Shown here one piece after another: positions 1-64,000 of a stretch of DNA of 64,000 bases (the stretch's first letter is position 1; each line of letters starts with the position of its first letter). Origin of the DNA: Chryseolinea serpens (GTDB lineage: Bacteria; Bacteroidota; Bacteroidia; Cytophagales; Cyclobacteriaceae); contig NZ_FQWQ01000002.1 in the NCBI RefSeq assembly GCF_900129725.1, positions 1,240,001 through 1,304,000 of the forward strand, given 5' to 3'. The notes beneath the pieces were generated by a model that was given only the letters and a program-made list of their open reading frames with translations, was not told where the DNA came from and did not search any database. A program made the translations under genes and the position numbers.

Positions 1-1952
1 TTTTTGAACACGGCTTCGATCTTGGGCATGGCCTGGCTGATGCTGACATTCGGATCGATCTTCATCACGAACCAGCCGTGCCAGCCCTGCACAAAATAAA
101 TGGTGGGTCGCACCGGTTCGAAAGGTGATTCCATGACCATGTCTTTGATCACACCCAATATTCTGTAGTCGCGGTCCACACTATACGCATCATTTTTCCA
201 GTGCATGATCTGGTTTACCGGATTTTTTATATTCATGTATTTGACCGCCGCCTCGTTCAGCACAAATCCGCTGGAGTCGGATGCGTACTCCTCGGAAAAA
301 TCGCGGCCGTCGACGAATTGCCATCCTACGGCACGGCCGAAAGTATGCGAGACGGAGAGTGTGGCGAAGTTTGCATCAAGAGCCGGGTCCTTGCCTTGCC
401 AGTCGAAACCGCCGTTGCCCGACCATGATTCCGTTAGCTGTCCACCGGACTCGGCGAATTCTTTCACCACGCCAGTTTTCAACAACTCGTTTCGAAGCGC
501 CTGGGCCTGGCTGAAGAATTCATCGGTTTTGCGTTGCACCATCACCAATCCCTCACGGTCGTAGCCGGTCGGGCGGTCTTTAGCATACATCACCTGTTGA
601 TAAATAATGATCGTTCCAATGATGAGCGACACCGAGACCGCAAACTGCATTACCACCAATACTTTGCGGGGCAATGAGGCCAGTTTGCCCATCCGGAAAG
701 TGCCCTTCAGCGCACGGATGGCATTGAAAGACGAAAGATAAAGGGCTGGATAACTTCCGGCCAACACGCCCGTGACGACGCAAAAGCAAATACAGCTCAC
801 CCAAAACCAAAGGTTTGTCCAGGGCATTTGCATTTCTTTTGACGTGAGGTCGTTGAACCCTGGCAGTGCCACCGCGATCGCCACGAGACTCAGCAGGAAA
901 GCGAGGCCCACCACCAGGAACGACTCGCAATAGAACTGCCAGATCAGTTGGCTCCGGATGGACCCAATGGATTTTCGTATGCCCACTTCTTTGGCTCGTT
1001 TTTCGGAGCGCGCCGTGCTCAGGTTCATAAAATTGATGCAGGCCAACAGCAGCACAAAGCCCCCGATCATGCCGATGATGCGCACCGACTGGATGGGCCC
1101 GTTCTCGAGTATACCCTGCTTGAAGCTGGAGTACAAATGCCAGTCAGACATAGGATGGATCATGATCGCTGGGCTGTACGCCAATTCGGGTTGCATGGCC
1201 GGAATGTTGCGGATGGCGGTGATCTCGGCTTCACGAATACTCTCATTTACCTGGGCCAGCGTCGTGTTCGGAGCGATCTCCGCATAGATGAACAGAAAAT
1301 GGTTTGCCCAGCTCTGCTCCTTCATCCACGGGTTGTTGATCTCGTTGAGCGCCCAGGGCATCACCACTTTCAGAAAATTAAATTGCGTGTTGTACGGAAG
1401 GTCCTCATAAACCCCCGTGACTTTCACATCGATCTTACTGTTGACCTGGATGATCTTGTTCAAGGCGTTATCGGTTTCTCCAAACAAGGCTTTTGCCGTG
1501 GAGGCTGATAATAAAATCGAATGCGGATCCTGGAGTCCCGAGCGCGTGCCCGCCAGCATGTGCAACGTCAGCATGTCGGGCATCCCCTCCCCGGTATAGG
1601 CGCCACTTTGCGAGATGATCTTTTCTCCAAAAGACAAAACATAGTCGCCGCCCCAGAAAGGGACGATGTGTTTGAAATTACTGCTGTAGTGGGTCTTTAG
1701 CTGTTCGATCAGCGGGTGTGGAAGATGGCGTTGGCCTCCGTAGCTTTTGCCCTCATAGACGCCGCCTTTCATGATCTGTACGATGCGGGGGTAGTTGTCG
1801 TGATAGGTATTGAACGACAACTCGTCGAACACCCACAGCCCGATGAGCATCGCCACCGTCATCCCCGCGGCCAGGCCCCCGATGTTGATGGCGGAATATC
1901 CTTTGTTCTTCCGGAGGTTGCGCAGGGCAACGGCGAGGTAATTTCTGATCAT
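1..1952 (-). CDS. ABC transporter permease, FtsX/MacB-like (3' end cut by window edge)
   Basis: The reading frame is open from an ATG at 1952 down to position 1, giving about 650 codons; the last ~150 residues of a usual ~800-residue protein lie outside. The start region (MIRNYLAVALRNLRKNKG) is typical of this family: a short cytoplasmic amphipathic stretch, a first membrane segment, a large periplasmic MacB-type core domain, then the FtsX membrane block containing ACINFMNLSTARSEKRAKEV and a second core domain. Family members export macrolides, lipoproteins or peptides or act in signalling, but no ATP-binding partner is nearby, so the substrate is unknown. It is the third gene after the PadR gene at 4783-5118 and follows the permease at 2113-4767 after a ~160-bp gap, probably in the same operon. 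Confidence 0.9.
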   Translation of the reverse strand, partial: MIRNYLAVALRNLRKNKGYSAINIGGLAAGMTVAMLIGLWVFDELSFNTYHDNYPRIVQIMKGGVYEGKSYGGQRHLPHPLIEQLKTHYSSNFKHIVPFWGGDYVLSFGEKIISQSGAYTGEGMPDMLTLHMLAGTRSGLQDPHSILLSASTAKALFGETDNALNKIIQVNSKIDVKVTGVYEDLPYNTQFNFLKVVMPWALNEINNPWMKEQSWANHFLFIYAEIAPNTTLAQVNESIREAEITAIRNIPAMQPELAYSPAIMIHPMSDWHLYSSFKQGILENGPIQSVRIIGMIGGFVLLLACINFMNLSTARSEKRAKEVGIRKSIGSIRSQLIWQFYCESFLVVGLAFLLSLVAIAVALPGFNDLTSKEMQMPWTNLWFWVSCICFCVVTGVLAGSYPALYLSSFNAIRALKGTFRMGKLASLPRKVLVVMQFAVSVSLIIGTIIIYQQVMYAKDRPTGYDREGLVMVQRKTDEFFSQAQALRNELLKTGVVKEFAESGGQLTESWSGNGGFDWQGKDPALDANFATLSVSHTFGRAVGWQFVDGRDFSEEYASDSSGFVLNEAAVKYMNIKNPVNQIMHWKNDAYSVDRDYRILGVIKDMVMESPFEPVRPTIYFVQGWHGWFVMKIDPNVSISQAMPKIEAVFK

Positions 1953-2112
1953 GGCATTTACAGTTTACGTTTTAAAACACGACGTACCCTACCCGGCATA
2001 CCAATCCTATGCCATGCCTGAAATGCAGCCTGATATACCTTAAAAACGATTGCGTGGCGGGGATCGTGTTCGCATATAATCAAGCGCTGTGCGAAAACGA
2101 TCATGGTCCAAC

Positions 2113-4767
2113 CTATTCCGACCGCAAGCTCGCCGCGGGGTTGGCCAGGCCGGCGCGGATGGCCTGGTAGCTGATGGTGATCAACGCGATCACTACCGCC
2201 ATCACCCCGCCCAATGCAAAGACATCCCAGCTCAACTCCGTTTTATAAGAAAAGTCCTGCAGCCATTTGTCCATCATATACCACGCCACCGGCGCCGCGA
2301 TGACGATCGAGATGAGGACCAGCTTAACGAAATTGAAGGTGAGCAACCGGAATATATTTTCCATCGAAGCCCCCAAGACCAACCGGATGCTGATCTCCTT
2401 TCCGCGCTGCTCGATCATAAACGCCGAGAGCGCAAACAATCCCAGGCAAGCGACGATGATGGCCAGCACGGCAAATGTAGTGAAGATGTGGCCCATGCGT
2501 TGTACATCATCATACATGCGATTGAACCTTTCGTCGAGAAATGAATAGCGGATGGCTTGATGGGGGACGACGCGCTTCCAAATCGTTTCGATAGAGGCAA
2601 GGGTTGTGGTCACGTCTTTTGCATTCAGCTTCACGGAGACGATCTTGGGGCTGGTTCCCAACTTTAACACCAGCGGACTTATATCCGAACGGAAGCTGTC
2701 GAAATTGAAATCCTCCACCACGCCGATGATGGTATAGACTTGCCAATTCATCATGCGCTTTCCGACCGGGTCGGTCAGGCCAAGTTCCTTGGCCATTTTT
2801 TGATTGATGATGACCGCCGAAGAATCCGAGGCCATGTCGCGGGAAAAGTCACGGCCGGCGGCCAGTCTTAAGCCCATGGTCTTCACATAGTCGTGATCCA
2901 CTTGCCAGAACTGGCCACCGATCGATTTGTCGATCGTGTTTCTGCCTTCCAGCCAAAATCCGTTGCCGTTCCGCTTTGTACCGTTGATAGGAAGGTAATC
3001 GCTAACGCTGACACTTTTCACATCCGCTAATTGCAAGAGTTCATCCTTTAAGGTTTTCAATTTATCGCCCAACGTGTTGGTGCCCTGGAGGAGCAACACT
3101 TGTTCCTTATCGAAGCCGGCATCCTTCGTCAGTATGTAATGCACTTGCCGGTAAATAACAAACGTAGAAATGATGAGGATGATGGACGTCGTAAATTGAA
3201 AGACGACCAACACACTGCGTGTCGTGGCATTCTTGCTGCCCCGGCTGACATTGCCCTTCAACACCTGGATAGGTTTGAACGACGACAGATAGAAGGATGG
3301 ATACAATCCTGCCAGCAGACCGATCAACACGCACGAACCGAGCATGACCGGCGCCAACCACCACTCGTTCCACGGAAAGGAGAGCGACTTAGACGCCAGC
3401 ACATTAAAATAAGGCAGGAACAACCACGCCAGGAGCAATCCCAATGTGAACGAAAGAAAACTGAACAGCAGCGATTCGATCAGAAACTGGTTAATGATGT
3501 TGCTGCGGAAAGACCCTACGGTTTTGCGAAGCCCTACCTCTTTGGCGCGGTTGGCCGACTTGGCGGTGGACAGGTTGATAAAATTGATGCAGGCAATGAT
3601 CAAGATGAAAGCGGCGACCACGCCGAACAACCACACGAAACGTATGTCGCCATGCGATGGCACGGGATCTTCAATCCCTGCATTGCGCAGATGGACGTTG
3701 GCGATGGGTTGCAATTCATACTGCATATCTTTGGCCATTTGTTTTGCGTTGGAGCGACCTTGTTCTATCCATAGGGGTAGCAAATATTTCTCGGTGACCC
3801 GGAGGAGTTTCTTTTCCAGTTGTTTCACGTCCGTGCCGGGGCGCAACAACAAGTACGTGGGATAGTTGCTGGCACCCCAATAATTTGATTCACCTTGCCA
3901 AAACTCGCGTTCTTTCATGGTGATGATAAAATGAAAATCAAATTGCGAATTGGCCGGAAAATCCTCGATGACACCACCGATCTTATAAGGTTGTTTTGCA
4001 TCGTCGTTTACCACCATTAACTGGCCCACCGGATTTTCTCCCGGAAAATATTTGTCGGCTTTGCTTTTGGTGATGACCATGCTGTTGGGTTGGTCTAGAC
4101 AGTGCGCGAGATTGCCGTACACCATAGGCACTTTCAGGATTTCCAGGAATTCCTGATCGGCAAACACAAATCCCTCCTCATAGGTATTGTCCATCCCGTT
4201 GTCGGGTCGGATTTGGTTGCTCCCTGCGCCGAAAAGTTCTACGGGATTATACCGGCCGGCCTTCTCGATCTCCGGATAGTCAGTCTTGACCGCAGCGGCA
4301 AAAGGCGCTTCCATCCAAACACCTCGCTCGGTCTCACCATGATCCGTATACACTTCCACGACCCGGTAGATCCGATTGCCGTCGGCATAGAACTGATCGT
4401 AGCTCAACTCGTCGCGGATGAACAAGGCGATGAGCAAACACGCTGCAATACCAAGTGCAAAACCACCGATCTTCACAAAGGAGTACATCTTTTGTTTGGC
4501 GAGATTGCGCCATCCGATCTTGAAATAATTTCTAAACATAGCGTAGTGATTTGATGATGATGTCGATTTACGGATGGCAAACGGCCGTAGATACTGTAGC
4601 ACCTGGTACCAATATTGCAGCTTCGCACGCGCAGGCGTCGTCTTCCGAAGCATGGACAGGAATTTCTCGTCAAGGTCCCCCTGCACTTCTTCCGCCAGGT
4701 CGTGACGAAGAAAAGTCAAAAGGAAACGCCGGGCGAGGCGGGGCGGTGTATGTTTTTTATTCTCCAT
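2113..4767 (-). CDS. ABC transporter permease with N-terminal permease-prefix domain
   Basis: This is an 884-residue membrane protein. Residues 1-70 form a soluble helical prefix (PPRLARRFLLTFLRHDLAEE, then QGDLDEKF) seen in Bacteroidota permeases that sit beside PadR regulators. The canonical FtsX start (MFRNYFKIGWRN) is at about residue 77, followed by a membrane segment near 95-117, a periplasmic MacB-like core, an FtsX block with ACINFINLSTAKSANRAKEVGLRKTVG, a second core domain and a C-terminal FtsX block (KEISIRLVLGAS). The start at 4767 lies 15 bp after the PadR stop, so the two genes are co-transcribed. No ATPase gene is adjacent. The prefix may mediate regulation or contact with PadR; that is speculation. 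Confidence 0.92.
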   Translation of the reverse strand: MENKKHTPPRLARRFLLTFLRHDLAEEVQGDLDEKFLSMLRKTTPARAKLQYWYQVLQYLRPFAIRKSTSSSNHYAMFRNYFKIGWRNLAKQKMYSFVKIGGFALGIAACLLIALFIRDELSYDQFYADGNRIYRVVEVYTDHGETERGVWMEAPFAAAVKTDYPEIEKAGRYNPVELFGAGSNQIRPDNGMDNTYEEGFVFADQEFLEILKVPMVYGNLAHCLDQPNSMVITKSKADKYFPGENPVGQLMVVNDDAKQPYKIGGVIEDFPANSQFDFHFIITMKEREFWQGESNYWGASNYPTYLLLRPGTDVKQLEKKLLRVTEKYLLPLWIEQGRSNAKQMAKDMQYELQPIANVHLRNAGIEDPVPSHGDIRFVWLFGVVAAFILIIACINFINLSTAKSANRAKEVGLRKTVGSFRSNIINQFLIESLLFSFLSFTLGLLLAWLFLPYFNVLASKSLSFPWNEWWLAPVMLGSCVLIGLLAGLYPSFYLSSFKPIQVLKGNVSRGSKNATTRSVLVVFQFTTSIILIISTFVIYRQVHYILTKDAGFDKEQVLLLQGTNTLGDKLKTLKDELLQLADVKSVSVSDYLPINGTKRNGNGFWLEGRNTIDKSIGGQFWQVDHDYVKTMGLRLAAGRDFSRDMASDSSAVIINQKMAKELGLTDPVGKRMMNWQVYTIIGVVEDFNFDSFRSDISPLVLKLGTSPKIVSVKLNAKDVTTTLASIETIWKRVVPHQAIRYSFLDERFNRMYDDVQRMGHIFTTFAVLAIIVACLGLFALSAFMIEQRGKEISIRLVLGASMENIFRLLTFNFVKLVLISIVIAAPVAWYMMDKWLQDFSYKTELSWDVFALGGVMAVVIALITISYQAIRAGLANPAASLRSE

Positions 4768-4782
4768 GTATGCGAAAGACCA

Positions 4783-5118
4783 TCATGAGAGCTTGCTTGT
4801 TGCAAACCCGGGAAACTGTTTCCACAACGCTATCCGGAAATCGCGTGCTGCGCTAAGCGTCTTGCGTCCGTAGGCGGTGATCGTGTAGATGCGTTTTCGC
4901 CGCCCGCCTCTTTCCGCCGTGGATTCTCCCATCTGCGAGGTCAGGAATCCTTTCTCCTCCAAGCGCGTCAGCGTCGAATGCACAGCACCGATCGACACCG
5001 GTCGCCCGGCTTGTGACTCAAATTCCTCGGCAATGTTGAACGCATAGGCCTCCTCTCCCAGAATGCCTACCAACAGCAGGATAACCTCTTCAAATTCTCC
5101 CAATCGTGTCTCTATCAT
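4783..5118 (-). CDS. PadR family transcriptional regulator
   Basis: A 111-residue winged-helix protein. It shows the PadR pattern: LGEFEEVILLLVGILGEEAYAF at the start, a recognition region around GAVHSTLTRLEEKGFL (residues 44-59) and the wing with ERGGRRKRIYTIT (69-81). PadR proteins usually repress neighbouring efflux or stress genes and release DNA on binding a small ligand. It is first in an apparent operon with the two downstream permeases (15 bp to the next start), and a 13-bp imperfect inverted repeat lies just upstream. A second PadR (59591-59920) has the same beginning (LGEFEE, then LLLVG or LLMVG) and the same gene order downstream. Confidence 0.93.
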   Translation of the reverse strand: MIETRLGEFEEVILLLVGILGEEAYAFNIAEEFESQAGRPVSIGAVHSTLTRLEEKGFLTSQMGESTAERGGRRKRIYTITAYGRKTLSAARDFRIALWKQFPGFATSKLS

Positions 5119-5128
5119 CTTTTATGTT

Positions 5129-5181
5129 ACTAGATTGTAGAGGAAATATAGCCATTTTTTCAATTTGTTCTACATTTTAGT
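5129..5181 (-). promoter_or_regulatory. Candidate PadR operator (imperfect inverted repeat)
   Basis: The arms ACTAGATTGTAGA (5129-5141) and TCTACATTTTAGT (5169-5181) are reverse complements at 10 of 13 positions, with a 27-bp spacer. The element starts 11 bp upstream of the PadR start codon, where an autorepressor would be expected to bind. The symmetry is seen directly; the operator role is inferred. Confidence 0.35.
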
Positions 5182-5272
5182 ATAAAATCATCCAAAAAAA
5201 TGCTTTCCAAAAAAGGAAAACAGATTCAGAACACCTTAAATACCAATCCCCTTTAAAAAGGATACAAAAAAA

Positions 5273-5848
5273 TTATTTTTTCTTTTTTACCCCCCCTTTG
5301 GGTTTCCCCCCTGATGCCCGACCCCTGCCCCCCATTTTCTGAATTCCGGCTCCCGGCTCCTGGCTTCTGGCTCCTAACTCAGCCTTCTTATACCGCTCAT
5401 AATACCCCTCCTCTTCCAACGCCGCCTCCGCATCCTCCACCGCTTTCAGCAGGCTGCTTCCATTATTATAGACTTGTTTTGATGCCAAGCGCATAACATG
5501 CCAAAGCGGCTCCAACTCCTCTACCATGTCCAGGGCTTTTTGTGTGAGGTGAAGCATGCGCTTTCTCCCATCGTCTTTGCCCGGCACGGATTTGACAAGC
5601 TTCTTTTTTTCCATCTCTTTGACCAGTGCGATCACGGAGGGGTGGGTATAGCCAATCTCATTGGCCAGTTCCAGTACGCTGAGGGGCGATCGTTTCGACA
5701 GGACATACAATACGGGGAACCACTTGGATTCAAAGTCGATGCCGTGCTCGTTGTAGATGCGGGTCACGTCTTTGCGCATACCTTCGCTGAGGCGCATCAG
5801 GCGCGTGGACAAGGCGAGTTCGCCGAGTTCGTTGATGAGGTTGCTCAT
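5273..5848 (-). CDS. MarR family transcriptional regulator with repeat-derived C-terminal tail
   Basis: I chose the start at 5848 (MSNLINELGELALSTRLM) because it overlaps the upstream GNAT stop in an ATGA; the frame is open further up to 5914, but that region is acetyltransferase coding sequence. The protein has 191 residues. The winged helix is visible: LSVLELANEIGYTHPSVIALVKEMEKKKLV as the HTH and DGRKRMLHLT as the wing. MarR proteins are ligand-responsive repressors of efflux and stress genes. The last ~33 residues (from about ELGARSQEPGAG to the poly-lysine end) are outside the usual fold and are largely encoded by a 7-bp tandem repeat at 5337-5378, then by a Gly/Lys-rich low-complexity end. 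Confidence 0.88.
   Translation of the reverse strand: MSNLINELGELALSTRLMRLSEGMRKDVTRIYNEHGIDFESKWFPVLYVLSKRSPLSVLELANEIGYTHPSVIALVKEMEKKKLVKSVPGKDDGRKRMLHLTQKALDMVEELEPLWHVMRLASKQVYNNGSSLLKAVEDAEAALEEEGYYERYKKAELGARSQEPGAGIQKMGGRGRASGGKPKGGVKKKK
5337..5378 (-). repeat. Heptanucleotide tandem repeat (6 units) inside the MarR gene
   Basis: Six consecutive 7-bp units on the plus strand: TTCTGAA, TTCCGGC, TCCCGGC, TCCTGGC, TTCTGGC, TCCTAAC. Read on the minus strand they fit the NYCAGNA-type consensus seen at 8434-8510, 35989-36023 and 61952-61975, with some CAG positions drifted to CGG or TAG. Because 7 is not a multiple of 3, each unit gained or lost would shift the reading frame of the MarR C terminus. 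Confidence 0.8.
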
Positions 5849-6405
5849 GGCGTCAGTTCGTTGGGATGTGGCGGGCCCTCCAGGGTCAACTGCATGAACA
5901 CAAGGTCCAGCCACCGTCCAAATTTATAGGCTACCTGGCGGATGTGGCCCGCAGGTTCGAAGCCGAGCTGTTCGTGCAGGTGAATGCTGACGGCGTTCTC
6001 TCCATCGATGCCGGCCACCAGCAAGTGGATCTCTTTTTGTTTGGCGATGGCGATGAGCGCTTCCAGCAATTGGCGCGCGATGCCGCGTTTTCTGAAATCG
6101 GGATGGACGTAAACGGAATGTTCTACGGTGTATTTATAAGCGGGCCGCGTTCTGAATTCGCCATAGGAAGCGAAGCCCGCCACCCGGCCGTTCACTTCGG
6201 CAATGAGCACGGGGATGTCATTTTTCACTTTGTCGTCGTACCAGGCCTGGCGCATGTCGAGCGTGTTGGGCTCGTAGTAGTACACGGCGGTGGTGTTGAT
6301 GATGGCGTCATTGAAAATGTCCAGCATGCTTTGCACGTCGGCCTGGGTGGCGGGACGGAGGAGAAATTCGGGTGAGGATGGCATATGTTCTTTCGGGATA
6401 TTCAA
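5845..6405 (-). CDS. GNAT family N-acetyltransferase (phosphinothricin acetyltransferase-like)
   Basis: A 186-residue protein. Residues 13-170 match the GNAT fold: LRPATQADVQSMLDIFNDAI, the acceptor-side YYYEPNTLDMRQAWYDDK, and the acetyl-CoA loop in HPDFRKRGIARQLLEALI followed by GIDGENAVSIHLHEQLGFEPAGHIRQVAYKFGRWLD. This arrangement is typical of the Pat/Bar/YncA group, which acetylates small amines such as phosphinothricin, methionine sulfone or amino acids; the real substrate cannot be told. A second ATG eight codons in (MPSSPEF) is an alternative start. The stop overlaps the MarR start by 4 bp, so the pair is translationally coupled and the MarR protein probably controls it. Confidence 0.9.
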   Translation of the reverse strand: MNIPKEHMPSSPEFLLRPATQADVQSMLDIFNDAIINTTAVYYYEPNTLDMRQAWYDDKVKNDIPVLIAEVNGRVAGFASYGEFRTRPAYKYTVEHSVYVHPDFRKRGIARQLLEALIAIAKQKEIHLLVAGIDGENAVSIHLHEQLGFEPAGHIRQVAYKFGRWLDLVFMQLTLEGPPHPNELTP

Positions 6406-6528
6406 ATTAGGTAGTTGACTACATAAATATACTTTTCAGCCATTTTACGCGCAACGCTTTTTTTATTTTTTTGATGATGTCAAAAGGAAAAGCCGGTCGG
6501 CCGCAGCATCCGCTGCGCCGCCATTGTA

Positions 6529-6558
6529 TTTGTAAATCGTCTGGAGATGCTTAATTTG
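6529..6558 (+). promoter_or_regulatory. Candidate Bacteroidota-type promoter for the M20 peptidase gene
   Basis: TTTG at 6529-6532 and TTAATTTG at 6551-6558 are 18 bp apart. The second box differs from the Bacteroidota -7 consensus TAnnTTTG at one position. A transcript starting about 7 bp downstream would leave a leader of some 25 nt before the ATG at 6590. Confidence 0.35.
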
Positions 6559-6589
6559 GACACCATTGATCATACTACCCCTAACCGCC

Positions 6590-7945
6590 ATGCCGACCAT
6601 CGCTCACCCCAAATCAACTTCGTTATCGTTTGTTCTTCTCCGCACAGCCGGATTTTTCATTTTCTTTCTTGGTGTGGTCGTGACCGCGCAAGCCCAGCTC
6701 TCCAAAACCGAAAAGAAACTCGCCGCCTACGTGGATGCACACCAGGGCGAAGCGTTGAAGCTCCTGGAAGAGGTGGTGAACATCAACAGCGGCACCATGA
6801 ATTTTGACGGCGTGCGCAAAGTGGGGCAGGTCTTTCGCACCAAGCTGGACGCCCTCGGATTCAAAACCCAATGGGTTGACGGCACCCCCTTCAATCGCGC
6901 CGGCCACCTGGTGGCCCGCCACTCCGGTAAAGGAAAAACTATCCTGCTCATTGGCCACCTCGATACGGTATTTGAATTGTCGAGCCCGTTTCAAAAATAT
7001 ACCGTAGAGAATGATTCGGTGGTGCATGGCCCCGGCGTAGGCGATATGAAGGGCGGCGATGTGGTGATCATCCAAACCCTGCAAGCCCTGAACGATGCGG
7101 GGCTTTTGAAAGACATGAACATCCTGGTGGTGATGACCGGCGACGAAGAGATGAGCGGCGACCCGCTGTCGAAATCCAAGTACGATCTCATCGAGGCCGC
7201 CAAGGAAGCCGACATCGCCATCGGCTTCGAAGATGGCGACGGCCTTACGGAGACCGCCAACATTTCGCGCCGCAGCGCTTCGGGCTGGATCCTGAAGGTG
7301 ACGGGCGTTCCTTCGCATTCTTCGCAGATCTTCACAGACAAAATCGGCGCCGGCGCCATTTATGAGGCCAGCCGCATCCTCAACAGTTTTTATAACGACC
7401 TCTCCAAAGAACCCGACCTCACGTTCAACCCCGGCGTGATCCTGGGCGGCTCGACCGTGGAACACAACGGCGACAAGAACGGTGGTTCCGCTTTTGGCAA
7501 GGAAAACATCGTTGCCAAGGACGTCATCGTCACGGGCGACATCCGCGCCATCTCCCCGGAACAACTCAGCAAGGCGCAGGAAATTATGAAGGGCATCGTT
7601 GCACATCACCTTCCCCAAACACAAGCCGAGATCACCTTCGACGAAGGCTATCCGCCCCTCGCCCCTTCACCCGGCAATTATGAACTGCTAAAATATTTCG
7701 ACCAGGTGAGCAAAGACCTGGGCTATGGGCCCGTCACCGCCAACAAACCCCGCGATGCCGGAGCAGCCGACATCTCGTTCACTTCGGGCTATGTCGACAT
7801 GGCGATCGATGGGCTTGGGTTGGGCAGTGCCGGCGGACACACCATCCACGAGATCGCCGACCCCCGCACCGTGGCCATGCAAAGCAAGCGCACGGCCGTC
7901 CTCCTCTACCGGCTCACCCAGCAGAAGGCCCTTCCAAAACGGTAG
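6590..7945 (+). CDS. M20 family metallopeptidase (glutamate carboxypeptidase-like), exported
   Basis: A 451-residue protein using the ATG at 6590 (MPTIAHPKS); the frame extends to 6566, but the residues from 6590 on give the better signal peptide (hydrophobic FFIFFLGVVVTAQAQ). The M20 zinc ligands are visible in order: GHLDTV, GVGDMKGGD, TGDEEMSGD (catalytic EE), FEDGDG and the C-terminal GGHTIHE. The SHSSQIF region is the dimerisation/lid segment. It probably removes C-terminal residues from peptides or hydrolyses acyl-amino acids in the periplasm. It is divergent from the GNAT gene and not obviously in an operon with 8052-8435. Confidence 0.93.
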   Translation: MPTIAHPKSTSLSFVLLRTAGFFIFFLGVVVTAQAQLSKTEKKLAAYVDAHQGEALKLLEEVVNINSGTMNFDGVRKVGQVFRTKLDALGFKTQWVDGTPFNRAGHLVARHSGKGKTILLIGHLDTVFELSSPFQKYTVENDSVVHGPGVGDMKGGDVVIIQTLQALNDAGLLKDMNILVVMTGDEEMSGDPLSKSKYDLIEAAKEADIAIGFEDGDGLTETANISRRSASGWILKVTGVPSHSSQIFTDKIGAGAIYEASRILNSFYNDLSKEPDLTFNPGVILGGSTVEHNGDKNGGSAFGKENIVAKDVIVTGDIRAISPEQLSKAQEIMKGIVAHHLPQTQAEITFDEGYPPLAPSPGNYELLKYFDQVSKDLGYGPVTANKPRDAGAADISFTSGYVDMAIDGLGLGSAGGHTIHEIADPRTVAMQSKRTAVLLYRLTQQKALPKR

Positions 7946-8051
7946 GTCATCCTCATGTTTCTTTTTTACTACTCGGTTTAGCGGGGACACTTATTGCGGG
8001 GAAGCCGCGAAAAGTCCCTAACCAATCGGCGAGTTTGTTGTTAGAGGGTCT

Positions 8052-8435
8052 ATGACTATCCAACTCCAAATCGTTTGGCTCTTTGTGCTGGCCATCCCCA
8101 TTGCCTGCGTGGCATGGACCGTTACCCACGAAGAAGTGTTCCGTGAACCCCGGGAATATTGCCTCCGGAGAAGCCAGGAGGGGCGCTCGCTCGGGGAAAG
8201 AAAATTCTTTTACCTGTTCACCTGCGAATACTGTTTCAGTCATTACGTCACCGTCGCTTTTCTGTTTCTCACCGACTACACGCTGCTGCTCCAGGACTGG
8301 CGTGGGTATTTGTTGGCCGGATTCTCGTTGGTTTGGGTGGCGAACATCTATATGAGTCTCTTCGGATTGATCCGCATGGATCTCAAGCGGGAACGGACAG
8401 AGATTCAGGTGTTGGAGGAGAAAGTGGAGAAATAG
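8052..8435 (+). CDS. Conserved membrane protein with a CEYC motif, function unknown
   Basis: A 127-residue protein. A first membrane segment lies near residues 5-23 (IVWLFVLAIPIACVAWTV), followed by a charged loop (HEEVFREPREYCLRRSQE), then YLFTCEYCFSHYVTVAFLFL, a second hydrophobic stretch near 80-104 and a charged tail. The closely spaced cysteines (CEYC) followed by SHY resemble the DUF1360 group of small membrane proteins, but I am not certain of that match. It is alone on this strand between two peptidases. A heptanucleotide repeat begins immediately at its stop codon. Confidence 0.7.
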   Translation: MTIQLQIVWLFVLAIPIACVAWTVTHEEVFREPREYCLRRSQEGRSLGERKFFYLFTCEYCFSHYVTVAFLFLTDYTLLLQDWRGYLLAGFSLVWVANIYMSLFGLIRMDLKRERTEIQVLEEKVEK

Positions 8436-8510
8436 CGGGAGTCAGGAGCCAGAATCCAGGAGCCAGAATGCAGGAGTCAGAATCCAAGAGTCAGAATGCA
8501 GGAGTCAGGT
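8434..8510 (+). repeat. Heptanucleotide tandem repeat, 10-11 units
   Basis: Ten clear 7-bp units run from 8441 to 8510: GTCAGGA, GCCAGAA, TCCAGGA, GCCAGAA, TGCAGGA, GTCAGAA, TCCAAGA, GTCAGAA, TGCAGGA, GTCAGGT; AGCGGGA at 8434 may be a decayed eleventh. The consensus is NYCAGRA on the plus strand. The array begins at the stop codon of the 127-residue gene and ends 66 bp before the prolyl oligopeptidase start. It belongs to the same family as the repeats at 5337, 35989 and 61952. Confidence 0.9.
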
Positions 8511-8575
8511 AAAATTATATCTCCTATTGGCGTCTTTGTTGTTTGCTTTTAAATTTCGGGAAACACCTGGCCCTT

Positions 8576-10720
8576 ATGAAACTTCAGAAACTTTATCTTA
8601 TCGCTTGCATCACAGGATTTGTTATGGCATGTTCGCAAAAGAAAGAAGCTGCGATCCACATGACTTATCCCGAAACAAAAAAGACGGACACCGTCGATAA
8701 CTACTTTGGCGAATCCGTGAGCGATCCCTATCGCTGGCTGGAAGACGACACGGCGCAAGCGACCGCCGATTGGGTAAAGGATCAAAATGAAATCACGTTT
8801 GGATACCTTGAAAAAATCCCCTATCGTGAGACCATCAAGGAACGTCTGAAAGAACTTTATAATTACGAACGCCTCGGCGCCCCTTCGCGGGAGGGGGATT
8901 ATTATTATTTCTACAAGAACGCGGGCCTTCAAAATCAAAGCGTGCTCTACCGGAAGGCCGAAGAGCATGGGACACCCGAGGTATTTCTGGACCCGAACAC
9001 GTTTTCGCACGATGGCACCACCTCGCTTGCGGGATTGTCGTTCACGAAAGATGGAAGCCTGGCGGCCTACCTGTTGTCGGAAGGTGGTTCGGACTGGCGC
9101 AAGGCGATCGTGATCCGCACGAAAGACAAATCGGTGGTGGAAGATACTTTGGTGGATCTGAAGTTTACCGGCATCTCCTGGAAAGGAAATGAAGGTTTCT
9201 ACTATAGCAGCTATGACAAACCGGTGGGCAGTGAAATGTCATCGAAGACGCAGCACCATAAATTATTCTATCACAAGCTCGGCACGCCACAAAGCGAGGA
9301 TGTGCTGATCTTTGGCGGCGAGAAAACACCGCGCCGATATATTTTCGCGGGTCTCACGGAAGACGAACGCTTCCTCGTCGTGAACGCGGCCAACAGCACC
9401 ACGGGCAACGAATTATATGTGCAGGACCTGCACGATCCCCACGGCAAACTGGTGGCCCTGGCCGACAACTTCGACAATAATCACACCGTGGTGGACAACG
9501 ACGGCGCGCGCCTCATCCTCCGCACCAATTTGAAGGCACCCAACAACCGCGTAGTGGAAGTGGACTTTGCCCATCCTACGTCAGCCCATTGGAAGGACAT
9601 CATTCCGGAAACTGAAAATGTTATACAGGGCGTCAGCATCGCCGGCAAAAAACTTTTTGTCAATTATCTGAAAGATGCCAGCACACTCATCCGGCAATTC
9701 GACTACCACGGCAAACCCGGGCGCGACGTTGTACTGCCGGGCATCGGCACGGCCAGCGGCTTCGATGGAAAAATAAAAGACAGCGATGTGTATTATACGT
9801 TCACATCCTTTACCTACCCGCCCACGATCTTCAAATTCAATATCGCTTCCGGTACGTCGACGGTATACGAAAGACCCAAAGTAGAATTTGACCCGGACGG
9901 GTATGAAACCAAGCAGATCTTTTACACCAGCAAAGACGGGACGAAAGTGCCCATGTTTATTGTACACAAGAAAGGATTGGTATTGAACGGCAAGAATCCC
10001 ACCCTTTTGTATGGATACGGCGGGTTCGACGTGAGCCTTACGCCAAACTTCAATACGTCGCGTATCGTCTGGCTGGAGAATGGCGGTGTGTTCGCCCAAC
10101 CCAATCTAAGGGGTGGCGGCGAATATGGAGAGAAATGGCACCTCGCCGGCACCAAGCAAAAAAAACAAAATGTATTTGACGACTTCATTGCAGCCGCCGA
10201 ATACCTCTTCCAACAAAATTATACCTCCAGTAACTATCTCGCGCTTTCCGGCGGATCGAACGGCGGCTTGCTCGTGGGCGCCACCATGACACAGCGACCC
10301 GACCTGGCCAAGGTTGCCCTTCCCGATGTGGGCGTGATGGATATGCTGCGTTACCATGTGTTTACGGCTGGCGCCGGATGGGCCTATGACTATGGCACAG
10401 CGCAGGACTCGAAAGAGATGTTCGAATACCTGAAACGCTATTCGCCGGTCCACGCCCTGAAGACGGGCACCGCATACCCGGCAACACTGGTGACAACGGC
10501 CGACCACGATGACCGCGTAGTGCCCGCGCATTCGTTCAAGTTTGCCGCTACCCTCCAGGCCTCGCAGGCCGGATCCAATCCCGTGTTGATCCGCGTGAAC
10601 ACCAAATCAGGACACGGCGCCTCCAATCTCTCGAAAGCCATTGAGACGGTTGCCGATCAATACACGTTTGCCTGGTACAATATGGGCGTTGTTCCTGCGG
10701 TGGAAAAAAAGCGGATGTAG
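8576..10720 (+). CDS. Prolyl oligopeptidase family serine peptidase (S9A), lipoprotein
   Basis: A 714-residue protein from the ATG at 8576; the frame extends to 8543, but MKLQKLYLIACITGFVMAC is a complete lipoprotein signal ending at the lipobox Cys. An S9 N-terminal beta-propeller occupies about residues 40-440 (DPYRWLEDDTAQATADWVKDQN at its start), followed by the alpha/beta hydrolase domain with YGYGGFDVSLTPNF. The catalytic triad can be assigned: Ser561 in SGGSNGG, Asp646 in HDDRVVPAHS and His680 in SGHGAS. It cleaves short peptides after proline. It is probably anchored in the membrane and active in the periplasm or at the surface. It converges on the deiodinase-like gene with 3 bp between stops. 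Confidence 0.95.
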   Translation: MKLQKLYLIACITGFVMACSQKKEAAIHMTYPETKKTDTVDNYFGESVSDPYRWLEDDTAQATADWVKDQNEITFGYLEKIPYRETIKERLKELYNYERLGAPSREGDYYYFYKNAGLQNQSVLYRKAEEHGTPEVFLDPNTFSHDGTTSLAGLSFTKDGSLAAYLLSEGGSDWRKAIVIRTKDKSVVEDTLVDLKFTGISWKGNEGFYYSSYDKPVGSEMSSKTQHHKLFYHKLGTPQSEDVLIFGGEKTPRRYIFAGLTEDERFLVVNAANSTTGNELYVQDLHDPHGKLVALADNFDNNHTVVDNDGARLILRTNLKAPNNRVVEVDFAHPTSAHWKDIIPETENVIQGVSIAGKKLFVNYLKDASTLIRQFDYHGKPGRDVVLPGIGTASGFDGKIKDSDVYYTFTSFTYPPTIFKFNIASGTSTVYERPKVEFDPDGYETKQIFYTSKDGTKVPMFIVHKKGLVLNGKNPTLLYGYGGFDVSLTPNFNTSRIVWLENGGVFAQPNLRGGGEYGEKWHLAGTKQKKQNVFDDFIAAAEYLFQQNYTSSNYLALSGGSNGGLLVGATMTQRPDLAKVALPDVGVMDMLRYHVFTAGAGWAYDYGTAQDSKEMFEYLKRYSPVHALKTGTAYPATLVTTADHDDRVVPAHSFKFAATLQASQAGSNPVLIRVNTKSGHGASNLSKAIETVADQYTFAWYNMGVVPAVEKKRM

Positions 10721-10723
10721 TCT

Positions 10724-11512
10724 CTACTCGGTGATGTGCCGGATCTTTTCTTCCAGCTTTTTTTCATCGTACCACGTCTGCCGGTATTCCACTACGCCAT
10801 CGGCATCGATGATGTAGCACATGTTGGGAGCCTGACCAAATTCCATCCAGTATTCATTGTCGGGTTTGTCGATCACGACCGGCACGTGGATCTGATTTTC
10901 CTTTATCCAGGTTTTCGATAGTTCAACGCGCTCTCCGTACGTCTTTGGCTGCTGCGCCGAGACGCTGTCGCGAATGTTGTTGGGGGGTATCCAGATGTCG
11001 CTGTCCGGCGAGTAGGGACTCATCATATCATTGGGATGGGCGTCGATCGTGTAGACCATGACCACTTCCATATTCTTACCAATGCGTTCACTGAGCGCGT
11101 TGATGGAAGGAAGATTTCCCCGGCTGATGTCGCACGTATAGCTACCGTTGATGATCATGACCGGCTTTCCCTTTTGGAGTTCGGCATAGAGGTGAAAAGG
11201 TTGCCCTTCCCCGGAATACAACGTGATGTCGGGCACCGTGTCGCCGGGGTGGTAGCCCAACATTTCCCATGCGCCTTCCGCTCCTTGCGAAATAGGAAGC
11301 TTGGTCTTTGCCCCATCCGAGGGGATGCGCTCGTCGCCGCCCATGCAGGAAGAGACCACCACGCATACGACATAGCCCCACGTTCTGATCTTTTTCCGGA
11401 TGCGTTTGTTTCTGGTTTGGATGAGGTCGGTCGAAAAAAGGTCGGTTTGGGATGGTCGGAACACGGGTGGATATGGGTTGGTCCACGAATGTGGAAAATA
11501 CGATAGGGCCAC
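10724..11512 (-). CDS. Iodothyronine deiodinase-like thioredoxin-fold lipoprotein
   Basis: A 262-residue protein as drawn. The start is uncertain: the only ATG in reach is at 11512, which places a lipoprotein-like segment (IRTWGYVVCVVVSSC, Cys56) unusually far from the N terminus. The C-terminal ~180 residues follow the deiodinase family: GKPVMIINGSYTCDISRGNL puts Cys127 where animal enzymes carry selenocysteine (GSCTU), VVMVYTIDAHPND matches the conserved VYIxEAHxxD with His159, and later VPVVIDKPDNEYWMEFG and MCYIIDADGVVEYRQTWYD complete the domain. Bacterial members have Cys instead of Sec and unknown substrates; reductive dehalogenation or thiol-redox repair are possible. Confidence 0.72.
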   Translation of the reverse strand: MALSYFPHSWTNPYPPVFRPSQTDLFSTDLIQTRNKRIRKKIRTWGYVVCVVVSSCMGGDERIPSDGAKTKLPISQGAEGAWEMLGYHPGDTVPDITLYSGEGQPFHLYAELQKGKPVMIINGSYTCDISRGNLPSINALSERIGKNMEVVMVYTIDAHPNDMMSPYSPDSDIWIPPNNIRDSVSAQQPKTYGERVELSKTWIKENQIHVPVVIDKPDNEYWMEFGQAPNMCYIIDADGVVEYRQTWYDEKKLEEKIRHITE

Positions 11513-12036
11513 ACTGTAAACTTTATACAGGAGGCCGGAAGCTTTCCCCAGGGAATCTTTTTGTTATTCCTGCATTACCGCTCATCACCCGGGCTATACG
11601 CCATTTTGACATCGGCCGGTTTAAATGAAGATCAGAAGCCTGGAACAGTCCTCCGCTTTGTTGTCCGGCTAGTAGGGTAATCGTTGTGTATTTGTTAAAA
11701 AGTTCGAAATCGATTGAAGATTATCGACGCATTAAGAAGATATTATGGACATGCATTTTAACGATGTTCGCTCTTCTCAAAGCGGCAAGGCTGGGTCGGA
11801 CGATTAGACGAAGCCGTCTACAGTTTTCGCTGGTTCTTTGCCAATCTGTCACAGGCTTCACTATAGAAATTTTACAACGTCTCCTCTAAAAAAGAGGGCA
11901 AGACGTGAACAAGGAACATTCGGATTTCGTTATCAAAATCATAACACGGCGATGAAATTCTTAATAATAGCATGACCTTAAGTTTGAACGCATTTCTTCG
12001 TCGCGAAATAACTTTGTGTTATAAAAACGAATTGAC
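11513..12036 (+). other. Intergenic region, no supported gene
   Basis: These 524 bp lie between the divergently transcribed deiodinase-like gene and the PAP2 phosphatase. A 67-codon frame at 11686-11889 has no recognisable domain, an Arg/Leu-rich composition and no visible ribosome binding context, so I do not call it. The right end carries a good promoter candidate. No terminator-like hairpin stands out. Confidence 0.5.
11983..12016 (+). promoter_or_regulatory. Bacteroidota-type promoter for the PAP2 phosphatase
   Basis: TTTG at 11983-11986 and a perfect TAnnTTTG box (TAACTTTG, 12009-12016) are 22 bp apart, close to the consensus spacing of 19-21. Transcription would start near 12023, 14 nt before the ATG at 12037. 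Confidence 0.5.
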
Positions 12037-12732
12037 ATGGGATTGCCCCTACCCCATCAGAAACATATTCAATTTCTATCGTACCTGTACGGTGTGGTTA
12101 TCGGCACCCTGGTGCTGTTCTCCATACTGATCCCGAAGACACAAGACATCCTGCTGGTCAATAGCACCCACACCGAATTCCAGGACAACCTCTTCCGGGT
12201 CATTACCTATTTAGGCGATGGCGCAGTTTTTGTGCCGATCATCATCATCCTGCTTTTTGTCCGGTTCTACGATGCCTTGGCGGCGACGTCACTGGCCGTC
12301 TTGCTGGCCATTATCACTTCCGTTTTAAAGCGACTGATCTATGCCGACGCCGGCAGGCCGATCACGCACATCGATAATTCCTTGCTTTACTTCGTGCCTG
12401 GCGTTGAGGTTCATTCGCATCACTCTTTTCCTTCGGGGCACACGGCCACCATCTTTGGCGTTGTTGTCTTCTTTTCGTTGTTGAGCGGCCGCAAAAATGT
12501 GTCGGTATTGTTGCTGATCATTGGGTTACTCGTCGGGTATTCGCGGATGTACTTGCTCCAGCATTTCCTGGTCGATGTCACGGTAGGCGCGATCCTGGGA
12601 ACGGTAACGGCCCTTCTGATCTATTCCGTATTTGCTCATCGCAAGTATGCTCCCTGGATGGACAAGAATTTACACATCCGCGTCCGCACGGGTCATCATC
12701 ATACGTTCAACGAAAAAATGTTCAAGCACTAG
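12037..12732 (+). CDS. PAP2 family lipid phosphatase, integral membrane
   Basis: A 231-residue protein with about five membrane segments. The three PAP2 acid phosphatase signatures are present: KRLIYADAGRP (KxxxxxxRP), SFPSGHT (PSGH with the catalytic His) and SRMYLLQHFLVDV (SRxxxxxHxxxD, second catalytic His). Such enzymes remove phosphate from undecaprenyl pyrophosphate, phosphatidic acid or lipid A at the periplasmic face. Its neighbours are a flippase-like protein, a polyprenyl-phosphate glycosyltransferase and an ArnT-like transferase, which favours undecaprenyl-lipid recycling or lipid A dephosphorylation. The C-terminal tail is His-rich (RTGHHHTF), a minor oddity. Confidence 0.92.
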   Translation: MGLPLPHQKHIQFLSYLYGVVIGTLVLFSILIPKTQDILLVNSTHTEFQDNLFRVITYLGDGAVFVPIIIILLFVRFYDALAATSLAVLLAIITSVLKRLIYADAGRPITHIDNSLLYFVPGVEVHSHHSFPSGHTATIFGVVVFFSLLSGRKNVSVLLLIIGLLVGYSRMYLLQHFLVDVTVGAILGTVTALLIYSVFAHRKYAPWMDKNLHIRVRTGHHHTFNEKMFKH

Positions 12733-12779
12733 CTTCTGCTTGTTCTTCGTCAACGTGTCTTCGTACAATTCCGGAAATT

Positions 12780-13721
12780 TCACGACACCACCTCCGATTT
12801 GGGTTGGGGCTTTTGCAGGTTCACGGTAATAAAAGCACCGGCCAATGCACTGATGGCATTCAAGGCAAAGAAAATGAGGGAAAAAGCCACGGCCTTGTTG
12901 GGCTCAATGGCCGTATACCGGGCGGCCGTCAAAAAGACCAGTTCCCGTATGCCGACACCGCCTACCGTGATGGGCAAGATCGAGGCCAGGGAAGAAATAA
13001 AAAACACCACCATATATTCGCCCATTTGGGCAGGGGCGATTTCCAGCCCGCGAAAAATGATGAGCGCCACCGCAGCTTGCAGCAGTTGAATAAGGATGGC
13101 CAATAGATTGCCGGAAATCGTGATCGCCCCATACGACGGCGAGATCCACCGCGTGATGAGGTAGAATACCGGGAACACCAATATCGCGGTAGCCACCGTG
13201 GGCCACAACACAAAGCTGTAGGCATACGTCACCGGCACGAGCAACATCAATACAGCCGACAGAAAAAGAATGGCCACGGCCCCGCTCACGCGATCCCACA
13301 TCACGGCCTTGAACACATAGCGCCAGGAATTGCCCAGCGTGTTGCTGATGAGGTAGATCTTGTAGCCATCGCCACCAATGCCGCCGGGCAGAAAAAGATT
13401 GTAGAACATGCCCTTATAGTAGAGCAACAAGTTCTGCAGCGTGGTGAGCCGCATGTTTTCGGCGCGAAAAAACAAGTTCAATCGCAGCGCGCCGACAATC
13501 TTGGAAAGATTGAACAACAGAAAAGAAACGAGAATGAGCGGCACCGGTACAGCCGCGATCCACACCCCCAGGGCCGGGAAATCAATGCGTGTGGAAACCA
13601 GGTAGACTGCCAGGCCTGTGAGCAGGACCTTAATGAGCAGTTTCCAGTTCAAACGCTTCGGATTTGGTGAAAATTTCGCGGATGGTATAGGTTGTTTTGT
13701 GCTGCGATTCATAATAGACAC
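12780..13721 (-). CDS. Lysylphosphatidylglycerol synthase TM-domain (flippase-like) membrane protein
   Basis: Up to 313 residues with about eight hydrophobic segments. Features of the LPG_synthase_TM/UPF0104 group are present: the N-terminal LLIKVLLTGLAVYLVSTRIDF, GGIGGDGYKIYLISNTLG in the middle and ISSLASILPITVGGVGIRELVFL near the C terminus. Stand-alone members are thought to move or modify polyprenyl- or phospho-lipids. From the ATG at 13721 the gene overlaps the 3' end of the upstream GT2 gene by 92 bp; a TTG at 13652 would cut the overlap to 23 bp and begins just before the first membrane helix, so the start is open. Co-transcribed with the GT2. Confidence 0.85.
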   Translation of the reverse strand: MSIMNRSTKQPIPSAKFSPNPKRLNWKLLIKVLLTGLAVYLVSTRIDFPALGVWIAAVPVPLILVSFLLFNLSKIVGALRLNLFFRAENMRLTTLQNLLLYYKGMFYNLFLPGGIGGDGYKIYLISNTLGNSWRYVFKAVMWDRVSGAVAILFLSAVLMLLVPVTYAYSFVLWPTVATAILVFPVFYLITRWISPSYGAITISGNLLAILIQLLQAAVALIIFRGLEIAPAQMGEYMVVFFISSLASILPITVGGVGIRELVFLTAARYTAIEPNKAVAFSLIFFALNAISALAGAFITVNLQKPQPKSEVVS

Positions 13722-14589
13722 GCATGATCAGCTCGGCGATCAATCCAAACGTCAGGAACTGGATGCCCGCCAAGATGAGGGTGATGCCCAGGATCAGGAT
13801 GGGCCTTCCCCAAATGTCGTTCCCCAGAATTTTAAGAACAAGCAGGTACAGGCTTATTGCCGAACCCAGCATGAAACACACGATGCCCAGCGGGCCGAAA
13901 AAGTGGATCGGCCGACGGAAGTATTTTTTAAAGAACACCATGAGCAGCAGATCGCTCATGACCTTAAACGTCCGGCCTAATCCATACTTGGATGTGCCGA
14001 ACTGGCGGGCGTGATGCTTCACATCCACATCGACGATCCGGCCTCCTTCCATGACGGCCAGGATGGGGATAAAACGATGCAGTTCGCCATACAGGCCGAG
14101 GTGCTTGGCGGTTTCCTTCCGGAAAACTTTCAGTGTGCAGCCGTAGTCACGGATGGTCACGCCGGTCAGGTTCCGGATGAGCCGGTTGGCAATCTTGCTG
14201 GGAATTTTGCGCAACAGTGCACCATCCTTCCGGTTCTTGCGGTTGCCGGCAACGATGTCCCAATGCTCGGCTTTCAACTTTTCCAGCATGAACGGGATAT
14301 CCGTGGGATCGTTTTGCAGATCGCCGTCCATGGTCACGATGTAATCGCCGGTTGCCGTGGCAATGCCCGACGCCATGGCGGCGGTTTGACCATAGTTATT
14401 GTTCAGTATAACGAGCTTTACACGATGGTCGGCATGCTGTTTCACTTCGGCCACGGTGCGATCCGTTGAGCCGTCGTCGACCAGGATGACCTCATATTTG
14501 TATTTGACGAGGGCGCTGTTGATGGCTTTCAGCAGGGGCTGAATATTCTCCTCCTCATTGTACAGTGTGACTACTACTGATAATTCCAT
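13630..14589 (-). CDS. Glycosyltransferase family 2, polyprenyl-phosphate sugar transferase (DPM1/GtrB/ArnC-like)
   Basis: A 319-residue protein. The GT-A catalytic domain covers residues 1-225: SVVVTLYNEEENIQPLLKAI, EVILVDDGSTDRT (nucleotide-sugar binding DDGS), NNNYGQTAAMASGIATATGDYIVTMDGDLQNDP (catalytic DxD as DGD) and DYGCTLKVFRKE. Two membrane helices follow (about 233-262 and 270-295) and a short cytoplasmic tail. Members transfer a sugar from UDP- or GDP-sugar to undecaprenyl phosphate. This lipid-linked sugar is the donor for ArnT/GT39-type enzymes, one of which is divergently transcribed next door, so the two probably act in sequence. Confidence 0.93.
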   Translation of the reverse strand: MELSVVVTLYNEEENIQPLLKAINSALVKYKYEVILVDDGSTDRTVAEVKQHADHRVKLVILNNNYGQTAAMASGIATATGDYIVTMDGDLQNDPTDIPFMLEKLKAEHWDIVAGNRKNRKDGALLRKIPSKIANRLIRNLTGVTIRDYGCTLKVFRKETAKHLGLYGELHRFIPILAVMEGGRIVDVDVKHHARQFGTSKYGLGRTFKVMSDLLLMVFFKKYFRRPIHFFGPLGIVCFMLGSAISLYLLVLKILGNDIWGRPILILGITLILAGIQFLTFGLIAELIMRVYYESQHKTTYTIREIFTKSEAFELETAH

Positions 14590-14705
14590 AATCCATACAA
14601 AGGAACTTGATCCCGTCCGTTTTTCAATTAATTCAACGTTACTTTAAATTGAATAAATTCATACTACCATAACCAAACTATAAAGGATTGGTTTTAGTTT
14701 TCGGC

Positions 14706-16286
14706 ATGCAAATTGTTTCGAAGCGACCTCTTATTTTTCTCCTCCTGCTCGGCGCATTTCTCTATTTCGCCAACCTGGGCGGGCCTTCCATCTACATTCT
14801 CGACGAAGCCAAAAATGCCGGCTGCGCCCGTGAGATGATGGACCGTGGCAACCTCGTGGTGCCCACCTTCAATGGCGAACTGCGCACGGACAAGCCGCCG
14901 CTTCACTATTACTTCATGATGATGTCCTATAACGTTTTCGGGGTGTCGGCCTGGGGTGCACGGTTTTTCTCTGCGATCGCGGGGCTGTTGCTGATCGCGT
15001 TGATCTATGTCCAGGTTGGCCGCATTGTGAACGAACGCGTGGGATTCTACTCAGCATTAGTCATGCTCAGCTCGATCCAGCTTACGATTCAATTTCACCT
15101 GGCGGTGCCAGATCCTTATCTCATTCTTTGCATCAGCTGGTGCCTGCTTTCTTTCTTCCGGGGATTTCACGATCAGCCCGGACAACTTTGGTGGATGTAT
15201 GTGGCTGCCGCGCTGGGCTTTCTCACGAAAGGACCGATCGCCATCGTAATGACCGGGTTGATTGTTGTCACCTATCTCATCATCACAAAGCAACTCACGC
15301 TCGCGTCTTTAAAACGACTGAAGCTGTTGCCTGGCGTGCTGTTGTTTTGTGCTATAGCCTTACCGTGGTATGTAGCCGTTGGAAATGCAACCCACGGTGA
15401 ATGGTTGCGCGGCTTTTTTATCGGCCACAACCTGGAGCGATACACCTCCACGATGGAGGGCCATGGCGCCTTTCCCCTGGCTCCCTTTGTCATCCTGTTC
15501 GCCGCCTTGCTGCCGTTCTCTGTATTTATCGTGCAGGCCGTGAGGCTGGCCTGGCGTGAGCGAACGGAGAAACCCTTCCTGCTTTTCTGCCTCGTTGTGG
15601 GTCTGGCATTTGGTATTTTCTTTTCATTCTCCAGAACTGTTCTCCCGAGCTATCCGGCGCCAGCCATTCCTTTTCTCGCGATTGTTCTGGGATATTTTTT
15701 ATATACCCTGACACAGTCTCATAACTTCTCAAAGACCGGTCTGACGGCAAGCCTCTCCGTACACCTGTTCATCGCCATAGCGCTCCTGATCGGCGGCATT
15801 ATTGCCCTTCAACAAGAAAAAGAACTAAAAGACCTGCTCCCCGTGGTGTGGATTTTTTTACCCTTGTCCATCGGGGCCCTCTTGGGGTGGTATTTCTACC
15901 GCCAGGGCAAGATCGGGGCGTTCATTTATAGCTGGGCCGCCGGCTGGATGCTGGTCGTGGTGTTGTTCTTTTATGTCGCCTACCCCGCCATCGACGGCAA
16001 GAACCCCGTGTCGCGCTCGATGCCGGCACTGGTGGGTACGTACGCTGACCGCCAGATCGTTTCCTTTCATTTATTTAACCCCGCCTATGCTTTTAATTTA
16101 AAAAAGGTTGTCGAGGTCTATCATACCCCTGCCGCGCTGGACTCGCTGGCAAAAGGCCACAACAAGGTCGTTGTCATCACGAGGGCCCAATATCTGGAGG
16201 AGTTGCCGAAAGACATTCCGTTAAAAATTATTTACCGTAGTAAAGACCTATTTGAGAGCAGCGAGACGGTCCTGATGGCCAATTGA
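14706..16286 (+). CDS. ArnT-like GT39 glycosyltransferase, integral membrane
   Basis: A 526-residue protein using the ATG at 14706 (MQIVSKRPLIFLLLLGAFLYF); a frame extension to 14688 looks non-coding. The N-terminal periplasmic loop has the family features IYILDEAKNAGCAREMMDRG (acidic catalytic residue in DEA) and GELRTDKPPLHYYFM. About 11-12 membrane helices follow, then a C-terminal periplasmic domain. ArnT/PMT-family enzymes transfer a sugar from polyprenyl phosphate to lipid A or protein. It is divergent from the GT2 that would make its donor. A hairpin followed by a T tract lies after the stop. Confidence 0.92.
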   Translation: MQIVSKRPLIFLLLLGAFLYFANLGGPSIYILDEAKNAGCAREMMDRGNLVVPTFNGELRTDKPPLHYYFMMMSYNVFGVSAWGARFFSAIAGLLLIALIYVQVGRIVNERVGFYSALVMLSSIQLTIQFHLAVPDPYLILCISWCLLSFFRGFHDQPGQLWWMYVAAALGFLTKGPIAIVMTGLIVVTYLIITKQLTLASLKRLKLLPGVLLFCAIALPWYVAVGNATHGEWLRGFFIGHNLERYTSTMEGHGAFPLAPFVILFAALLPFSVFIVQAVRLAWRERTEKPFLLFCLVVGLAFGIFFSFSRTVLPSYPAPAIPFLAIVLGYFLYTLTQSHNFSKTGLTASLSVHLFIAIALLIGGIIALQQEKELKDLLPVVWIFLPLSIGALLGWYFYRQGKIGAFIYSWAAGWMLVVVLFFYVAYPAIDGKNPVSRSMPALVGTYADRQIVSFHLFNPAYAFNLKKVVEVYHTPAALDSLAKGHNKVVVITRAQYLEELPKDIPLKIIYRSKDLFESSETVLMAN

Positions 16287-16337
16287 GGTCACACGCGTTT
16301 GCTTGTCGCTGGAAAAAGGTATAACTTAAACATTCCT

Positions 16338-16382
16338 AAGCCTGCTACATTCCCCGGGAGGAGTGCACTAGGCTTTTTTTTA
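16338..16382 (+). terminator. Rho-independent terminator candidate after the GT39 gene
   Basis: AAGCCT at 16338-16343 pairs with AGGCTT at 16370-16375, with further partial pairing inside the loop around CCCCGGG, followed by a run of eight T. It lies about 50 bp after the GT39 stop and before the response regulator start. Confidence 0.5.
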
Positions 16383-16409
16383 TTCGGCCACCGCAACCAG
16401 TTTCTCGCC

Positions 16410-16805
16410 ATGAAAAATGTACTGTTGGTAGACGACGACAAGATCTTCAATTTCATCAACACCCAGATGCTGAAGCAGACCGGTATGGCCAGCGAGATCC
16501 ATACGGCCCTGAACGGCAAGCAGGCGATCGACTACCTGAACGAAAGCTACCGGGAAACGTCATCAGTGCCCGACGTGATCTTGTTAGACCTCAATATGCC
16601 CATCATGAACGGCTTTGATTTTCTGGAAGCCTTCAAGATCATGGGCCTGCCGGCCAAAGAAAAAGAACACGTGAACATCATCGTCGTCACGTCCTCCGAC
16701 AATCAGCAAGACATCGACAAGGCCCGGGTCATGGGCGCCAGTCATTACCTGACAAAACCTTTGTCGGCCGAGAGCCTCAAACACGCGCTGGAATATTCCG
16801 AGTAG
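16410..16805 (+). CDS. Single-domain response regulator (CheY-like receiver)
   Basis: A 131-residue protein from the ATG at 16410 (MKNVLLVDDDKIFNFI). Receiver landmarks: acidic pocket VDDD, phospho-acceptor Asp in VILLDLNMPIMNGFDF, switch Thr in IIVVTSSDNQQD and the conserved Lys in YLTKPLS. There is no output domain, so it acts by protein contact, for example in a phosphorelay, or on a kinase elsewhere. The class with a longer loop between the phospho-Asp and the switch residue is common in Bacteroidota. No kinase is adjacent. Confidence 0.93.
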   Translation: MKNVLLVDDDKIFNFINTQMLKQTGMASEIHTALNGKQAIDYLNESYRETSSVPDVILLDLNMPIMNGFDFLEAFKIMGLPAKEKEHVNIIVVTSSDNQQDIDKARVMGASHYLTKPLSAESLKHALEYSE

Positions 16806-16885
16806 GAAAAGATCATCACACTTGCTAAATTCATTCAGGCCGGGATGCTTCCTGTTGCCTGCAGCTTCTTTTTAACCCTACTCAA

Positions 16886-18106
16886 ATGCATCGTATGAAA
16901 CCGCATCGGTCTTTGCTCCTTTTCCTTTTTGTTTGCTCCCTTCAACATGCCCTATCCCAGGCGTTGTATGAAATACCTGATAATACCAAAACGCGGTGGA
17001 GCAGTTTTGAAAATCCCGCGGCCGAAAAAGGAATGGGGGGCCGTGAGAACAAAACCGCTAAGGGGCATGCCTTTGACATGATCGATCCGAAAGGCTCCAA
17101 AACCATGCTCGATTACAAAGGCGCGGGGATCGTTCGCCGCATCTGGCTCACGGTGAATGAGCGCTCGCCCGTAATGCTGCGCTCGTTGCGCCTGGAAATG
17201 TATTGGGACAACTCCAAAACACCGGCGGTGTCGGCACCGCTGGGCGATTTCTTTGGCATTGGTTTAGGCCGGAGGACGCCGTTTGAAAGTGAGTTCTTCT
17301 CCGATCCGGAAGGCCGGTCCTTCAATTGCAACATTCCCATGCCCTTTGGTACCTCCGCAAAAATTGTGATCATCAACGACTCGACCATTCCCGTCATGCT
17401 TTTTTACGACGTCGATTTTACGACGGTGGAGAAACACGACAAGCCTGTGTTCTATTTTCATGCCTATTGGAACCGCGAGAACAAGACAAAGCTGGAGCGC
17501 GACTTTGTTGTGCTTCCACCGGTAGCGGGCAAGGGAAGATTCCTGGGGATGAACGTTGGCGTGATTGCCGACAGCATCTATGAAACCAGTTGGTGGGGTG
17601 AAGGCGAAGTAAAGGTCTTCCTCGACGGCGACTCACAGTTCCCCACGCTAACGGGAACCGGCACGGAAGATTACATCGGCACCGCGTGGGGTCAAGGCCA
17701 GTATGCCCACCGTTACCAGGGCTGCCCGCTGGCGGATGCGAAGAACAGGCAGTGGAGTTTTTACCGCTACCATGTTCCCGATCCCATTTATTTTCAAACC
17801 CAATGCAAAGTGACGCTCCAACAGATCGGCGGTGAGTCCACCGATTTTGTGCGGCGGTTGAAGAAGAAAGGGGCCGTGCTGAAACCGGTGAGCGTCGCCG
17901 CTGACAAATTTCACAAGATCCTGGAGATGAATCCGGTTCCCGATCTGATGAGTGATGGCTTCCCACAGGGCTGGACCAACTACTATCGCGAAGACGATGT
18001 ATCGGCCACGGCCTATTTCTATCTCGACAAACCGGCAAACGCGCTTCCCGCCATTGCCGGCCTGGAAGCGCGCACCAAAAATTTGTTGGTCATCAAGAAG
18101 GATTGA
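16886..18106 (+). CDS. GH172 (DUF2961) family glycoside hydrolase, secreted
   Basis: A 406-residue protein with signal peptide (SLLLFLFVCSLQHALSQA); the ATG at 16895 (MKPHRS) is an equally good start. The hallmark FENPAAEKGMGGRENKTAKGHAFD (split here by description: FENP, GMGG, KGHAFD) opens the first jelly-roll half, and the second carries GTGTEDYIGTAWGQGQYAHRYQG with an acidic pair typical of the active site. Characterised GH172 enzymes act on fructofuranosides or arabinofuranosides and assemble as multimers. It converges on the GH9 gene with two bases between stops, and both are exported carbohydrate-active enzymes. Confidence 0.88.
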   Translation: MHRMKPHRSLLLFLFVCSLQHALSQALYEIPDNTKTRWSSFENPAAEKGMGGRENKTAKGHAFDMIDPKGSKTMLDYKGAGIVRRIWLTVNERSPVMLRSLRLEMYWDNSKTPAVSAPLGDFFGIGLGRRTPFESEFFSDPEGRSFNCNIPMPFGTSAKIVIINDSTIPVMLFYDVDFTTVEKHDKPVFYFHAYWNRENKTKLERDFVVLPPVAGKGRFLGMNVGVIADSIYETSWWGEGEVKVFLDGDSQFPTLTGTGTEDYIGTAWGQGQYAHRYQGCPLADAKNRQWSFYRYHVPDPIYFQTQCKVTLQQIGGESTDFVRRLKKKGAVLKPVSVAADKFHKILEMNPVPDLMSDGFPQGWTNYYREDDVSATAYFYLDKPANALPAIAGLEARTKNLLVIKKD

Positions 18107-18108
18107 TC

Positions 18109-21024
18109 CTAGCGGGGCGTTACCGTTTCCCACGCAGCGCCACGAATTTCTTTTCGCAGCGACATGTCGTTGTCCGGAACGATCACGGCCACCCACGGGG
18201 TGTCGGCCGAGGTGATTCGTCCACGCCATTCCAACGATCCCGTGGCGCCCGGCTTCAGGTTGACCTCTTTCGCGGGCCCCGACAAGGTAAGGTTGTCCAC
18301 CCGGACGCTGAACTTGTGTGAGCCATTGCCACGGGCTTTTAGCGTCAGGATCACTTCACCCTTGGAGGTCTTGGCAGAAAGCTCGAGACTCAACGCATGG
18401 GCCGTACGCAGATCCAATTGATAGGAACCGCCTGGCAAAAAGGTTTGTGTTTGCTCCGGGCCGCTGCCTGAGATGGTGTACTTGCCCTCGGGCAAAAAGA
18501 CCCGGAAGTGACCGGTTGCCCTGTCGGGCGACACGGGAATGACCTGGCCGGTGGTCGCCTCTTTGAAGCTGACGGGGCCGTCGGCCTGGCCCTCCACCAG
18601 CGAGGGGCCGGCGAGGTCTTTGAGCAGCCAAACCCAACGGGCGACGGGGTGTACCCAGATCTCTTTGTACGTCCAGGTATTTTGAACGGGCCAATACGGT
18701 GCATCCGCCTCTCCCCTGCTTTGAATGCCCACGGGAAGCCCGCCTACCATGTCGCCCGATGACGGCGTGTAGATGGGTGCAAAATCGTAGCCTTCACCCC
18801 ACATCGTGCTTTGCGAAAAAGGATTCCGGCCTATGATCCATTCCAGTTGGTGTTGTGATAGCTGCGCAGACGGAAGGTCGCCACGCAAATGCGCCGCGCT
18901 GGCGAGGGCCTGGGCTTGGGGCAGGATGGTGCCGAAATGCCCACGATAGTCCATCCACACCGGGAACAACCGGAGGTAGTGTCCTTTGCCGAGCGGCACG
19001 CCGTTGAGCACTTGTTTGCGGAAAGATTCTTTGCGGCTTTCGGGCACGTTGATGTATTCGTCGTCGGTATAGACCGAGGCGGGAAGCACGCCATAGGGCG
19101 CTGTGTAGTTGCTGATGGTTTTCAAATATTCGGAGTAGAGGGTCACGCTGGAATACCACTTCATCCAATCGGCGTGATCGGGAAAGGCATCGCACAAGGC
19201 GGTGAGTGCAAGCGTCGGGCCTTGCTCGCGGCCGCGATGGCAATAGTGGAGAATGCGTTCCTTCGCGGTAGTGGTGTAGAAGAAACCGGTCATGGGCGTA
19301 TCCCAATCGGTGTGTTTCCGCTGCTGCGAATCGGTGATCACCGCCGACAATTCGATGGCCTTGTCTGCATATTTCTTGTTGCCGGTTGCTTTCCACAGAT
19401 CGATGGAAGCGATGATGGCTTGGGATGCCAGTTCATGCTGGACATTGTCGGAGTCGAACGATCCTCTCCATATTTCCTTCGAGGGCTTCACGTTGGCCAT
19501 GCCGGCCACGGCAAAGTTCCAGTCGGCCTCGGCCATCTTCAGGGCAAACTTCGACAGGCGTTCATCGCCGTCTTTGACCACGCGGGCCGCAATGGCCTCC
19601 ACGGCGGCGGCCTGGAAATTTGTCATGGGACTGTTGCGGGCGGTGGCGGCAATGTCGTCGAAGTCGCCCATGATGTTGTTGGTGCGACGGCTGCTGATAG
19701 AACCACCGTTGCGATAGCCATCGCCGAAACTTGTTTTCGTCACCCAGTCCAGCCCCCATTGGGCTTCTTCCAGCACGCGTTCATATAGATCGGGATGGTC
19801 GCCTCGCGATTTTAATTGCTCGGCGAGGCTGAACAGACCGTAGGTGATCTCACCCGTATTCTCAATGCCTTGGGTGAGGTCGCCCGCATCGTGCCAGCCA
19901 CCGTTGATGACCATGCGTTTATCGCCATGCACACACGTCCAGTCGCGGTGGCAAACGCCGTGTACGCCGGGGATCTCTGCGCCGCAGCGTTCGGCGTAGA
20001 AAAAGTTGAGTGCTTTCCAGAGGGTCCGTTCATAGACGTCGGCGTCGATGCGAAAGGGTTGTGAGGTGACGTCGCCGGCTTGAAGAATATAGCTTCCCGG
20101 TCTGCGCACTTCCGAGAAGTCCATCACCTGGAAGCTGCCAATGTGTGAGCTCACGTTCGCGATCGGTTTCGACAACACGGTCTCGCCCGTGGTTTCGTCG
20201 ATCAATTTAAATTCGGTCGCCTTGATGTTGTTAGCTACGGCCGTTTTTTGTGCGCCGGTCTGGTAACCGGTGTGGCTATACGAAATTCTTCCGGGCCAAA
20301 CGTCCCAGCCTTCGATCTTGTCGGCGTCTACGCGTTCGAGTTCCAGTTGGTCGAAGTAGAATTGGATGGTGTCGGCCTCGTCGGGGGTGTTGCCCGACAG
20401 GCCATAGGACATTTCGAAACTCGTGACCTTGTCGCGCGCCACGTTGCCAATTTCCCACACGATGTGGTTCCATTCATGGTTGCGCAGGATGAGCGAGGTC
20501 TCCCCTTCCTGGCCAAAGAGCGCCGGCAATTTCTCGACGCCGTCGTTATAGAGGCGGAAGTCAAGCGCGGTGGTGTAGAAGCCGGGCAGATTGGGATAGA
20601 TCCAGATGGAGATGCGGTTGAACGATGACCAGTCTTCGTCGGGGAAGTGGCGTCTCACCCCAGACCTGCCCCAACCGCGGCCGCTGGTGGGGGCGGGCCC
20701 ATCCAGGCGTGTAGGGGTGGTCATGAGCAGCGATTGGTTTCCATGGTGGGTGCGTTCTTTGCTGAGCTGGATCGTTGCCGCCGACGCGCTGGCGTCTACG
20801 ATCTTGATCACTTTGCGGGCATCCACCACTTCGCCACCAGCGGTGGTGAAGGAGTGCCAGTGTTGGAGGTCCTCCATGTCGTCCAGCACGCGGCTGTTGA
20901 GAACGGTTTTGTTCAACCAGCGATAGGAGGCCGAGTCTTTGAAGTTGGCCACCATCGGTTCGCGGATAAATTTGAAGGCCAGCAAGGCCACGGCGGTGAT
21001 TAGCAGGGAGATCTTTAATTTCAT
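18109..21024 (-). CDS. GH9 family glycoside hydrolase (endoglucanase-like), multidomain, exported
   Basis: A 971-residue protein from the ATG at 21024 (MKLKISLLITAVALLAFKF, signal/anchor); upstream ATGs at 21072 and 21192 are less likely. Order: a jelly-roll carbohydrate-binding-like region (about 40-245), a CelD-type N-terminal Ig-like domain (about 250-325, RISYSHTGYQTGAQKTAV), the GH9 (alpha/alpha)6 barrel (about 335-800) with GGWHDAGDLTQG at 374-385 holding the catalytic base Asp, RNPFSQSTMWGEGYDFAP, and NTWTYKEIWVHPVARWVWLL with the candidate acid Glu near 788, and a C-terminal beta domain. GH9 enzymes cut beta-1,4-glucans or related polymers. Opposes the GH172 gene. Confidence 0.9.
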   Translation of the reverse strand: MKLKISLLITAVALLAFKFIREPMVANFKDSASYRWLNKTVLNSRVLDDMEDLQHWHSFTTAGGEVVDARKVIKIVDASASAATIQLSKERTHHGNQSLLMTTPTRLDGPAPTSGRGWGRSGVRRHFPDEDWSSFNRISIWIYPNLPGFYTTALDFRLYNDGVEKLPALFGQEGETSLILRNHEWNHIVWEIGNVARDKVTSFEMSYGLSGNTPDEADTIQFYFDQLELERVDADKIEGWDVWPGRISYSHTGYQTGAQKTAVANNIKATEFKLIDETTGETVLSKPIANVSSHIGSFQVMDFSEVRRPGSYILQAGDVTSQPFRIDADVYERTLWKALNFFYAERCGAEIPGVHGVCHRDWTCVHGDKRMVINGGWHDAGDLTQGIENTGEITYGLFSLAEQLKSRGDHPDLYERVLEEAQWGLDWVTKTSFGDGYRNGGSISSRRTNNIMGDFDDIAATARNSPMTNFQAAAVEAIAARVVKDGDERLSKFALKMAEADWNFAVAGMANVKPSKEIWRGSFDSDNVQHELASQAIIASIDLWKATGNKKYADKAIELSAVITDSQQRKHTDWDTPMTGFFYTTTAKERILHYCHRGREQGPTLALTALCDAFPDHADWMKWYSSVTLYSEYLKTISNYTAPYGVLPASVYTDDEYINVPESRKESFRKQVLNGVPLGKGHYLRLFPVWMDYRGHFGTILPQAQALASAAHLRGDLPSAQLSQHQLEWIIGRNPFSQSTMWGEGYDFAPIYTPSSGDMVGGLPVGIQSRGEADAPYWPVQNTWTYKEIWVHPVARWVWLLKDLAGPSLVEGQADGPVSFKEATTGQVIPVSPDRATGHFRVFLPEGKYTISGSGPEQTQTFLPGGSYQLDLRTAHALSLELSAKTSKGEVILTLKARGNGSHKFSVRVDNLTLSGPAKEVNLKPGATGSLEWRGRITSADTPWVAVIVPDNDMSLRKEIRGAAWETVTPR

Positions 21025-21212
21025 GATGAAGGAGATGAAAATATTAAGGAAGGTAGAAAGAGCGGACTTCATGAATCCATAGCGGATGTGAAAAAAATTT
21101 AAGCGGTATCGGTGACGGGTGAATTGCAGATTTCTTTGTGTGTGCTTTTCGTGTGTGCGTATAGATGTTTGAACCGGCAGAAGGTCGCGCAAACGGAATG
21201 CACGAAATTTTC

Positions 21213-21244
21213 TTTGCGTCTCAGCAACGCTGCGATTAACTTTC
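21213..21244 (+). promoter_or_regulatory. Candidate promoter of the Crp/Fnr gene
   Basis: TTTG at 21213-21216 and TAACTTTC at 21237-21244 are 20 bp apart; the second box matches TAnnTTTG at 7 of 8 positions. It ends 5 bp before the ATG at 21250, so the transcript would be leaderless or nearly so. Confidence 0.35.
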
Positions 21245-21249
21245 CTGCC

Positions 21250-21825
21250 ATGAATGAACTTGAGCGCTATATCTCCACCTATTTTGGATTGACGGGGTCG
21301 GATATGCAGGAGATTGCTTCGTACTTTTCACAGACGAAGCTGAAGAAGGGAGATTTTTTTCTAAAGCCGGGAGAAGTGTGTCGCACACTCAGTTTTCAAC
21401 GGACCGGCTTGGTGCGGTTTTATATCGACGACGGCGACCAGGAAGTGACGCAATGGATCTCCGGGAAGGACGGCTTTGTGACGGAGCTTTCCGGGCTGAT
21501 CTTCAACCAGCCTTCGCGGTGCAACATTCAGGCGTTGACCGACAGCGATTTCTATACGATCCAGCAACAGGACTATGTGCGGCTTGGCGAGCGTCTGCCC
21601 CAATGGCATCATCTCGAAAAACTATTTATTGCCCGCTGCTTTTTGTTTATGGAGCAGCGTATTTTTTCGCTTCTTTCCATGAAGGCGGAAGAGCGTTACC
21701 ATTGGCTGTTCAACCTAAACCCGGAGCTCTTCAACCAGGTGCCATTGCAATACCTGGCCTCGATGATGGGCATGACGCCCGAAACCTTGAGCCGCATCCG
21801 CAAGAAGCAGACATCACTTTCGTGA
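21250..21825 (+). CDS. Crp/Fnr family transcriptional regulator
   Basis: A 191-residue protein from the ATG at 21250 (MNELERYISTYFGLTG); the frame runs upstream to 21112 without a sensible N terminus. A cyclic-nucleotide-binding beta-roll covers about residues 20-115 (KGDFFLKPGEVCRTLSFQRTGLVRFY), then a long helix, then a short HTH (LQYLASMMGMTPETLSRIRKK). The phosphate-binding cassette residues for cAMP are not evident, as in most Bacteroidota members of this subgroup. Such genes usually control an adjacent small operon; the genes at 21937 and 22603 follow on the same strand. Confidence 0.92.
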   Translation: MNELERYISTYFGLTGSDMQEIASYFSQTKLKKGDFFLKPGEVCRTLSFQRTGLVRFYIDDGDQEVTQWISGKDGFVTELSGLIFNQPSRCNIQALTDSDFYTIQQQDYVRLGERLPQWHHLEKLFIARCFLFMEQRIFSLLSMKAEERYHWLFNLNPELFNQVPLQYLASMMGMTPETLSRIRKKQTSLS

Positions 21826-21936
21826 TTTAAAAAACTTTGCGTCTTCTTGATTTTTGTCAAGCTGGATTTCCATTGGCGATCAGCATCTTTGTTGCGCGAT
21901 GCAAAAGTCATCGTACCACTTTTAAAACCTTGCACC

Positions 21937-22596
21937 ATGTTCATCGGACACTTCGGATTAGGCCTTGCCACCAAAAAAATCGCTCCTAACGTTTCCTTGG
22001 GAACTTCCCTCATGGCCGTACAATTTCTCGACCTGGTGTGGCCCACCCTCCTGTTGCTGAACGTGGAACATGTGGTCATTCACCCGGAACTGGGCAGCAC
22101 CCGCACGTTGGAGTTTAGCGACTACCCGATCACGCACAGCCTGCTGATGGCCATCGGGTGGTCTATACTTTTTGGCGGCGTGTATTGGCTGATCAAAAAA
22201 GACCGCCGCAATGCGGTCATCCTGGGGGTGGGGGTTTTGAGTCACTGGGTGCTGGATTTGGTTGTTCATTTCCATGACCTGCCGCTGTTTCCCTGGGCAT
22301 CGGCCAAGGTAGGTTTTGGATTGTGGGGGTCGGTGGAGATCACCAACGTTGTGGAGGGTCTGCTTTTTGGGGCTGGCATTTATCTTTATCTACGCTCTAC
22401 CATCGCTAAAAATAAAACGGCGCGGATCGTTTTTTGGGTACTCATTGTTTTGCTGCTGTCGGTGCAGGTGTCTGGCCTTGTCGGTCCTCCACCGGAAAAT
22501 GTGACCGCACTGGCCTGGTCTGCACAATTTCAGTGGCTTTTTGTAGCGCTGGGATATTGGGCGGATCGCAATACAGTACCCCATCAAAACCGCTAA
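21937..22596 (+). CDS. Integral membrane protein, YdjM-like putative metal-dependent hydrolase
   Basis: A 219-residue protein from the ATG at 21937. It begins MFIGHFGLGLATKKIAPN and has HxxHxxxxH-like features spread over the membrane helices (FIGHFG, SDYPITHSLLMA, LSHWVLDLVVHFHDLPLFP), with about six hydrophobic segments. The pattern GHFxxGxxxKK, DxxxTHS and SHWxLDxxxH is that of the LexA-binding/YdjM-type inner-membrane putative hydrolases. It follows the Crp/Fnr gene by 111 bp and is followed 6 bp later by the SnoaL-like gene, so the latter two form an operon. Confidence 0.75.
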   Translation: MFIGHFGLGLATKKIAPNVSLGTSLMAVQFLDLVWPTLLLLNVEHVVIHPELGSTRTLEFSDYPITHSLLMAIGWSILFGGVYWLIKKDRRNAVILGVGVLSHWVLDLVVHFHDLPLFPWASAKVGFGLWGSVEITNVVEGLLFGAGIYLYLRSTIAKNKTARIVFWVLIVLLLSVQVSGLVGPPPENVTALAWSAQFQWLFVALGYWADRNTVPHQNR

Positions 22597-22602
22597 TCGA
22601 TC

Positions 22603-23055
22603 ATGGAAAAAGATCTCGTCATTCAAACCATCACCACCATCTTCCACGGCGCCGACCAACACGATTGGGCCGCCGTGCAAAACGCACTGGCCGACCAGGT
22701 CTGGCTGGACTATACTTCCCTCGCCGGCGGACAACCAGCATTGTTGACCGGCCAACAAATTGCCAACGCCTGGGCTGCATTCCTCCCCGGATTTGACAAA
22801 ACTCATCACCAGCTTTCCCAATTTGAAGTTGACCTGGGAGGGTCGGTGGCAAAGGTCCGGTTTTCCGGAAAGGCCGATCATTTCATCGGCGCTGCCACCT
22901 GGACGGTGGAAGGTAATTACGATGCCGAGGTGGCTCAGCAAAACGGCCGGTGGCGCGTGACAAAACTGGTCTTGCACTTGGTGAATCAGAGGGGAGACCT
23001 GGGCCTCCCCGCAAAAGCGGGAGAAGTCATGAAAAACAAAACACACGCACAGTAA
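22603..23055 (+). CDS. SnoaL-like/NTF2-fold protein
   Basis: A 150-residue soluble protein. IQTITTIFHGADQHDWAAVQNALADQVWLDYTSLAGG and the central WTVEGNYDAEVAQQNGRWRVTKLVL are typical of SnoaL/nuclear-transport-factor-2-like domains, which include ketosteroid isomerases and many proteins of unknown substrate. It starts 6 bp after the membrane protein gene. The last ~20 residues are encoded by a region containing a small hairpin (CCCCGC-AAAA-GCGGG near 23010-23025), a sequence of the kind found dispersed between Bacteroidota genes, so the C terminus may be a recent extension. Confidence 0.88.
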   Translation: MEKDLVIQTITTIFHGADQHDWAAVQNALADQVWLDYTSLAGGQPALLTGQQIANAWAAFLPGFDKTHHQLSQFEVDLGGSVAKVRFSGKADHFIGAATWTVEGNYDAEVAQQNGRWRVTKLVLHLVNQRGDLGLPAKAGEVMKNKTHAQ

Positions 23056-23146
23056 CCCTGCCGCCTCGAATACCGATCCTTTCCATAGGAGATCAAGGCG
23101 TTCTTTATTAACTTCATGGGTATCGTTATTATAAAAAATAAGACCC

Positions 23147-23758
23147 ATGAAAAAACTACCGGCCCTCCTCCTTTCGGTTTGTGTATCGACCTTCGTTTAC
23201 GCACAGGACCCTTCCTCCAAAGAAAGTGGCGTGGCTTCTGAAAAGCCGCTTGCGTTTGAGCTTCCAAAACCAATGGAGCCGCTCTACATTGTCAACGACT
23301 CGGCTGTCATCACCCCTGAGCAGTTTAAGGCTATCAACCCTGCGCAGATCCAATCCGTCGCGGTCTGGCGCTATGCCAGTGATGTCGTTGGGCACCATGA
23401 CGGAACACAGGCCGGAGTCATTCTGATCTATCTGAAAGGCTATAGGTCATCTACCGCTAAAGCTGGTAGCCTGGCTTCCAACAAGCCGTTGCCGTTTGAG
23501 CTTCCAAAAAAGACGGAGCCTCTCTATATCGTCGTAGAGCCTCGCAATATCCATGGCTCGGAGGTCATCACCGCCGATCTATTGAAGGCCATCAACCCCC
23601 GCCATATCCAATCTGTTGAAGTTCGACACTTTGAAAACAATATCGTTGGGTCACAAAATGACGTTGCGCACCGCGGCGTTGTTCTTATTTATCTGACGGA
23701 TCGCATGTCGTTTGCTGAAGAATTTTCGATTCACAAAAAAAATTCTGTAAAAAACTAA
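23147..23758 (+). CDS. Secreted protein with two TonB-plug-like repeats
   Basis: A 203-residue protein with a signal peptide (PALLLSVCVSTFVYAQ). It contains two copies of a ~75-residue unit: KPLAFELPKPMEPLYIV with FKAINPAQIQSVAVWRY and GVILIYLKG, then KPLPFELPKKTEPLYIV with LKAINPRHIQSVEVRHF and GVVLIYLTD. The pattern PLYIVxxxxI...INPxxIQSVxV...GVxLIYL resembles the core of TonB-dependent receptor plug domains (PLYVVDG...IESIEVLK...GVIxITTK), here without any barrel. Function unknown; it may bind a periplasmic partner of TonB systems or have been recruited as a small adaptor. Confidence 0.8.
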   Translation: MKKLPALLLSVCVSTFVYAQDPSSKESGVASEKPLAFELPKPMEPLYIVNDSAVITPEQFKAINPAQIQSVAVWRYASDVVGHHDGTQAGVILIYLKGYRSSTAKAGSLASNKPLPFELPKKTEPLYIVVEPRNIHGSEVITADLLKAINPRHIQSVEVRHFENNIVGSQNDVAHRGVVLIYLTDRMSFAEEFSIHKKNSVKN

Positions 23759-23839
23759 AAGACGTTCACCCCGCTTGGGTTAAAGGCGATTCTGGCATCG
23801 ATAAGTTTTTTATAATTTAAATGCAGAATCACATTCCCT

Positions 23840-24601
23840 ATGCCCAAACTTATTTCTGCTGGCCGCCTGATGTTTGCCATTGGCATGCTCGGCCTTTCGT
23901 TCATTTGCATTCTTGCCCAGGATTTTATCTTCGGTCGTCCGCCGGCCTTGCCTGCCGAACTCGCCGGCATGGCCTCCATGTTGGGTTATGTGGGGGCGGG
24001 CGTTGTTGCACTTTCGGCACTCGCGATCCTTGTTAATCATAAATACGCTGCGTATGGCGCGCTCGTGATCGGGCTGTTGATCCTGATCTCCGCCCTGTTT
24101 CGCCAGGTACCCAGCTTTGCAAGTCAATGGCTTAATGGATTGAAGTCGTTTTTCATGGTAGGTGGCACGATCGTCATCGCCGCCACGTATACCGGTGAAC
24201 AGCGTGCGCTCAAAACGTTGAATGAAAAAAACTGGGACGTGCTGATTTATATCGGCTGTGTTTTCCTGGCTTCATTCTTTATTGCCGGTGGCTATTCGCA
24301 TTTTTTGTATGCCGAATTCGTGATCGGCTTCATTCCGGCCTATATTCCCTTTCACGCATTCTTCACCTACTTCTGCGCCATCTGTCTTTTTGCGGGTGGA
24401 ATTGGGATACTCATTCCGGGTACGCGGAGATTGGCTGCGCTGCTATCGGGCATCATGGTTTTTGGCTGGTTCCTGCTGTTGCACGTTCCCCGTTTCTTCG
24501 CCAACATGAACGACCCCAGTGATCGCATGGGATTGTGTGAGTCGTTTGCTTTTGCCGGATTCTTCTTTGCGCTCGCCGGATTATCAGAGAAAAAGAAATA
24601 A
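23840..24601 (+). CDS. DoxX-like integral membrane protein
   Basis: A 253-residue protein (ATG at 23840, MPKLISAGRLMFAIGMLGLS) with about eight membrane segments that appear to form two similar halves, each about 120 residues. The start (ISAGRLMFAIGMLGLSFICILAQDF) and the second half (FLASFFIAGGYSHFLYAEFVIGFIPAYIPFHAFFTYF) recall DoxX/DoxD-type quinone-linked or stress membrane proteins of Bacteroidota; identification is by general pattern only. A long imperfect inverted repeat follows the stop. Confidence 0.7.
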   Translation: MPKLISAGRLMFAIGMLGLSFICILAQDFIFGRPPALPAELAGMASMLGYVGAGVVALSALAILVNHKYAAYGALVIGLLILISALFRQVPSFASQWLNGLKSFFMVGGTIVIAATYTGEQRALKTLNEKNWDVLIYIGCVFLASFFIAGGYSHFLYAEFVIGFIPAYIPFHAFFTYFCAICLFAGGIGILIPGTRRLAALLSGIMVFGWFLLLHVPRFFANMNDPSDRMGLCESFAFAGFFFALAGLSEKKK

Positions 24602-24669
24602 GCCAACCCTTGCCTTAGCACTGTCCTTCTTAAAACCCAAGCTAAAACGACAGTGCAAGGCTGGGTTGC
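24602..24669. terminator. Long imperfect inverted repeat between convergent genes
   Basis: The left arm 24602-24625 (beginning GCCAACCC and ending AGCACTGTC) pairs with the right arm 24649-24669 (beginning GACAGTGC and ending GGGTTGC), with a few bulges and a loop of about 23 nt. It fills the gap between the DoxX-like gene and the convergent LRR gene and probably acts as a terminator in both directions, although it lacks a clean T tract. Confidence 0.5.
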
Positions 24670-27237
24670 TCACCGGTAATAGACCACATTACAATCGGGG
24701 TGAGCTTGTTTGAAATTCTCGATCGCGCGACTGGACACTTTCGTGTTGTAGCACTTCAGCGTTTTTAAAGGAAGATTGTCCACCGGATCGAGTTTGCCCA
24801 CATTCGTGTTACTGCAATCCAGCTCGGTCAGGTTCAACAAATTCTTTAGCGGGTCAAGGCGTTTGATCTGTGTGCCTGCGGCGTTGAATGTCTTCAGGTT
24901 TGCCAACATCTCCAGGGGCTTGATCTCGGCGATGGGCGTGTTTGAAATGTCGAGGTCTTCCAGGCTTGTCAACTGGCTCAGCGTCTCGATCTGCTGCAGG
25001 GGACCGTTCGTGATGCGCAGGGACGTCAGCATTTTAAAGTTTGCCAACGGCGCCACGTCGCTGATGCCGGTGCCGGAAAAATGCAATTCTTTCGGACGCA
25101 CAAATTCACTCAAGGCCGTCAGGTCGCTGACGGGTGCATCCTTGATGTGCATTTTTTCGCGTTCCACCAACACGTGAAGGTTTTCGCGCGTCGTGGTGGT
25201 GTCGGTTCCCATCAGGCCCCGGAACACCGTTTTCCATTCGGGTGTAAGCCCTCTCCACCAGCGGTTCAGGTGGATGGTCTTGTACACCATGAGGCAGCGC
25301 GGATTCTTTTCAAAAAATTCCTGCGCAATGATGTCGTGCACCATCGTGTTGTCGGTGTATAATTTTTCCAGGTTGGTCAACCCAAAAAGCGGATCGATCT
25401 TTTCGATCTTGCTTTTATCGGCCATCAATACTTTCAGCTTCGAGAAGTTGCCGATAGGCGAAAGATCCGTCACTTCGGTTTCGCTGATGTCGAGGTAGCG
25501 GACCTCCTTGTGGTCTTGCAACGGAGTAAGGTCTCTTATGCTGGTGTGGGCTGCAATGACAACCTTCAACCTTCTCATTTTCCGAAGCGGCTCCAGGTCG
25601 CGGATCTCGAGGTTGCCACGGAAATTTATAGAGTCCACAACGTCCAACTTGGCAAGTTCTTCCTTGGCCGGGGTTGCGCCGAACTTCATCGTTTTGCTCA
25701 CCACTTCTTTCCAGGCGTCGGGCAGTGCATCCCACCAGGTCTTGAGGTCGTGTGAGTCGAATATGACCAGCACGCGCGGGTGGGCGGCAATAAATGCATC
25801 GGCTGTTTCGCGGCGAACGGCGGCATGGTCGGCGTAGATCTTTTGGAGGTGCGTCAGTTTCTGCAGCGGCTGGAGATCGGTCACCTGCGTGGCATTCAGC
25901 GAAAGCACCACCAGGCCTTCGAGTCCACTCAACGGTGCGATGTTTTGCAACGCCGTGCTGTCGACATCCAAATTCACCAACGTCTTCATGTCTTTTAGTG
26001 GGGACAGGTCTTTCACGGCTGTGCGCGAAAGATCAAGCGTTGTGAGCTTGGTCAGCGGCTGCAAGGCGGTGAGGTCGGCGATCTTTGTGGTCTCGACATT
26101 CAGCGTGATCAATTCCGTGTTGTTTTGCAGGAAGGTAAAATCGGTCACCGGCGTATAGCTCAAATCCAGCTGCTGCAACAGGGGCATTCTTTCCAATACA
26201 CTGATGTCGTCAATGAACGTGTGGCTGGCATTCAGTTTCACCAAACGATTGGAATATTTTAGCGGTGTCAGGTCGTGAACGGCGGTGAAGGAAGCGTCCA
26301 ATTCCTGCAAGTCGGTGAGGGAGCGAATGGGGTTCAGATCGTTGATCGCCGTATGCGACAGGTTCAATTTCTTGAGGTTCGTAAACTCGGTGAGCGGCTC
26401 CAGGTTTTGGATGTAGGTGTTGTTGCTCAGGTCGAGGCGTTCGATGGCCATGATCTTTTTGATGACCGGATACGTGGCACTGTCGGACACATTGCCCGCG
26501 CGCAAAAGAATCTCCTGCCACTCATACGACAAGTCGGTCCACCATTGTTCGATGGCCCCTTTCTCGTCGATCAGGTTGGTGTAGATGCTGACGATGCGGA
26601 GGTCGCGGTCTTGTGGATCATAGTTGATCTCCAGGAACCGGGGCACCGTGTTGTTCACCGGCAGGCCTTCCGAGTTGGTCCCTTTCAGGTTGCGCCGGAG
26701 CGAGACCTTATAAAAAGTTTTCCCATCGGCCATCGTTCCGCTTTTGATGCTTTCGATGACAAACTCAAAATGGACGTCGGTGAAGAAAAAGTCCACGTCT
26801 TTCAGGTAGGCCACCACATCTTTGTTGGTGATGGTTTTGCGTTCCGTGTCGAGGTCGTCTTCCACCTGCACTTTGCCGTCGCGGAAGACCTTCGAGTAGC
26901 TTTCGCGCACAAGAACTTCTTTGTCGCGGGCGGAGGTGCCACTGCTGCCCAGGGTGTTCAGCATGTATTCGAGGAAGGCCACCATGTCGCGCACTTTCTT
27001 TTCGTCATCGGCCGCACTCGTCGGGGCCGCGGCGGTTTCCACAGGTTGGGTTGGGGTGGTCGTTTTTTGCGCTACAGGCTTCGGGGTTTGTTTTTGGGGA
27101 GCCTGTTTTTTAGGGGCTTGCTTTTGAGTAGTCGTTTTCTTTGCGGGCTTTTTTGTTTTCGATTGCTGCGCAAACGCGCCTACCGCCAGCAGGCATAGCA
27201 AAAAAAGAATGGGCCAGCGCGATCTACTTCGTTTCAT
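24670..27237 (-). CDS. Secreted leucine-rich-repeat protein with three WW-EWK modules
   Basis: An 855-residue protein from the ATG at 27237, which overlaps the previous gene by 14 bp. After a signal peptide (ILFLLCLLAVGAFAQ) come a Lys/Thr/Gln/Pro-rich linker (about residues 22-75), a globular domain (about 80-240) and three blocks of internalin-type repeats (LxxLxxLDLSxTxVxDLxPL). Each block is preceded by a short helical module with two Trp and a third downstream (EQWWTDLSYEWQEI, KTWWDALPDAWKEV, NRWWRGLTPEWKTV) and ends with a cap of the form F...HPxxxVVY. The repeats imply protein-protein or glycan contact in the periplasm or at the surface. Last gene of a four-gene operon. Confidence 0.88.
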   Translation of the reverse strand: MKRSRSRWPILFLLCLLAVGAFAQQSKTKKPAKKTTTQKQAPKKQAPQKQTPKPVAQKTTTPTQPVETAAAPTSAADDEKKVRDMVAFLEYMLNTLGSSGTSARDKEVLVRESYSKVFRDGKVQVEDDLDTERKTITNKDVVAYLKDVDFFFTDVHFEFVIESIKSGTMADGKTFYKVSLRRNLKGTNSEGLPVNNTVPRFLEINYDPQDRDLRIVSIYTNLIDEKGAIEQWWTDLSYEWQEILLRAGNVSDSATYPVIKKIMAIERLDLSNNTYIQNLEPLTEFTNLKKLNLSHTAINDLNPIRSLTDLQELDASFTAVHDLTPLKYSNRLVKLNASHTFIDDISVLERMPLLQQLDLSYTPVTDFTFLQNNTELITLNVETTKIADLTALQPLTKLTTLDLSRTAVKDLSPLKDMKTLVNLDVDSTALQNIAPLSGLEGLVVLSLNATQVTDLQPLQKLTHLQKIYADHAAVRRETADAFIAAHPRVLVIFDSHDLKTWWDALPDAWKEVVSKTMKFGATPAKEELAKLDVVDSINFRGNLEIRDLEPLRKMRRLKVVIAAHTSIRDLTPLQDHKEVRYLDISETEVTDLSPIGNFSKLKVLMADKSKIEKIDPLFGLTNLEKLYTDNTMVHDIIAQEFFEKNPRCLMVYKTIHLNRWWRGLTPEWKTVFRGLMGTDTTTTRENLHVLVEREKMHIKDAPVSDLTALSEFVRPKELHFSGTGISDVAPLANFKMLTSLRITNGPLQQIETLSQLTSLEDLDISNTPIAEIKPLEMLANLKTFNAAGTQIKRLDPLKNLLNLTELDCSNTNVGKLDPVDNLPLKTLKCYNTKVSSRAIENFKQAHPDCNVVYYR

Positions 27238-28051
27238 AATACAGGTACTTTCGTAAGGCGTCCATATCGGCAAGGGTATTCAACTTGGTCAGGCTGGAGA
27301 TGAGCCAACCCGTGTTGTAGCCGGGACGGTTAAATTGGGCCAGCTCGAAATACCAGCCGTCGATCTGGAAGAAATGAAATTTCACTTCGTTCACCGTCTT
27401 GAATTTCAAGGTGCCTTTTTTGATCTCATACAAAAAAAGCGAGAGGTGATCGGGCTTGAAACTTTTCGCCGCAAATTGGCTGACGCTGTCGCTGTTGATG
27501 AACGCCTTGCGCAGGTTCATAAAATCCAGCTCATGACTCAGCGGGTGCAGGAACTTACCAACCTTCATCGTGTCGCGTGCAAAGTAGGGCGCAAACATAT
27601 CGGCGTAAACCCGTTGGATCACCCATTTGTAACCGAGGTGGTCTTTTTCCAACGCCATGAACAATGTAATGGGTTGGTCTTTGCCATTCTGGGTGAAGGT
27701 GGTGTGCACTTCCGAAAACCAGTTGCCGCCGTGGAAATCCAGCAGCAGTGATTTATCCAATACATTTTTTGCAAAGTCGGTTTTGACCGCATCCGTCATG
27801 CCCTTGTTGCTGGCGTCGAAGAGGATGCCGAGGTATTTTTTCCGGAGCTTGGTGCTTCTGTATTGTTTGTCGCCCTCGTAGTAGCGGTTTCCCTTCTCGT
27901 CCTCCTCGCCATTGAAGCGGCGGAAGAATTGGTTCACCTGTTTGGAAGAGGCGTAGAGCTTGCTCTCATCCTCCAGGTCCACCATTTGGGCATGGAGCGA
28001 CCGGGAGGATGCGAGGAGCAGTATAAAAAATAAAAGACGGCTTAGCTTCAT
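27224..28051 (-). CDS. Exported protein of unknown function (third gene of LRR operon)
   Basis: A 275-residue protein with a signal peptide (LLFFILLLASSRSLHAQ). It starts inside the stop of the preceding gene (ATGA overlap at 28048-28051) and its own 3' end overlaps the LRR gene. The body is rich in aromatic and charged residues (KQVNQFFRRFNGEEDEKGNRYYEG, WVIQRVYADMFAPYFARDTM) with no catalytic motif I recognise. Internal segments such as FAKNVLDKSLLLDFHGGNWFSEVHTTF and the region YKWVIQRVY have the alternating beta pattern of NTF2/SnoaL-like domains, which is a weak inference. Confidence 0.82.
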   Translation of the reverse strand: MKLSRLLFFILLLASSRSLHAQMVDLEDESKLYASSKQVNQFFRRFNGEEDEKGNRYYEGDKQYRSTKLRKKYLGILFDASNKGMTDAVKTDFAKNVLDKSLLLDFHGGNWFSEVHTTFTQNGKDQPITLFMALEKDHLGYKWVIQRVYADMFAPYFARDTMKVGKFLHPLSHELDFMNLRKAFINSDSVSQFAAKSFKPDHLSLFLYEIKKGTLKFKTVNEVKFHFFQIDGWYFELAQFNRPGYNTGWLISSLTKLNTLADMDALRKYLYYETK

Positions 28052-28632
28052 GCACTCGTTTCAGTCACGCGAATATCGCCCAGCATCACATCCCAGAACT
28101 CGACGGTCCGGCCTGCGATCTGTGTCTTTTTCCGTTCCACGTAGATGGTGATATCTTTCTTGGTTGTGTCCTTGTATTTCAAGCCGTCGTCGGACGTGCC
28201 TTCGAAGCGTTGATACACGGTCACCACACCCACATAGCGGCCGTCGGGCTGGCGTTCGAGGTCGCTGATGTAGTGAATGTCATACCATTGGATGGTCACC
28301 CGGTCGTAGTTGAGGGCCATGAGGCGTTCAAAATATTTACGCACTTTGTAATAGTTCACCTCCTTGCGGTTGAGGGCCGACACGCCCATTTCGCTGCCGG
28401 GTGCAAAAAGTTCTTCGGCGCGGTCCATCACCCGGTTCGCTTCCGAGAAGGCCGTTTTTTTGTTTCCGATGATGCTGATGTATTTGCTGAGATCGCGCAC
28501 TTTTTCCAGGGCCAGCGAGTCGATAGCTTGTTTTCTTTCTTTGCTGATCTCGCCGGTTTGGGCCCATAGCGGGGCCGTGAGGGAAAGACAAAGGAGCAAG
28601 AGTGTGCAATATGTATAGCGGTAAGTAGCCAT
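28048..28632 (-). CDS. Exported protein of unknown function (second gene of LRR operon)
   Basis: A 194-residue protein with a signal peptide (YTYCTLLLLCLSLTAPLWAQ). Residues 40-190 hold a domain common in secreted Bacteroidota proteins: KVRDLSKYISIIGNKKTAFSEANR, then RAEELFAPGS, YYKVRKYFERLMALNYDRVTIQWYDIHYISDLE and YVGVVTVYQRFEGTSDDGLKYKDTTKKDITIYVE. The layout (helices, then a curved sheet that opens with a Tyr-rich strand) suggests an NTF2-like fold. Parts of the same pattern can be followed in the lipoprotein upstream and in the N-terminal domain of the LRR protein, which suggests that the operon grew by duplication. Confidence 0.85.
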   Translation of the reverse strand: MATYRYTYCTLLLLCLSLTAPLWAQTGEISKERKQAIDSLALEKVRDLSKYISIIGNKKTAFSEANRVMDRAEELFAPGSEMGVSALNRKEVNYYKVRKYFERLMALNYDRVTIQWYDIHYISDLERQPDGRYVGVVTVYQRFEGTSDDGLKYKDTTKKDITIYVERKKTQIAGRTVEFWDVMLGDIRVTETSA

Positions 28633-28654
28633 GATTGTTGTATTTAAGGGTTGA

Positions 28655-29194
28655 TCAATTTTTTCTTAACTCCACTTCGGTGATCTTACCGGAGCCGTCG
28701 AACTGCAGGTTGCTGATTTTGTCTGCTTTCTTTTTCTGGTCTTTCAGATAGTTAAGATATTTCTGAATGGTGGTGGGACGATCGTAGTCCTTTTGCCCGT
28801 TCTCTTCGCTGATCACAATGAGGAGCGGCGTGTCGGGCGAGGAGAACAAGCTCAGCGCTTCGCTGATGCTGGCGTTGGCCGAGGTAGGACTGCCGGCGTT
28901 GGAGATGGCGTCAAAATATTTTGACAACCGGGCGGCAGGTGCGCTGGCGGCGGCGTTGGCCTGGCGTTCGCGCTCGCGGGCTTCGGCATCGAGCTTGGCC
29001 TGGGCTTCGGCCTCTTTCCGTCGTTGTTCTTCTTCCTGCTGTTTGCGCAGGGCGGCTTCCTGTTGTTCCATTTTAGCCTTTTCAGCGGCAGCCTGCGCTT
29101 CCATAGCCTTCTTTTTACTTTTACAACTCATGGCGCAGCTCATGACCACCATTAGGATCATGATCAGTCGTGACGAATTTCGAATAGCATTCAT
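28655..29194 (-). CDS. Lipoprotein with coiled coil (first gene of LRR operon)
   Basis: A 179-residue protein. The N terminus MNAIRNSSRLIMILMVVMSC ends in a lipobox, with a second possible acceptor Cys four residues later. Residues 25-85 are a highly charged Ala/Glu/Lys/Gln/Arg coiled coil (EAQAAAEKAKMEQQEAALRK and so on). The C-terminal ~90 residues form a small domain (ARLSKYFDAISNAG, EALSLFSSPDTPLLIVI, TTIQKYLNYLKDQKKKADKISNLQF) that resembles the first half of the domain in the next gene. The coiled coil could hold the domain away from the membrane. 22 bp separate it from the next gene. Confidence 0.83.
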   Translation of the reverse strand: MNAIRNSSRLIMILMVVMSCAMSCKSKKKAMEAQAAAEKAKMEQQEAALRKQQEEEQRRKEAEAQAKLDAEARERERQANAAASAPAARLSKYFDAISNAGSPTSANASISEALSLFSSPDTPLLIVISEENGQKDYDRPTTIQKYLNYLKDQKKKADKISNLQFDGSGKITEVELRKN

Positions 29195-29441
29195 TTGTTT
29201 GGTTTTAGTTTTTTTAAACGATTCCAGCTTCCAATATTATATCCACAGGCTCGGTTTTGGGGATAGGATTACACAAAGTGTTGAAAAATTACCACATTTT
29301 CACCTTAATTGAGTAAAACCGGACCCCTGGAGGGCATCGACACTCCAATTCCATGGCCCGCCTGAAAGCGTTCGGCAAGAGCACAGAAATTATCATGCCA
29401 CTTCGGGCTGGTTTAGGATGGGTGGTTCGGCCCTGCCGCGC

Positions 29442-30326
29442 TCACCAATCCCATTCCTGTTTAGGCCTGACGGTGCCATTCAATTTGTCGATCTCCCCGC
29501 TGCTATGGGTGTAGTGTTTCCGCGTAGCGATGGTCGCGTCTTTTCTACCGATCAGTGGGGTCATGTCGCCATCTACAATATCCGTCCCTCCCAGGATATA
29601 CACGATATCGAGCTTCGTCAGATACTTCAATGGCTTTAAGGAATTTATTTTCCGGCAGCGATAAGTGCCGAGCTGTTCCAGATTTTTTAATTCCTGAACA
29701 GGCGACAAGTCCTCTATATGCGGGCAGCAATCAATATCAAGTCTGCGCAAGTTCGACACGCGCTCCACGCCGTGCAGCGAATTCAGTTTACGCAAATACC
29801 CGAGCTCCAATCGCTCCAGGGCATCGAGCGATCCGATCCCCTCAAGAGATGTAATACTGGAGCGAATAACGGAAAGCTCCCGAAGCGATCGCAATCCACC
29901 AATGCCCTGCAGATCGTCCATCTTGTATTTCCATACGTGCAAGATCTCCAGTGACTTCAGGCGGTCGATATTTTTGACCTTCTTGCTCCATTCAATTCTG
30001 CATTCCTGCAGCAAGGGGAAATTATCGAAATCAATGACCTGCGCTGGCGCCGTTTGAACCAAAAGCCGCCTGAGGTTCACAAATTTACCCAGGGCCGTGA
30101 TGTCCAGATTTCCGGTTATCGAGATTCCCTCTATGAAATCGTAATGAGACTTTAAAAACGTTATGTCGCGACGGGTCGTGCGCTGGGTATTAAAACTTAA
30201 CTCGACATTTCTTATGTCCAGATCCCGCATCTCCTTCAAGCTGTATTCATTTGGGTTTACCAAATACTCATGACCATGCCACGTTCTAAAAGTGAATCCA
30301 TGTTTATCATAAGTATCCCCATTCAT
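29442..30326 (-). CDS. Leucine-rich-repeat protein without signal peptide
   Basis: 294 residues from the ATG at 30326 (MNGDTYDKHGFTFRTWHG); another ATG lies at 30350. After ~75 N-terminal residues there are about eight irregular LRRs of ~22 residues (for example LRRLLVQTAPAQVIDFDNFPLLQECRI, IGGLRSLRELSVIRSSITSLEGIG, LERLELGYLRKLNSLHGVERVSN). No signal peptide or membrane segment is visible, so it is probably cytoplasmic, unlike the LRR protein of the neighbouring operon. The base composition is more AT-rich than its neighbours. The C terminus after the repeats is short and polar. Role unknown; a protein-binding or immunity-type function is possible. Confidence 0.8.
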   Translation of the reverse strand: MNGDTYDKHGFTFRTWHGHEYLVNPNEYSLKEMRDLDIRNVELSFNTQRTTRRDITFLKSHYDFIEGISITGNLDITALGKFVNLRRLLVQTAPAQVIDFDNFPLLQECRIEWSKKVKNIDRLKSLEILHVWKYKMDDLQGIGGLRSLRELSVIRSSITSLEGIGSLDALERLELGYLRKLNSLHGVERVSNLRRLDIDCCPHIEDLSPVQELKNLEQLGTYRCRKINSLKPLKYLTKLDIVYILGGTDIVDGDMTPLIGRKDATIATRKHYTHSSGEIDKLNGTVRPKQEWDW

Positions 30327-30466
30327 ACGTTCCGAAAATAGACGATGCACGCCATCGTGAGTTGCAATTTTCTACATGCCAAGGGTCGATTTCTCCCCGC
30401 TGCAACATTACCAATTAACATCACAATAACAAACTTCAGCAAACCGTAACGGACTGGTAATACGGA

Positions 30467-30501
30467 TTTGACGCCCATTGAAAACCCGCGGGATAATTTT
30501 G
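30467..30501 (+). promoter_or_regulatory. Candidate promoter of the PhoX-like lipoprotein gene
   Basis: A perfect TAnnTTTG box (TAATTTTG, 30494-30501) has a TTTG 23 bp upstream (30467-30470), slightly wider than the consensus. The transcript would start near 30508 and leave a leader of about 27 nt before the ATG at 30535. Confidence 0.4.
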
Positions 30502-30534
30502 GTACAAAGTCTAATCTAACCCCCTTATTTTCAC

Positions 30535-32037
30535 ATGACCAAACTCATTACCAAAATCCTCTGCATGCTGGTAGTAGCATCCTTCACCCTGACGGCCTGC
30601 AAGGGTCCCGAAGGAGACGTGGGCCCCGCCGGCACGAACGGCACCAAAGGCGACAAGGGTGACAAAGGCGACACCGGTGACGACGGTGAAAACGCCAACG
30701 AGGTTGTCCTGGCAAACCACTCGACCACCACCACCTTCCTGAAAAAATTCCCTGGCTACGAAAGCGTTGAAGCATTCTCGCTGATTGGCAGCGCCGACTA
30801 TTTACCCGAATCGCCCGCCTATGTATTTGGTGGTGCAGCCGACGGAACCGGCGTGTTGAAAACCGCTGATGGCTTTGTGATGGTTGTTAACAACGAAGAC
30901 AATATTGCCGTATCGCGGATCACGCTCGACAAGACCTTCCGTCCTGTGAAAGGCGAATACATTCTCAACTCCGACGGTGGTATGGCACGTCTTTGCTCGG
31001 CCACGCTGGCCACTCCCGAAGAACACGGCTTTGGCCCGGTCTTCCTCACGTGCAGTGAAAACGCCAGCGCACAGATCCACGGACTGGATCCCCTGGTGGT
31101 AGTGACCGACCAGGTGAAGACCACGCCCAAATTCCTTCCCGCCCTCGGACGCTGGTACGCAGAAAACGCGGTGCCCCTCCCCAAAACAGCCTACACCGGC
31201 AAAACGGTGATCATCATTGGCGACGACGACTCGGGCACGTATGGCGGACAAGTAGCGATGTATGTATCGTCGACGGTAGGCGACCTGGAGAACGGCAGCG
31301 TCTACGTGATGCGCACGGTCGATCAGAACCCCCGCGAAATGGACCTGGTGGTAGACACTGAAGTGAGTGTTGAATTCGTGAAGATCGACAACCAAAAAGA
31401 CCTCACCGGCGAAGCTACCAACCAGGCAGCTACTGCCTTGAAAGCATTGGCTTTTGGCCGCGTGGAAGACATCGACTATCGCAAAGATGGCGTGGGTCGT
31501 GAAGTTTATTTCAATGTAACGGGCCAACCCGGCAATGCCGACCGCACGAAATACGGCCGCACCTACAAACTTGTCCTCGATGCCACCGATCCGCTGAAAG
31601 GCAAACTCAAGCTGGTACTCGACGGCGACAACCGCGACGGCAAAGCCGGTACGTATGAAAGCCCTGACAACATCATGGTAACCGAGAACTACGCTTACAT
31701 CACCGAAGATCCCAACGGTTATGCCGACTTCGATCACGATGCTTACCTGTACCAGTACAACCTCACCACCGGCTCGCTGAGAAAGGTATTCGAACTCGAC
31801 CACTTCCGTGGCAACACAGAGGCCGAAGCCATCTACGGGGTTGCCGCCATCGGTGGCTGGGAATACGGTGCCATGGTCGACATCTCCGACATCGTGGGCA
31901 TCCCTAACACGTTCACACTGAACATTCAGGTGCATAGCTGGAAGTCGCCGCAGTTTAAAAATGCTGACGGTGGAACGCTGGCCACAAACTTTGAAGAAGG
32001 CAGCCAGATCGTTGTCATTCACGGCTTGCCGCGCTAG
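30535..32037 (+). CDS. PhoX/DUF839-like lipoprotein with collagen-like segment
   Basis: A 500-residue lipoprotein (LVVASFTLTAC lipobox, Cys22). Residues 24-53 are ten Gly-X-Y triplets (GPEGDVGPAGTNGTKGDKGD and on), a collagen-like stalk. The rest reads as a beta-propeller with PhoX/DUF839 features: GGMARLCSATLATPEE, GPVFLTCSENAS, SPDNIMVTENYAYITEDPNGY and the acidic FDHDAYLYQYNLTTG. PhoX enzymes are Ca/Fe-dependent alkaline phosphatases; whether the metal ligands are all kept here cannot be judged by eye. A strong terminator follows, then the peroxidase gene. Confidence 0.68.
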   Translation: MTKLITKILCMLVVASFTLTACKGPEGDVGPAGTNGTKGDKGDKGDTGDDGENANEVVLANHSTTTTFLKKFPGYESVEAFSLIGSADYLPESPAYVFGGAADGTGVLKTADGFVMVVNNEDNIAVSRITLDKTFRPVKGEYILNSDGGMARLCSATLATPEEHGFGPVFLTCSENASAQIHGLDPLVVVTDQVKTTPKFLPALGRWYAENAVPLPKTAYTGKTVIIIGDDDSGTYGGQVAMYVSSTVGDLENGSVYVMRTVDQNPREMDLVVDTEVSVEFVKIDNQKDLTGEATNQAATALKALAFGRVEDIDYRKDGVGREVYFNVTGQPGNADRTKYGRTYKLVLDATDPLKGKLKLVLDGDNRDGKAGTYESPDNIMVTENYAYITEDPNGYADFDHDAYLYQYNLTTGSLRKVFELDHFRGNTEAEAIYGVAAIGGWEYGAMVDISDIVGIPNTFTLNIQVHSWKSPQFKNADGGTLATNFEEGSQIVVIHGLPR

Positions 32038-32065
32038 TTCCCTCTCCCATCATCAAGATTCTTTC

Positions 32066-32098
32066 AACTGCCCGGGCGTGTTCCGGGCAGTTTTCATT
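32066..32098 (+). terminator. Rho-independent terminator after the PhoX-like gene
   Basis: A perfect 10-bp stem: AACTGCCCGG (32066-32075) and CCGGGCAGTT (32083-32092) with a 7-nt loop, followed by TTCATTTTTC. It ends about 13-20 bp before the start of the peroxidase gene. Confidence 0.85.
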
Positions 32099-32111
32099 TT
32101 TCTTTATTTCT

Positions 32112-33998
32112 ATGAAGATGCAAACCAGATCAATTTTCACGGGGTTGTCCATGATGTTGTTGCTTGCTGCCTGTACAACCCAGTCGAAAGAGACAACCTC
32201 CGGCCCGTTGGCGGATGTCAACGCTTATTGGCTCGGCCAAACCGATTCCATACAAAGCTCGCTGGATAGTCTGTCTCAAAAGACAGGACGCCACGAAGAG
32301 GCTGCCGTCCTGCAGGATTATTTTGCGCGCGCGCGACGCTATTTCAAACACATTGAGTCGTTGACGCAGTTTTATTTTCCGGAAGAGTATGCGCGCATCA
32401 ACGGCCCGGCATTGCTCCGCATGGAAGAATACGACGACAAGATCATTGTCCCCACGGGTTTCCAGGTGTTGGAAGAAAAAGTGTTCAGTGATTCCCTGGA
32501 TTATGCCACCGTGCAGCACGAAACGAAAGTACTTCAGATCATCATCCGAAACCTGCAAAATACCATCCACTCCAACACGCTCACGGATGCCAACGTCTTT
32601 GAAGGCGCGCGTCTCGAGTTGCTCACCGTCATGGCCATGGGCATATCGGGTTTTGATTCGCCCATCGCCTTTCAGTCAATCGACGAAGCGAAGGCTTCCC
32701 TTGAGGGTGTAGCCGCGCTGACCGATTTCTATGCCAGCCGGTTAGCGGACGAGAGTATAAAGACGGCCTGGCACAACCAACTCCAATCTGCGTATGCCTA
32801 CCTGGACAAGCCCGTTGACTTCAATGCTTTCGACCGTGCAACATTCATTGCAGATCATCTCAATCCGTTGTCAAAATTGTTGTATCAGTATCAACAAGCT
32901 GCACATGTCCCCAACAACACCTTCCTGACGGCGGTGAACCTGGAGAAGTCTACGTTCTTCGAACCCGGTGTATTCAATGTGGATCACTTTGCGCCTACGT
33001 TCAACCGTGGATTGAAACCGGCAGTAGCCGAACTGGGAAAGGTACTTTTCTTCGACCCGGTTTTGTCGGGTAACAATCACCGGGCCTGCGCTTCGTGTCA
33101 TGTGCCCTCCAAGGCATTTACCGATGGCAAGGTGAAGAGCGTTGCGTTTGACTTTCAGGGCGCTGTTGCGCGAAATGCGCCCACGTTGATCAACGCCGGC
33201 TTTCAGCAATCCCAGTTTTGGGATCAGCGCGTGAGTTTCATCGAAGACCAGGTGAACAACGTGATCGCGAACCCGATCGAAATGCATGGCCACATGGAAG
33301 CCTCGGCATTGAAACTCATGAAGAGCGCTGCGTATCGCGCAATGTTCAAAAATGCGTTTGGCCAGGACACCATCACCAAACGGAATATGCAGACGGCGCT
33401 GGCCAGTTATATTCGTTCGCTCACCGGTTTGAATTCGCGGTTTGATCACTACATGCGGGGCAACAAATCGAGCCTCACGCAAAATGAAGTGGATGGTTTT
33501 AATTTGTTTATGGGTAAGGCCAAGTGTGGCACCTGCCATTTTGCGCCGCTGTTCAACGGTACAGTCCCTCCGCTGTATCGCGAAACCGAGTCGGAAGTGC
33601 TGGGGGTACCCGCGCACCCCGACACCATTCATGCAAAAGTCGACAGCGACAAAGGGAAACTCGTTGCCTACAACAGATCCCTGCATACATACGCTTTCAA
33701 AACATCCACCGTGCGCAATGCAGCGCTCACGGCGCCCTACATGCACAACGGCGTGTTCAAAACACTGGAGGAGGTGATCGACTTCTATAATCGCGGTGGT
33801 GGCGCGGGCATCGGCATTGATCTTCCCAACCAAACGTTACCTCCCGATAAACTTTTGCTGACGAAACAGGAACAGGCGCAAATCATCGCCTTCCTGGAAA
33901 GCCTGAACGACAACTCGGCACTCGCCAATGTCCCGACAACCTTGCCGGCTTTCAACGACGCGCGGCTCGACAAGCGGAAAATCGGAGGCGAGTATTGA
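32112..33998 (+). CDS. Di-heme cytochrome c peroxidase (MauG/CcpA-like) with N-terminal helical domain, lipoprotein
   Basis: A 628-residue protein with a lipoprotein signal (LSMMLLLAAC); an ATG at 32118 is an alternative start. Residues ~25-290 are helical and include PTGFQVLEEKVFSDSLDYATVQHE, which recalls the imelysin GxHxxE region but with Gln for His. Residues ~295-620 are the peroxidase: AELGKVLFFDPVLSGNNHRACASCHVPSKAF (high-potential heme, CxxCH), QSQFWDQRV, and GKAKCGTCHFAPLFNG (second heme), then STVRNAALTAPYMHNGVFKTLEEVIDFYNRGGG. It reduces H2O2 or oxidises a partner in the periplasm. The terminator directly upstream means that it needs its own promoter or read-through. Confidence 0.9.
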   Translation: MKMQTRSIFTGLSMMLLLAACTTQSKETTSGPLADVNAYWLGQTDSIQSSLDSLSQKTGRHEEAAVLQDYFARARRYFKHIESLTQFYFPEEYARINGPALLRMEEYDDKIIVPTGFQVLEEKVFSDSLDYATVQHETKVLQIIIRNLQNTIHSNTLTDANVFEGARLELLTVMAMGISGFDSPIAFQSIDEAKASLEGVAALTDFYASRLADESIKTAWHNQLQSAYAYLDKPVDFNAFDRATFIADHLNPLSKLLYQYQQAAHVPNNTFLTAVNLEKSTFFEPGVFNVDHFAPTFNRGLKPAVAELGKVLFFDPVLSGNNHRACASCHVPSKAFTDGKVKSVAFDFQGAVARNAPTLINAGFQQSQFWDQRVSFIEDQVNNVIANPIEMHGHMEASALKLMKSAAYRAMFKNAFGQDTITKRNMQTALASYIRSLTGLNSRFDHYMRGNKSSLTQNEVDGFNLFMGKAKCGTCHFAPLFNGTVPPLYRETESEVLGVPAHPDTIHAKVDSDKGKLVAYNRSLHTYAFKTSTVRNAALTAPYMHNGVFKTLEEVIDFYNRGGGAGIGIDLPNQTLPPDKLLLTKQEQAQIIAFLESLNDNSALANVPTTLPAFNDARLDKRKIGGEY

Positions 33999-34009
33999 GT
34001 GGCCATAAT

Positions 34010-34033
34010 GCGGTGAAGGAGATCCTTCACCGC
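34010..34033. terminator. Hairpin between convergent genes
   Basis: A perfect 10-bp stem (GCGGTGAAGG / CCTTCACCGC) with a 4-nt loop sits in the 39-bp gap between the peroxidase stop and the GAF sensor stop. It lacks a strong T tract on either side, but its placement suits a bidirectional terminator. Confidence 0.6.
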
Positions 34034-34037
34034 TTCC

Positions 34038-35897
34038 TTATAAAGTCTCCAGTACGGTTTCTTTGAGCTTTTGCTTCAGTGCCTTTATCTCCTGTTGCAA
34101 GTGCAGCCTTTGCCGTTCCATTTCTTCCTGGGTGGCCTGCAACTCCTCCGAGTTTTGACGCATCTCTTCTTCCTGTTGGGCAAGCGAATGCGCGCGTTGC
34201 TGGGATTCTTCAAGGAGTCGCTTGGTTTCGGTTGATGATTGTTTATTGTACAGAATGGACGCGATGCTTTCGGCTACGCGTTCGATGAACTCGATGTGAT
34301 ACGCTTCCAGCATCCCGAACGATGCCAGCTCCACCACACCCATCACTTTCTCGCGTGTTTTCAAGGGAACAACGACCACATTGCGGGGTGTGGCTTCGCC
34401 CAAACCAGAGGTGATCTTTACAAAGTCTTTGGGAATATCTTTCAGGTAAATGGTCTGGCCCTCCAACACGCATTGGCCCAGCAGGCCCGCATCGCCGTCG
34501 ATACGCTCATCGACAAATTTCCTTTTGCCATAGGCATAGGTGGCGATGCGCTCGAGGTATAGCGAGCCATCGGTACCATTTACCACGTATAGCGCGCCCT
34601 GATTGGCTTTCAGGTACGTAACGAGAATGTGAATGATCCGTTCGCCCATGATCCTGACGTCCTCCGCATCATTTTTGAGGATTTCGTTGAATTGGGCTGC
34701 TCCTTCATTGATCCAGTTGGCCCGCTGCTGAATGCTTTCGGCGGTTTGCAGTTTATCGTGGGCGCTGATCAGCGACTTGGCGAGGACGTCGTCGTTGTAT
34801 TGTTCGTCGTACTTCAGGTTGCCATTGCCCGCGCCAAGGTGTTCGGCAAATTGTGTGGCTGCCCGGAGACGGTCGATAAATTGGTTGAAGGCCATCTTGG
34901 TTTGCCCGATCTCTTCCGTGGTCTTCACCACTAATTTGTCGGGGAAAATTCCGGCGGCTAAATTTTGCACACCATCACGGATCTCCTTGATCGCCTTCGT
35001 GAGCAAGCCTGCATAGACGATGGCCATCACAAATCCGGCAATGGTCTGAATGATGAAGACGGTCCACAGCAACCATTGCGTGCGGCTGATCTGGGTTTCA
35101 TTTTGCTCTTTCATCGACGCATGGATCGTTTCGATTTGCGGGCGCATTTTTATAAAGAGATTTTTTATCCGGCCGCGAATGCCTTCGCTTTCGGTCAACC
35201 CAATCTGTTTTTCAATTTCCACCACGCGGTTGAATTCGTTCCGGTAATTATCCAGGAAGGTGATCAGCTCTTTATTTGCCGTGGCCTCCAGTTGGCTCTT
35301 GAACGTTTCGAAGCGGGCATTGAACTCCTGCTGATATTTTAAATCCTTTCGCAAGAAAAAATCTTTCTCATGCCGGCGCAGCATCAGCATCGACACTTTA
35401 TCGAACTCAAAACCTGAATTCTCTACCGCATGAATGGCCGTGCGTAAAGAGCCTTCAAGCCCGTAGTCTTTGAAGCCGCGTTGTTTCAGGAGGTCCACCA
35501 GTTTTTCGAAATTGGTCTGCAGACTGTCGAGGGTCAAGTCGAGGGACACGGTTTGCTGAGCGCCCTGGTCCTTGTCCGACTGAACATCCCGAAGCGTTCC
35601 GAGGAGACTTTTTGCAGCCGCCTGATTCTCGTTAAAGGTGGTGATGGCCGCTGCTTCCTGCTTTTCGAGAAACGATGGCGATTTGAAGCCTTCGTAGACA
35701 AACTCCTTCGTGACCAGATCCATCGTCTGCAAGCGCAGCTTCAGCATGTCTACTTCTTCGTTGACACTCTTAAAATAGATAATGTTCTCAATGGCACTCC
35801 CGGAGAGGACGATCAAAACCACGGAAAGCAACAAGATCGATCCAAAGGCGGCCAGCAGCTTGATGCGGATGCGAAGCCCGTAGAGAAAAGCTCTCAT
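34038..35897 (-). CDS. Membrane sensor with HAMP-like linker, GAF domain and C-terminal coiled coil
   Basis: A 619-residue protein. Membrane segment one is at about 12-35 (LLAAFGSILLLSVVLIVL), then a ~250-residue extracytoplasmic helical domain, membrane segment two near 278-300 (TQWLLWTVFIIQTIAGFVMA), a HAMP-like helical linker, a GAF domain (~395-545: IHILVTYLKANQGALYVVNG, LGQCVLEGQTIYLKDIP, NVVVVPLKTREKVMGVVELAS) and a long coiled coil. There is no kinase, methyl-accepting or cyclase domain, so it must signal through a partner. This architecture is frequent in Bacteroidota, usually with a kinase encoded elsewhere. Confidence 0.87.
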   Translation of the reverse strand: MRAFLYGLRIRIKLLAAFGSILLLSVVLIVLSGSAIENIIYFKSVNEEVDMLKLRLQTMDLVTKEFVYEGFKSPSFLEKQEAAAITTFNENQAAAKSLLGTLRDVQSDKDQGAQQTVSLDLTLDSLQTNFEKLVDLLKQRGFKDYGLEGSLRTAIHAVENSGFEFDKVSMLMLRRHEKDFFLRKDLKYQQEFNARFETFKSQLEATANKELITFLDNYRNEFNRVVEIEKQIGLTESEGIRGRIKNLFIKMRPQIETIHASMKEQNETQISRTQWLLWTVFIIQTIAGFVMAIVYAGLLTKAIKEIRDGVQNLAAGIFPDKLVVKTTEEIGQTKMAFNQFIDRLRAATQFAEHLGAGNGNLKYDEQYNDDVLAKSLISAHDKLQTAESIQQRANWINEGAAQFNEILKNDAEDVRIMGERIIHILVTYLKANQGALYVVNGTDGSLYLERIATYAYGKRKFVDERIDGDAGLLGQCVLEGQTIYLKDIPKDFVKITSGLGEATPRNVVVVPLKTREKVMGVVELASFGMLEAYHIEFIERVAESIASILYNKQSSTETKRLLEESQQRAHSLAQQEEEMRQNSEELQATQEEMERQRLHLQQEIKALKQKLKETVLETL

Positions 35898-35988
35898 ATA
35901 AAAAATAGAGATAGGGATGGTTAAAAATTCAATTTAAGGATTCGGGTTGGGATGAGGGGGGTGAGGGGTGTTAACGTTGTATTAAGAA

Positions 35989-36023
35989 GTCAGTAGCCAG
36001 TAGTCAGTAGTCAGTAGCCAGTA
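35989..36023 (+). repeat. Heptanucleotide tandem repeat (5 units) followed by G-rich tail
   Basis: Units GTCAGTA, GCCAGTA, GTCAGTA, GTCAGTA, GCCAGTA. It is followed directly by GCGGTGTGGGTATGGGG and preceded by a G-rich stretch (35950-35970). The unit and the G-rich 3' flank are shared with the minus-strand reading of 61928-61975, so the whole element is a dispersed repeat. Confidence 0.85.
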
Positions 36024-36147
36024 GCGGTGTGGGTATGGGGTAAGATCCGGGATGGAGAGTAGTCCTGTCCGATCTTCATCCCCGATAAAGTTTGTGTTGA
36101 TCCAGAAAACTTGAAGCAACAAATCCTTAGCTACCGTTTTTGGTATT

Positions 36148-36199
36148 TTGTTGCCCTTTTGATAACACCCTTCCGGGCGGTTGTTGCCTTTTTGATAAC
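36148..36199 (+). promoter_or_regulatory. Direct repeat upstream of the phytase operon, candidate activator site
   Basis: TTGTTGCCCTTTTGATAAC (36148-36166) and TTGTTGCCTTTTTGATAAC (36181-36199) are identical at 18 of 19 positions and 33 bp apart, about three DNA turns. A possible -7 box (GATCTTTG, 36233-36240) would place the copies about 50 and 80 bp upstream of the transcript start, a usual position for activator binding. The remainder of the 35898-36262 interval holds the heptanucleotide repeat and no gene. Confidence 0.5.
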
Positions 36200-36262
36200 G
36201 CAAATCCATTGATTTCACACGTCCGGTCAGGTGATCTTTGCATCGAAATTTTTTCTGACCCA

Positions 36263-37381
36263 ATGATAAAAAATATATTCCCACTTGCAGTGCTCGCTTT
36301 TGTGAGCGCGCAATGTTCGCAGACCAGATCGGCAGAAATTGTCAACACAACCAAGGACTCCACAGCTGTGGCGATTGTAAAACCCGTGGTGGTTACCGAG
36401 CCCGTGCAGTTTGATACGGACGATCCTGCTATTTGGATCAATAGTGCCGACACGGCTAGAAGCCTGATCGTCGGTACGAACAAGGATGATAATGGCAGCT
36501 TGTATGTGTTTGATCTTGCCGGAAAAATCCTTTCCGAAAAAACGGTCCCACTGAAACGCCCTAACAACGTGGACATTGAATATGGATTGTCGCTGAAGAA
36601 CCAGCAGACAGACATCGCCGTGGTTACCGAGCGGTTGACGTATAAGCTACGCATCTTCAGCTTGCCCGACGTGAAACCTGTTGACCATGGCGGGATTGAA
36701 GTGTTTGAAGGCGAAACGGGCGAGGGCTTCCGCGAGTTGATGGGAATCGCGCTTTATAAAAATCAGGCCGACGGGAAAATCTACGCCATTGTGGGACGAA
36801 AAAATGGCCCGCACGAAGGAGGTTATCTCTGGCAATACCAGTTGGAAGACAACGGCCGCGGCCAGGTGAAGGCAACGCTTGTGCGCAAGTTTGGAAAGTA
36901 CAGCGGCAAAAAGGAAATCGAATCGATTGCGGTGGATGATGAGCTGGGATATGTCTATTATTCGGACGAAGGCGTTGGTGTTCACAAATATTATGCTGAT
37001 CCGGCCAGGGGAGATGAGGAACTAGCGCTGTTTGCCACAACCCATTTTGCAGCCGATCACGAGGGCATTTCGATTTACAAAATTAATGATGGAACAGGTT
37101 ACATCCTGGTTTCCGATCAGGGCGCAAATCATTTCAATGTTTATCCGCGTGAAGGCTCGGCAAAAGGACCTCATGATCATCCGCTTATTAAGATCATTCC
37201 GACATCAACCTTGGAAAGCGATGGCTCTGAGGTGACGAGCGTTTCTTTTCCTGGAAAATTCAAGTCAGGATTGTTTGTGGGGATGTCTACGGACAAGACT
37301 TTTCAGCTCTATCGCTGGGAGGATTTGGCAGGAAAAGACCTCGCGATTGCGCGGAACGGAATCCGATCGGTAAAAAAATAA
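36263..37381 (+). CDS. Beta-propeller phytase (3-phytase), lipoprotein
   Basis: A 372-residue protein from the ATG at 36263 (MIKNIFPLAVLAFVSAQC, lipobox); the frame is open upstream to 36140 but covers the direct repeats. The beta-propeller phytase signatures are clear: FDTDDPAIWINSADTARSLIVGTNKD, GLYV-type SLYVFDLAGK, KRPNNVDIEYGL (acidic phosphate/calcium site), KEIESIAVDDELGYVYYSDEGVG, HEGISIYKINDGTGYILVSDQGANHFNVYPR. The enzyme hydrolyses phytate with calcium at the cell surface or in the periplasm to release phosphate. It lies 4 bp before the TonB receptor gene, a pairing known for this phytase class. Confidence 0.94.
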   Translation: MIKNIFPLAVLAFVSAQCSQTRSAEIVNTTKDSTAVAIVKPVVVTEPVQFDTDDPAIWINSADTARSLIVGTNKDDNGSLYVFDLAGKILSEKTVPLKRPNNVDIEYGLSLKNQQTDIAVVTERLTYKLRIFSLPDVKPVDHGGIEVFEGETGEGFRELMGIALYKNQADGKIYAIVGRKNGPHEGGYLWQYQLEDNGRGQVKATLVRKFGKYSGKKEIESIAVDDELGYVYYSDEGVGVHKYYADPARGDEELALFATTHFAADHEGISIYKINDGTGYILVSDQGANHFNVYPREGSAKGPHDHPLIKIIPTSTLESDGSEVTSVSFPGKFKSGLFVGMSTDKTFQLYRWEDLAGKDLAIARNGIRSVKK

Positions 37382-37385
37382 CGGG

Positions 37386-40169
37386 ATGAAACAAATTGCA
37401 CTTGTTGCCGCTTTTCTGCTGATGTGCTGCCATGCAAAGGCAGCAACGGTCAAAGGAAAATTGCTGGATGAAAATAAAGAGCCGCTGACAGGCGCGATTA
37501 TTCTATTGGATGCCGGTAAGGGTCTTTATGCCCTTGCCGGACTGGACGGAACGTACATCATCAAAAATGTTCCTGTAGGTACGCACACCATCACCGTTTC
37601 GTTCATTGGCTATTTGACACAGGAAAAAACAATTACGATGACTGGCGAATCGGATGCCGCAACGATTGATTTTCAATTGGCGCAGGATTCAAAGGTCCTG
37701 AATGAAGTGGTCGTATCCGGAAAAGCCGAAGCGGGTTCAGATGCAGAAGCACGCCTCACGGAGAGAAATGCTTCTCAGGTCGTAAACGTGATGTCGGCAA
37801 AAGCAATTTCTATTTTACCCGATCTTTCCGTTGCCAATCTGGTGCAGCGCATGTCAGGCCTGACGGTACAGCGCAACAGCAATGGCGATCCGCAATATGT
37901 CATTGTGCGCGGCATGGACAAACGCTACAGCTACACGCTGGTAAACGGTTTTAAAATACCAAGCCCGGACAATAAAAACCGCTATCTGCCGCTCGATATT
38001 TTTCCTGCAACGTTATTGGAAAGACTGGAAGTATATAAAAGTCTGACGGCCGACATGGAAGGCGACGCCATTGGCGGCGCCGTGAACTTGGTCATGAAGA
38101 GCGCGCCCGATCATTTCGAAGTGAAGGCCGATTTCCAAACGGGATATAATTACATCAACACGCTGTACGGATTTGATCATTACAATGCTTCAGGGATTGA
38201 GAAACACTCGCCGCGCCAGCTGTATGGCACGGGTTACGCGGCTCAGCCTGATGAATTCACGCAGAAGAACCTGGAAGTGAAAAACAACAAGCCGATGCCC
38301 GACCTGATCGGTTCGCTTTCCATTGGCAACCGTTTTTTCAATAACAGGCTGGGCGTGCTGGTGGGCGGCAGTTTTCAAAATTCATACCGTGCTACCAAGA
38401 GCCTTTGGTTTGATTATGATGTTGACCCCTATGGTTCAGATCTTCCCCAGCTGGGTTCGCTGCAAGAGCGGCATTACTCGATTCATCAAATGCGCAGCGC
38501 GGGCCACGCACGACTGGATTATAAATTCAATGATAGAAATGAAATTAAATTCTATGCCGGGTACTACGCGTTAGACAATAACGAAACCCGCCAGATCAGG
38601 TCAACTTCCCTGAAGCTCGGTTACAATTCACTTCAGGGAGATGCCTCTTTGGGTTACACCACGCGCACAAAAACCACCAATCAAGGTATTTTGACCTCGT
38701 CGCTGCAAGGCAACCACAAATTGTTTGGGCCGTTGGCGCTCGCATGGTCGGCTGTCTATTCGACAGCATCCAACAATGAGCCTGACAATGCCAAGTTTAC
38801 GCGCAGCAGCACGATGCAGGATTTTAAGGAAACACCACAGGGAGCGGAAGGGCTTTCACGCCAATGGCTGAACAACAAGGATAACGATCTGACAGGTTAT
38901 CTGAACTTGACCGTGCAGCCCGAATCGTGGGGCAGAAGCCTGCTGAAGGCCGGAGCCATGGCACGGCATAAAGACCGCGACGGCAATTACGACATCTACA
39001 ATTTTATGCCGAAGCCCACGCAGCAATTTCAGGGCACTAACTGGAACACCGTCAGCGATGTTACCTGGTCATTGACCAACCCACTGGGCGCCACAAGTGA
39101 TGCCCAGAATTATAAGGCACACGAATATATCCATGCGGCTTATGTGCTGGGGAAACTGGATGTTGAACGATGGGAGGTGAATGCCGGCGTGCGGGCAGAA
39201 CAGACCAACCAGGGATTTACATTAAAAAATCCTGTGCCGGGTGTGATCCGTGACACCAGTGAGCATTACACCGACGTGCTCCCGAGCCTGATGGCGAAAT
39301 ATAAGATCAAACCAGGAATGAACCTGCGGTTTAGCTATTACAAAAGCATTTCGCGCCCCAGCTTTTTTGAAATTGTTCCTTACCTCTATCCGGAAGACGG
39401 CTATCCTGAACGCGGAAATCCGAAGCTTCAACGCGTACGGGCACAAAACGTTGATCTGCGATTGGAAGTGTTCCCCAATGTTACCGATCAGATTTTAGTC
39501 GGTGTATTTTATAAATCCATTACCGACCCCATTGAATATACGATAACAAAATTCGGCATTGCCAACGAAAATTCCCTGCAGCCCAACAATTTTGGCAATG
39601 CGCGGAACATGGGCGCCGAAATTGATTTCATACACTACTTCAACAAGTTCGGCATACGCGCCAACTACACGTTCACCCACTCGACGATCACCACGACAAA
39701 ACAGCTGCCTGGCCCGGTTGATCCGAACGATTTATCGAAAGGCTATACCACCTATTATGTAAACCAAACGCGCCCCATGCAAGGCCAGGCAAGCCACATT
39801 GGTAACGTGTCGTTGCTGTACAAAAACCTCGACAAAGGCTGGGAGTCGCAGCTTTCACTGGTGTATACCGGTGAAAAACTGGAAGCCATTTCGCCGTATT
39901 TAAACAACGACCTGTATGGCAAACCGATCGCTATTCTGGATTTCTCTTTAGAGAAAAGAGTATCCAAAACCGTCGATGTGTTCCTCAAGGCAACCAACCT
40001 GCTGAACTCGGCTTATCAAATGTATATCAAGAACCCGGTGTATCAAAAGGACAATGAATATCCCTACCAGAAGGATCCACAGAACAAAACGCTCACGCGC
40101 AGAGATGAATACTATCAGTCGTTCCGAGTAGGCGTTCGGGTCAATTTCAGCAAGAATCAAAATCAATGA
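37386..40169 (+). CDS. TonB-dependent outer-membrane receptor
   Basis: A 927-residue protein. A signal peptide (QIALVAAFLLMCCHAKAA) is followed by a CarboxypepD_reg-like domain (residues ~22-105: VKGKLLDENKEPLTGAIILLD, IKNVPVGTHTITVSFIGY), the plug (~115-240: SQVVNVMSAKAISILPDLSVANLVQRMSGLTVQRNSNGDPQYVIVRGM) and a 22-strand barrel that ends in an aromatic-rich strand (YYQSFRVGVRVNFSKNQNQ). The plug type is not SusC. Between a phytase and a beta-helix lipoprotein it probably imports a phytate-derived or other phosphorylated compound, possibly with bound metal. The stop overlaps the next start in ATGA. Confidence 0.95.
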   Translation: MKQIALVAAFLLMCCHAKAATVKGKLLDENKEPLTGAIILLDAGKGLYALAGLDGTYIIKNVPVGTHTITVSFIGYLTQEKTITMTGESDAATIDFQLAQDSKVLNEVVVSGKAEAGSDAEARLTERNASQVVNVMSAKAISILPDLSVANLVQRMSGLTVQRNSNGDPQYVIVRGMDKRYSYTLVNGFKIPSPDNKNRYLPLDIFPATLLERLEVYKSLTADMEGDAIGGAVNLVMKSAPDHFEVKADFQTGYNYINTLYGFDHYNASGIEKHSPRQLYGTGYAAQPDEFTQKNLEVKNNKPMPDLIGSLSIGNRFFNNRLGVLVGGSFQNSYRATKSLWFDYDVDPYGSDLPQLGSLQERHYSIHQMRSAGHARLDYKFNDRNEIKFYAGYYALDNNETRQIRSTSLKLGYNSLQGDASLGYTTRTKTTNQGILTSSLQGNHKLFGPLALAWSAVYSTASNNEPDNAKFTRSSTMQDFKETPQGAEGLSRQWLNNKDNDLTGYLNLTVQPESWGRSLLKAGAMARHKDRDGNYDIYNFMPKPTQQFQGTNWNTVSDVTWSLTNPLGATSDAQNYKAHEYIHAAYVLGKLDVERWEVNAGVRAEQTNQGFTLKNPVPGVIRDTSEHYTDVLPSLMAKYKIKPGMNLRFSYYKSISRPSFFEIVPYLYPEDGYPERGNPKLQRVRAQNVDLRLEVFPNVTDQILVGVFYKSITDPIEYTITKFGIANENSLQPNNFGNARNMGAEIDFIHYFNKFGIRANYTFTHSTITTTKQLPGPVDPNDLSKGYTTYYVNQTRPMQGQASHIGNVSLLYKNLDKGWESQLSLVYTGEKLEAISPYLNNDLYGKPIAILDFSLEKRVSKTVDVFLKATNLLNSAYQMYIKNPVYQKDNEYPYQKDPQNKTLTRRDEYYQSFRVGVRVNFSKNQNQ

Positions 40170-41932
40170 ATAAACTTCAAATGAAAAAACAAAACACCAT
40201 GAAAAAACGAACAAGCAGATTGGCAGTCATCGCCTTTTTGGGCACTGTCGCCCTTCTGGCAAGCTGCAGCAAAGACGATGACAGCAAGCCAAAACCGGTG
40301 GTCACCACAACGTCATCTGCCCTGACGCTTATACAGGACACTACGGGAGTCTTTACTGCGGATGTGTCTGCTGCAGCAGGCATTAAGGACATTACCGTTA
40401 CGATCGATAACGCCACCATCTTAACAGCGGAGATCACCAACAAAGCGGATCTCGTCGGCAAAACAGTAGGCACTGCAAATATCAAGATGACCTCGACGTA
40501 TACTTTGGGAACAGCCAACATTACGATTACCGTAACGGACAATGCCCAACAATCGTCCACCACTGCGGTTTCCGTTAATGTTACCGATCATCCTCCCGTT
40601 GAAATTTCGGGCGCAGTAGGATCAACCGATACAAAGGAGTTCCATATCACGCAGGCAACCACCTGGGGGCCTCACCTCACCTATCACGTAACGGGCAACG
40701 TCTTTGTTGAGCCAACCGGATCCCTTACGCTATTGGAAGGAACAACCGTGATTGTGGATGGCCAGTATTCGTTCACCGTGAGAGGAAACTTCTACAGCTA
40801 CGGCACAGCAACGGATTCCGTGGTGTTTACAGTGCCGGCGCAGCAACGGACCAAAGCCAATATTTTTGCGGGCTTGTGGGGAGGTATTATGTCTTCCAAC
40901 ACCGATGGCACCAATACTTTTGCCGCCGATGAAATGGTGGTGCAATACACGCGCGTTGAATACGCCGGTATGCTCGGCCAGGCCTGGCAGGATATTGTAA
41001 AGCTGGGCGAAGTGGCCGATACGAATACGCCCGAATACGCCTTATTCTTCAACAACCCCAATGGTGTTTGTGTGATTCAGAATTCCACGTTCGCTTATTC
41101 AGCGGATGTTGCTGTACAAATAGATCAGGGAAAAGTATTGGTCAGCAACAACGCGTTCATCTTAAATGGAAAGGCCGGCGGTGAAGCCATTGATCTCAAG
41201 GTGGGCACGTTTGGCGATATTGCCTACAATTTGTTCTATAAAGTAGCGACAAACGGCGTGAAGTTTAACGCCAAGGGTGGATCCTCTGAACTGCACGTTT
41301 ACAATAATACAGCGGTTGAATGTGGATGGAGACAAACGTCGCACTCCGATCACGGCGGTTCGTTCAATGTTGAACAAGGAGGCAAAGGCGTGGTGTATAA
41401 CAACCTGATCGTAAACTCCACGCGCGGTGTTCGTTTCTCTAACGGAAAACTGGCTGATGTGGCGCATTTGTCAAACGGATTTAACTTCCATTATCTCAGT
41501 ATCACCAGCCCTGTTGGTACCGATAATTTTACCCCTGAATTTTATCCTACAGATGGGTTTACCATCTATGGCAATGGCAAAACCGGTCCTGCCAGCGTAG
41601 ATTCTACTTTTGAAACAGCACATGATGTTCCTGCTCCCGTGTACACCAATAACGTATTTGATAAAGTTGCAACAACAGCAGCCGGTCACGATCCGTTGTT
41701 TGTAAAATTTGCCGTAACCACATTTGACGTGGCGGCGGCGGTTGCAGCGGAAGAACCCGCGAATGAAGGTTTCCCCGCCGCATTTGATTTTCATCTTCAG
41801 GCAGGTTCACCGGCATTGACCGGAGGCAACACAAATTTCAGCCCCTATCATGCAGCTTCCCTGACTGCCGGCGGAAAGACATACGCCTCCCCGAAGCCGT
41901 CAAGTTATTTTGGAGCATTTGGACCCAAGTAA
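40166..41932 (+). CDS. Right-handed beta-helix surface lipoprotein of the phytase operon
   Basis: Up to 588 residues; starts at 40166 (ATGA overlap), 40181 and 40199 are all possible, and MKKRTSRLAVIAFLGTVALLASC from 40199 gives the neatest lipoprotein signal. The region after the Cys is SKDDDSKPKP, the acidic pattern that sends Bacteroidota lipoproteins to the surface. An Ig-like domain (~30-135) precedes a parallel beta-helix (~140-560: VFVEPTGSLTLLEGTTVIVDG, GVCVIQNSTFAYSADVAVQID, GVVYNNLIVNSTRGVRF). This may be a surface binding partner for the receptor, in the place a SusD protein would hold, but it is not related to SusD. Confidence 0.85.
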   Translation: MNKLQMKKQNTMKKRTSRLAVIAFLGTVALLASCSKDDDSKPKPVVTTTSSALTLIQDTTGVFTADVSAAAGIKDITVTIDNATILTAEITNKADLVGKTVGTANIKMTSTYTLGTANITITVTDNAQQSSTTAVSVNVTDHPPVEISGAVGSTDTKEFHITQATTWGPHLTYHVTGNVFVEPTGSLTLLEGTTVIVDGQYSFTVRGNFYSYGTATDSVVFTVPAQQRTKANIFAGLWGGIMSSNTDGTNTFAADEMVVQYTRVEYAGMLGQAWQDIVKLGEVADTNTPEYALFFNNPNGVCVIQNSTFAYSADVAVQIDQGKVLVSNNAFILNGKAGGEAIDLKVGTFGDIAYNLFYKVATNGVKFNAKGGSSELHVYNNTAVECGWRQTSHSDHGGSFNVEQGGKGVVYNNLIVNSTRGVRFSNGKLADVAHLSNGFNFHYLSITSPVGTDNFTPEFYPTDGFTIYGNGKTGPASVDSTFETAHDVPAPVYTNNVFDKVATTAAGHDPLFVKFAVTTFDVAAAVAAEEPANEGFPAAFDFHLQAGSPALTGGNTNFSPYHAASLTAGGKTYASPKPSSYFGAFGPK

Positions 41933-41985
41933 ATTATCTCTTGTAAGCGTATAAACACCAACTTACTCAGAGAAGTATCCGGATA

Positions 41986-42028
41986 AAAAAAGAGGTTGGC
42001 TCGCTTTTGAGTCAGCCTCTTTTCTTTT
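41986..42028 (+). terminator. Strong Rho-independent terminator of the phytase operon
   Basis: AAAAAGAGGTTGGCTC pairs with GAGTCAGCCTCTTTT around a short loop (GCTTTT), followed by CTTTT. It is 54 bp after the beta-helix stop. The remaining bases to 42229 hold no gene. Confidence 0.85.
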
Positions 42029-42229
42029 ACAAAAATCTCCTGGAGCCAGGAGTAGGCCCCGGCGACGTGATCGAATGCTACTCAGTCTGCCATTTCAAGC
42101 CAAAGACTAGAAACTTCTTCATCAAGTGATGTGGGAAACCGGCCCGTTATACATTGAAAATTCAGACAAAGGGCAGCAACAACGCCAATCCTTTTGCACG
42201 CCGACGCACCGAGAAACTTTCGCTATTTT

Positions 42230-43921
42230 TCAAAGGCTGAGGATGAAATTGGAGAGGCTGTCACCTTGATTTAGCCGGAGTTTTTTGCGCAAGCGATAGC
42301 GGGAGATCCGCAGGCTGTCGGGCGAAATGCCCAAAATGGTGGAGATATCTTTGGAGGGCAGGTTCAACCGGATCAAGGCCGCCAGCCGCGTGTCGGCCGC
42401 CGTGATCTCGGATGACAGTTTCTGGAGTTGGTCGAAGAAATTCTGGTGCACTTGCCCGAAAATGTGGCGGAAGTCATCCCAATCCTTGTCCTGCACAAAA
42501 TTGTGGTCGATAAGTTTGATCAGGTTGGTGATCTTTTTGCGCTGGTCTTTGAAGTCTTCCTGCAAGGCCTCCTGGAGCTTGGCCTTGATGTCGTCCATCA
42601 TTTTATTCTTGCTGATGATGTGCAGGGTGTGGGCCGCCAGCGATTTGGATCGGCTCTCCAGCGCATGCTGAAGCTGGTGTTCGTGCAGGTGGGCGTTCTC
42701 CAATTCCACATGCATGAGCTTTTGCTGCGATTCTTTTAATTCCAGCTGTGATTCCTTCAACTCGATCAGCTCCTTGTCCTGCCGGATCTTTAACCGCTGC
42801 CGGCTGATGATCGCCGCGGCCAGCAACAACACCAGCACAATGCCCGACACCAGCGAGATCTTGATCACCGAGTTCAGCTGCCGGTCGCTCTCCAAAGCGC
42901 TGATCTCGCCATTCTTTCGCTCCAACTCAAAAAATGTTTGCAACAGTCCCAACTGGCGACGGGTCTCTTCGCCATAGATCTCTTCATACAAAATGCGTCC
43001 TTTCTCCAGGTTTGCGTAGGCCTCTTTATACAGACCGGCTTGATTATAGACTTTGCCCAGGTCTTTATACGCGCTGGTGACTTGATACTTATCGTTGAGG
43101 CGCAGGGCCAGGTTGAGCGCTTTAGTGGAAAAGCGTATCGCCGGCTCGTTCTCTCCCTTCTTCCGGTGCACATCGGCGAGGTTGTTCAGGTTCACGATCA
43201 TGGAGAGGCTGTCGCGTGTGAGCTCATTCAGGCTCAGTGAACGAAGGAAATAATAACGGGCCGTGTCGTTTTGATTGAGGTCTTCATAGATGCTGCCGAT
43301 GTTTTCGAGGATGATGGAAGTTCCCCGCACGTCGTTGGCGTGTTCATAATACGACAGCGCTTTGTGTTGGAAGTCCAGGGCCTCGGGATACTGTTGTTTT
43401 TTTTCGCTGAGCCGGCCGAGACTGCCATACGTGTCGGCCATGCCTTTCAGATTTTTGGAAGCCTCGTAGAGTTTTAAAGCGCGGTTGTGTTTTTCGAGCG
43501 CCAGTTCAGGTTGGCGGATGGTGTAATAGACCAACCCAAGCTGATTCAGGTTCCGGGCCAACGCTTCCGTATTGCGCGACGATTCGTATAACGTTTCTGC
43601 TTTGAGCAGGTGGTTAAGAGCCTCTTCATAAAAACCCTGGCGATAAAAAATTTCACCCACCAGGGAGTGTCCGTAGGCCGTACCCTCGGTGTAGCCTTGA
43701 TCTTGCGCCCGGCGAAGGGCTTCCTGTGTCATGACAAAGGCGGAATCGGGCCGGGTGAAGAGCATCGCTTCGGCGCGGTGATACGCCGCGTCGACGATTT
43801 TGGTGGCCGAATCCTGGGCGTAAACATGCAGGGTTAGGATGGTCGACAAGGCGATGAGGGTGCAGCGTAGTTTGCGTTTCACGGTATGGTGGGAATGGAT
43901 GTCGCAAAAATAGAAGGGCAA
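42230..43921 (-). CDS. TPR-containing membrane regulator with C-terminal LuxR-type HTH
   Basis: 563 residues as drawn; a GTG at 43882 (VKRKLRCTLIALSTILTLHVYAQ) would give a cleaner signal peptide. Residues ~45-330 are about seven tetratricopeptide repeats (for example LARNLNQLGLVYYTIRQPELALEKHNRALKLYEAS). A membrane segment follows near 352-372 (VIKISLVSGIVLVLLLAAAII), then a coiled coil and a C-terminal HTH (TRLAALIRLNLPSKDISTILGISPDSLRISRYRLRKKL) of the LuxR/GerE type. The layout is that of Bacteroidota one-component regulators related to the TPR-LuxR family. Target genes unknown; alone between two unrelated operons. Confidence 0.9.
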   Translation of the reverse strand: MPFYFCDIHSHHTVKRKLRCTLIALSTILTLHVYAQDSATKIVDAAYHRAEAMLFTRPDSAFVMTQEALRRAQDQGYTEGTAYGHSLVGEIFYRQGFYEEALNHLLKAETLYESSRNTEALARNLNQLGLVYYTIRQPELALEKHNRALKLYEASKNLKGMADTYGSLGRLSEKKQQYPEALDFQHKALSYYEHANDVRGTSIILENIGSIYEDLNQNDTARYYFLRSLSLNELTRDSLSMIVNLNNLADVHRKKGENEPAIRFSTKALNLALRLNDKYQVTSAYKDLGKVYNQAGLYKEAYANLEKGRILYEEIYGEETRRQLGLLQTFFELERKNGEISALESDRQLNSVIKISLVSGIVLVLLLAAAIISRQRLKIRQDKELIELKESQLELKESQQKLMHVELENAHLHEHQLQHALESRSKSLAAHTLHIISKNKMMDDIKAKLQEALQEDFKDQRKKITNLIKLIDHNFVQDKDWDDFRHIFGQVHQNFFDQLQKLSSEITAADTRLAALIRLNLPSKDISTILGISPDSLRISRYRLRKKLRLNQGDSLSNFILSL

Positions 43922-44109
43922 TGTTTTGCCAGATTTACCGGAATGTTATGTGTGTTAACATGGAGGGACCGAAAAGAACCCGGCGCTGCGACGGTCAGAA
44001 ACGGACACCCGCTATCATAAGTGAACATGACGATATTGAAAATAGCCTTAAATTCCGATTTCAGAGGGTGGTATGACCTTTGTCTGTTTTCGCCCAAGAC
44101 CTAATACTT

Positions 44110-46590
44110 ATGTTTAAAAATTACGCCCTGCTTTTTCTGCGGAACCTGAAACGCCAGAAATTATTCTCCTCCATTAACTTATTGGGGCTGACGGTGAGCA
44201 TGGCCAGTACGCTGCTCATCTATCTGTATGTGCGCCAGGAATTTAGTTTTGACAATTTTCATCCGCATAGCGAACGCCTCTATCGCGTCAATCAAACCTT
44301 CATCTGGGCCGACAATCGGAACAGCCAGTTTTCACGAACCGGTCCGGGTGTGGCCCATGCCCTGCTCGAAGAACTTCCCGAAGTGGAAATGACGACGAGC
44401 CTGCATACGCCGGGTGATTTCATTATTTCTTATGTGAAGCCGAACAATGAAGTGGTGGTCTTTGAAGAGAACAAAGTACTGTCGGCCGACACCAATTTTT
44501 TCAAAGTTCTCAACTTCCCGCTGCTTCAGGGCGACCCTGCATCGGCTTTCCGCCAAGCCAACACGTTGGTGATGACACGATCGACGGCCGTGAAATATTT
44601 CGGCAACGAAAATCCCGTCGGAAAAATGGTGCGTCTGGGGGCTCCGAATACCGACTCGCAACAGACTTATGAAGTGACCGGGGTGATGGAGGATGTTCCG
44701 GAAAATTCTACACTCCAGTTTACGGTGTTGCTATCGTCAAAAGGATTTCAGCTCGAACAAAGGGCCTGGAGTTGGGTATGGACACAACTGGAAACCTTTG
44801 TTCGTCTGCGACCCGATGCCGACATCGCAGCCGTGCGCCAAAAATTACAGACCATTCCGCGCAAACGCGCCGAAGAATCGATCAAGGCGGCGATGGGCAT
44901 GACCTACGACGAATACATCGCTTCGGGGAAAAAGTGGGAACTGTTCCTGCAACCGATCAACACCCTTCACTTACCGGAATCTCCGGTTGTCGGATCGTTT
45001 CCCGACACGGGGAACCTCACGGTGATCTATTCCTTTATCGGCGCCGCCATCTTTATTGTGCTGCTGTCGTGCGTCAACTTCATGAATCTCTCCACCGCGC
45101 AATTCACACGGCGCATCAAGGAAGCCAGCATCCGGAAAATATTGGGGTTGAATAAAAAGGAATTGGGTCTCAGCTATTTCTTTGAAGCCCTCATCTTTTG
45201 CCTGCTGGCCTTGGTGGCGGCCGTTGCGCTATCGCAACTTCTACTCCCGGCGTTCAATTTCATCACCGGCAAACACCTCACGCTTTCGCTTTTTCGCGAC
45301 CCTTGGGTGGCCGGTGGATTGCTGGGGCTCGCGCTCTTCATGGCCCTGATCTCCTCCAGCTACCCGGCGTTGTTCCTCACCACCTTCAACCCCGTAGAGG
45401 CCATCAAGGGAAGATCGAAGGTGGGCCGCGAAGGAAAATCATTTCGCAATGTGTTGGTGGTGTTTCAATTCAGCGTCTCCATCATTCTGATCATCTGCAC
45501 GGCCGTTGTGTTTCAACAACTGAAATATGTTGCCGAGAAAGATATTGGCTTTGACCGGGAAAACCTGTTGGTGTTGCACCATGTAGAACACGCGAACAAC
45601 CGCGTGAACCTGGCGCATGATGCCGAAAGCGTGCCCGGCGCCATCAGCACTACCTGGTGCGCATCGGCGCCACCCTATATCTATGGCGGCGACTCGTTTT
45701 CAGCGGAAGGCCAAAGTGACTTGAAATTTCCGCTCAACTACACCGGTGGCGACGAAAACTACATCCCCACACTGGGCATCAAAATAAAGTTCGGACGGAA
45801 TTTTGATGCGGCGATACCAGCCGACTCCAACCGCGTGATCATCAACGAAAGCGCTGTACGCCGCATCGGCTGGACGCTGGATGAATCCGTTATCGGAAAG
45901 AAACTCGCCTATCCCAACAGCGGCGTCGACGCGACCTTTGAGGTCGTGGGTGTGGTGGCCGACTTCAACTACTGGAGCCTGGACGGCCCCATCGAACCCC
46001 TCGGCATCTTCAACATGAAAAACAAAATGATCGAAGACGACGGCAACGACTTCATGGTCCTGAAAATAGCACCACAAAGCAGCGAGGCCTGGCAAAACAC
46101 GCTGACTAGTCTCCAAAAAGTTTGGAAACAACACGCCGGCGACACTCCTTTTCAATATTCGTTTGTCGACGCAAACTTTGCGGAAACCTTTGCCACCCAC
46201 GAACAATTTGGAAAAGTGCTGCGCGTGATGGCCACCCTGGCCATTCTCATCGCCAGTCTTGGGTTGCTGGGAATGATCGTGTATTCGTTAGAGCAACGCA
46301 CCAAGGAGATCGGCATCCGCAAAGTGGTGGGCGCTTCGGTTTATAATATTTTGGTGTTGATATCGTCGGGCTATACGAAACTGATCCTTGTCGCTTTCGC
46401 GATCGGGGCGCCGGTGTCGTATTGGATGATGGGGCTTTGGCTGGAGGATTTTGCTTACGCGATCAAACCGTCGGTTTGGATCTTTATCGTGACAGGCGCC
46501 AGCACGCTTTTGTTGGCGATGGCCATTACGGGGTATCATGCCGTGAAAGCTGCGTTGACCAATCCGGTGGATGTGTTGAAAGATGAGTAA
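44110..46590 (+). CDS. ABC transporter permease, FtsX/MacB-like (solitary)
   Basis: An 826-residue protein from the ATG at 44110 (MFKNYALLFLRNLKRQK); the frame extends to 44080. It has the same design as the other permeases in this window: an N-terminal membrane helix (~20-42), a MacB-like core, an FtsX block with SCVNFMNLSTAQFTRRIKEASIRKILG, a second core and a final FtsX block (RTKEIGIRKVVGASVYNIL). It has no prefix domain, no PadR neighbour and no ATPase gene next to it. The N-terminal half differs in loop composition from those at 1 and 54490. It probably needs an ATPase encoded elsewhere, or acts in sensing. Confidence 0.92.
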   Translation: MFKNYALLFLRNLKRQKLFSSINLLGLTVSMASTLLIYLYVRQEFSFDNFHPHSERLYRVNQTFIWADNRNSQFSRTGPGVAHALLEELPEVEMTTSLHTPGDFIISYVKPNNEVVVFEENKVLSADTNFFKVLNFPLLQGDPASAFRQANTLVMTRSTAVKYFGNENPVGKMVRLGAPNTDSQQTYEVTGVMEDVPENSTLQFTVLLSSKGFQLEQRAWSWVWTQLETFVRLRPDADIAAVRQKLQTIPRKRAEESIKAAMGMTYDEYIASGKKWELFLQPINTLHLPESPVVGSFPDTGNLTVIYSFIGAAIFIVLLSCVNFMNLSTAQFTRRIKEASIRKILGLNKKELGLSYFFEALIFCLLALVAAVALSQLLLPAFNFITGKHLTLSLFRDPWVAGGLLGLALFMALISSSYPALFLTTFNPVEAIKGRSKVGREGKSFRNVLVVFQFSVSIILIICTAVVFQQLKYVAEKDIGFDRENLLVLHHVEHANNRVNLAHDAESVPGAISTTWCASAPPYIYGGDSFSAEGQSDLKFPLNYTGGDENYIPTLGIKIKFGRNFDAAIPADSNRVIINESAVRRIGWTLDESVIGKKLAYPNSGVDATFEVVGVVADFNYWSLDGPIEPLGIFNMKNKMIEDDGNDFMVLKIAPQSSEAWQNTLTSLQKVWKQHAGDTPFQYSFVDANFAETFATHEQFGKVLRVMATLAILIASLGLLGMIVYSLEQRTKEIGIRKVVGASVYNILVLISSGYTKLILVAFAIGAPVSYWMMGLWLEDFAYAIKPSVWIFIVTGASTLLLAMAITGYHAVKAALTNPVDVLKDE

Positions 46591-46656
46591 AGTCTTGCTT
46601 GTCCTATTATTTATATTTTAACTTTCATCCATTAATCGCACCTGAATCCCATTTCG

Positions 46657-47055
46657 ATGAAAGTGATCGACAAACTTGCCTGGATTGAATTAAAAGACAA
46701 ACAGATATTATCCACCAGGTCTTTTGGTAAAGACAAGTACTATATTCCCGGTGGGAAACGGGAAGAAGGCGAGTCTGATGTGGACGCTTTATGCAGGGAA
46801 ATCCGGGAAGAACTTTCCGTGCAACTGGATGAAGCCAGTATCGATTTTGTGGGCGTATTCGAAGCGCAGGCCCATGGGAAGCCGGAGGGCACTCTGGTGC
46901 GGATGACGTGCTATCGCGCAGCCTATTCCGGCACATTGGCACCGGCTGCGGAAATCGAGGAAATGCGGTGGCTGCGGTTTGGGGATAAGGATAAAGTTGC
47001 TCCCGTAGATATTTTGATCTTTGATTTTTTGAAAGAACGGGATTTGATGGCGTGA
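46657..47055 (+). CDS. NUDIX hydrolase
   Basis: A 132-residue protein. The Nudix box is complete: GGKREEGESDVDALCREIREELSVQL (G x5 E x7 REUxEExGU with Ser near the last Gly). The N-terminal strand LAWIELKDKQILSTRSFGKDKYYIPG leads into it. The size and early WIELK pattern resemble small Bacteroidota Nudix enzymes that hydrolyse nucleoside diphosphate derivatives such as oxidised nucleotides or ADP-ribose; substrate not resolved. It starts 66 bp after the permease stop. Confidence 0.93.
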   Translation: MKVIDKLAWIELKDKQILSTRSFGKDKYYIPGGKREEGESDVDALCREIREELSVQLDEASIDFVGVFEAQAHGKPEGTLVRMTCYRAAYSGTLAPAAEIEEMRWLRFGDKDKVAPVDILIFDFLKERDLMA

Positions 47056-47060
47056 TGTGC

Positions 47061-48257
47061 CTACGGTTTATCAGGTGCCAGGGCATCCTCCAAAAAAGAA
47101 GAAACCGTATCGGGTTCTGATTCCAGAGCACCGGGCTTCCGCTTGGCGTGGTTAATGGATTTAACCAATTTTCCATTTCGAGCAAAGGTCTTTTCATATC
47201 GTCTGGCCTGTTCGAAATCGCTATCGTAAAAAATTTCCGACTTTAATTGGCCATTGTCATAATACTCCCTGGCAATACTATCGGGTAGATTGTCAAAAAG
47301 GTATTCCTCAGATTGAAGCTTTCCATTTTCGTGATAAATCTTGTGGGCGCCAGATAATACTCCTCTATCGAATTGGTAACGGTCCATGGCTTCGTTTAGT
47401 ACCTTCGTTATGCCGTGGTTAAGACGGCTAATGTCTAGTGGCGTCAGATGGGTTTTGTAGGAAAGCTCTTCCCGCAACACTCCGGTTGAATCATACAATC
47501 TATTGACACCTGTCAGATAATCATCCTCGTAGTTTGATTCGCGGGCAAGCACCCCGTTGTGATGATAGGCTTTTAACAAACCTTGTTTCAGGCCCTCCCG
47601 GTTGTCATATTCCACTTGAAGTCTGCCATTTGCGTAGTACCGCCTCGCTTTGCCATGAGGCAAACCATTCCTCATCTCCGTGCTTGCCAAAAGCGTGTTA
47701 CTGGAGTTCCAGACGTTCAAAACACCATTGCCTTCCACCACGGCAAGCTCGTCCAGCTTCCTTCCGCTGCTGTCGTAATTTGCAACACTCTGCCACAGCC
47801 TGTCGTCTTTATTAATTAATACGGTCTTGACTTTTCCGTTCTCGTGGTAGATCCGCTCCTCGCCATCGCGCTTGCCTCTCTTATAATTCGTTTCCATAAC
47901 AATCCCTCCCTCCCGATTGTATGAAGTCGCTTTGCCATCGAGGGCGCCATCTGACCAGTTTTCAACGTCAAACAAAATCCCGGGATCGCCATACACCTTA
48001 CTCTCACCCTCCTGGACACCCAGTTCATAATGCTCTTCTTTCAGAATTTGCCCGTTGGGATAATAAAGCCGCATAAAGCCGTGCCGTAGCTTAATTTCAT
48101 TTTGGCTGCTGTCACTTGCGAGAACATACTCATATTCGCGAACTTTATATTCCTTGCCGTCCGGGTCTCTTGCATAATCCGTCTGGACCTCAACGGTCCG
48201 GCCGCATGCGGCCAGCAATACAAACAGGATCAGGGATGGAGCGAATAGGGATCTCAT
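47061..48257 (-). CDS. YwqK-like MORN-repeat lipoprotein
   Basis: A 398-residue lipoprotein (LILFVLLAACG lipobox). It consists of about ten copies of the YwqK/MORN_2 repeat, for example LYYPNGQILKEEHYELGVQEGESKVYG, YHENGKVKTVLINKDD, YYANGRLQVEYDNREGLKQGLLKAY and YYDNGQLKSEIFYDSD. MORN_2 proteins are sometimes labelled antitoxins, after B. subtilis YwqK, but there is no toxin gene beside this one and the lipoprotein signal argues against such a role. It probably forms an extended beta structure in the periplasm or at the surface. It converges on the NUDIX gene with 5 bp between stops. Confidence 0.9.
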   Translation of the reverse strand: MRSLFAPSLILFVLLAACGRTVEVQTDYARDPDGKEYKVREYEYVLASDSSQNEIKLRHGFMRLYYPNGQILKEEHYELGVQEGESKVYGDPGILFDVENWSDGALDGKATSYNREGGIVMETNYKRGKRDGEERIYHENGKVKTVLINKDDRLWQSVANYDSSGRKLDELAVVEGNGVLNVWNSSNTLLASTEMRNGLPHGKARRYYANGRLQVEYDNREGLKQGLLKAYHHNGVLARESNYEDDYLTGVNRLYDSTGVLREELSYKTHLTPLDISRLNHGITKVLNEAMDRYQFDRGVLSGAHKIYHENGKLQSEEYLFDNLPDSIAREYYDNGQLKSEIFYDSDFEQARRYEKTFARNGKLVKSINHAKRKPGALESEPDTVSSFLEDALAPDKP

Positions 48258-48304
48258 TCTTATAAGGATTGCGAAAGTTATATTATTTATGTCAAATCAA
48301 AATT

Positions 48305-48327
48305 TTAAAAAGCCGTGTTAAAACGGC
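48305..48327 (-). terminator. Terminator after the DUF1905/YdeI-type gene
   Basis: On the minus strand GCCGT-TTTAAC-ACGGC forms a 5-bp stem followed by TTTTTAAAATTTT. It lies about 40 bp downstream of the gene at 48367-48837 and before the MORN lipoprotein start. Confidence 0.5.
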
Positions 48328-48366
48328 CATGCTAACACAGGCAGGCTCACGCTTGCACCTTACTTC

Positions 48367-48837
48367 TCAGGGTATTCGAATGTTTTTCTCACCAGCCTTT
48401 AGCTTCTGAACGATCTTTCCGACATGCTTCAACAGCGTTTCTTCCTTTGTTACAAAACTCAGGTATTTTAAGATATCCTGCTGCCGGGCTGGGGTGAGGG
48501 CGTTGAAGTCTTTCAGCACTTTGTGCACCTGCAGCTGCCGGCGGAAAGCTGGTGACATGGTGTATTGCTTTTTTATTTTGTGCAGGTCCTGTGTGATCAC
48601 AAAGACGGCAACTTCACCGATGGCGGTATTTGCTCCTTTCAAGGTGGGAGCGTTGACAAAAAGACGGTAGGGTCTGCCTTTTACGGGTACTAATGTTTTG
48701 ACGAATGGAAAGCCGTTGACGGTGCCCTTTACGTGAATTTTTCCTTTGGTGGGTTTCATTTTTCGGGTGATCGCATCGGGTACGTCGGCGCAGGTGTTGA
48801 TGCCGGTTTTGTAGATGGGCGCTTTGAATTTGGGCAT
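48367..48837 (-). CDS. DUF1905 / YdeI-OmpD-associated family protein
   Basis: A 156-residue soluble protein. The first ~90 residues fit DUF1905, a small beta-barrel: KGKIHVKGTVNGFPFVKTLVPVKGRPYRLFVNAPTLKGANTAIGEVAVFVITQD. The rest is the helical YdeI/OmpD-associated part (FRRQLQVHKVLKDFNALTPARQQDILKYLSFVTKEETLLKHVGKIVQKL). The family is widespread and functionally undefined, perhaps nucleic-acid or ligand binding. A dispersed palindromic repeat sits right upstream of its start. Confidence 0.87.
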   Translation of the reverse strand: MPKFKAPIYKTGINTCADVPDAITRKMKPTKGKIHVKGTVNGFPFVKTLVPVKGRPYRLFVNAPTLKGANTAIGEVAVFVITQDLHKIKKQYTMSPAFRRQLQVHKVLKDFNALTPARQQDILKYLSFVTKEETLLKHVGKIVQKLKAGEKNIRIP

Positions 48838-48852
48838 GGGTCGTCAGTTTTT

Positions 48853-48925
48853 ACCGCCTCACCTTCGCTAAAGCTTCGGCGAGCAAAGAAAGACGCCTTC
48901 CTTCGTAAAGCTTCGGTGGGCAAGT
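48853..48925 (+). repeat. Dispersed element with two AAGCTTCGG units
   Basis: Two tandem units share the core: CTTCGCTAAAGCTTCGGCGA followed by GCAAAG (48863-48888) and CTTCGTAAAGCTTCGGTGGG followed by CAAG (48900-48923). The first continues into GCAAAGAAAGACGC and is preceded by ACCGCCTCACC. The same parts recur at 63653-63750, partly in inverted order. Inverse reading gives the artefactual peptide ARRSFSEG at both loci. Confidence 0.8.
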
Positions 48926-48947
48926 GGGGGTTCGCCAAGTTTGTTGT

Positions 48948-49364
48948 TCATCGATTCTTTATTCTTTCGATGCCGGCTGTTATTCCTGCGCGTATCATTT
49001 TGCCATAGCCATCGTCACTTAGAAACGGCGTGTAAGAGAGGGCTGTTTCATAGTGCGCGCGGGCTTGGATGAATTCGTGGAGGTCTTCGTAGTCCTTGGC
49101 GATGTTGAGGTAGAGCGAGGAGTAGGCTCCTTTCACTTGGGTGTCGGGCACAAGTTGCGCGTGGTCGAGTGCGGTTTTGTCCCACTGGAGTTTGGCGGAT
49201 GCTCCGGGTTGGTGGCGGGCCACGTAATGGGCGGCGATGAATTTTTCAAGGTCGGTGGTGGCCTCATCCCAGGCCTGCCGGAAAACCTCACCCTGACCCT
49301 CCCCTTCCAGGGTCATGCCTTGGGCACAGCGTTGTACGGTCTTGTTTTGAGGGTCGTAAAGCAT
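48948..49364 (-). CDS. Conserved TPR-like protein of unknown function
   Basis: A 138-residue soluble protein, MLYDPQNKTVQRCAQGMTLEGEGQGEVFRQAWDEA at the start and YSSLYLNIAKDYEDLHEFIQARAHYETALSYTPFLSDDGYGKMIRAGI near the end. The helix pairs read like two degenerate tetratricopeptide repeats. The pattern (LCAxGMxxEGxG, AAHYVARHQ, SLYLNIAxxYED) is shared by a family common in Bacteroidota and sometimes labelled rRNA adenine methyltransferase, although no SAM-binding motif is visible. I regard that label as unsupported. Confidence 0.8.
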   Translation of the reverse strand: MLYDPQNKTVQRCAQGMTLEGEGQGEVFRQAWDEATTDLEKFIAAHYVARHQPGASAKLQWDKTALDHAQLVPDTQVKGAYSSLYLNIAKDYEDLHEFIQARAHYETALSYTPFLSDDGYGKMIRAGITAGIERIKNR

Positions 49365-49515
49365 TTTGCGTTCAGGTCATTTAGCATTCAAGATACAAAA
49401 TACTGGGTAAGCCTTAAAAAATGGGAATTGAACGGAAAACGAGCGAGAAATGGACACGGATCTTTTCCCAGGTTGCTGAACCTTTGCGTTTATAAAGCCA
49501 TAAGACACAAAAACT

Positions 49516-50154
49516 ATGAATGCAAAACTCACGATTCTTCTGTTGCTGATCTCGCTGTCGTTCACCGGCCATGCCCAGGCAGTGAAGACCTATGATCTCC
49601 AAAAACTTCTCAAAGAGAAACAGCTCACCCTCATTCCCGCCAGGCCCTACCCCATCACCGACGGCGCCAAAAAGGGCATCACGCTGGCCGGGGTTGCCTG
49701 GCTGAATGGCGTCGACTTCTCCACAGGAACGATTGACGTCGACCTCCGCGGTCTTGATGTGCTTCAAAGAAGTTTTTTGGGGATCGCATTCCATGCTGTC
49801 GATAGCAATACATACGATATCGTCTATTTCCGGCCGTTCAATTTTCAGAACCCGGACCCTATTCGGAAAATTCACGCCGTTCAATATATGGCCATGCCCG
49901 ATTTCCCGTGGGATAAACTAAGAGAAGAACACAATGGCGTTTATGAAAAAGCCATCGACCCCGCACCGAAAGCAACCGACTGGTTTCATGCCAAGATCGA
50001 AGTGACGGAAGACGAGATCAGGGTTTATGTAAATAATGCGGCAACGCCTTCGCTGAAGGTGAAAAAGCTCAACACCCGAAAGAGTGGGAAAATAGGATTG
50101 TGGAACGATGCGCTGGAAGGCGACTTCGCAAACCTGACGATCCGGACACCTTAA
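49516..50154 (+). CDS. Secreted jelly-roll protein (DUF1080 / laminin-G-like)
   Basis: A 212-residue protein with a signal peptide (ILLLLISLSFTGHAQA). The body resembles the concanavalin-type DUF1080 fold: GITLAGVAWLNGVDFSTGTIDVDLRG, FLGIAFHAVDSNTYDIVYFRPFNF, WFHAKIEVTEDEIRVYVNNAATPSLKVKKL and GKIGLWNDALEGDFANLTI. These are the strand pairs that bind sugars in laminin-G and GH-associated domains; some DUF1080 members act on 3-keto-glycosides, but no catalytic residue can be assigned. A strong terminator follows. Confidence 0.8.
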   Translation: MNAKLTILLLLISLSFTGHAQAVKTYDLQKLLKEKQLTLIPARPYPITDGAKKGITLAGVAWLNGVDFSTGTIDVDLRGLDVLQRSFLGIAFHAVDSNTYDIVYFRPFNFQNPDPIRKIHAVQYMAMPDFPWDKLREEHNGVYEKAIDPAPKATDWFHAKIEVTEDEIRVYVNNAATPSLKVKKLNTRKSGKIGLWNDALEGDFANLTIRTP

Positions 50155-50164
50155 GATGGATCAT

Positions 50165-50199
50165 GGAGCTGTGCCGGTCACAGCTCTCCTTATTTTTTT
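50165..50199 (+). terminator. Rho-independent terminator overlapping the 3' end of the DUF302 gene
   Basis: GGAGCTGTG (50165-50173) pairs with CACAGCTCTCC (50179-50189, one bulge) around CCGGT, followed by TTATTTTTTT. The T tract coincides with the last codons (Lys-Lys-stop) of the convergent gene. Confidence 0.75.
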
Positions 50200-50591
50200 G
50201 TTGCGCTGTTGCAGACCATGGTCATTCCATCTTCGATGGCCTTGACCATGGAGGCGCTTTTATCGGTCAACTCATGCCGCTGTGAGATCCACTCGACTTC
50301 ATTGTAGGTCAGCCAGACTTTTCCATTTTCGTCTTCCCACGCCAAAGCTTTCATAGGAAGATCGAGGCCCGCGGTTTGTTTGTCCTGCATCAACACCGTG
50401 CCCGCTTTTGGATTGCCGAAAAATATTACTTCCGTGGGCCGAAGCGGCAAATCAACCTGATCAGCATTGGCGCGATGATCGATGCGAATAAAAACGGTGA
50501 GGCCATGGGACGACACCAAGGCTGCGAGCCGGTCGAGGGTTTCTTTTACGGAGAAGTCGCTGGGGAGATTTTTCAGACCCGTCATTGGCAT
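50190..50591 (-). CDS. DUF302 domain protein
   Basis: 133 residues from the ATG at 50591 (MPMTGLKNLPSDFSVKETLDRL); a start at 50624 would add 11 residues of unlikely sequence. The whole length is a DUF302 domain: SDFSVKETLDRLAALVSSHGLTVFIRIDHRANADQVDLPLRPTEVIFFGNPKAGTVLM, AGLDLPMKALAWEDENGKVWLTYNEVEW. The family forms small homodimeric alpha/beta proteins, sometimes fused to thiosulfate or heavy-metal related domains; function unknown. It converges on the secreted jelly-roll gene. Confidence 0.88.
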   Translation of the reverse strand: MPMTGLKNLPSDFSVKETLDRLAALVSSHGLTVFIRIDHRANADQVDLPLRPTEVIFFGNPKAGTVLMQDKQTAGLDLPMKALAWEDENGKVWLTYNEVEWISQRHELTDKSASMVKAIEDGMTMVCNSATKK

Positions 50592-50806
50592 TTCAATGTT
50601 TCGTGATAGCGAAGATAATAACAAAGGTCAGTTTTATTCGGCTGCATACCTGTTTATGGTGAGCCACCCAACAGAAACATTTTCACCTTGGAGGATAGGA
50701 ATAAACAGCGACCAGCGTTATCTTAGACAAAAGCTATCCCAGGTCGTCCCCTTTCGGGCAGTGGATGCATTTTCCGTTTCAGGCAACATTTTAATCCCCC
50801 AAAAAT

Positions 50807-51520
50807 ATGACCCAAATTTCAGCCGATGAATTTAGAAATCTGATGATCGCCGGTGGCATCATTGAAAACAAAAAAGTCAGCGAGCCGGTAAACACGATGT
50901 TTACGACCTTTCCCAATCCGTTTACCATCAAGGACTGTAAACTTGTGTCGCTCCTGTTTAATGAGTGTCCTTTAAATTCCATCGCCATCGAAGGCAACAC
51001 CCGCATCGCCACCGTTACGCTTGCGGGCTCGCAGACCAATTTCAATTCCTTTACCACGGATGATTCCCCGGTCATTACAACCCTCAACATTGGCGGCATG
51101 ACCAATGCGCAGACGGTATCCATTAACTGCAAGATCCATGACCTCACGTTCGAGGAATGCTTCATCAACACGATCACGACAAACGCCACACTCCAAATGG
51201 CCAAGCTGTTCCTGAAGCGGGATGTCAATTTCAATACCTTAAAACTGACAGGCCTCTATGGCACGGTTCAGATTGATTTTTCGAACGGCGCCGAAATGGC
51301 ATGCGAGGATACAAAGATCAGCCATATCAGCGCCATCTCCACCACCATCCAAACCTACGGTTTCACCAATCACGAAGGAACGTCATTGACCTTCGACTCC
51401 CTGTCATTCAAGACTGCCCGCGCCATGACGTTTGTGAATTCAGCCCTTTTAAAAATTCGTGTTGAGGGCGACCAAAACCGTTTGTTTGAAAATTTGACGG
51501 TTACGCTGACAGGAAATTGA
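50807..51520 (+). CDS. Hypothetical beta-rich protein, no recognised family
   Basis: A 237-residue protein without signal peptide or membrane helix. The composition is Thr/Asn/Ile/Phe-rich with strongly alternating hydrophobic residues and a repeat rhythm of roughly 20-25 residues: FTIKDCKLVSLLFNECPLNSIAIEGNTRIATVTLAG, VSINCKIHDLTFEECFINTITTNATLQMAKLFLK, AEMACEDTKISHISAISTTI. This is what a right-handed beta-helix or pentapeptide-like solenoid would look like. Many residue pairs recur (NxC..I, L.F.EC). The upstream region has no clear promoter. I do not recognise a family. Confidence 0.68.
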   Translation: MTQISADEFRNLMIAGGIIENKKVSEPVNTMFTTFPNPFTIKDCKLVSLLFNECPLNSIAIEGNTRIATVTLAGSQTNFNSFTTDDSPVITTLNIGGMTNAQTVSINCKIHDLTFEECFINTITTNATLQMAKLFLKRDVNFNTLKLTGLYGTVQIDFSNGAEMACEDTKISHISAISTTIQTYGFTNHEGTSLTFDSLSFKTARAMTFVNSALLKIRVEGDQNRLFENLTVTLTGN

Positions 51521-51545
51521 AGGGGCTAGTGGAGATGCTTTCGTC

Positions 51546-52751
51546 TTATGGATTGGGGTTGGCTTTGGCATCCAGGATCATATCCTCTGCAACAAAAAAC
51601 CAGGGAATGCCGAGTTCTCCTTTCATGCGGTATACTTCCACCGATTCGCCGGCGTCGATGCTGTGATAGAAATCTGACGACACTGTAGCATCTTCCGATT
51701 CCTTTTGATCACCCCAGGGTTCGAGCATGAGGTGATAGGTGGTCACCTTCCCACCGCTCACATGTTTGCTCACAATTTTGACGGTGAACACTTCGGGTGC
51801 CGAAGTATCGAGCAAACCATTCAACGTGACCGCCGTACCAAAGCTGTAGGCCATCAACACAACCGCGATGAAGATCGATGTGAAAATTTCGGTGCCCGTT
51901 TTGAATTTCAATTCCGAGTTTTTGAATCCCACCAGGATAATGAGCAGCGTGGTGATGACGCCGGTCAGCATCCAGGCTTTTTTGAAATCCAGTATATTAA
52001 AATCCAACAACGCCCTGACCATAACGCACATGCCTGTAAAAATAACCCCATACAAAACCGACGGGTAGGCAGAATTTTTTTTCTCTTCAATCCGGATGAG
52101 GCCATTCGAAAGTTTGGTCACGACCAGGCCAACCATGAACATTGCCATGGGAGCTATCATGGACCAGAAATAGGGATGCGGCCAAAAGAACGCCCAGGCC
52201 GCCGCGATCGTGCCGAAAACATTGACGACCCGTGCCTGGCGACGCGCCTGCGTGAGCCGGTGTTCGCGTTGTTCCTCCGTCCATCCAAACTCAGGGTTAG
52301 AAAGTATTTCCTCGTGCTCTTGCTGAGCATTCAGTTCATCCAGGTCCGGATATCGTTCGCCAAGCCAGGCGAGAATATCGTCGGTGCGTCCAAAATAGGT
52401 GCTCACCCTTACCCGCTTTTTGCCCTTCGTAGTGGGTTCGATAAAAATGTATTTTTCATTCACTGAAAATCCGCGGATCTCATCCAGGTTCAAAGAGCGT
52501 TTATAAAATGTTCCGGTAGTATAGATCCTGTCTTTGGCGATCACGAACGTGTCTTTCTTGACCTCAAAGATGAGATAGATCGACAGCCCAATGCCCATCA
52601 TCATGAGCGTTGGCCCAAGCCAATACACCGTTTCATTGGGATTTCCTTTGGATAAGATGTTGAAGATGCCCCAGCCTAAACCAGCGATCACCAGGACCAT
52701 AAAGATGTATACAAAAATGGTCCATCCTTTGGCCAGACGATAGATTTTCAT
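51546..52751 (-). CDS. Hypothetical integral membrane protein with PH-like segment
   Basis: A 401-residue protein. Two N-terminal membrane helices (~8-32 and 46-66) are followed by a soluble segment (~68-130) that reads like a bacterial pleckstrin-homology domain (FEVKKDTFVIAKDRIYTTGTFYKRSLNLDEIRGFSVNEKYIFIEP), a charged helix, four or more membrane helices (~175-300) and a C-terminal soluble beta domain that includes AVTLNGLLDTSAPEVFTVKIVSKHVSGGKVTTYHLMLEPWG. The last part recalls a domain in uncharacterised membrane proteins of Bacteroidota. Function unknown; alone on this strand. Confidence 0.8.
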   Translation of the reverse strand: MKIYRLAKGWTIFVYIFMVLVIAGLGWGIFNILSKGNPNETVYWLGPTLMMMGIGLSIYLIFEVKKDTFVIAKDRIYTTGTFYKRSLNLDEIRGFSVNEKYIFIEPTTKGKKRVRVSTYFGRTDDILAWLGERYPDLDELNAQQEHEEILSNPEFGWTEEQREHRLTQARRQARVVNVFGTIAAAWAFFWPHPYFWSMIAPMAMFMVGLVVTKLSNGLIRIEEKKNSAYPSVLYGVIFTGMCVMVRALLDFNILDFKKAWMLTGVITTLLIILVGFKNSELKFKTGTEIFTSIFIAVVLMAYSFGTAVTLNGLLDTSAPEVFTVKIVSKHVSGGKVTTYHLMLEPWGDQKESEDATVSSDFYHSIDAGESVEVYRMKGELGIPWFFVAEDMILDAKANPNP

Positions 52752-52988
52752 AGTGCAACGGAAATAGAATATAACCTTGTTTGGTGATCAAGATAATGGA
52801 ACTAATGCTTTTTGAAAAATTTGATAGCGCTGTTTTAAAAAAGAACTTCATCACTCACCCGGCGCGATGTGTCTGCGACACCGCTGAAGTACGGGGGTTG
52901 CTCCCGCAGAATGACCGTCTGTAAAATCCAACGTGTTTTTGTCCGTAAAAAAATATCATCTTTCCTGTGATCCAATAGCCAACGCCCT
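52752..52988. other. Intergenic region, nothing recognised
   Basis: 237 bp between the divergent membrane-protein gene and the DUF4874/DUF4832 gene. It contains T-rich stretches and a short GC-rich segment around 52860-52915 that could form local hairpins, but no clear promoter box pair, repeat or small gene. Confidence 0.4.
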
Positions 52989-54476
52989 ATGCCCCGCATA
53001 CTCTACTTCACCTTGCTGATTATCATCGGTTGCCAATCCGCTCCACAGGAGGTTACCTACCAGGAGTCTGCCGAAGATTTTCTCAACCCGGAACGGGGAT
53101 TTTATCATCCTACCAACGCCCTTGCGAGTAACTTCGAGCCGCTGTCCGAAAATGTTTTGAAAGGATACCGGTCGCCAACCCGTAAGGGCAAAGCCGAATA
53201 CGATGTGGTGAGCACGTTGGTCTATAGAGATTTTGTACTGGACAAATTCACCGATCAACCCTTGAGCGAAGAGTTCCTCACCCAAGTGAAAACAGATTTT
53301 ACCACCGCCCGCGTTGCCGGCGTAAAGCTGATCCCTCGCTTTACGTACACTGTCAAAACCAAAAAAGGCAACTGCCCGGATGCTTCCATTTGCCCGCCCT
53401 ATGGCGACGCACCAAAGCATGTCGTACTGGGTCACATTGCCCAACTCAAACCCATACTTCAGGAAAATGCCGACGTGACAGCGTTTGTTCAAATGGGATT
53501 TATCGGGATCTGGGGTGAAAATTATTACACCGATCATTTTGGCGACGCCTCCAACAACAACCACCAAAAGAAATTACTCGACGCAAACTGGCAGGACCGC
53601 ATCGAAGTATTGAAAGCACTACTTGACGCTGTTCCACAAGAGATCATGGTGCAGGTTCGAACACCCCAAATCAAACAACGGCAAGTCTATGGAATACAAG
53701 CACCGGTCACCGTGGAGCCGATCACCGAAAGTGAAGCCTTCAGCGGAACCGACAAAGCCCGCATCGGTTTCCACAACGACTGCTTCATCTCCAGCCCAGA
53801 CGATTACGGAACATTCGATGACTACGGCAACTCCGCCACGCCTCGCAAATCCGAAACCGCTACTCTCCGAAAATATTTTGCTGCCGATAGCCGGTTTGTA
53901 GTGGTCGGTGGCGAGACTTGCAGCGACGACTACAGTCCCGAAAATGACTGTGGCCCCGCAGGACATGCCGAACAAGAGATGAAAGATATGCACTATACTT
54001 ACTTGAACACCAGCTACAACAACGACGTGAACAACGATTGGGTGACAGGAGGATGTATGGAAAGCATTAAGAGAAATCTCGGCTATCGAATCGTATTAAA
54101 GAAAGGCATTTATCCTTCTATCATATCGACATCGGATTCCTTGAAAGTGAAACTGATGTTGGAGAATGTCGGCTACACCTCGCCCGTCAACGCCCGGCCT
54201 GTGGAACTGATCCTTAGAAATGTGGACGATAAATCCATCCATACATTAAAGTTCGATAGCGATATTCGAAAATGGTACAGCGGTATTGTAGCGTTGGAGG
54301 GAAGTTTTCCGGCAAATGCAATACCCTCCGGTACATACGAGCTTCTGCTGAATTTTCCCGACTCGCATAACGCATTGGCAAAGCGTGCTGAGTATTCGAT
54401 CAGGCTGGCCAACCATGAAATTTGGGAGGCAGAGACCGGATACAACAAGTTAAACTGTAAAATTAAGATCAACTAA
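52989..54476 (+). CDS. DUF4874/DUF4832 lipoprotein
   Basis: A 495-residue lipoprotein (ILYFTLLIIIGC lipobox). The DUF4874 domain covers about residues 25-190 (QESAEDFLNPERGFYHPTNA, FVLDKFTDQPLSEEFLTQVKTDFTTARVAGVKLIPRFTY, TAFVQMGFIGIWGENYYTDHFGD), and DUF4832 covers about 210-475, including IGFHNDCFISSPDDYGTF and GETCSDDYSPENDCGPAG. The pair resembles a TIM-barrel carbohydrate-active enzyme followed by a beta-sandwich, and conserved Trp/Glu (IGIWGENYY) fit a sugar-binding cleft, but no activity has been assigned to the family as far as I know. Confidence 0.85.
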   Translation: MPRILYFTLLIIIGCQSAPQEVTYQESAEDFLNPERGFYHPTNALASNFEPLSENVLKGYRSPTRKGKAEYDVVSTLVYRDFVLDKFTDQPLSEEFLTQVKTDFTTARVAGVKLIPRFTYTVKTKKGNCPDASICPPYGDAPKHVVLGHIAQLKPILQENADVTAFVQMGFIGIWGENYYTDHFGDASNNNHQKKLLDANWQDRIEVLKALLDAVPQEIMVQVRTPQIKQRQVYGIQAPVTVEPITESEAFSGTDKARIGFHNDCFISSPDDYGTFDDYGNSATPRKSETATLRKYFAADSRFVVVGGETCSDDYSPENDCGPAGHAEQEMKDMHYTYLNTSYNNDVNNDWVTGGCMESIKRNLGYRIVLKKGIYPSIISTSDSLKVKLMLENVGYTSPVNARPVELILRNVDDKSIHTLKFDSDIRKWYSGIVALEGSFPANAIPSGTYELLLNFPDSHNALAKRAEYSIRLANHEIWEAETGYNKLNCKIKIN

Positions 54477-54489
54477 TCCATACAGAATT

Positions 54490-56847
54490 CTATTCCGTTT
54501 TCAAGCTCTCCACAGGGTTTGCTATTGCAGCCTTAAGTGCCTGGTAGCTTATGGTGAAGAGGGACAATAGGAGCACGCCGACGGCAGCCATAACAAATAC
54601 CCACGCGTGTAAACCGATGTTGTAGGAGTAGCCCTGCAACCATTGCTGCATGATGTACCAGGCGATAGGCGAGCCGATAAGGATAGCGACCATCACCAGA
54701 CGCAGGAAATCTTTCGACAACAGAACGGTGATCCGGAAAGCGGAAGCCCCCAGCACTTTTCTAACGCCGATCTCTTTAATTCTTGTTTCAGCCATGTAGG
54801 TGGCGAGACCGAACAAGCCGAGGCAGGCAATGAGCACGGTGAGGCCGGTGAAGAGTGCGGTCATCTGACCGATGCGCTGAATGTCGTCAAATTTTCTGGC
54901 ATAGTCTGCGTCCACAAAATGAAATTCGAAAGGGAGTTCGGGGTTATACTTTTCAAAAAGTTGCTGAATGGTTTTCAAATTCCCCGCGGTCGCCTCGTTA
55001 TCCTTTAGCTTGATGTTGATGACGTTAAACCCGTCGGCCTTGCTGCCGAAAATGACCATTGGTTTGACTTGCTCTGACGGCGATCCGAAAACGAAATCTT
55101 TGATGACTCCAACCACCTGGTATTCGACCATGTCGTTGGTGATGCGTTGCCCAATAGGATCCTGGAAGCCGATGGCTTTGACGGCTGATTCGTTCAAGAG
55201 GATGGCGCTTGAATCGGCCGGATAGTTCGCGAGATCGATGTCGCGTCCTTGTGCCAGCTTCAGGCCCGCCGTGCGCACCAGGTTTTGATCTTGACTTAAG
55301 ACATCGAAAGCGGTTTTATCGTTTGGATCTTTGCCTTGCCATTGAAGCGCATAGGTGGTGCCAAAGCCCTCGGTGAGCGTGGAGTTGGTCTTGGTGACCT
55401 CGGCGGCTACACCGGAGGCGAGCAGCTCGTTGCGGAGGGGTGAATAATTTTTGTAGAGATCACCCGTCATCCAATGATAGACGAGCGGATTCTTGTCATA
55501 CCCCGTGTCGCGCTGCTGCGTGTAACGAATCTGCTGCACGACAACCAATGTGCAAATGATGAGCACAATAGCAAAGCTGAATTGCAGCACAACCAACACC
55601 TTGCGCGGGTTTACAGAAGCATTCAATTTTTTAAAAGTGCCCTTCAGCACGGCAATAGGTTTGAAAGACGATAGAAAGAATGCCGGATAACTGCCGGCGA
55701 CCAACCCGGTGAGCACGATAAAAGTGAGGGCGGTCAACCAGAAATACACGTTATCGAAAGGAATGAAAAGTTCTTTGTTCACCAGCACAGCAAAGGAAGG
55801 CAGTGACACTTGCACCAGAACCATCGCCAGGATGGCCGATAGAAAGACCAGTAGCATAGACTCGCCCAGGAACTGGACGATGAGCAAACCCCTGTTGGCA
55901 CCGGCAGTCTTACGCACGCCGACTTCCTTGGCCCGCTTCTCGCTTCTGGCCGTGCTCAGGTTCATGAAATTGATGCAGGCTATCAACAAAATGAACATCG
56001 CTATGAATCCAAACAGCATGACCGTTTCGATGCGTCCTCCGGCAAGCTTTCCGTTCTCAAATTTGGAGTACAGATGCCACTTCGTTAAGGGATGAAGGAA
56101 TACTTCTTTTTGCTCCTGCCCGTTGGTGTGATCTTTTGTAATGTTCCTGATCTTTGCCTCCACATCCAACGCGTTGGCTCCTGGTGCAAGCTGAACGTAG
56201 GTATTCATGAAATCGAAGGCCCAGTTGGTGTCATCTTCTCCCCGTTTCACGAAATACGAATAGGGAAGGATATATTCGAAATCGAAGGTGCTGTTGATGG
56301 GGAGATCTTTTAGTATGCCGGTGACTGTAAAATTATCGCGATCGATCGTAATGACCTTGTTTAAGGCATCTTCGGTGTCGAACATTTTCTTTGCCATTTT
56401 GCTCGTGATCACAATGGAGGTAACATTGTTCAAGGCCGTCCCCGGGTCGCCATGTTGAAAGGGAAAGGTGAACATGGTGAGGAATGCGGGGTCGGCAACG
56501 AGCGCTTTTGTGGAGATCTTTTTTTCGCCGGCAATGGTCACGAACCAACGGGAGAAGGTTCGGGCGGTTGCGTCGATGTCGCGATACTCTTGTTTTAAAG
56601 TTGGACCGAGAATTTTTGGAGTAAAATTCCAACATTGAATTTTGCCATCGAATGTTCCCCTGTTCCACACCTCGTATAGAGAATCCTTATTTTTATGAAA
56701 GCGGTCATAGCTCACTTCATTATAGATCCAAAGCAGGATGAGCGTTGCGCTTGCCATACCAACGGCAAGTCCCGTAATATTTATAAAGGAGAACCCTTTG
56801 CTGCGCAAGATGTTGCGCAGGGCGATCTTGAAATGGTTTCTCAGCAT
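54490..56847 (-). CDS. ABC transporter permease, FtsX/MacB-like
   Basis: A 785-residue protein from the ATG at 56847 (MLRNHFKIALRNILRSKGFS); the frame extends to 56919 with no family match. It has the usual order: membrane helix at ~18-42, MacB-like core (SYDRFHKNKDSLYEVWNRG at its start), FtsX block (ACINFMNLSTARSEKRAKEVGVRKTAG), second core (RVTTGYDKN-type segment before HWMTGDLYKNYSP) and final FtsX block (RIKEIGVRKVLGASAFRITVLLSKDF). It follows the prefix permease at 57021-59594 by ~170 bp, like the pair at 1-4767, so it is the third gene of the second PadR module. Confidence 0.92.
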   Translation of the reverse strand: MLRNHFKIALRNILRSKGFSFINITGLAVGMASATLILLWIYNEVSYDRFHKNKDSLYEVWNRGTFDGKIQCWNFTPKILGPTLKQEYRDIDATARTFSRWFVTIAGEKKISTKALVADPAFLTMFTFPFQHGDPGTALNNVTSIVITSKMAKKMFDTEDALNKVITIDRDNFTVTGILKDLPINSTFDFEYILPYSYFVKRGEDDTNWAFDFMNTYVQLAPGANALDVEAKIRNITKDHTNGQEQKEVFLHPLTKWHLYSKFENGKLAGGRIETVMLFGFIAMFILLIACINFMNLSTARSEKRAKEVGVRKTAGANRGLLIVQFLGESMLLVFLSAILAMVLVQVSLPSFAVLVNKELFIPFDNVYFWLTALTFIVLTGLVAGSYPAFFLSSFKPIAVLKGTFKKLNASVNPRKVLVVLQFSFAIVLIICTLVVVQQIRYTQQRDTGYDKNPLVYHWMTGDLYKNYSPLRNELLASGVAAEVTKTNSTLTEGFGTTYALQWQGKDPNDKTAFDVLSQDQNLVRTAGLKLAQGRDIDLANYPADSSAILLNESAVKAIGFQDPIGQRITNDMVEYQVVGVIKDFVFGSPSEQVKPMVIFGSKADGFNVINIKLKDNEATAGNLKTIQQLFEKYNPELPFEFHFVDADYARKFDDIQRIGQMTALFTGLTVLIACLGLFGLATYMAETRIKEIGVRKVLGASAFRITVLLSKDFLRLVMVAILIGSPIAWYIMQQWLQGYSYNIGLHAWVFVMAAVGVLLLSLFTISYQALKAAIANPVESLKTE

Positions 56848-57020
56848 AGCGTTGAAATTTCGGTCAGACCTCATCCTTTCAAAGCGAGTGCCAACGGGTA
56901 AAAGCCTAATGACCAGCAATTTGAAACGACAGCAAAAGATTATGGCTGACCGGTATTGAAACAGGGTTGTGCGTTATCAGGAGCTCATGCGGCGAAATAT
57001 TCTCACCGTCCAAGGAGCCA

Positions 57021-59594
57021 TCATTCACTGCGAAGCGTCTTTGCCGGATTGACTCGTGCCGCACGCCATGTCTGCAGCGCCACCGTGAACCACGCCACGA
57101 AAAGAGCCGACAGACCAGCCGTCGCGAAGAACCACCATTGTAAATTGATCTTATAAGCAAACCCATCCAGCCACTGCCGGCTTATAACGTAGCTGATCGG
57201 AAAAGAAATCACAATGGCCACCAGCACCATCCGTGTGAAATCTTTCATCAGCAAAAACACAACGCCGACATTGGTTGCTCCATGAATCTTGCGGATACCA
57301 ATTTCCTTTAGCCTGCGCTCGGCCGTGAACGCTGCGAGGCCCAACAATCCCAAGCTGGAGATGAGAATGGCCAAGCCCGCGAAATATTTTGAAAGTGTGG
57401 CCACGCGTTGTTCAGCAACGTATTGTGCCTGATAATCCTGATCGAGAAAACGATAGCTGAGAAGAAAACCGGGATTGTAGTCCTTATGAAATTTCTCAAG
57501 ACGCGCAATGACATCGGCCTCCTTGCCGGGCTCCACCTTCATCATCACCATCCACGTGCCATCGGGGGCGAGGTTGAAGAAGAGCGGCTTCACTTTTTCG
57601 TGGAACGACCGGAAATGAAAATCTTTCACCACCCCCACAATGGTGCGGGGTTTGCCCCAGAGGGTTACCGTCTTGCCAATAGGATCCTCCATGCCCATGG
57701 CAGCGATGGCGGCCTCGTTGAAAATGATGTTGGAGTCTTCGGCGCCAAACTGTTGTGCGTAGTAACGTCCCGCCACCAATTGCACTTCCAGCATTTCGAT
57801 CATGCCATAGTTCACTCTAACGTTCTCCATCTCCACCACCAGGTCGGGGTCTTTGCCTTCCCATTGCATGGAGCTGGTGCTGCTGCCGGCGCCAAATTCC
57901 ATCAGGCTATGGCCGATGCTGGAGGCGTTGGTCACACCCGGAAAATTTCTGACCGTGGCGATTACCGTCTCCAGGTTTTGGGTGACCTTGCCCTGTCCTT
58001 CGAAATATAGCAGGTGATCTTTGTTGTAGCCCAGGTTCTTGGTTTGTGTATACTGCATCTGTTCATACACCACCCACACCGATACGATGAGTACCACGGA
58101 ACACACAAATTGAAATACTACCAACCCGCGGCGCACCCACAGTTCGCTCCACGATCCATGAAGCTGTCCTTTCAGGATCGCCACCGGGTTGAAACCCGAA
58201 AGATACAGGGCGGGATAGCTGCCGGCTATCCATCCTGCAAAAATAGCAAGGCCCGCAAGCGACAAGAGTGTCGGATAATCGGTAGGCACGGTCAATGTTT
58301 TTCCTGTGATGAGATTGAACTGTGGCAACAGGAGGATAACCAACAGAAACGCACATCCCATCGAGAGCAGCGCCATGAGCATGGATTCGCCCAGGTATTG
58401 GATGATCAGTGCACGCCGGCTTGCCCCCATCGCCTTTTTGGTCCCGATCTCTTTTATGCGACGCGACGCCCGGGCCGTAGACAAATTCATGAAGTTGATA
58501 CACGCAATGAGCAAAATAAAAAATGCGATGATCGAAAACATGCGCACATACTCGATGCGTCCGCCGGCCTCCACACCGTTCACAAACCGGCCGTGCAGGT
58601 AAAGACGAGAATAGGGAGTGGCAAACACGGTTGTTCCTTTCTCTCCACCATGATCTTCCACAAAGTTGACGATCTTGGCCGAGAAGGCCTCCAGGGATGC
58701 TCCTTCGCGCAGCACAACAAAAGTGGACGGCGCATTGTTCGTCCACTGCAAGGTCCAGGGGTGTGCTTCTTTCATTTCATCCGTCGTGAGCAGGAAGTCA
58801 TATTGTTGTGTGGACTGCGCGGGCATTTTCTTGAACACGCCCGATACATTGAAGAGCTTTTCGTGTTGCCAGGTCACGGTTTTGCCCAGCACATTTTCTG
58901 TGGTGCCAAACAAACGCACGGCCATTTCGTCAGAGAGCACGATGGATTTTTTATCAATCAGTACTTTGCCCGGATCGCCTTGCAGGAGAGGGAACGAAAA
59001 GATCTTGAAATAATCTCTGCCCGCATAGACGCCTGTCCCCTGCATGTTCCGGTCGTCGACGGAGAGCACGTATTTGTCGGTCCAGGATACGGTGGTGGCA
59101 GACGCTACTTCGGGAAGTTCTTGCGCCATGGTCTCGGCCAGTATGCCAGGTGTGCCGCTCTGTACCGTGATCTGTCCGTTATCCAGCTGGCGCTCCATCA
59201 CCTCCACCAGGCGATCGCCCGCTGCGTGCAGGTTGTTGACTTTCAACTCGTCGCTCACCCACAGGTAGATCAGTATGGTACACGCCAACCCAGACGACAA
59301 TCCGATCAGGTTAATAAAGAAGGAGCTCTTGTATTTTAAGAAACTCCGGTAGGTGATGGTGAAATTATGACGGAACATGGCGCGGGCATTTTGGTGAACA
59401 TTGATTTTAAAGGCCCGTATGAACTGCGGGCGCAAATATTTACATACACTCCATATAAAACCCCACCGCGCCCGCCGAGGCGAGAGGAGGGATTGTTTTT
59501 CGAACACTTCGATGAGGTCGCCCTCGATCTCTTCGAGATAATCTTCACGGCAAAACCACCGCAGGAATTGTAAGGCTCGCTTTGGAGGTTTCAT
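57021..59594 (-). CDS. ABC transporter permease with N-terminal permease-prefix domain (second copy)
   Basis: An 857-residue protein. Residues 1-65 are the soluble prefix (LQFLRWFCREDYLEEIEGDL, matching FLRHDLAEEVQGDL of the other module), the canonical start MFRHNFTITYRSFLKYK is at ~73, membrane helix ~90-113, then MacB-like core, FtsX block (ACINFMNLSTARASRRIKEIGTKKAMGA), second core and a final FtsX block (RRLKEIGIRKIHGATN). It overlaps the PadR stop by 4 bp (ATGA), so regulator and transporter are translationally coupled. No ATPase neighbour. Confidence 0.92.
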   Translation of the reverse strand: MKPPKRALQFLRWFCREDYLEEIEGDLIEVFEKQSLLSPRRARWGFIWSVCKYLRPQFIRAFKINVHQNARAMFRHNFTITYRSFLKYKSSFFINLIGLSSGLACTILIYLWVSDELKVNNLHAAGDRLVEVMERQLDNGQITVQSGTPGILAETMAQELPEVASATTVSWTDKYVLSVDDRNMQGTGVYAGRDYFKIFSFPLLQGDPGKVLIDKKSIVLSDEMAVRLFGTTENVLGKTVTWQHEKLFNVSGVFKKMPAQSTQQYDFLLTTDEMKEAHPWTLQWTNNAPSTFVVLREGASLEAFSAKIVNFVEDHGGEKGTTVFATPYSRLYLHGRFVNGVEAGGRIEYVRMFSIIAFFILLIACINFMNLSTARASRRIKEIGTKKAMGASRRALIIQYLGESMLMALLSMGCAFLLVILLLPQFNLITGKTLTVPTDYPTLLSLAGLAIFAGWIAGSYPALYLSGFNPVAILKGQLHGSWSELWVRRGLVVFQFVCSVVLIVSVWVVYEQMQYTQTKNLGYNKDHLLYFEGQGKVTQNLETVIATVRNFPGVTNASSIGHSLMEFGAGSSTSSMQWEGKDPDLVVEMENVRVNYGMIEMLEVQLVAGRYYAQQFGAEDSNIIFNEAAIAAMGMEDPIGKTVTLWGKPRTIVGVVKDFHFRSFHEKVKPLFFNLAPDGTWMVMMKVEPGKEADVIARLEKFHKDYNPGFLLSYRFLDQDYQAQYVAEQRVATLSKYFAGLAILISSLGLLGLAAFTAERRLKEIGIRKIHGATNVGVVFLLMKDFTRMVLVAIVISFPISYVISRQWLDGFAYKINLQWWFFATAGLSALFVAWFTVALQTWRAARVNPAKTLRSE

Positions 59595-59920
59595 TTGCTA
59601 AAGGATATATCCGGTATCAGGTTATAGATGCTGTTGCGCAGGGCGTATTGTTGATCTAATGCGCGCTTGCCCAAGGCGGTCATGACGTAGTATTTTTTTC
59701 TGCGTCCTCCCCGGTCTTCGGTGATGCCCCCGAAGCGCGATCGCACCAGCCCTTTGTCTTCCATGCGCTTGAGGGCGACGTGCACGGCGCTGATGTTAAG
59801 TTTCTTTTTGAGATGACTTTCCAGGTTTTCGAGCACGGCCACGCCATAGGCTTCGTCGTGGAGGGCGCCCACCATCAATAAAACCAGTTCTTCAAATTCT
59901 CCGAGCGAAGGAGTTTTCAT
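59591..59920 (-). CDS. PadR family transcriptional regulator (second copy)
   Basis: A 109-residue winged-helix protein: LGEFEELVLLMVGALHDEAYGVAVLENLESHL, recognition region ISAVHVALKRMEDKGLVRSRF and wing EDRGGRRKKYYVMTALG. Similar to the PadR at 4783-5118, particularly at LGEFEE, the AVH recognition helix and RGGRRK. It overlaps the permease by 4 bp. A palindrome 24 bp upstream of its start is a good candidate for its own operator. Confidence 0.93.
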   Translation of the reverse strand: MKTPSLGEFEELVLLMVGALHDEAYGVAVLENLESHLKKKLNISAVHVALKRMEDKGLVRSRFGGITEDRGGRRKKYYVMTALGKRALDQQYALRNSIYNLIPDISFSK

Positions 59921-59943
59921 AGCGGTTGATTTACTTAACGAAT

Positions 59944-59967
59944 GTGAAATAAATAGATTATTTTCAC
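59944..59967 (-). promoter_or_regulatory. Palindromic candidate operator of the second PadR
   Basis: A 24-bp element with perfect outer arms GTGAAA and TTTCAC and 18 of 24 positions symmetric. It lies 23 bp upstream of the PadR start codon in an AT-rich stretch where the promoter should be. The symmetry is read from the sequence; autorepression is inferred from the family. Confidence 0.55.
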
Positions 59968-60107
59968 TTTTGCTATAGAAATGGAATTATTTTTCTGGCC
60001 CGGGGATTGATGCCGGGCTTCCAAGCGGTTATGTTACGGGTAAAATTCGTGTGATTCTACGGAAAGAACGATGTAATCTGACGGTCCCTGGCTGTCTGCT
60101 AACGATC

Positions 60108-60569
60108 TTAAACGTCCACGCTATATCCCACCTTCACCTTGTCCATGACCACATGTGTGTAAAAGTGTTTTACATTGTTATTGTCCATGAGCCATTTTTT
60201 TGAAAACGCTTCGTAGTGCTGCATGTCTTTTGCGTTGACCAGGATCACAAAGTCATACGTGCCGGTCACGAAATAACATTGCATGACCTCGGGGCATTTG
60301 CGCATGGTGGTCTTGAATTTCTCCAGCGCACGCGAATTGCCATCCTGTAAAACAATGTCGACGACGCAGGTGATGCCGATGCCTGCTACCTGGGGTGAGA
60401 TGATAGACACATCGGCCTCGATCACTTTTTCATCGCGAAGCCGTTTCAACCTCCGCTGCACGGCCGACGGGCTCAGGCCTACCGCTTCACCGAGTTCATC
60501 GGCGGTGGTCTTGTTGTTGCGCTGTAACAGTCTTAACAGCTTTTTGTCGAACTCGTCCAGGGGTTGCAT
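60108..60569 (-). CDS. Lrp/AsnC family transcriptional regulator
   Basis: A 153-residue protein. The HTH occupies residues 6-55 (LDEFDKKLLRLLQRNNKTTADELGEAVGLSPSAVQRRLKRLRDEKVI) and the RAM (ligand-binding, oligomerisation) domain the rest (GIGITCVVDIVLQDGNSRALEKFKTTMRKCPEVMQCYFVTGTYDFVILVNAKDMQHYEAF). Lrp/AsnC proteins form octamers or hexadecamers that respond to amino acids and often regulate a divergent amino acid metabolism gene. Here the divergent neighbour is the class-V aminotransferase, its likely target. Confidence 0.94.
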   Translation of the reverse strand: MQPLDEFDKKLLRLLQRNNKTTADELGEAVGLSPSAVQRRLKRLRDEKVIEADVSIISPQVAGIGITCVVDIVLQDGNSRALEKFKTTMRKCPEVMQCYFVTGTYDFVILVNAKDMQHYEAFSKKWLMDNNNVKHFYTHVVMDKVKVGYSVDV

Positions 60570-60686
60570 GTTTTATGCGTTTTGGGATTTAAAATTACCG
60601 GAAAAAACTGCTATTCCCTGTTCTTTGCAGAAATTGTGCGGGCAGGCCTTGGCAATTTTGCAGGGCATATCAAACTTTTTTCGACT

Positions 60687-61913
60687 ATGAAAAGTACAAA
60701 CGAGAGTCCTTTCTCCTCCGACGAGATCGCCGCCTTGCGAAACGACACGGAAGGCTGCGGGCAGGTCATCCACCTCAACAACGCCGGTGCCAGCCTGATG
60801 CCGCGGGGCGTGACGCAAAGCATTCTGGATCACATCAAGCTGGAGTCGGCGATCGGCGGCTATGAGGCTTCTGCGCTGCGACACGATGCCATCCGCCAAT
60901 TCTACGATGTGGCGGCGAAGCTGTTCAACTGCAAGCCTTCCCAGATTGCCTTCACGGCAAGTGCGACCGACTCGTATACGCGCGCCCTATCCTCCATCCC
61001 GTTTCGCGAAGGCGATATCATTCTGACCGACACCGATGACTTTATCTCCAACCAGATCCAATTCCTGTCCTGTCAAAAAAGATTTGGCATCCGCATCGAG
61101 CACATTCGAAATGCTCCCGGTGGTGGCGTCGACCTCGACGATCTCGATCACAAACTCCATACGTTACAGCCTCGCGTGCTCGCCATCACACATGTTCCCA
61201 CCAACTCGGGTCTCGTTCAACCGGTGAAAGCCATCGGCGAAATTTATGGGCGCTATGCGCAACAACACGGCGACAAAACCTGGTATCTGCTGGATGCCTG
61301 CCAATCGGTTGGGCAAATGAAGCTGGATGTAGCAGTTTTAAAATGCGACTTCCTCAGCGTGACCAGCCGCAAATTTCTTCGCGGCCCCCGCGGCGCAGGA
61401 TTTCTCTACATTTCCGACAAAGCCTTACAACAAGGACTGGAGCCGCTGTTCATCGACATGCGCGGCGCGGAATGGATCGAGAAAGATCGCTACAAACCCC
61501 GCGAAGACGCCATGCGCTTCGAAGACTGGGAGTTTGCCTATGCCCTCGTGTTGGGGACTCGGATGGCCATTGAATATTGCCTGCACCTCGGCGAGGACCG
61601 CATCTGGCAACAGGTCAAACTTCTCTCCACCTACCTGCGGCAGGAACTTTCCCCGTTGGGCGGGATTCGGATGCTCGACCGCGGTCCTGAAACCTGCGGA
61701 CTGGTCACCTTTACCGTCGCCGGTTCCGACCCAAAATACCTGGTGAACGAATTCCTAAAACGAAAGATCAATGTCGTCCCCAGCTTCCGGAATTTTGCCG
61801 TCATCGACTTCGACGAGAAAAAAGCCGCCTGGGCTCTCCGCGCCTCACCCCACTACTTCAACACAAAACCCGAGATCGATACTTTTATCTCCGCCCTAAA
61901 GGAAATCATCTAA
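60687..61913 (+). CDS. Class V aminotransferase / cysteine desulfurase-like PLP enzyme
   Basis: A 408-residue protein from the ATG at 60687 (MKSTNESPFSSDEIAALR); the frame upstream overlaps the Lrp gene. Fold-type I features: VIHLNNAGASLMPRGV at the substrate side, AFTASATDSYTRALSSIPFREGDIILTDTDDF, VLAITHVPTNSGLVQPVKAIGEI, LLDACQSVGQM (PLP-binding Asp), and the Schiff-base Lys in SVTSRKFLRGPRGAGFLYIS. The sequence is closer to isopenicillin-N-epimerase/EgtE-like members than to IscS, and the active-site Cys loop of a desulfurase is not obvious. Likely amino acid transamination or beta-elimination, controlled by the divergent Lrp protein. Confidence 0.9.
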   Translation: MKSTNESPFSSDEIAALRNDTEGCGQVIHLNNAGASLMPRGVTQSILDHIKLESAIGGYEASALRHDAIRQFYDVAAKLFNCKPSQIAFTASATDSYTRALSSIPFREGDIILTDTDDFISNQIQFLSCQKRFGIRIEHIRNAPGGGVDLDDLDHKLHTLQPRVLAITHVPTNSGLVQPVKAIGEIYGRYAQQHGDKTWYLLDACQSVGQMKLDVAVLKCDFLSVTSRKFLRGPRGAGFLYISDKALQQGLEPLFIDMRGAEWIEKDRYKPREDAMRFEDWEFAYALVLGTRMAIEYCLHLGEDRIWQQVKLLSTYLRQELSPLGGIRMLDRGPETCGLVTFTVAGSDPKYLVNEFLKRKINVVPSFRNFAVIDFDEKKAAWALRASPHYFNTKPEIDTFISALKEII

Positions 61914-61951
61914 AGTCCACCCAAACACCCACCCCCTCACTCCCACACCCC

Positions 61952-61975
61952 TACTGGCTACTAACTACTGGCTAC
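61952..61975 (-). repeat. Heptanucleotide repeat (3-4 units) with G-rich tail
   Basis: On the plus strand TACTGGC, TACTAAC, TACTGGC, TAC. Read on the minus strand the units are GTAGCCA-type and are followed by AGGGGTGTGGGAGTGAGGGGG (plus-strand coordinates 61928-61951), which parallels the flank of the repeat at 35989. Confidence 0.8.
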
Positions 61976-62072
61976 TTTTTCAGCATGTTAGAAAAGTACC
62001 AGTTTTAACCATCCCCGATGTAGCCTTCCTGATGGAATGGGCCGTAATTTCGTTATTCAAAACAACCGAACC

Positions 62073-62918
62073 ATGAAAACGCTATTCACTCCGGAACAAG
62101 TGGCCCAATACAACACCGACGGATACATTGTTGTCGAAAACTTCTGCTATCCGCAGGAGATCGACCGGCTCATGACCATCGCCTACGAGGATAAGAACAT
62201 CCGCTCCAATGCCTGGGACCTTGATGACCAGTCGGGTAAAAAGACAAAGCTTTCGCTTTGGTATACGCCCGGCAACAATCCCTATGGCTATCTCACGCGA
62301 AGCGAGCGCATGGTGAACCGCGTGGCGCAGTTGATGGAGGGAAATGGTCGTATCTGTCACTATCATTCGAAGCTCATGCAAAAGGAACCTCGGGTGGGCG
62401 GTGCCTGGGAGTGGCACCAGGATTATGGTTATTGGTATAAGAATCAATTTATGTATCCCGACCAACTGATGAGCGTGATGGTCGCGCTGACGACGGCGAA
62501 TAAAGGCAACGGCTGTCTGCAGGTGATCAAGGGCTCGCATAAACTTGGCCGCGTCAATCATGGCTTTGCGGGAGAACAGGTGGGTGCAGACATGGTGATG
62601 GTCAACAATGCCTTGAAAACCATGGAGCTGGTCTATTGCGAGTTGCATCCCGGCGACGCGCTTTTCTTTCACAGCAACCTGCTGCATCGTTCCGAAGCCA
62701 ACCTGTCGGACAATTCGCGGTGGTCGGTGATCTCCTGCTACTCAGCCGAATCCAACCTAGCGTATAACGAGCCTTCTTCGGCGTGGAAAATTCCCGTGGA
62801 GATCGTGCCCGACAACGCCTTGATGGAATGGGAAACCGAGTCGTTCTCGGAAAAAGATTTCTTGAAAAAAGAAAATGATGAAGCCCTGAAGGAGTCGGGC
62901 TGGGAAACCAAATTGTGA
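62073..62918 (+). CDS. Phytanoyl-CoA dioxygenase (PhyH) family protein
   Basis: A 281-residue protein from the ATG at 62073 (MKTLFTPEQVAQYNTDGYIVVENF); the frame extends to 62037. The jelly-roll Fe(II)/2-oxoglutarate oxygenase features are visible: WEWHQDYGYWYK carries the HxD metal ligands, GCLQVIKGSHKLGRVNHG is the strand before, and LHPGDALFFHSNLLHRSEANLSDNSRWSVISCYS holds the distal His and the 2-oxoglutarate-binding Arg. Members hydroxylate small molecules, often amino acids or natural-product intermediates. It follows the aminotransferase on the same strand, separated by the repeat. Confidence 0.93.
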   Translation: MKTLFTPEQVAQYNTDGYIVVENFCYPQEIDRLMTIAYEDKNIRSNAWDLDDQSGKKTKLSLWYTPGNNPYGYLTRSERMVNRVAQLMEGNGRICHYHSKLMQKEPRVGGAWEWHQDYGYWYKNQFMYPDQLMSVMVALTTANKGNGCLQVIKGSHKLGRVNHGFAGEQVGADMVMVNNALKTMELVYCELHPGDALFFHSNLLHRSEANLSDNSRWSVISCYSAESNLAYNEPSSAWKIPVEIVPDNALMEWETESFSEKDFLKKENDEALKESGWETKL

Positions 62919-62963
62919 GCTTGACTTAAAGAATTGGCCTGGGATGGAGCTAGCTTCACATGA

Positions 62964-63623
62964 CTAGTTCTTTTTCCGGGCCGTTGTTTTTCTTGCTACC
63001 GTCTTCCTGGTGGCGGTCTTCTTGGCCGCCGTTTTTTTTGGCGCACGTTTCTTTTGAATTTGGTCCAAGGTCTTCCCGGACTTGGCTGAGCGGTCCTTTA
63101 AAAGAATGTCACCGGTGGTGGCATATTCATCTTTGGTCTTCATAAGCAGCCACGCGTTTTCGCCCCGGGCGCTGGTTTTTACGAGGGCAAATTCTCCCTT
63201 TAATTTTTCGCCAAGCATAACAAACTTTAGCTTGCCGGCATGCAGCTGGTGAAGCAACGCTTTGTCTTCCTCTTTCTTCGAAGCAAAGGGTCCATCGGCT
63301 GCGGCATACGCCCCCGCATCCCAAACCATGACCGTGCCGGCGCCGTAGTTGCCTTCTGGGATGGTTCCTTCAAAGGTCCGGTAGTCATAGGGATGATCTT
63401 CCACCATCATGGCGAGACGCTTCACGGAAGGGTCCATCGATGGGCCTTTCGGGACGGCCCAACTTTTGAGCACGCCGTCCATCTCCAGGCGAAAGTCGTA
63501 GTGAAGGTGGGACGCCGCGTGTTTTTGAACGACAAATGTATGCGCAGCACCGGCAGACTTTCCGCCGGTGGGTTCTGGGGTTTCGCTAAAGGCCCTTTTC
63601 TTTTTGTAGGTTGTTAAGCTCAT
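62964..63623 (-). CDS. Stand-alone LigD-type 3'-phosphoesterase domain protein
   Basis: A 219-residue protein from the ATG at 63623 (MSLTTYKKKRAFSETPEP); the frame upstream to 63860 runs through a dispersed repeat and is not believed. The phosphoesterase motifs are present: FVVQKHAASHLHYDFRLEMDGVLKSWAVPKGPSMDPSVKRLAMMVEDHPYDY, FEGTIPEGNYGAGTVMVWDAG (Mn-binding His, Asp and Arg positions). It trims 3'-phosphate and 3'-ribonucleotide ends during end joining. The C terminus is a ~35-residue Lys/Ala/Thr/Arg tail (RKTVARKTTARKKN), probably for DNA binding. No ligase or Ku gene is near. Confidence 0.9.
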   Translation of the reverse strand: MSLTTYKKKRAFSETPEPTGGKSAGAAHTFVVQKHAASHLHYDFRLEMDGVLKSWAVPKGPSMDPSVKRLAMMVEDHPYDYRTFEGTIPEGNYGAGTVMVWDAGAYAAADGPFASKKEEDKALLHQLHAGKLKFVMLGEKLKGEFALVKTSARGENAWLLMKTKDEYATTGDILLKDRSAKSGKTLDQIQKKRAPKKTAAKKTATRKTVARKTTARKKN

Positions 63624-63652
63624 ATTCTTTGGCGTAAGAAATGCGTTAAACC

Positions 63653-63750
63653 ACCCTCCTTCGCTGAAGCTTCGGCGGGCAAGCAAAGTTAAAGCAAAGC
63701 ACTGCGTTTCCTTGCGTCTTTCTTTGCTCGCCGAACAGGTGAGGCGGTTC
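63653..63750. repeat. Palindromic dispersed element with AAGCTTCGG core
   Basis: CCTTCGCTGAAGCTTCGGCG then GGCAAGCAAAG (63658-63688) faces a second, inverted copy whose minus-strand reading, 63748 down to 63714, is ACCGCCTCACC-TG-TTCGGCGAGCAAAGAAAGACGC. That reading is the same as 48853-48896 except for an ~11-bp loss. The two halves can form a hairpin of about 20 bp. The element is 30 bp upstream of the phosphoesterase start. Confidence 0.75.
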
Positions 63751-63931
63751 AACAACGGATTAACCCAACAAAATTGTGCCAGCCCTACACAGCATCCCAA
63801 CCCTACTGAATCGAACAAAATGTGGAAAATCCACGCCAACCGCTCAACACTATTCCCCAACGCTTTTTGGGGTGGCCTGTAGCGCGAACGCCCGCAATGC
63901 TTACCTTTAGACGCGTTATTTTTAAGATCTC

Positions 63932-64000
63932 ATGAAAGCATCGGTACTCGTCGTCGACGACGAAGAGAATCTTCGGAAGTTGCTCTCCCGCGTGGTGGAG
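63932..64000 (+). CDS. Response regulator, start only (cut by window edge)
   Basis: The first 23 codons read MKASVLVVDDEENLRKLLSR followed by VVE, the standard opening of a receiver domain with the acidic DD(E) pocket. The form VLVVDDEENLRxLL is typical of NtrC-type regulators, but nothing beyond the first helix is in the window. Confidence 0.75.
   Translation, partial: MKASVLVVDDEENLRKLLSRVVE

Follow-up and report, generated by a model that had tools for sequence, protein, structure and literature searches.

The closest described systems are the TssNQOPR membrane complex of T6SS-iii, the class 1 internalins and, at the level of predicted fold, the NTF2-like superfamily. Sections of a 2024 paper (PMC10781749) report that T6SS-iii systems without membrane-complex parts cluster in Spirosoma, Hymenobacter and Flavobacterium, a pattern whose meaning is called hard to assess there, and that T6SS-free kin of the membrane complex were sought with TssNQOPR and none found. 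NTF2-like domains have also been reported in VirB8 and in periplasmic Pgp2, where the domain binds peptidoglycan.

Here we describe a four-gene operon at 24670-29194 of a 64,000-nucleotide stretch of Chryseolinea serpens DNA (contig NZ_FQWQ01000002.1), hereafter the window. Like TssNQOPR (PMC10781749), it is predicted to specify a Bacteroidota envelope complex with a lipoprotein and periplasmic parts; unlike TssNQOPR, it has an LRR arm, its genome is without TssN, and its products show no convincing Tss homology. No known system matching the operon was found in Pfam, NCBIfam or PADLOC, and no description of it in open-licence papers. What is new is the combination, together with families outside Pfam and NCBIfam; the folds are common, and we do not claim the mechanism itself as new.

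Layout and conservation of the operon

All four genes lie on the minus strand. Gene 1 (P0001, 28655-29194) encodes a 179-aa lipoprotein with a coiled coil and a C-terminal domain, and is followed after 22 bp by gene 2 (P0002, 28048-28632), whose 194-aa product has a signal peptide and a domain that looks NTF2-like in its structure model. Gene 3 (P0003, 27224-28051; 275 aa, a signal peptide and two modelled lobes) overlaps gene 2 by ATGA at 28048-28051 and gene 4 by 14 bp at 27224-27237. Gene 4 (P0004, 24670-27237) encodes an 855-aa protein with a signal peptide, linker, head domain and LRR blocks; this length is counted from an ATG, while the mechanical ORF extends to a TTG at 27273. The ORFs and both overlaps were thus found where the sequence-only reading had placed them. 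That reading had also given all four products signal peptides, and export-type N-termini are indeed seen, assigned by reading the sequence and not by a signal-peptide program; those of genes 2-4 are hydrophobic leaders, each closing with AQ. Between the operon's 3' end and a convergent gene (23840-24601) lies a hairpin (24598-24675; -37.8 kcal/mol, z -5.17, equal stability in 0 of 200 shuffles), which is likely a two-way terminator serving both.

All four genes stand in the same order in each of the 40 loci that one scan of genome contigs gave. The set is present in 47 of 78 genomes of the window's family and absent from 31, so the four genes, whose conservation together in relatives had been proposed as a check, cannot be called rarely together. 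Across the 78 genomes genes 1-4 co-occur or are lacking together with two exceptions: G069 (81% complete) has the gene 4 head alone, which is found in 48 of the genomes, and G027 has only a pair of paralogues of genes 2 and 3. No flanking gene is widely shared, the next commonest flanking family occurring in 8 of 40 loci, with flanks compared up to 8 kb and often ended by contig ends.

Chance clustering of the four genes was considered and rejected. We also rejected an anti-phage defence system (0 PADLOC matches at E<=0.01 for five proteins, namely genes 1-4 and an upstream LRR gene) and type IX secretion cargo (no C-terminal sorting domain in genes 1-4 by Pfam at E<=1).

The four products and a domain shared by three of them

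As had been read from the sequence, the first gene encodes a lipoprotein with a coiled coil. The lipobox-like MSC occurs twice, giving Cys 20 or Cys 24 as the lipidated residue; orthologues favour Cys 24, after which KSKKK comes next. A charged coiled coil judged by eye spans about residues 25-85, followed by the C-terminal domain (residues 85-179; query segment 28658-28942, minus strand), and Pfam and NCBIfam returned coiled-coil noise only, under cut-offs. According to passages of PMC5080379, a surface lipoprotein export signal is formed by K-(D/E)2, or a comparable acidic motif, following the lipobox cysteine. All 40 gene 1 orthologues carry basic or polar residues behind this cysteine (KSKKK and similar), and an acidic residue at +2 to +5 occurs in 0 of 40. 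The complex had been called periplasmic or surface-located; of the two, a surface location is the less likely given these residues and the missing type IX sorting domain.

The slowest-evolving of the four is gene 2, with 66-88% identity in 40 orthologues. Single-chain structure models were made for genes 2 and 3. That of gene 2 is confident (pLDDT 93.2, pTM 0.81) and, by its secondary structure, combines long helices with a strongly curved sheet; the leading Foldseek matches, with probability up to 1.00, were mostly NTF2-like (CaMKII hub, LinA-like, dehydratase). These matches are weak, with a best E of 1.4e-3 and query TM of about 0.25-0.47 among the 50 matches listed, some of them non-NTF2. 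From the model, then, gene 2 looks NTF2-like. It resembles the superfamily (CaMKII association domain, LinA) in predicted fold but differs in having no Pfam or NCBIfam family at E<=1 and no PDB sequence relative beyond chance (3 rows for its profile, none better than E 0.13).

The gene 3 model, likewise confident (pLDDT 89.5, pTM 0.80), has two lobes, each made of helices and then three strands. No Pfam or NCBIfam family was found for this protein, its profile gave 1 row among PDB sequences (none better than E 0.13), and Foldseek against the PDB gave nothing at E<=0.001 (best E 4.6e-3). A profile search for an internal repeat failed to match the halves (P 0.16); we observed two similar helix-and-strand runs in the model despite this. 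At one orthologue locus, L115, genes 3 and 4 read as a single ORF.

Gene 4 is, as described earlier, an LRR protein of 855 residues with a stalk. The stalk is a low-complexity linker rich in Lys, Thr, Pro and Gln (residues 24-78). It is followed by the head domain at about residues 80-222 (query segment 26503-27012, minus strand, residues 76-245), whose profile gave 0 rows against PDB sequences and is related to gene 2. Three LRR blocks come next, each starting with a WW...W cap motif at residues 232, 501 and 660; all three caps are present in 35 of 40 orthologues at near-constant spacing. The repeats are 22 residues long, as in class 1 internalins, and match LRR_4 (Pfam E 2.5e-49) and an internalin A chain (E 2.7e-51). 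Gene 4 departs from class 1 internalins in its three cap-split blocks, its gene-2-related head and the absence of an anchor domain (none by Pfam at E<=1), and it scores 172.5 bits against the full-length internalin family model, whose cut-off is 1600.

A recurring sequence pattern had been noticed in three of these proteins. Using hhalign, we matched the gene 2 family to the gene 4 N-terminal head with P=1.2e-7 and to the gene 1 C-terminus with P=8.6e-7; a larger gene 2 alignment gave 6e-7 and 1.9e-5, respectively. Reversed profiles gave P 0.18 and 0.26, and the lowest values among 30 column permutations each were 0.055 and 0.047, placing the pattern beyond chance. When compared directly, the profiles of the gene 4 head and the gene 1 C-terminus did not match, and the two count as related because each is linked through the gene 2 family. 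In 40 sister-family loci, the gene 4 head HMM matched 57 proteins, gene-2-like ones among them (best E 1.3e-11); the gene 1 C-terminus HMM gave 7 matches, all gene-2-like by sequence (best E 6.1e-5). By these profiles, which are what the likeness was assessed with (gene 2 alone of the three having been modelled), the gene 1 C-terminus, gene 2 and the gene 4 N-terminus share one duplicated domain. The proposal of a common domain therefore stood for these three proteins; profile comparison detected no link between gene 3 and the other three.

Relatives near T6SS-iii genes and possible functions

A gene-2-like relative lies within 35 kb at 19 of the 45 TssN loci of the sister family, where about 0.6 would be expected, although only 22 of the 75 gene-2-like places in that family are near TssN. 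Such a relative was seen at 0 of 7 TssN loci with TssR versus 19 of 38 without it (Fisher p 0.016, a rough value since related rows are not independent; two of the seven TssR contigs are short, at 47 and 33 kb, so that there the module's absence from the surroundings can be checked only in part). Relatives of the gene 4 head are likewise encoded near T6SS-iii genes, in loci without TssR above cut-off. A module-linked cluster in G025 includes a 352-aa protein that weakly resembles TssR_VWA, below cut-off (E 0.047), and TssR may have been overlooked in module-linked loci through divergence. Comparison of the module by hhalign with the TssR-, TssP- and TssO-like families from the seven TssR loci was unconvincing: the lowest P, 0.0027, covered 35 columns. 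The idea that TssP too had been replaced did not come out clean and was set aside, the TssP-like profile also matching 4 of 15 module loci (L226-L240); the TssP-like family contains a PKD domain.

In the window's own family the picture is different. A Pfam scan at E<=1 found no Tss families among genes 1-4. TssN had no match in the window genome and was above cut-off in 3 of 78 family genomes, unrelated to operon status (2 of 47 with the operon versus 1 of 31 without). Phage-type sheath matches, present in 25 of the 47 genomes with the operon and in 11 of the 31 without it, showed no significant association either (p 0.17). Because the window genome is without TssN, we conclude that the operon is not a T6SS-iii part. 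Service in trans to a contractile injection system, type VI or other, encoded elsewhere in the genome is very improbable, even though gene-2-like paralogues lie near T6SS-iii genes and a single weak phage-sheath match (E 8.0e-6) exists in the window genome; for T6SS-iii itself, an in-trans role is largely refuted.

We favour, at about even odds, a free-standing complex that faces the periplasm and is tethered to the outer membrane, built from NTF2-like subunits and an LRR arm, with kinship to a module that, in some Cytophagales T6SS-iii, may substitute for TssR. The conserved operon, the export-type N-termini, the shared domain and the NTF2-like gene 2 model are the observed basis of this reading; from these we infer co-assembly, location at the inner leaflet of the outer membrane and a binding role for the LRRs. 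Gene 1 would be the outer-membrane lipoprotein, its coiled coil extending into the periplasm; this coiled coil and the gene 4 stalk may, as the sequence-only reading proposed, act as spacers. The gene 1 C-terminal domain, gene 2 and the gene 4 head would pack together as paralogues and, along with the two-lobed product of gene 3, make up a hetero-oligomeric scaffold, and the three-block LRR of gene 4 would serve as a partner-binding arm, with an envelope protein, peptidoglycan or a surface item as candidate partners. Since related modules lie near T6SS-iii genes where TssR was not found, the ancestral module may have been an envelope docking or anchoring part, of which the LRR version would retain the scaffold but no injection machine, whether through loss or because there never was one.

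Other functions seem less likely. If the LRR and NTF2-like subunits instead detected a ligand or damage and signalled to a transmembrane kinase encoded elsewhere, with the gene 1 domain as signalling partner, the operon would be an envelope sensor. This is unlikely, but it draws on locus L143 in G027, where a Ser/Thr kinase (Pkinase E 9.6e-30) precedes genes resembling gene 2, gene 3 and the gene 4 head and has a C-terminal segment alignable to the gene 1 domain. That pair was chosen by hand and not search-derived, and is just 26% identical. Kinase-, FHA- and PP2C-like clusters, classed as such by eye, were seen in 7, 6 and 5 of 40 sister-family loci but may be part of a nearby T6SS, and a kinase recurs beside the window-type operon in none of 40 loci. 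The internalin-type LRRs and long low-complexity linker of gene 4 would also suit a surface adhesin or contact receptor that, internalin-like, binds other cells or polymers outside the cell; we consider this rather improbable, as gene 4 lacks both a type IX sorting domain and any other anchor and falls far below the internalin cut-off, and gene 1 is without the acidic export signal described in passages of PMC5080379. A conserved housekeeping lipoprotein or peptidoglycan maintenance complex with no tie to secretion would account for the strong conservation of gene 2 and the clade-wide presence of the operon, and a cluster resembling the OmpA-domain protein of L226 is found in 26 of 40 sister-family loci. 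Absence from 31 of the 78 family genomes means that the operon is not essential in general, and we regard this reading as quite improbable.

The favoured free-standing complex allows a further, tentative and rather doubtful step. The T6SS-iii membrane complex could have an outer part of Cytophagales type to which the operon is free-standing kin. In the sister family, perhaps Spirosomaceae, the NTF2-like module would take the place of TssR and provide the outer-membrane dock for the injection machine; in the window's family the scaffold, with its LRR arm, would act by itself as a contact or envelope device. If true, the operon would be a T6SS-free relative of a membrane complex part, the kind sought without success in PMC10781749, and the paralogues are a testable candidate for a TssR substitute in some Cytophagales T6SS-iii. 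For the family itself, the operon represents a four-gene envelope system in 47 of the 78 sampled genomes, with two core proteins outside Pfam and NCBIfam, and an example of a single periplasmic domain spread by duplication over three members of what is likely one assembly: probably a previously unstudied four-gene scaffold between the two membranes.

The operon and its shared domain

The window (C8:1240001-1304000) lies in a genome of 8.36 Mb. An ORF check returned four minus-strand genes, with overlaps, exactly where the sequence-only reading had placed them: gene 1 (28655-29194, a lipoprotein of 179 residues), gene 2 (28048-28632, 194 residues), gene 3 (27224-28051, 275 residues), and gene 4 (24670-27237, an 855-residue LRR protein). 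Read from sequence, the gene 1 product shows KSKKK right after its lipobox cysteine and an extended, charged coiled coil; the products of genes 2-4 begin with hydrophobic leaders. In gene 4, the leader gives way to a K/T/P/Q-rich linker, then to a head domain (residues 76-245 as taken for queries) and three LRR blocks, with a WW...W motif at the start of each block (residues 232, 501, and 660). Among 40 gene 4 orthologues, 35 have three such caps, 4 have two, and 1 has a single cap; wherever all three occur, their spacing hardly varies, at about 269 and 159 residues.

Directly 3' of gene 4, a long stable hairpin (24598-24675) lies between it and the converging gene 23840-24601 (+) and likely serves as a two-way terminator. 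A scan for sigma-70-type promoters gave 3 sites vs 2.8 expected. Next to gene 1 on its upstream side, and likewise on the minus strand, lies a gene for a 302-residue LRR protein with no evident signal peptide (29442-30350, -), which was absent from the flanking families common to at least 4 of 40 related loci. In the surroundings we also observed a 203-residue, internally duplicated protein with two copies of a ...FELPK..EPLYIV... segment (23147-23758, +), and two exported-protein genes (30535-33998, +), the second with CxxCH haem motifs and, by eye, di-haem peroxidase-like.

The proposal that genes 1, 2, and 4 share a domain was borne out by profile comparison: gene 2 matched the gene 4 head with P 1.2e-7 over 141 columns and the gene 1 C-terminus (residues 85-179) with P 8.6e-7 over 63 columns. 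With a larger gene 2 alignment these values were 6e-7 and 1.9e-5, respectively, vs 0.18 and 0.26 for reversed-profile controls and, as the lowest of 30 column permutations each, 0.055 and 0.047. The gene 1 C-terminus and the gene 4 head gave no direct profile match. No profile relationship was found between gene 3 and the other three families; its comparison with gene 2 (P 0.0011) did not reach beyond roughly 50 residues at the N-terminus, among them the signal peptide. We also fetched 40 loci, the surroundings of part of 75 gene-2-like places, from a sister family (that of genome G445), perhaps Spirosomaceae. There, the gene 4 head HMM matched 57 proteins in 32 loci, some of them gene-2-like, and the gene 1 C-terminus HMM matched 7 proteins, every one gene-2-like by sequence. 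These cross-matches argue independently for a shared domain.

The gene 2 model (75 aligned sequences; pLDDT 93.2, pTM 0.81) gave a Foldseek list headed by CaMKII association domains, LinA, Aln2, and dehydratase structures; probabilities reached 1.00, the best E was 1.4e-3, and some rows, such as SPLUNC1, belong to a different fold. Apart from the rows so named, we take the top rows to be NTF2-like. The gene 3 model (74 sequences; pLDDT 89.5, pTM 0.80) consists of two successive runs, each of helices and three strands, and matched no solved structure at E<=0.001.

Conservation and divergent paralogues

The nearest gene 2 relatives in named records came from Chryseolinea lacunae (88%), Dawidia soli, Chryseosolibacter histidini, and Parachryseolinea silvisoli, which places the host among the Cytophagales, close to Chryseolinea. 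One gene 2 scan of genome contigs yielded 87 pattern-matching stretches, 40 of which encode a relative. The four genes form a conserved unit: 40/40 loci have all of them, collinear and on a single strand. At locus L115 (2280-5291, +), genes 3 and 4 form a single 1003-residue ORF, which may reflect either a genuine gene fusion or a sequencing error. Across the 40 loci, identity ranged from 66 to 88% for gene 2, 45 to 77% for gene 3, 34 to 68% for gene 1, and 27 to 70% for gene 4. The next commonest flanking family reached 8 loci including the window, within flanks of up to 8 kb that were often cut by contig ends.

Among 78 whole genomes of the window's family (77 genera), gene 2, gene 3, and the gene 4 head each had a match in 48, and gene 1 in 47. 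The full set was carried by 47, leaving out G027, where the sole matches are a diverged pair of gene 2 and gene 3 paralogues beside different partners; G069, a genome 81% complete, has the gene 4 head only. By eye, the set was non-contiguous in three of the 47: split over two loci (L145 and L146) in G063, with the gene 4 head on a different contig in G073, and in broken pieces in G038. A second operon copy lacking a gene 3 match was seen in G009 (L144).

In 394 genomes of the phylum, relatives in the window's family counted, matches were obtained in 17 with the gene 2 profile and in 7 with that of gene 3. For six of the former (G112, G116, G191, G334, G367, and G375), the match is confined to an N-terminal extension that enters the gene 2 profile via paralogues. 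In a distant family (G155, G312, and G412), a gene-2-like ORF overlaps the ORF after it, which encodes 309-311 residues, looks exported, and did not match the gene 3 profile. At these loci (L172, L173, and L174) a 481-483-residue gene precedes the pair, and genes that by eye are gmhA- and ribH-like follow it.

Divergent loci retain gene-2-like proteins, often gene-4-head-like proteins, and sometimes gene-3-like proteins, the last in 11 of the 40 fetched sister-family loci. By Pfam, none of five gene-4-head-like proteins (L175, L176, L226, L233, and L239) has LRRs, and two have TPRs. Gene-2-like paralogues of L139-L142, L175, and L177 appear by eye to have, at the N-terminus, copies of a small domain starting like 'D.IY..DG', also seen at the head of adjoining barrel-like proteins. 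Locus L143 encodes a Ser/Thr protein kinase (9137-10732, -) whose C-terminal segment by eye resembles the gene 1 domain; it adjoins a PorP/SprF-family gene and gene-2-, gene-3-, and gene-4-head-like genes.

Paralogues beside type VI secretion genes

PMC10781749 defines TssNQOPR, the membrane complex of Bacteroidota type VI secretion (T6SS-iii), reports no complete membrane complex without a T6SS, and finds systems lacking membrane-complex parts concentrated in Spirosoma, Hymenobacter, and Flavobacterium. As markers we used TssN (PF17555) and TssR (PF20782), each at its family cut-off, counting as nearby anything within 35 kb. In the window's family, TssN exceeded the cut-off in 3/78 genomes: in G025 a distance of 7-9 kb separates both copies from the two paralogue loci, in G071 TssN and paralogue are about 4 Mb apart, and in G037 gene 2 was not found.

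Among 121 sister-family genomes, TssN occurred in 35 (45 places) and gene-2-like proteins in 56 (75 places), with both in 28 (Fisher p 2.3e-6, relatives not being independent). A gene-2-like place lay near 19 of the 45 TssN places, where random placement in a 6.5 Mb genome would give about 0.6, and 22 of the 75 gene-2-like places lay near TssN. L226 and L229 share the gene order TssE-F-G-N-K, two small genes of membrane-protein-like type, a barrel-like protein, a gene-2-like protein, an OmpA-domain protein, a lipoprotein-like protein, a gene-4-head-like protein, and an Ig-repeat protein ending in a weak type IX tail, all on one strand except a small opposite ORF; TssN was named by PF17555, TssK by its own profile, and TssE/F/G by reading.

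TssR exceeded the cut-off in 7/121 sister-family genomes, and these seven loci also rank highest by TssN score. A gene-2-like place was near 0/7 of these vs 19/38 others (Fisher p 0.016; relatives are not independent, and two TssR contigs of just 47 and 33 kb bound the zero count). The seven fetched TssR loci contain TssP-like and TssO-like genes and gave no match at E<=0.1 to HMMs of the module, that is, gene-2-like and associated paralogues. Neither TssR nor module was nearby at 19 of the 45 TssN places, several on short contigs. The module may have replaced TssR in some T6SS-linked loci. TssR not found is not TssR absent, because weak TssR-type matches occur below cut-off: four to TssR_VWA, of which one (G534) has a TssN some 9 kb away; a 352-residue protein in a module-linked cluster of G025 (TssR_VWA, E 0.047); and TssR- and TssP-like matches in L199 (G071). 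For TssO and TssQ, PMC10781749 likewise states that missing parts may reflect divergence.

Proposed location and role

Gene 1 orthologues have C-K-S-K-K or similar at the lipobox cysteine in 40/40 loci, and an acidic residue at +2 to +5 in none. Acidic motifs such as K-(D/E)2 mark surface lipoproteins of the phylum, according to PMC5080379. No type IX sorting domain was found in genes 1-4. Taken together, these sequence features favour a predicted location on the periplasmic side of the outer membrane.

TssN had no match in the window's genome, and the operon showed no association with TssN or sheath matches among the 78 family genomes; on this evidence, no T6SS-iii belongs to the operon itself. 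In literature seen mostly at title or abstract level, we found no published description of the operon or of an NTF2-like T6SS-iii part. The T6SS-linked cousins suggest that the ancestral module may have had a docking or anchoring role. In our best reading, the operon would encode a free-standing scaffold, co-assembled from paralogous domains where the outer membrane faces the periplasm, from which the LRR arm of gene 4 would serve for binding.
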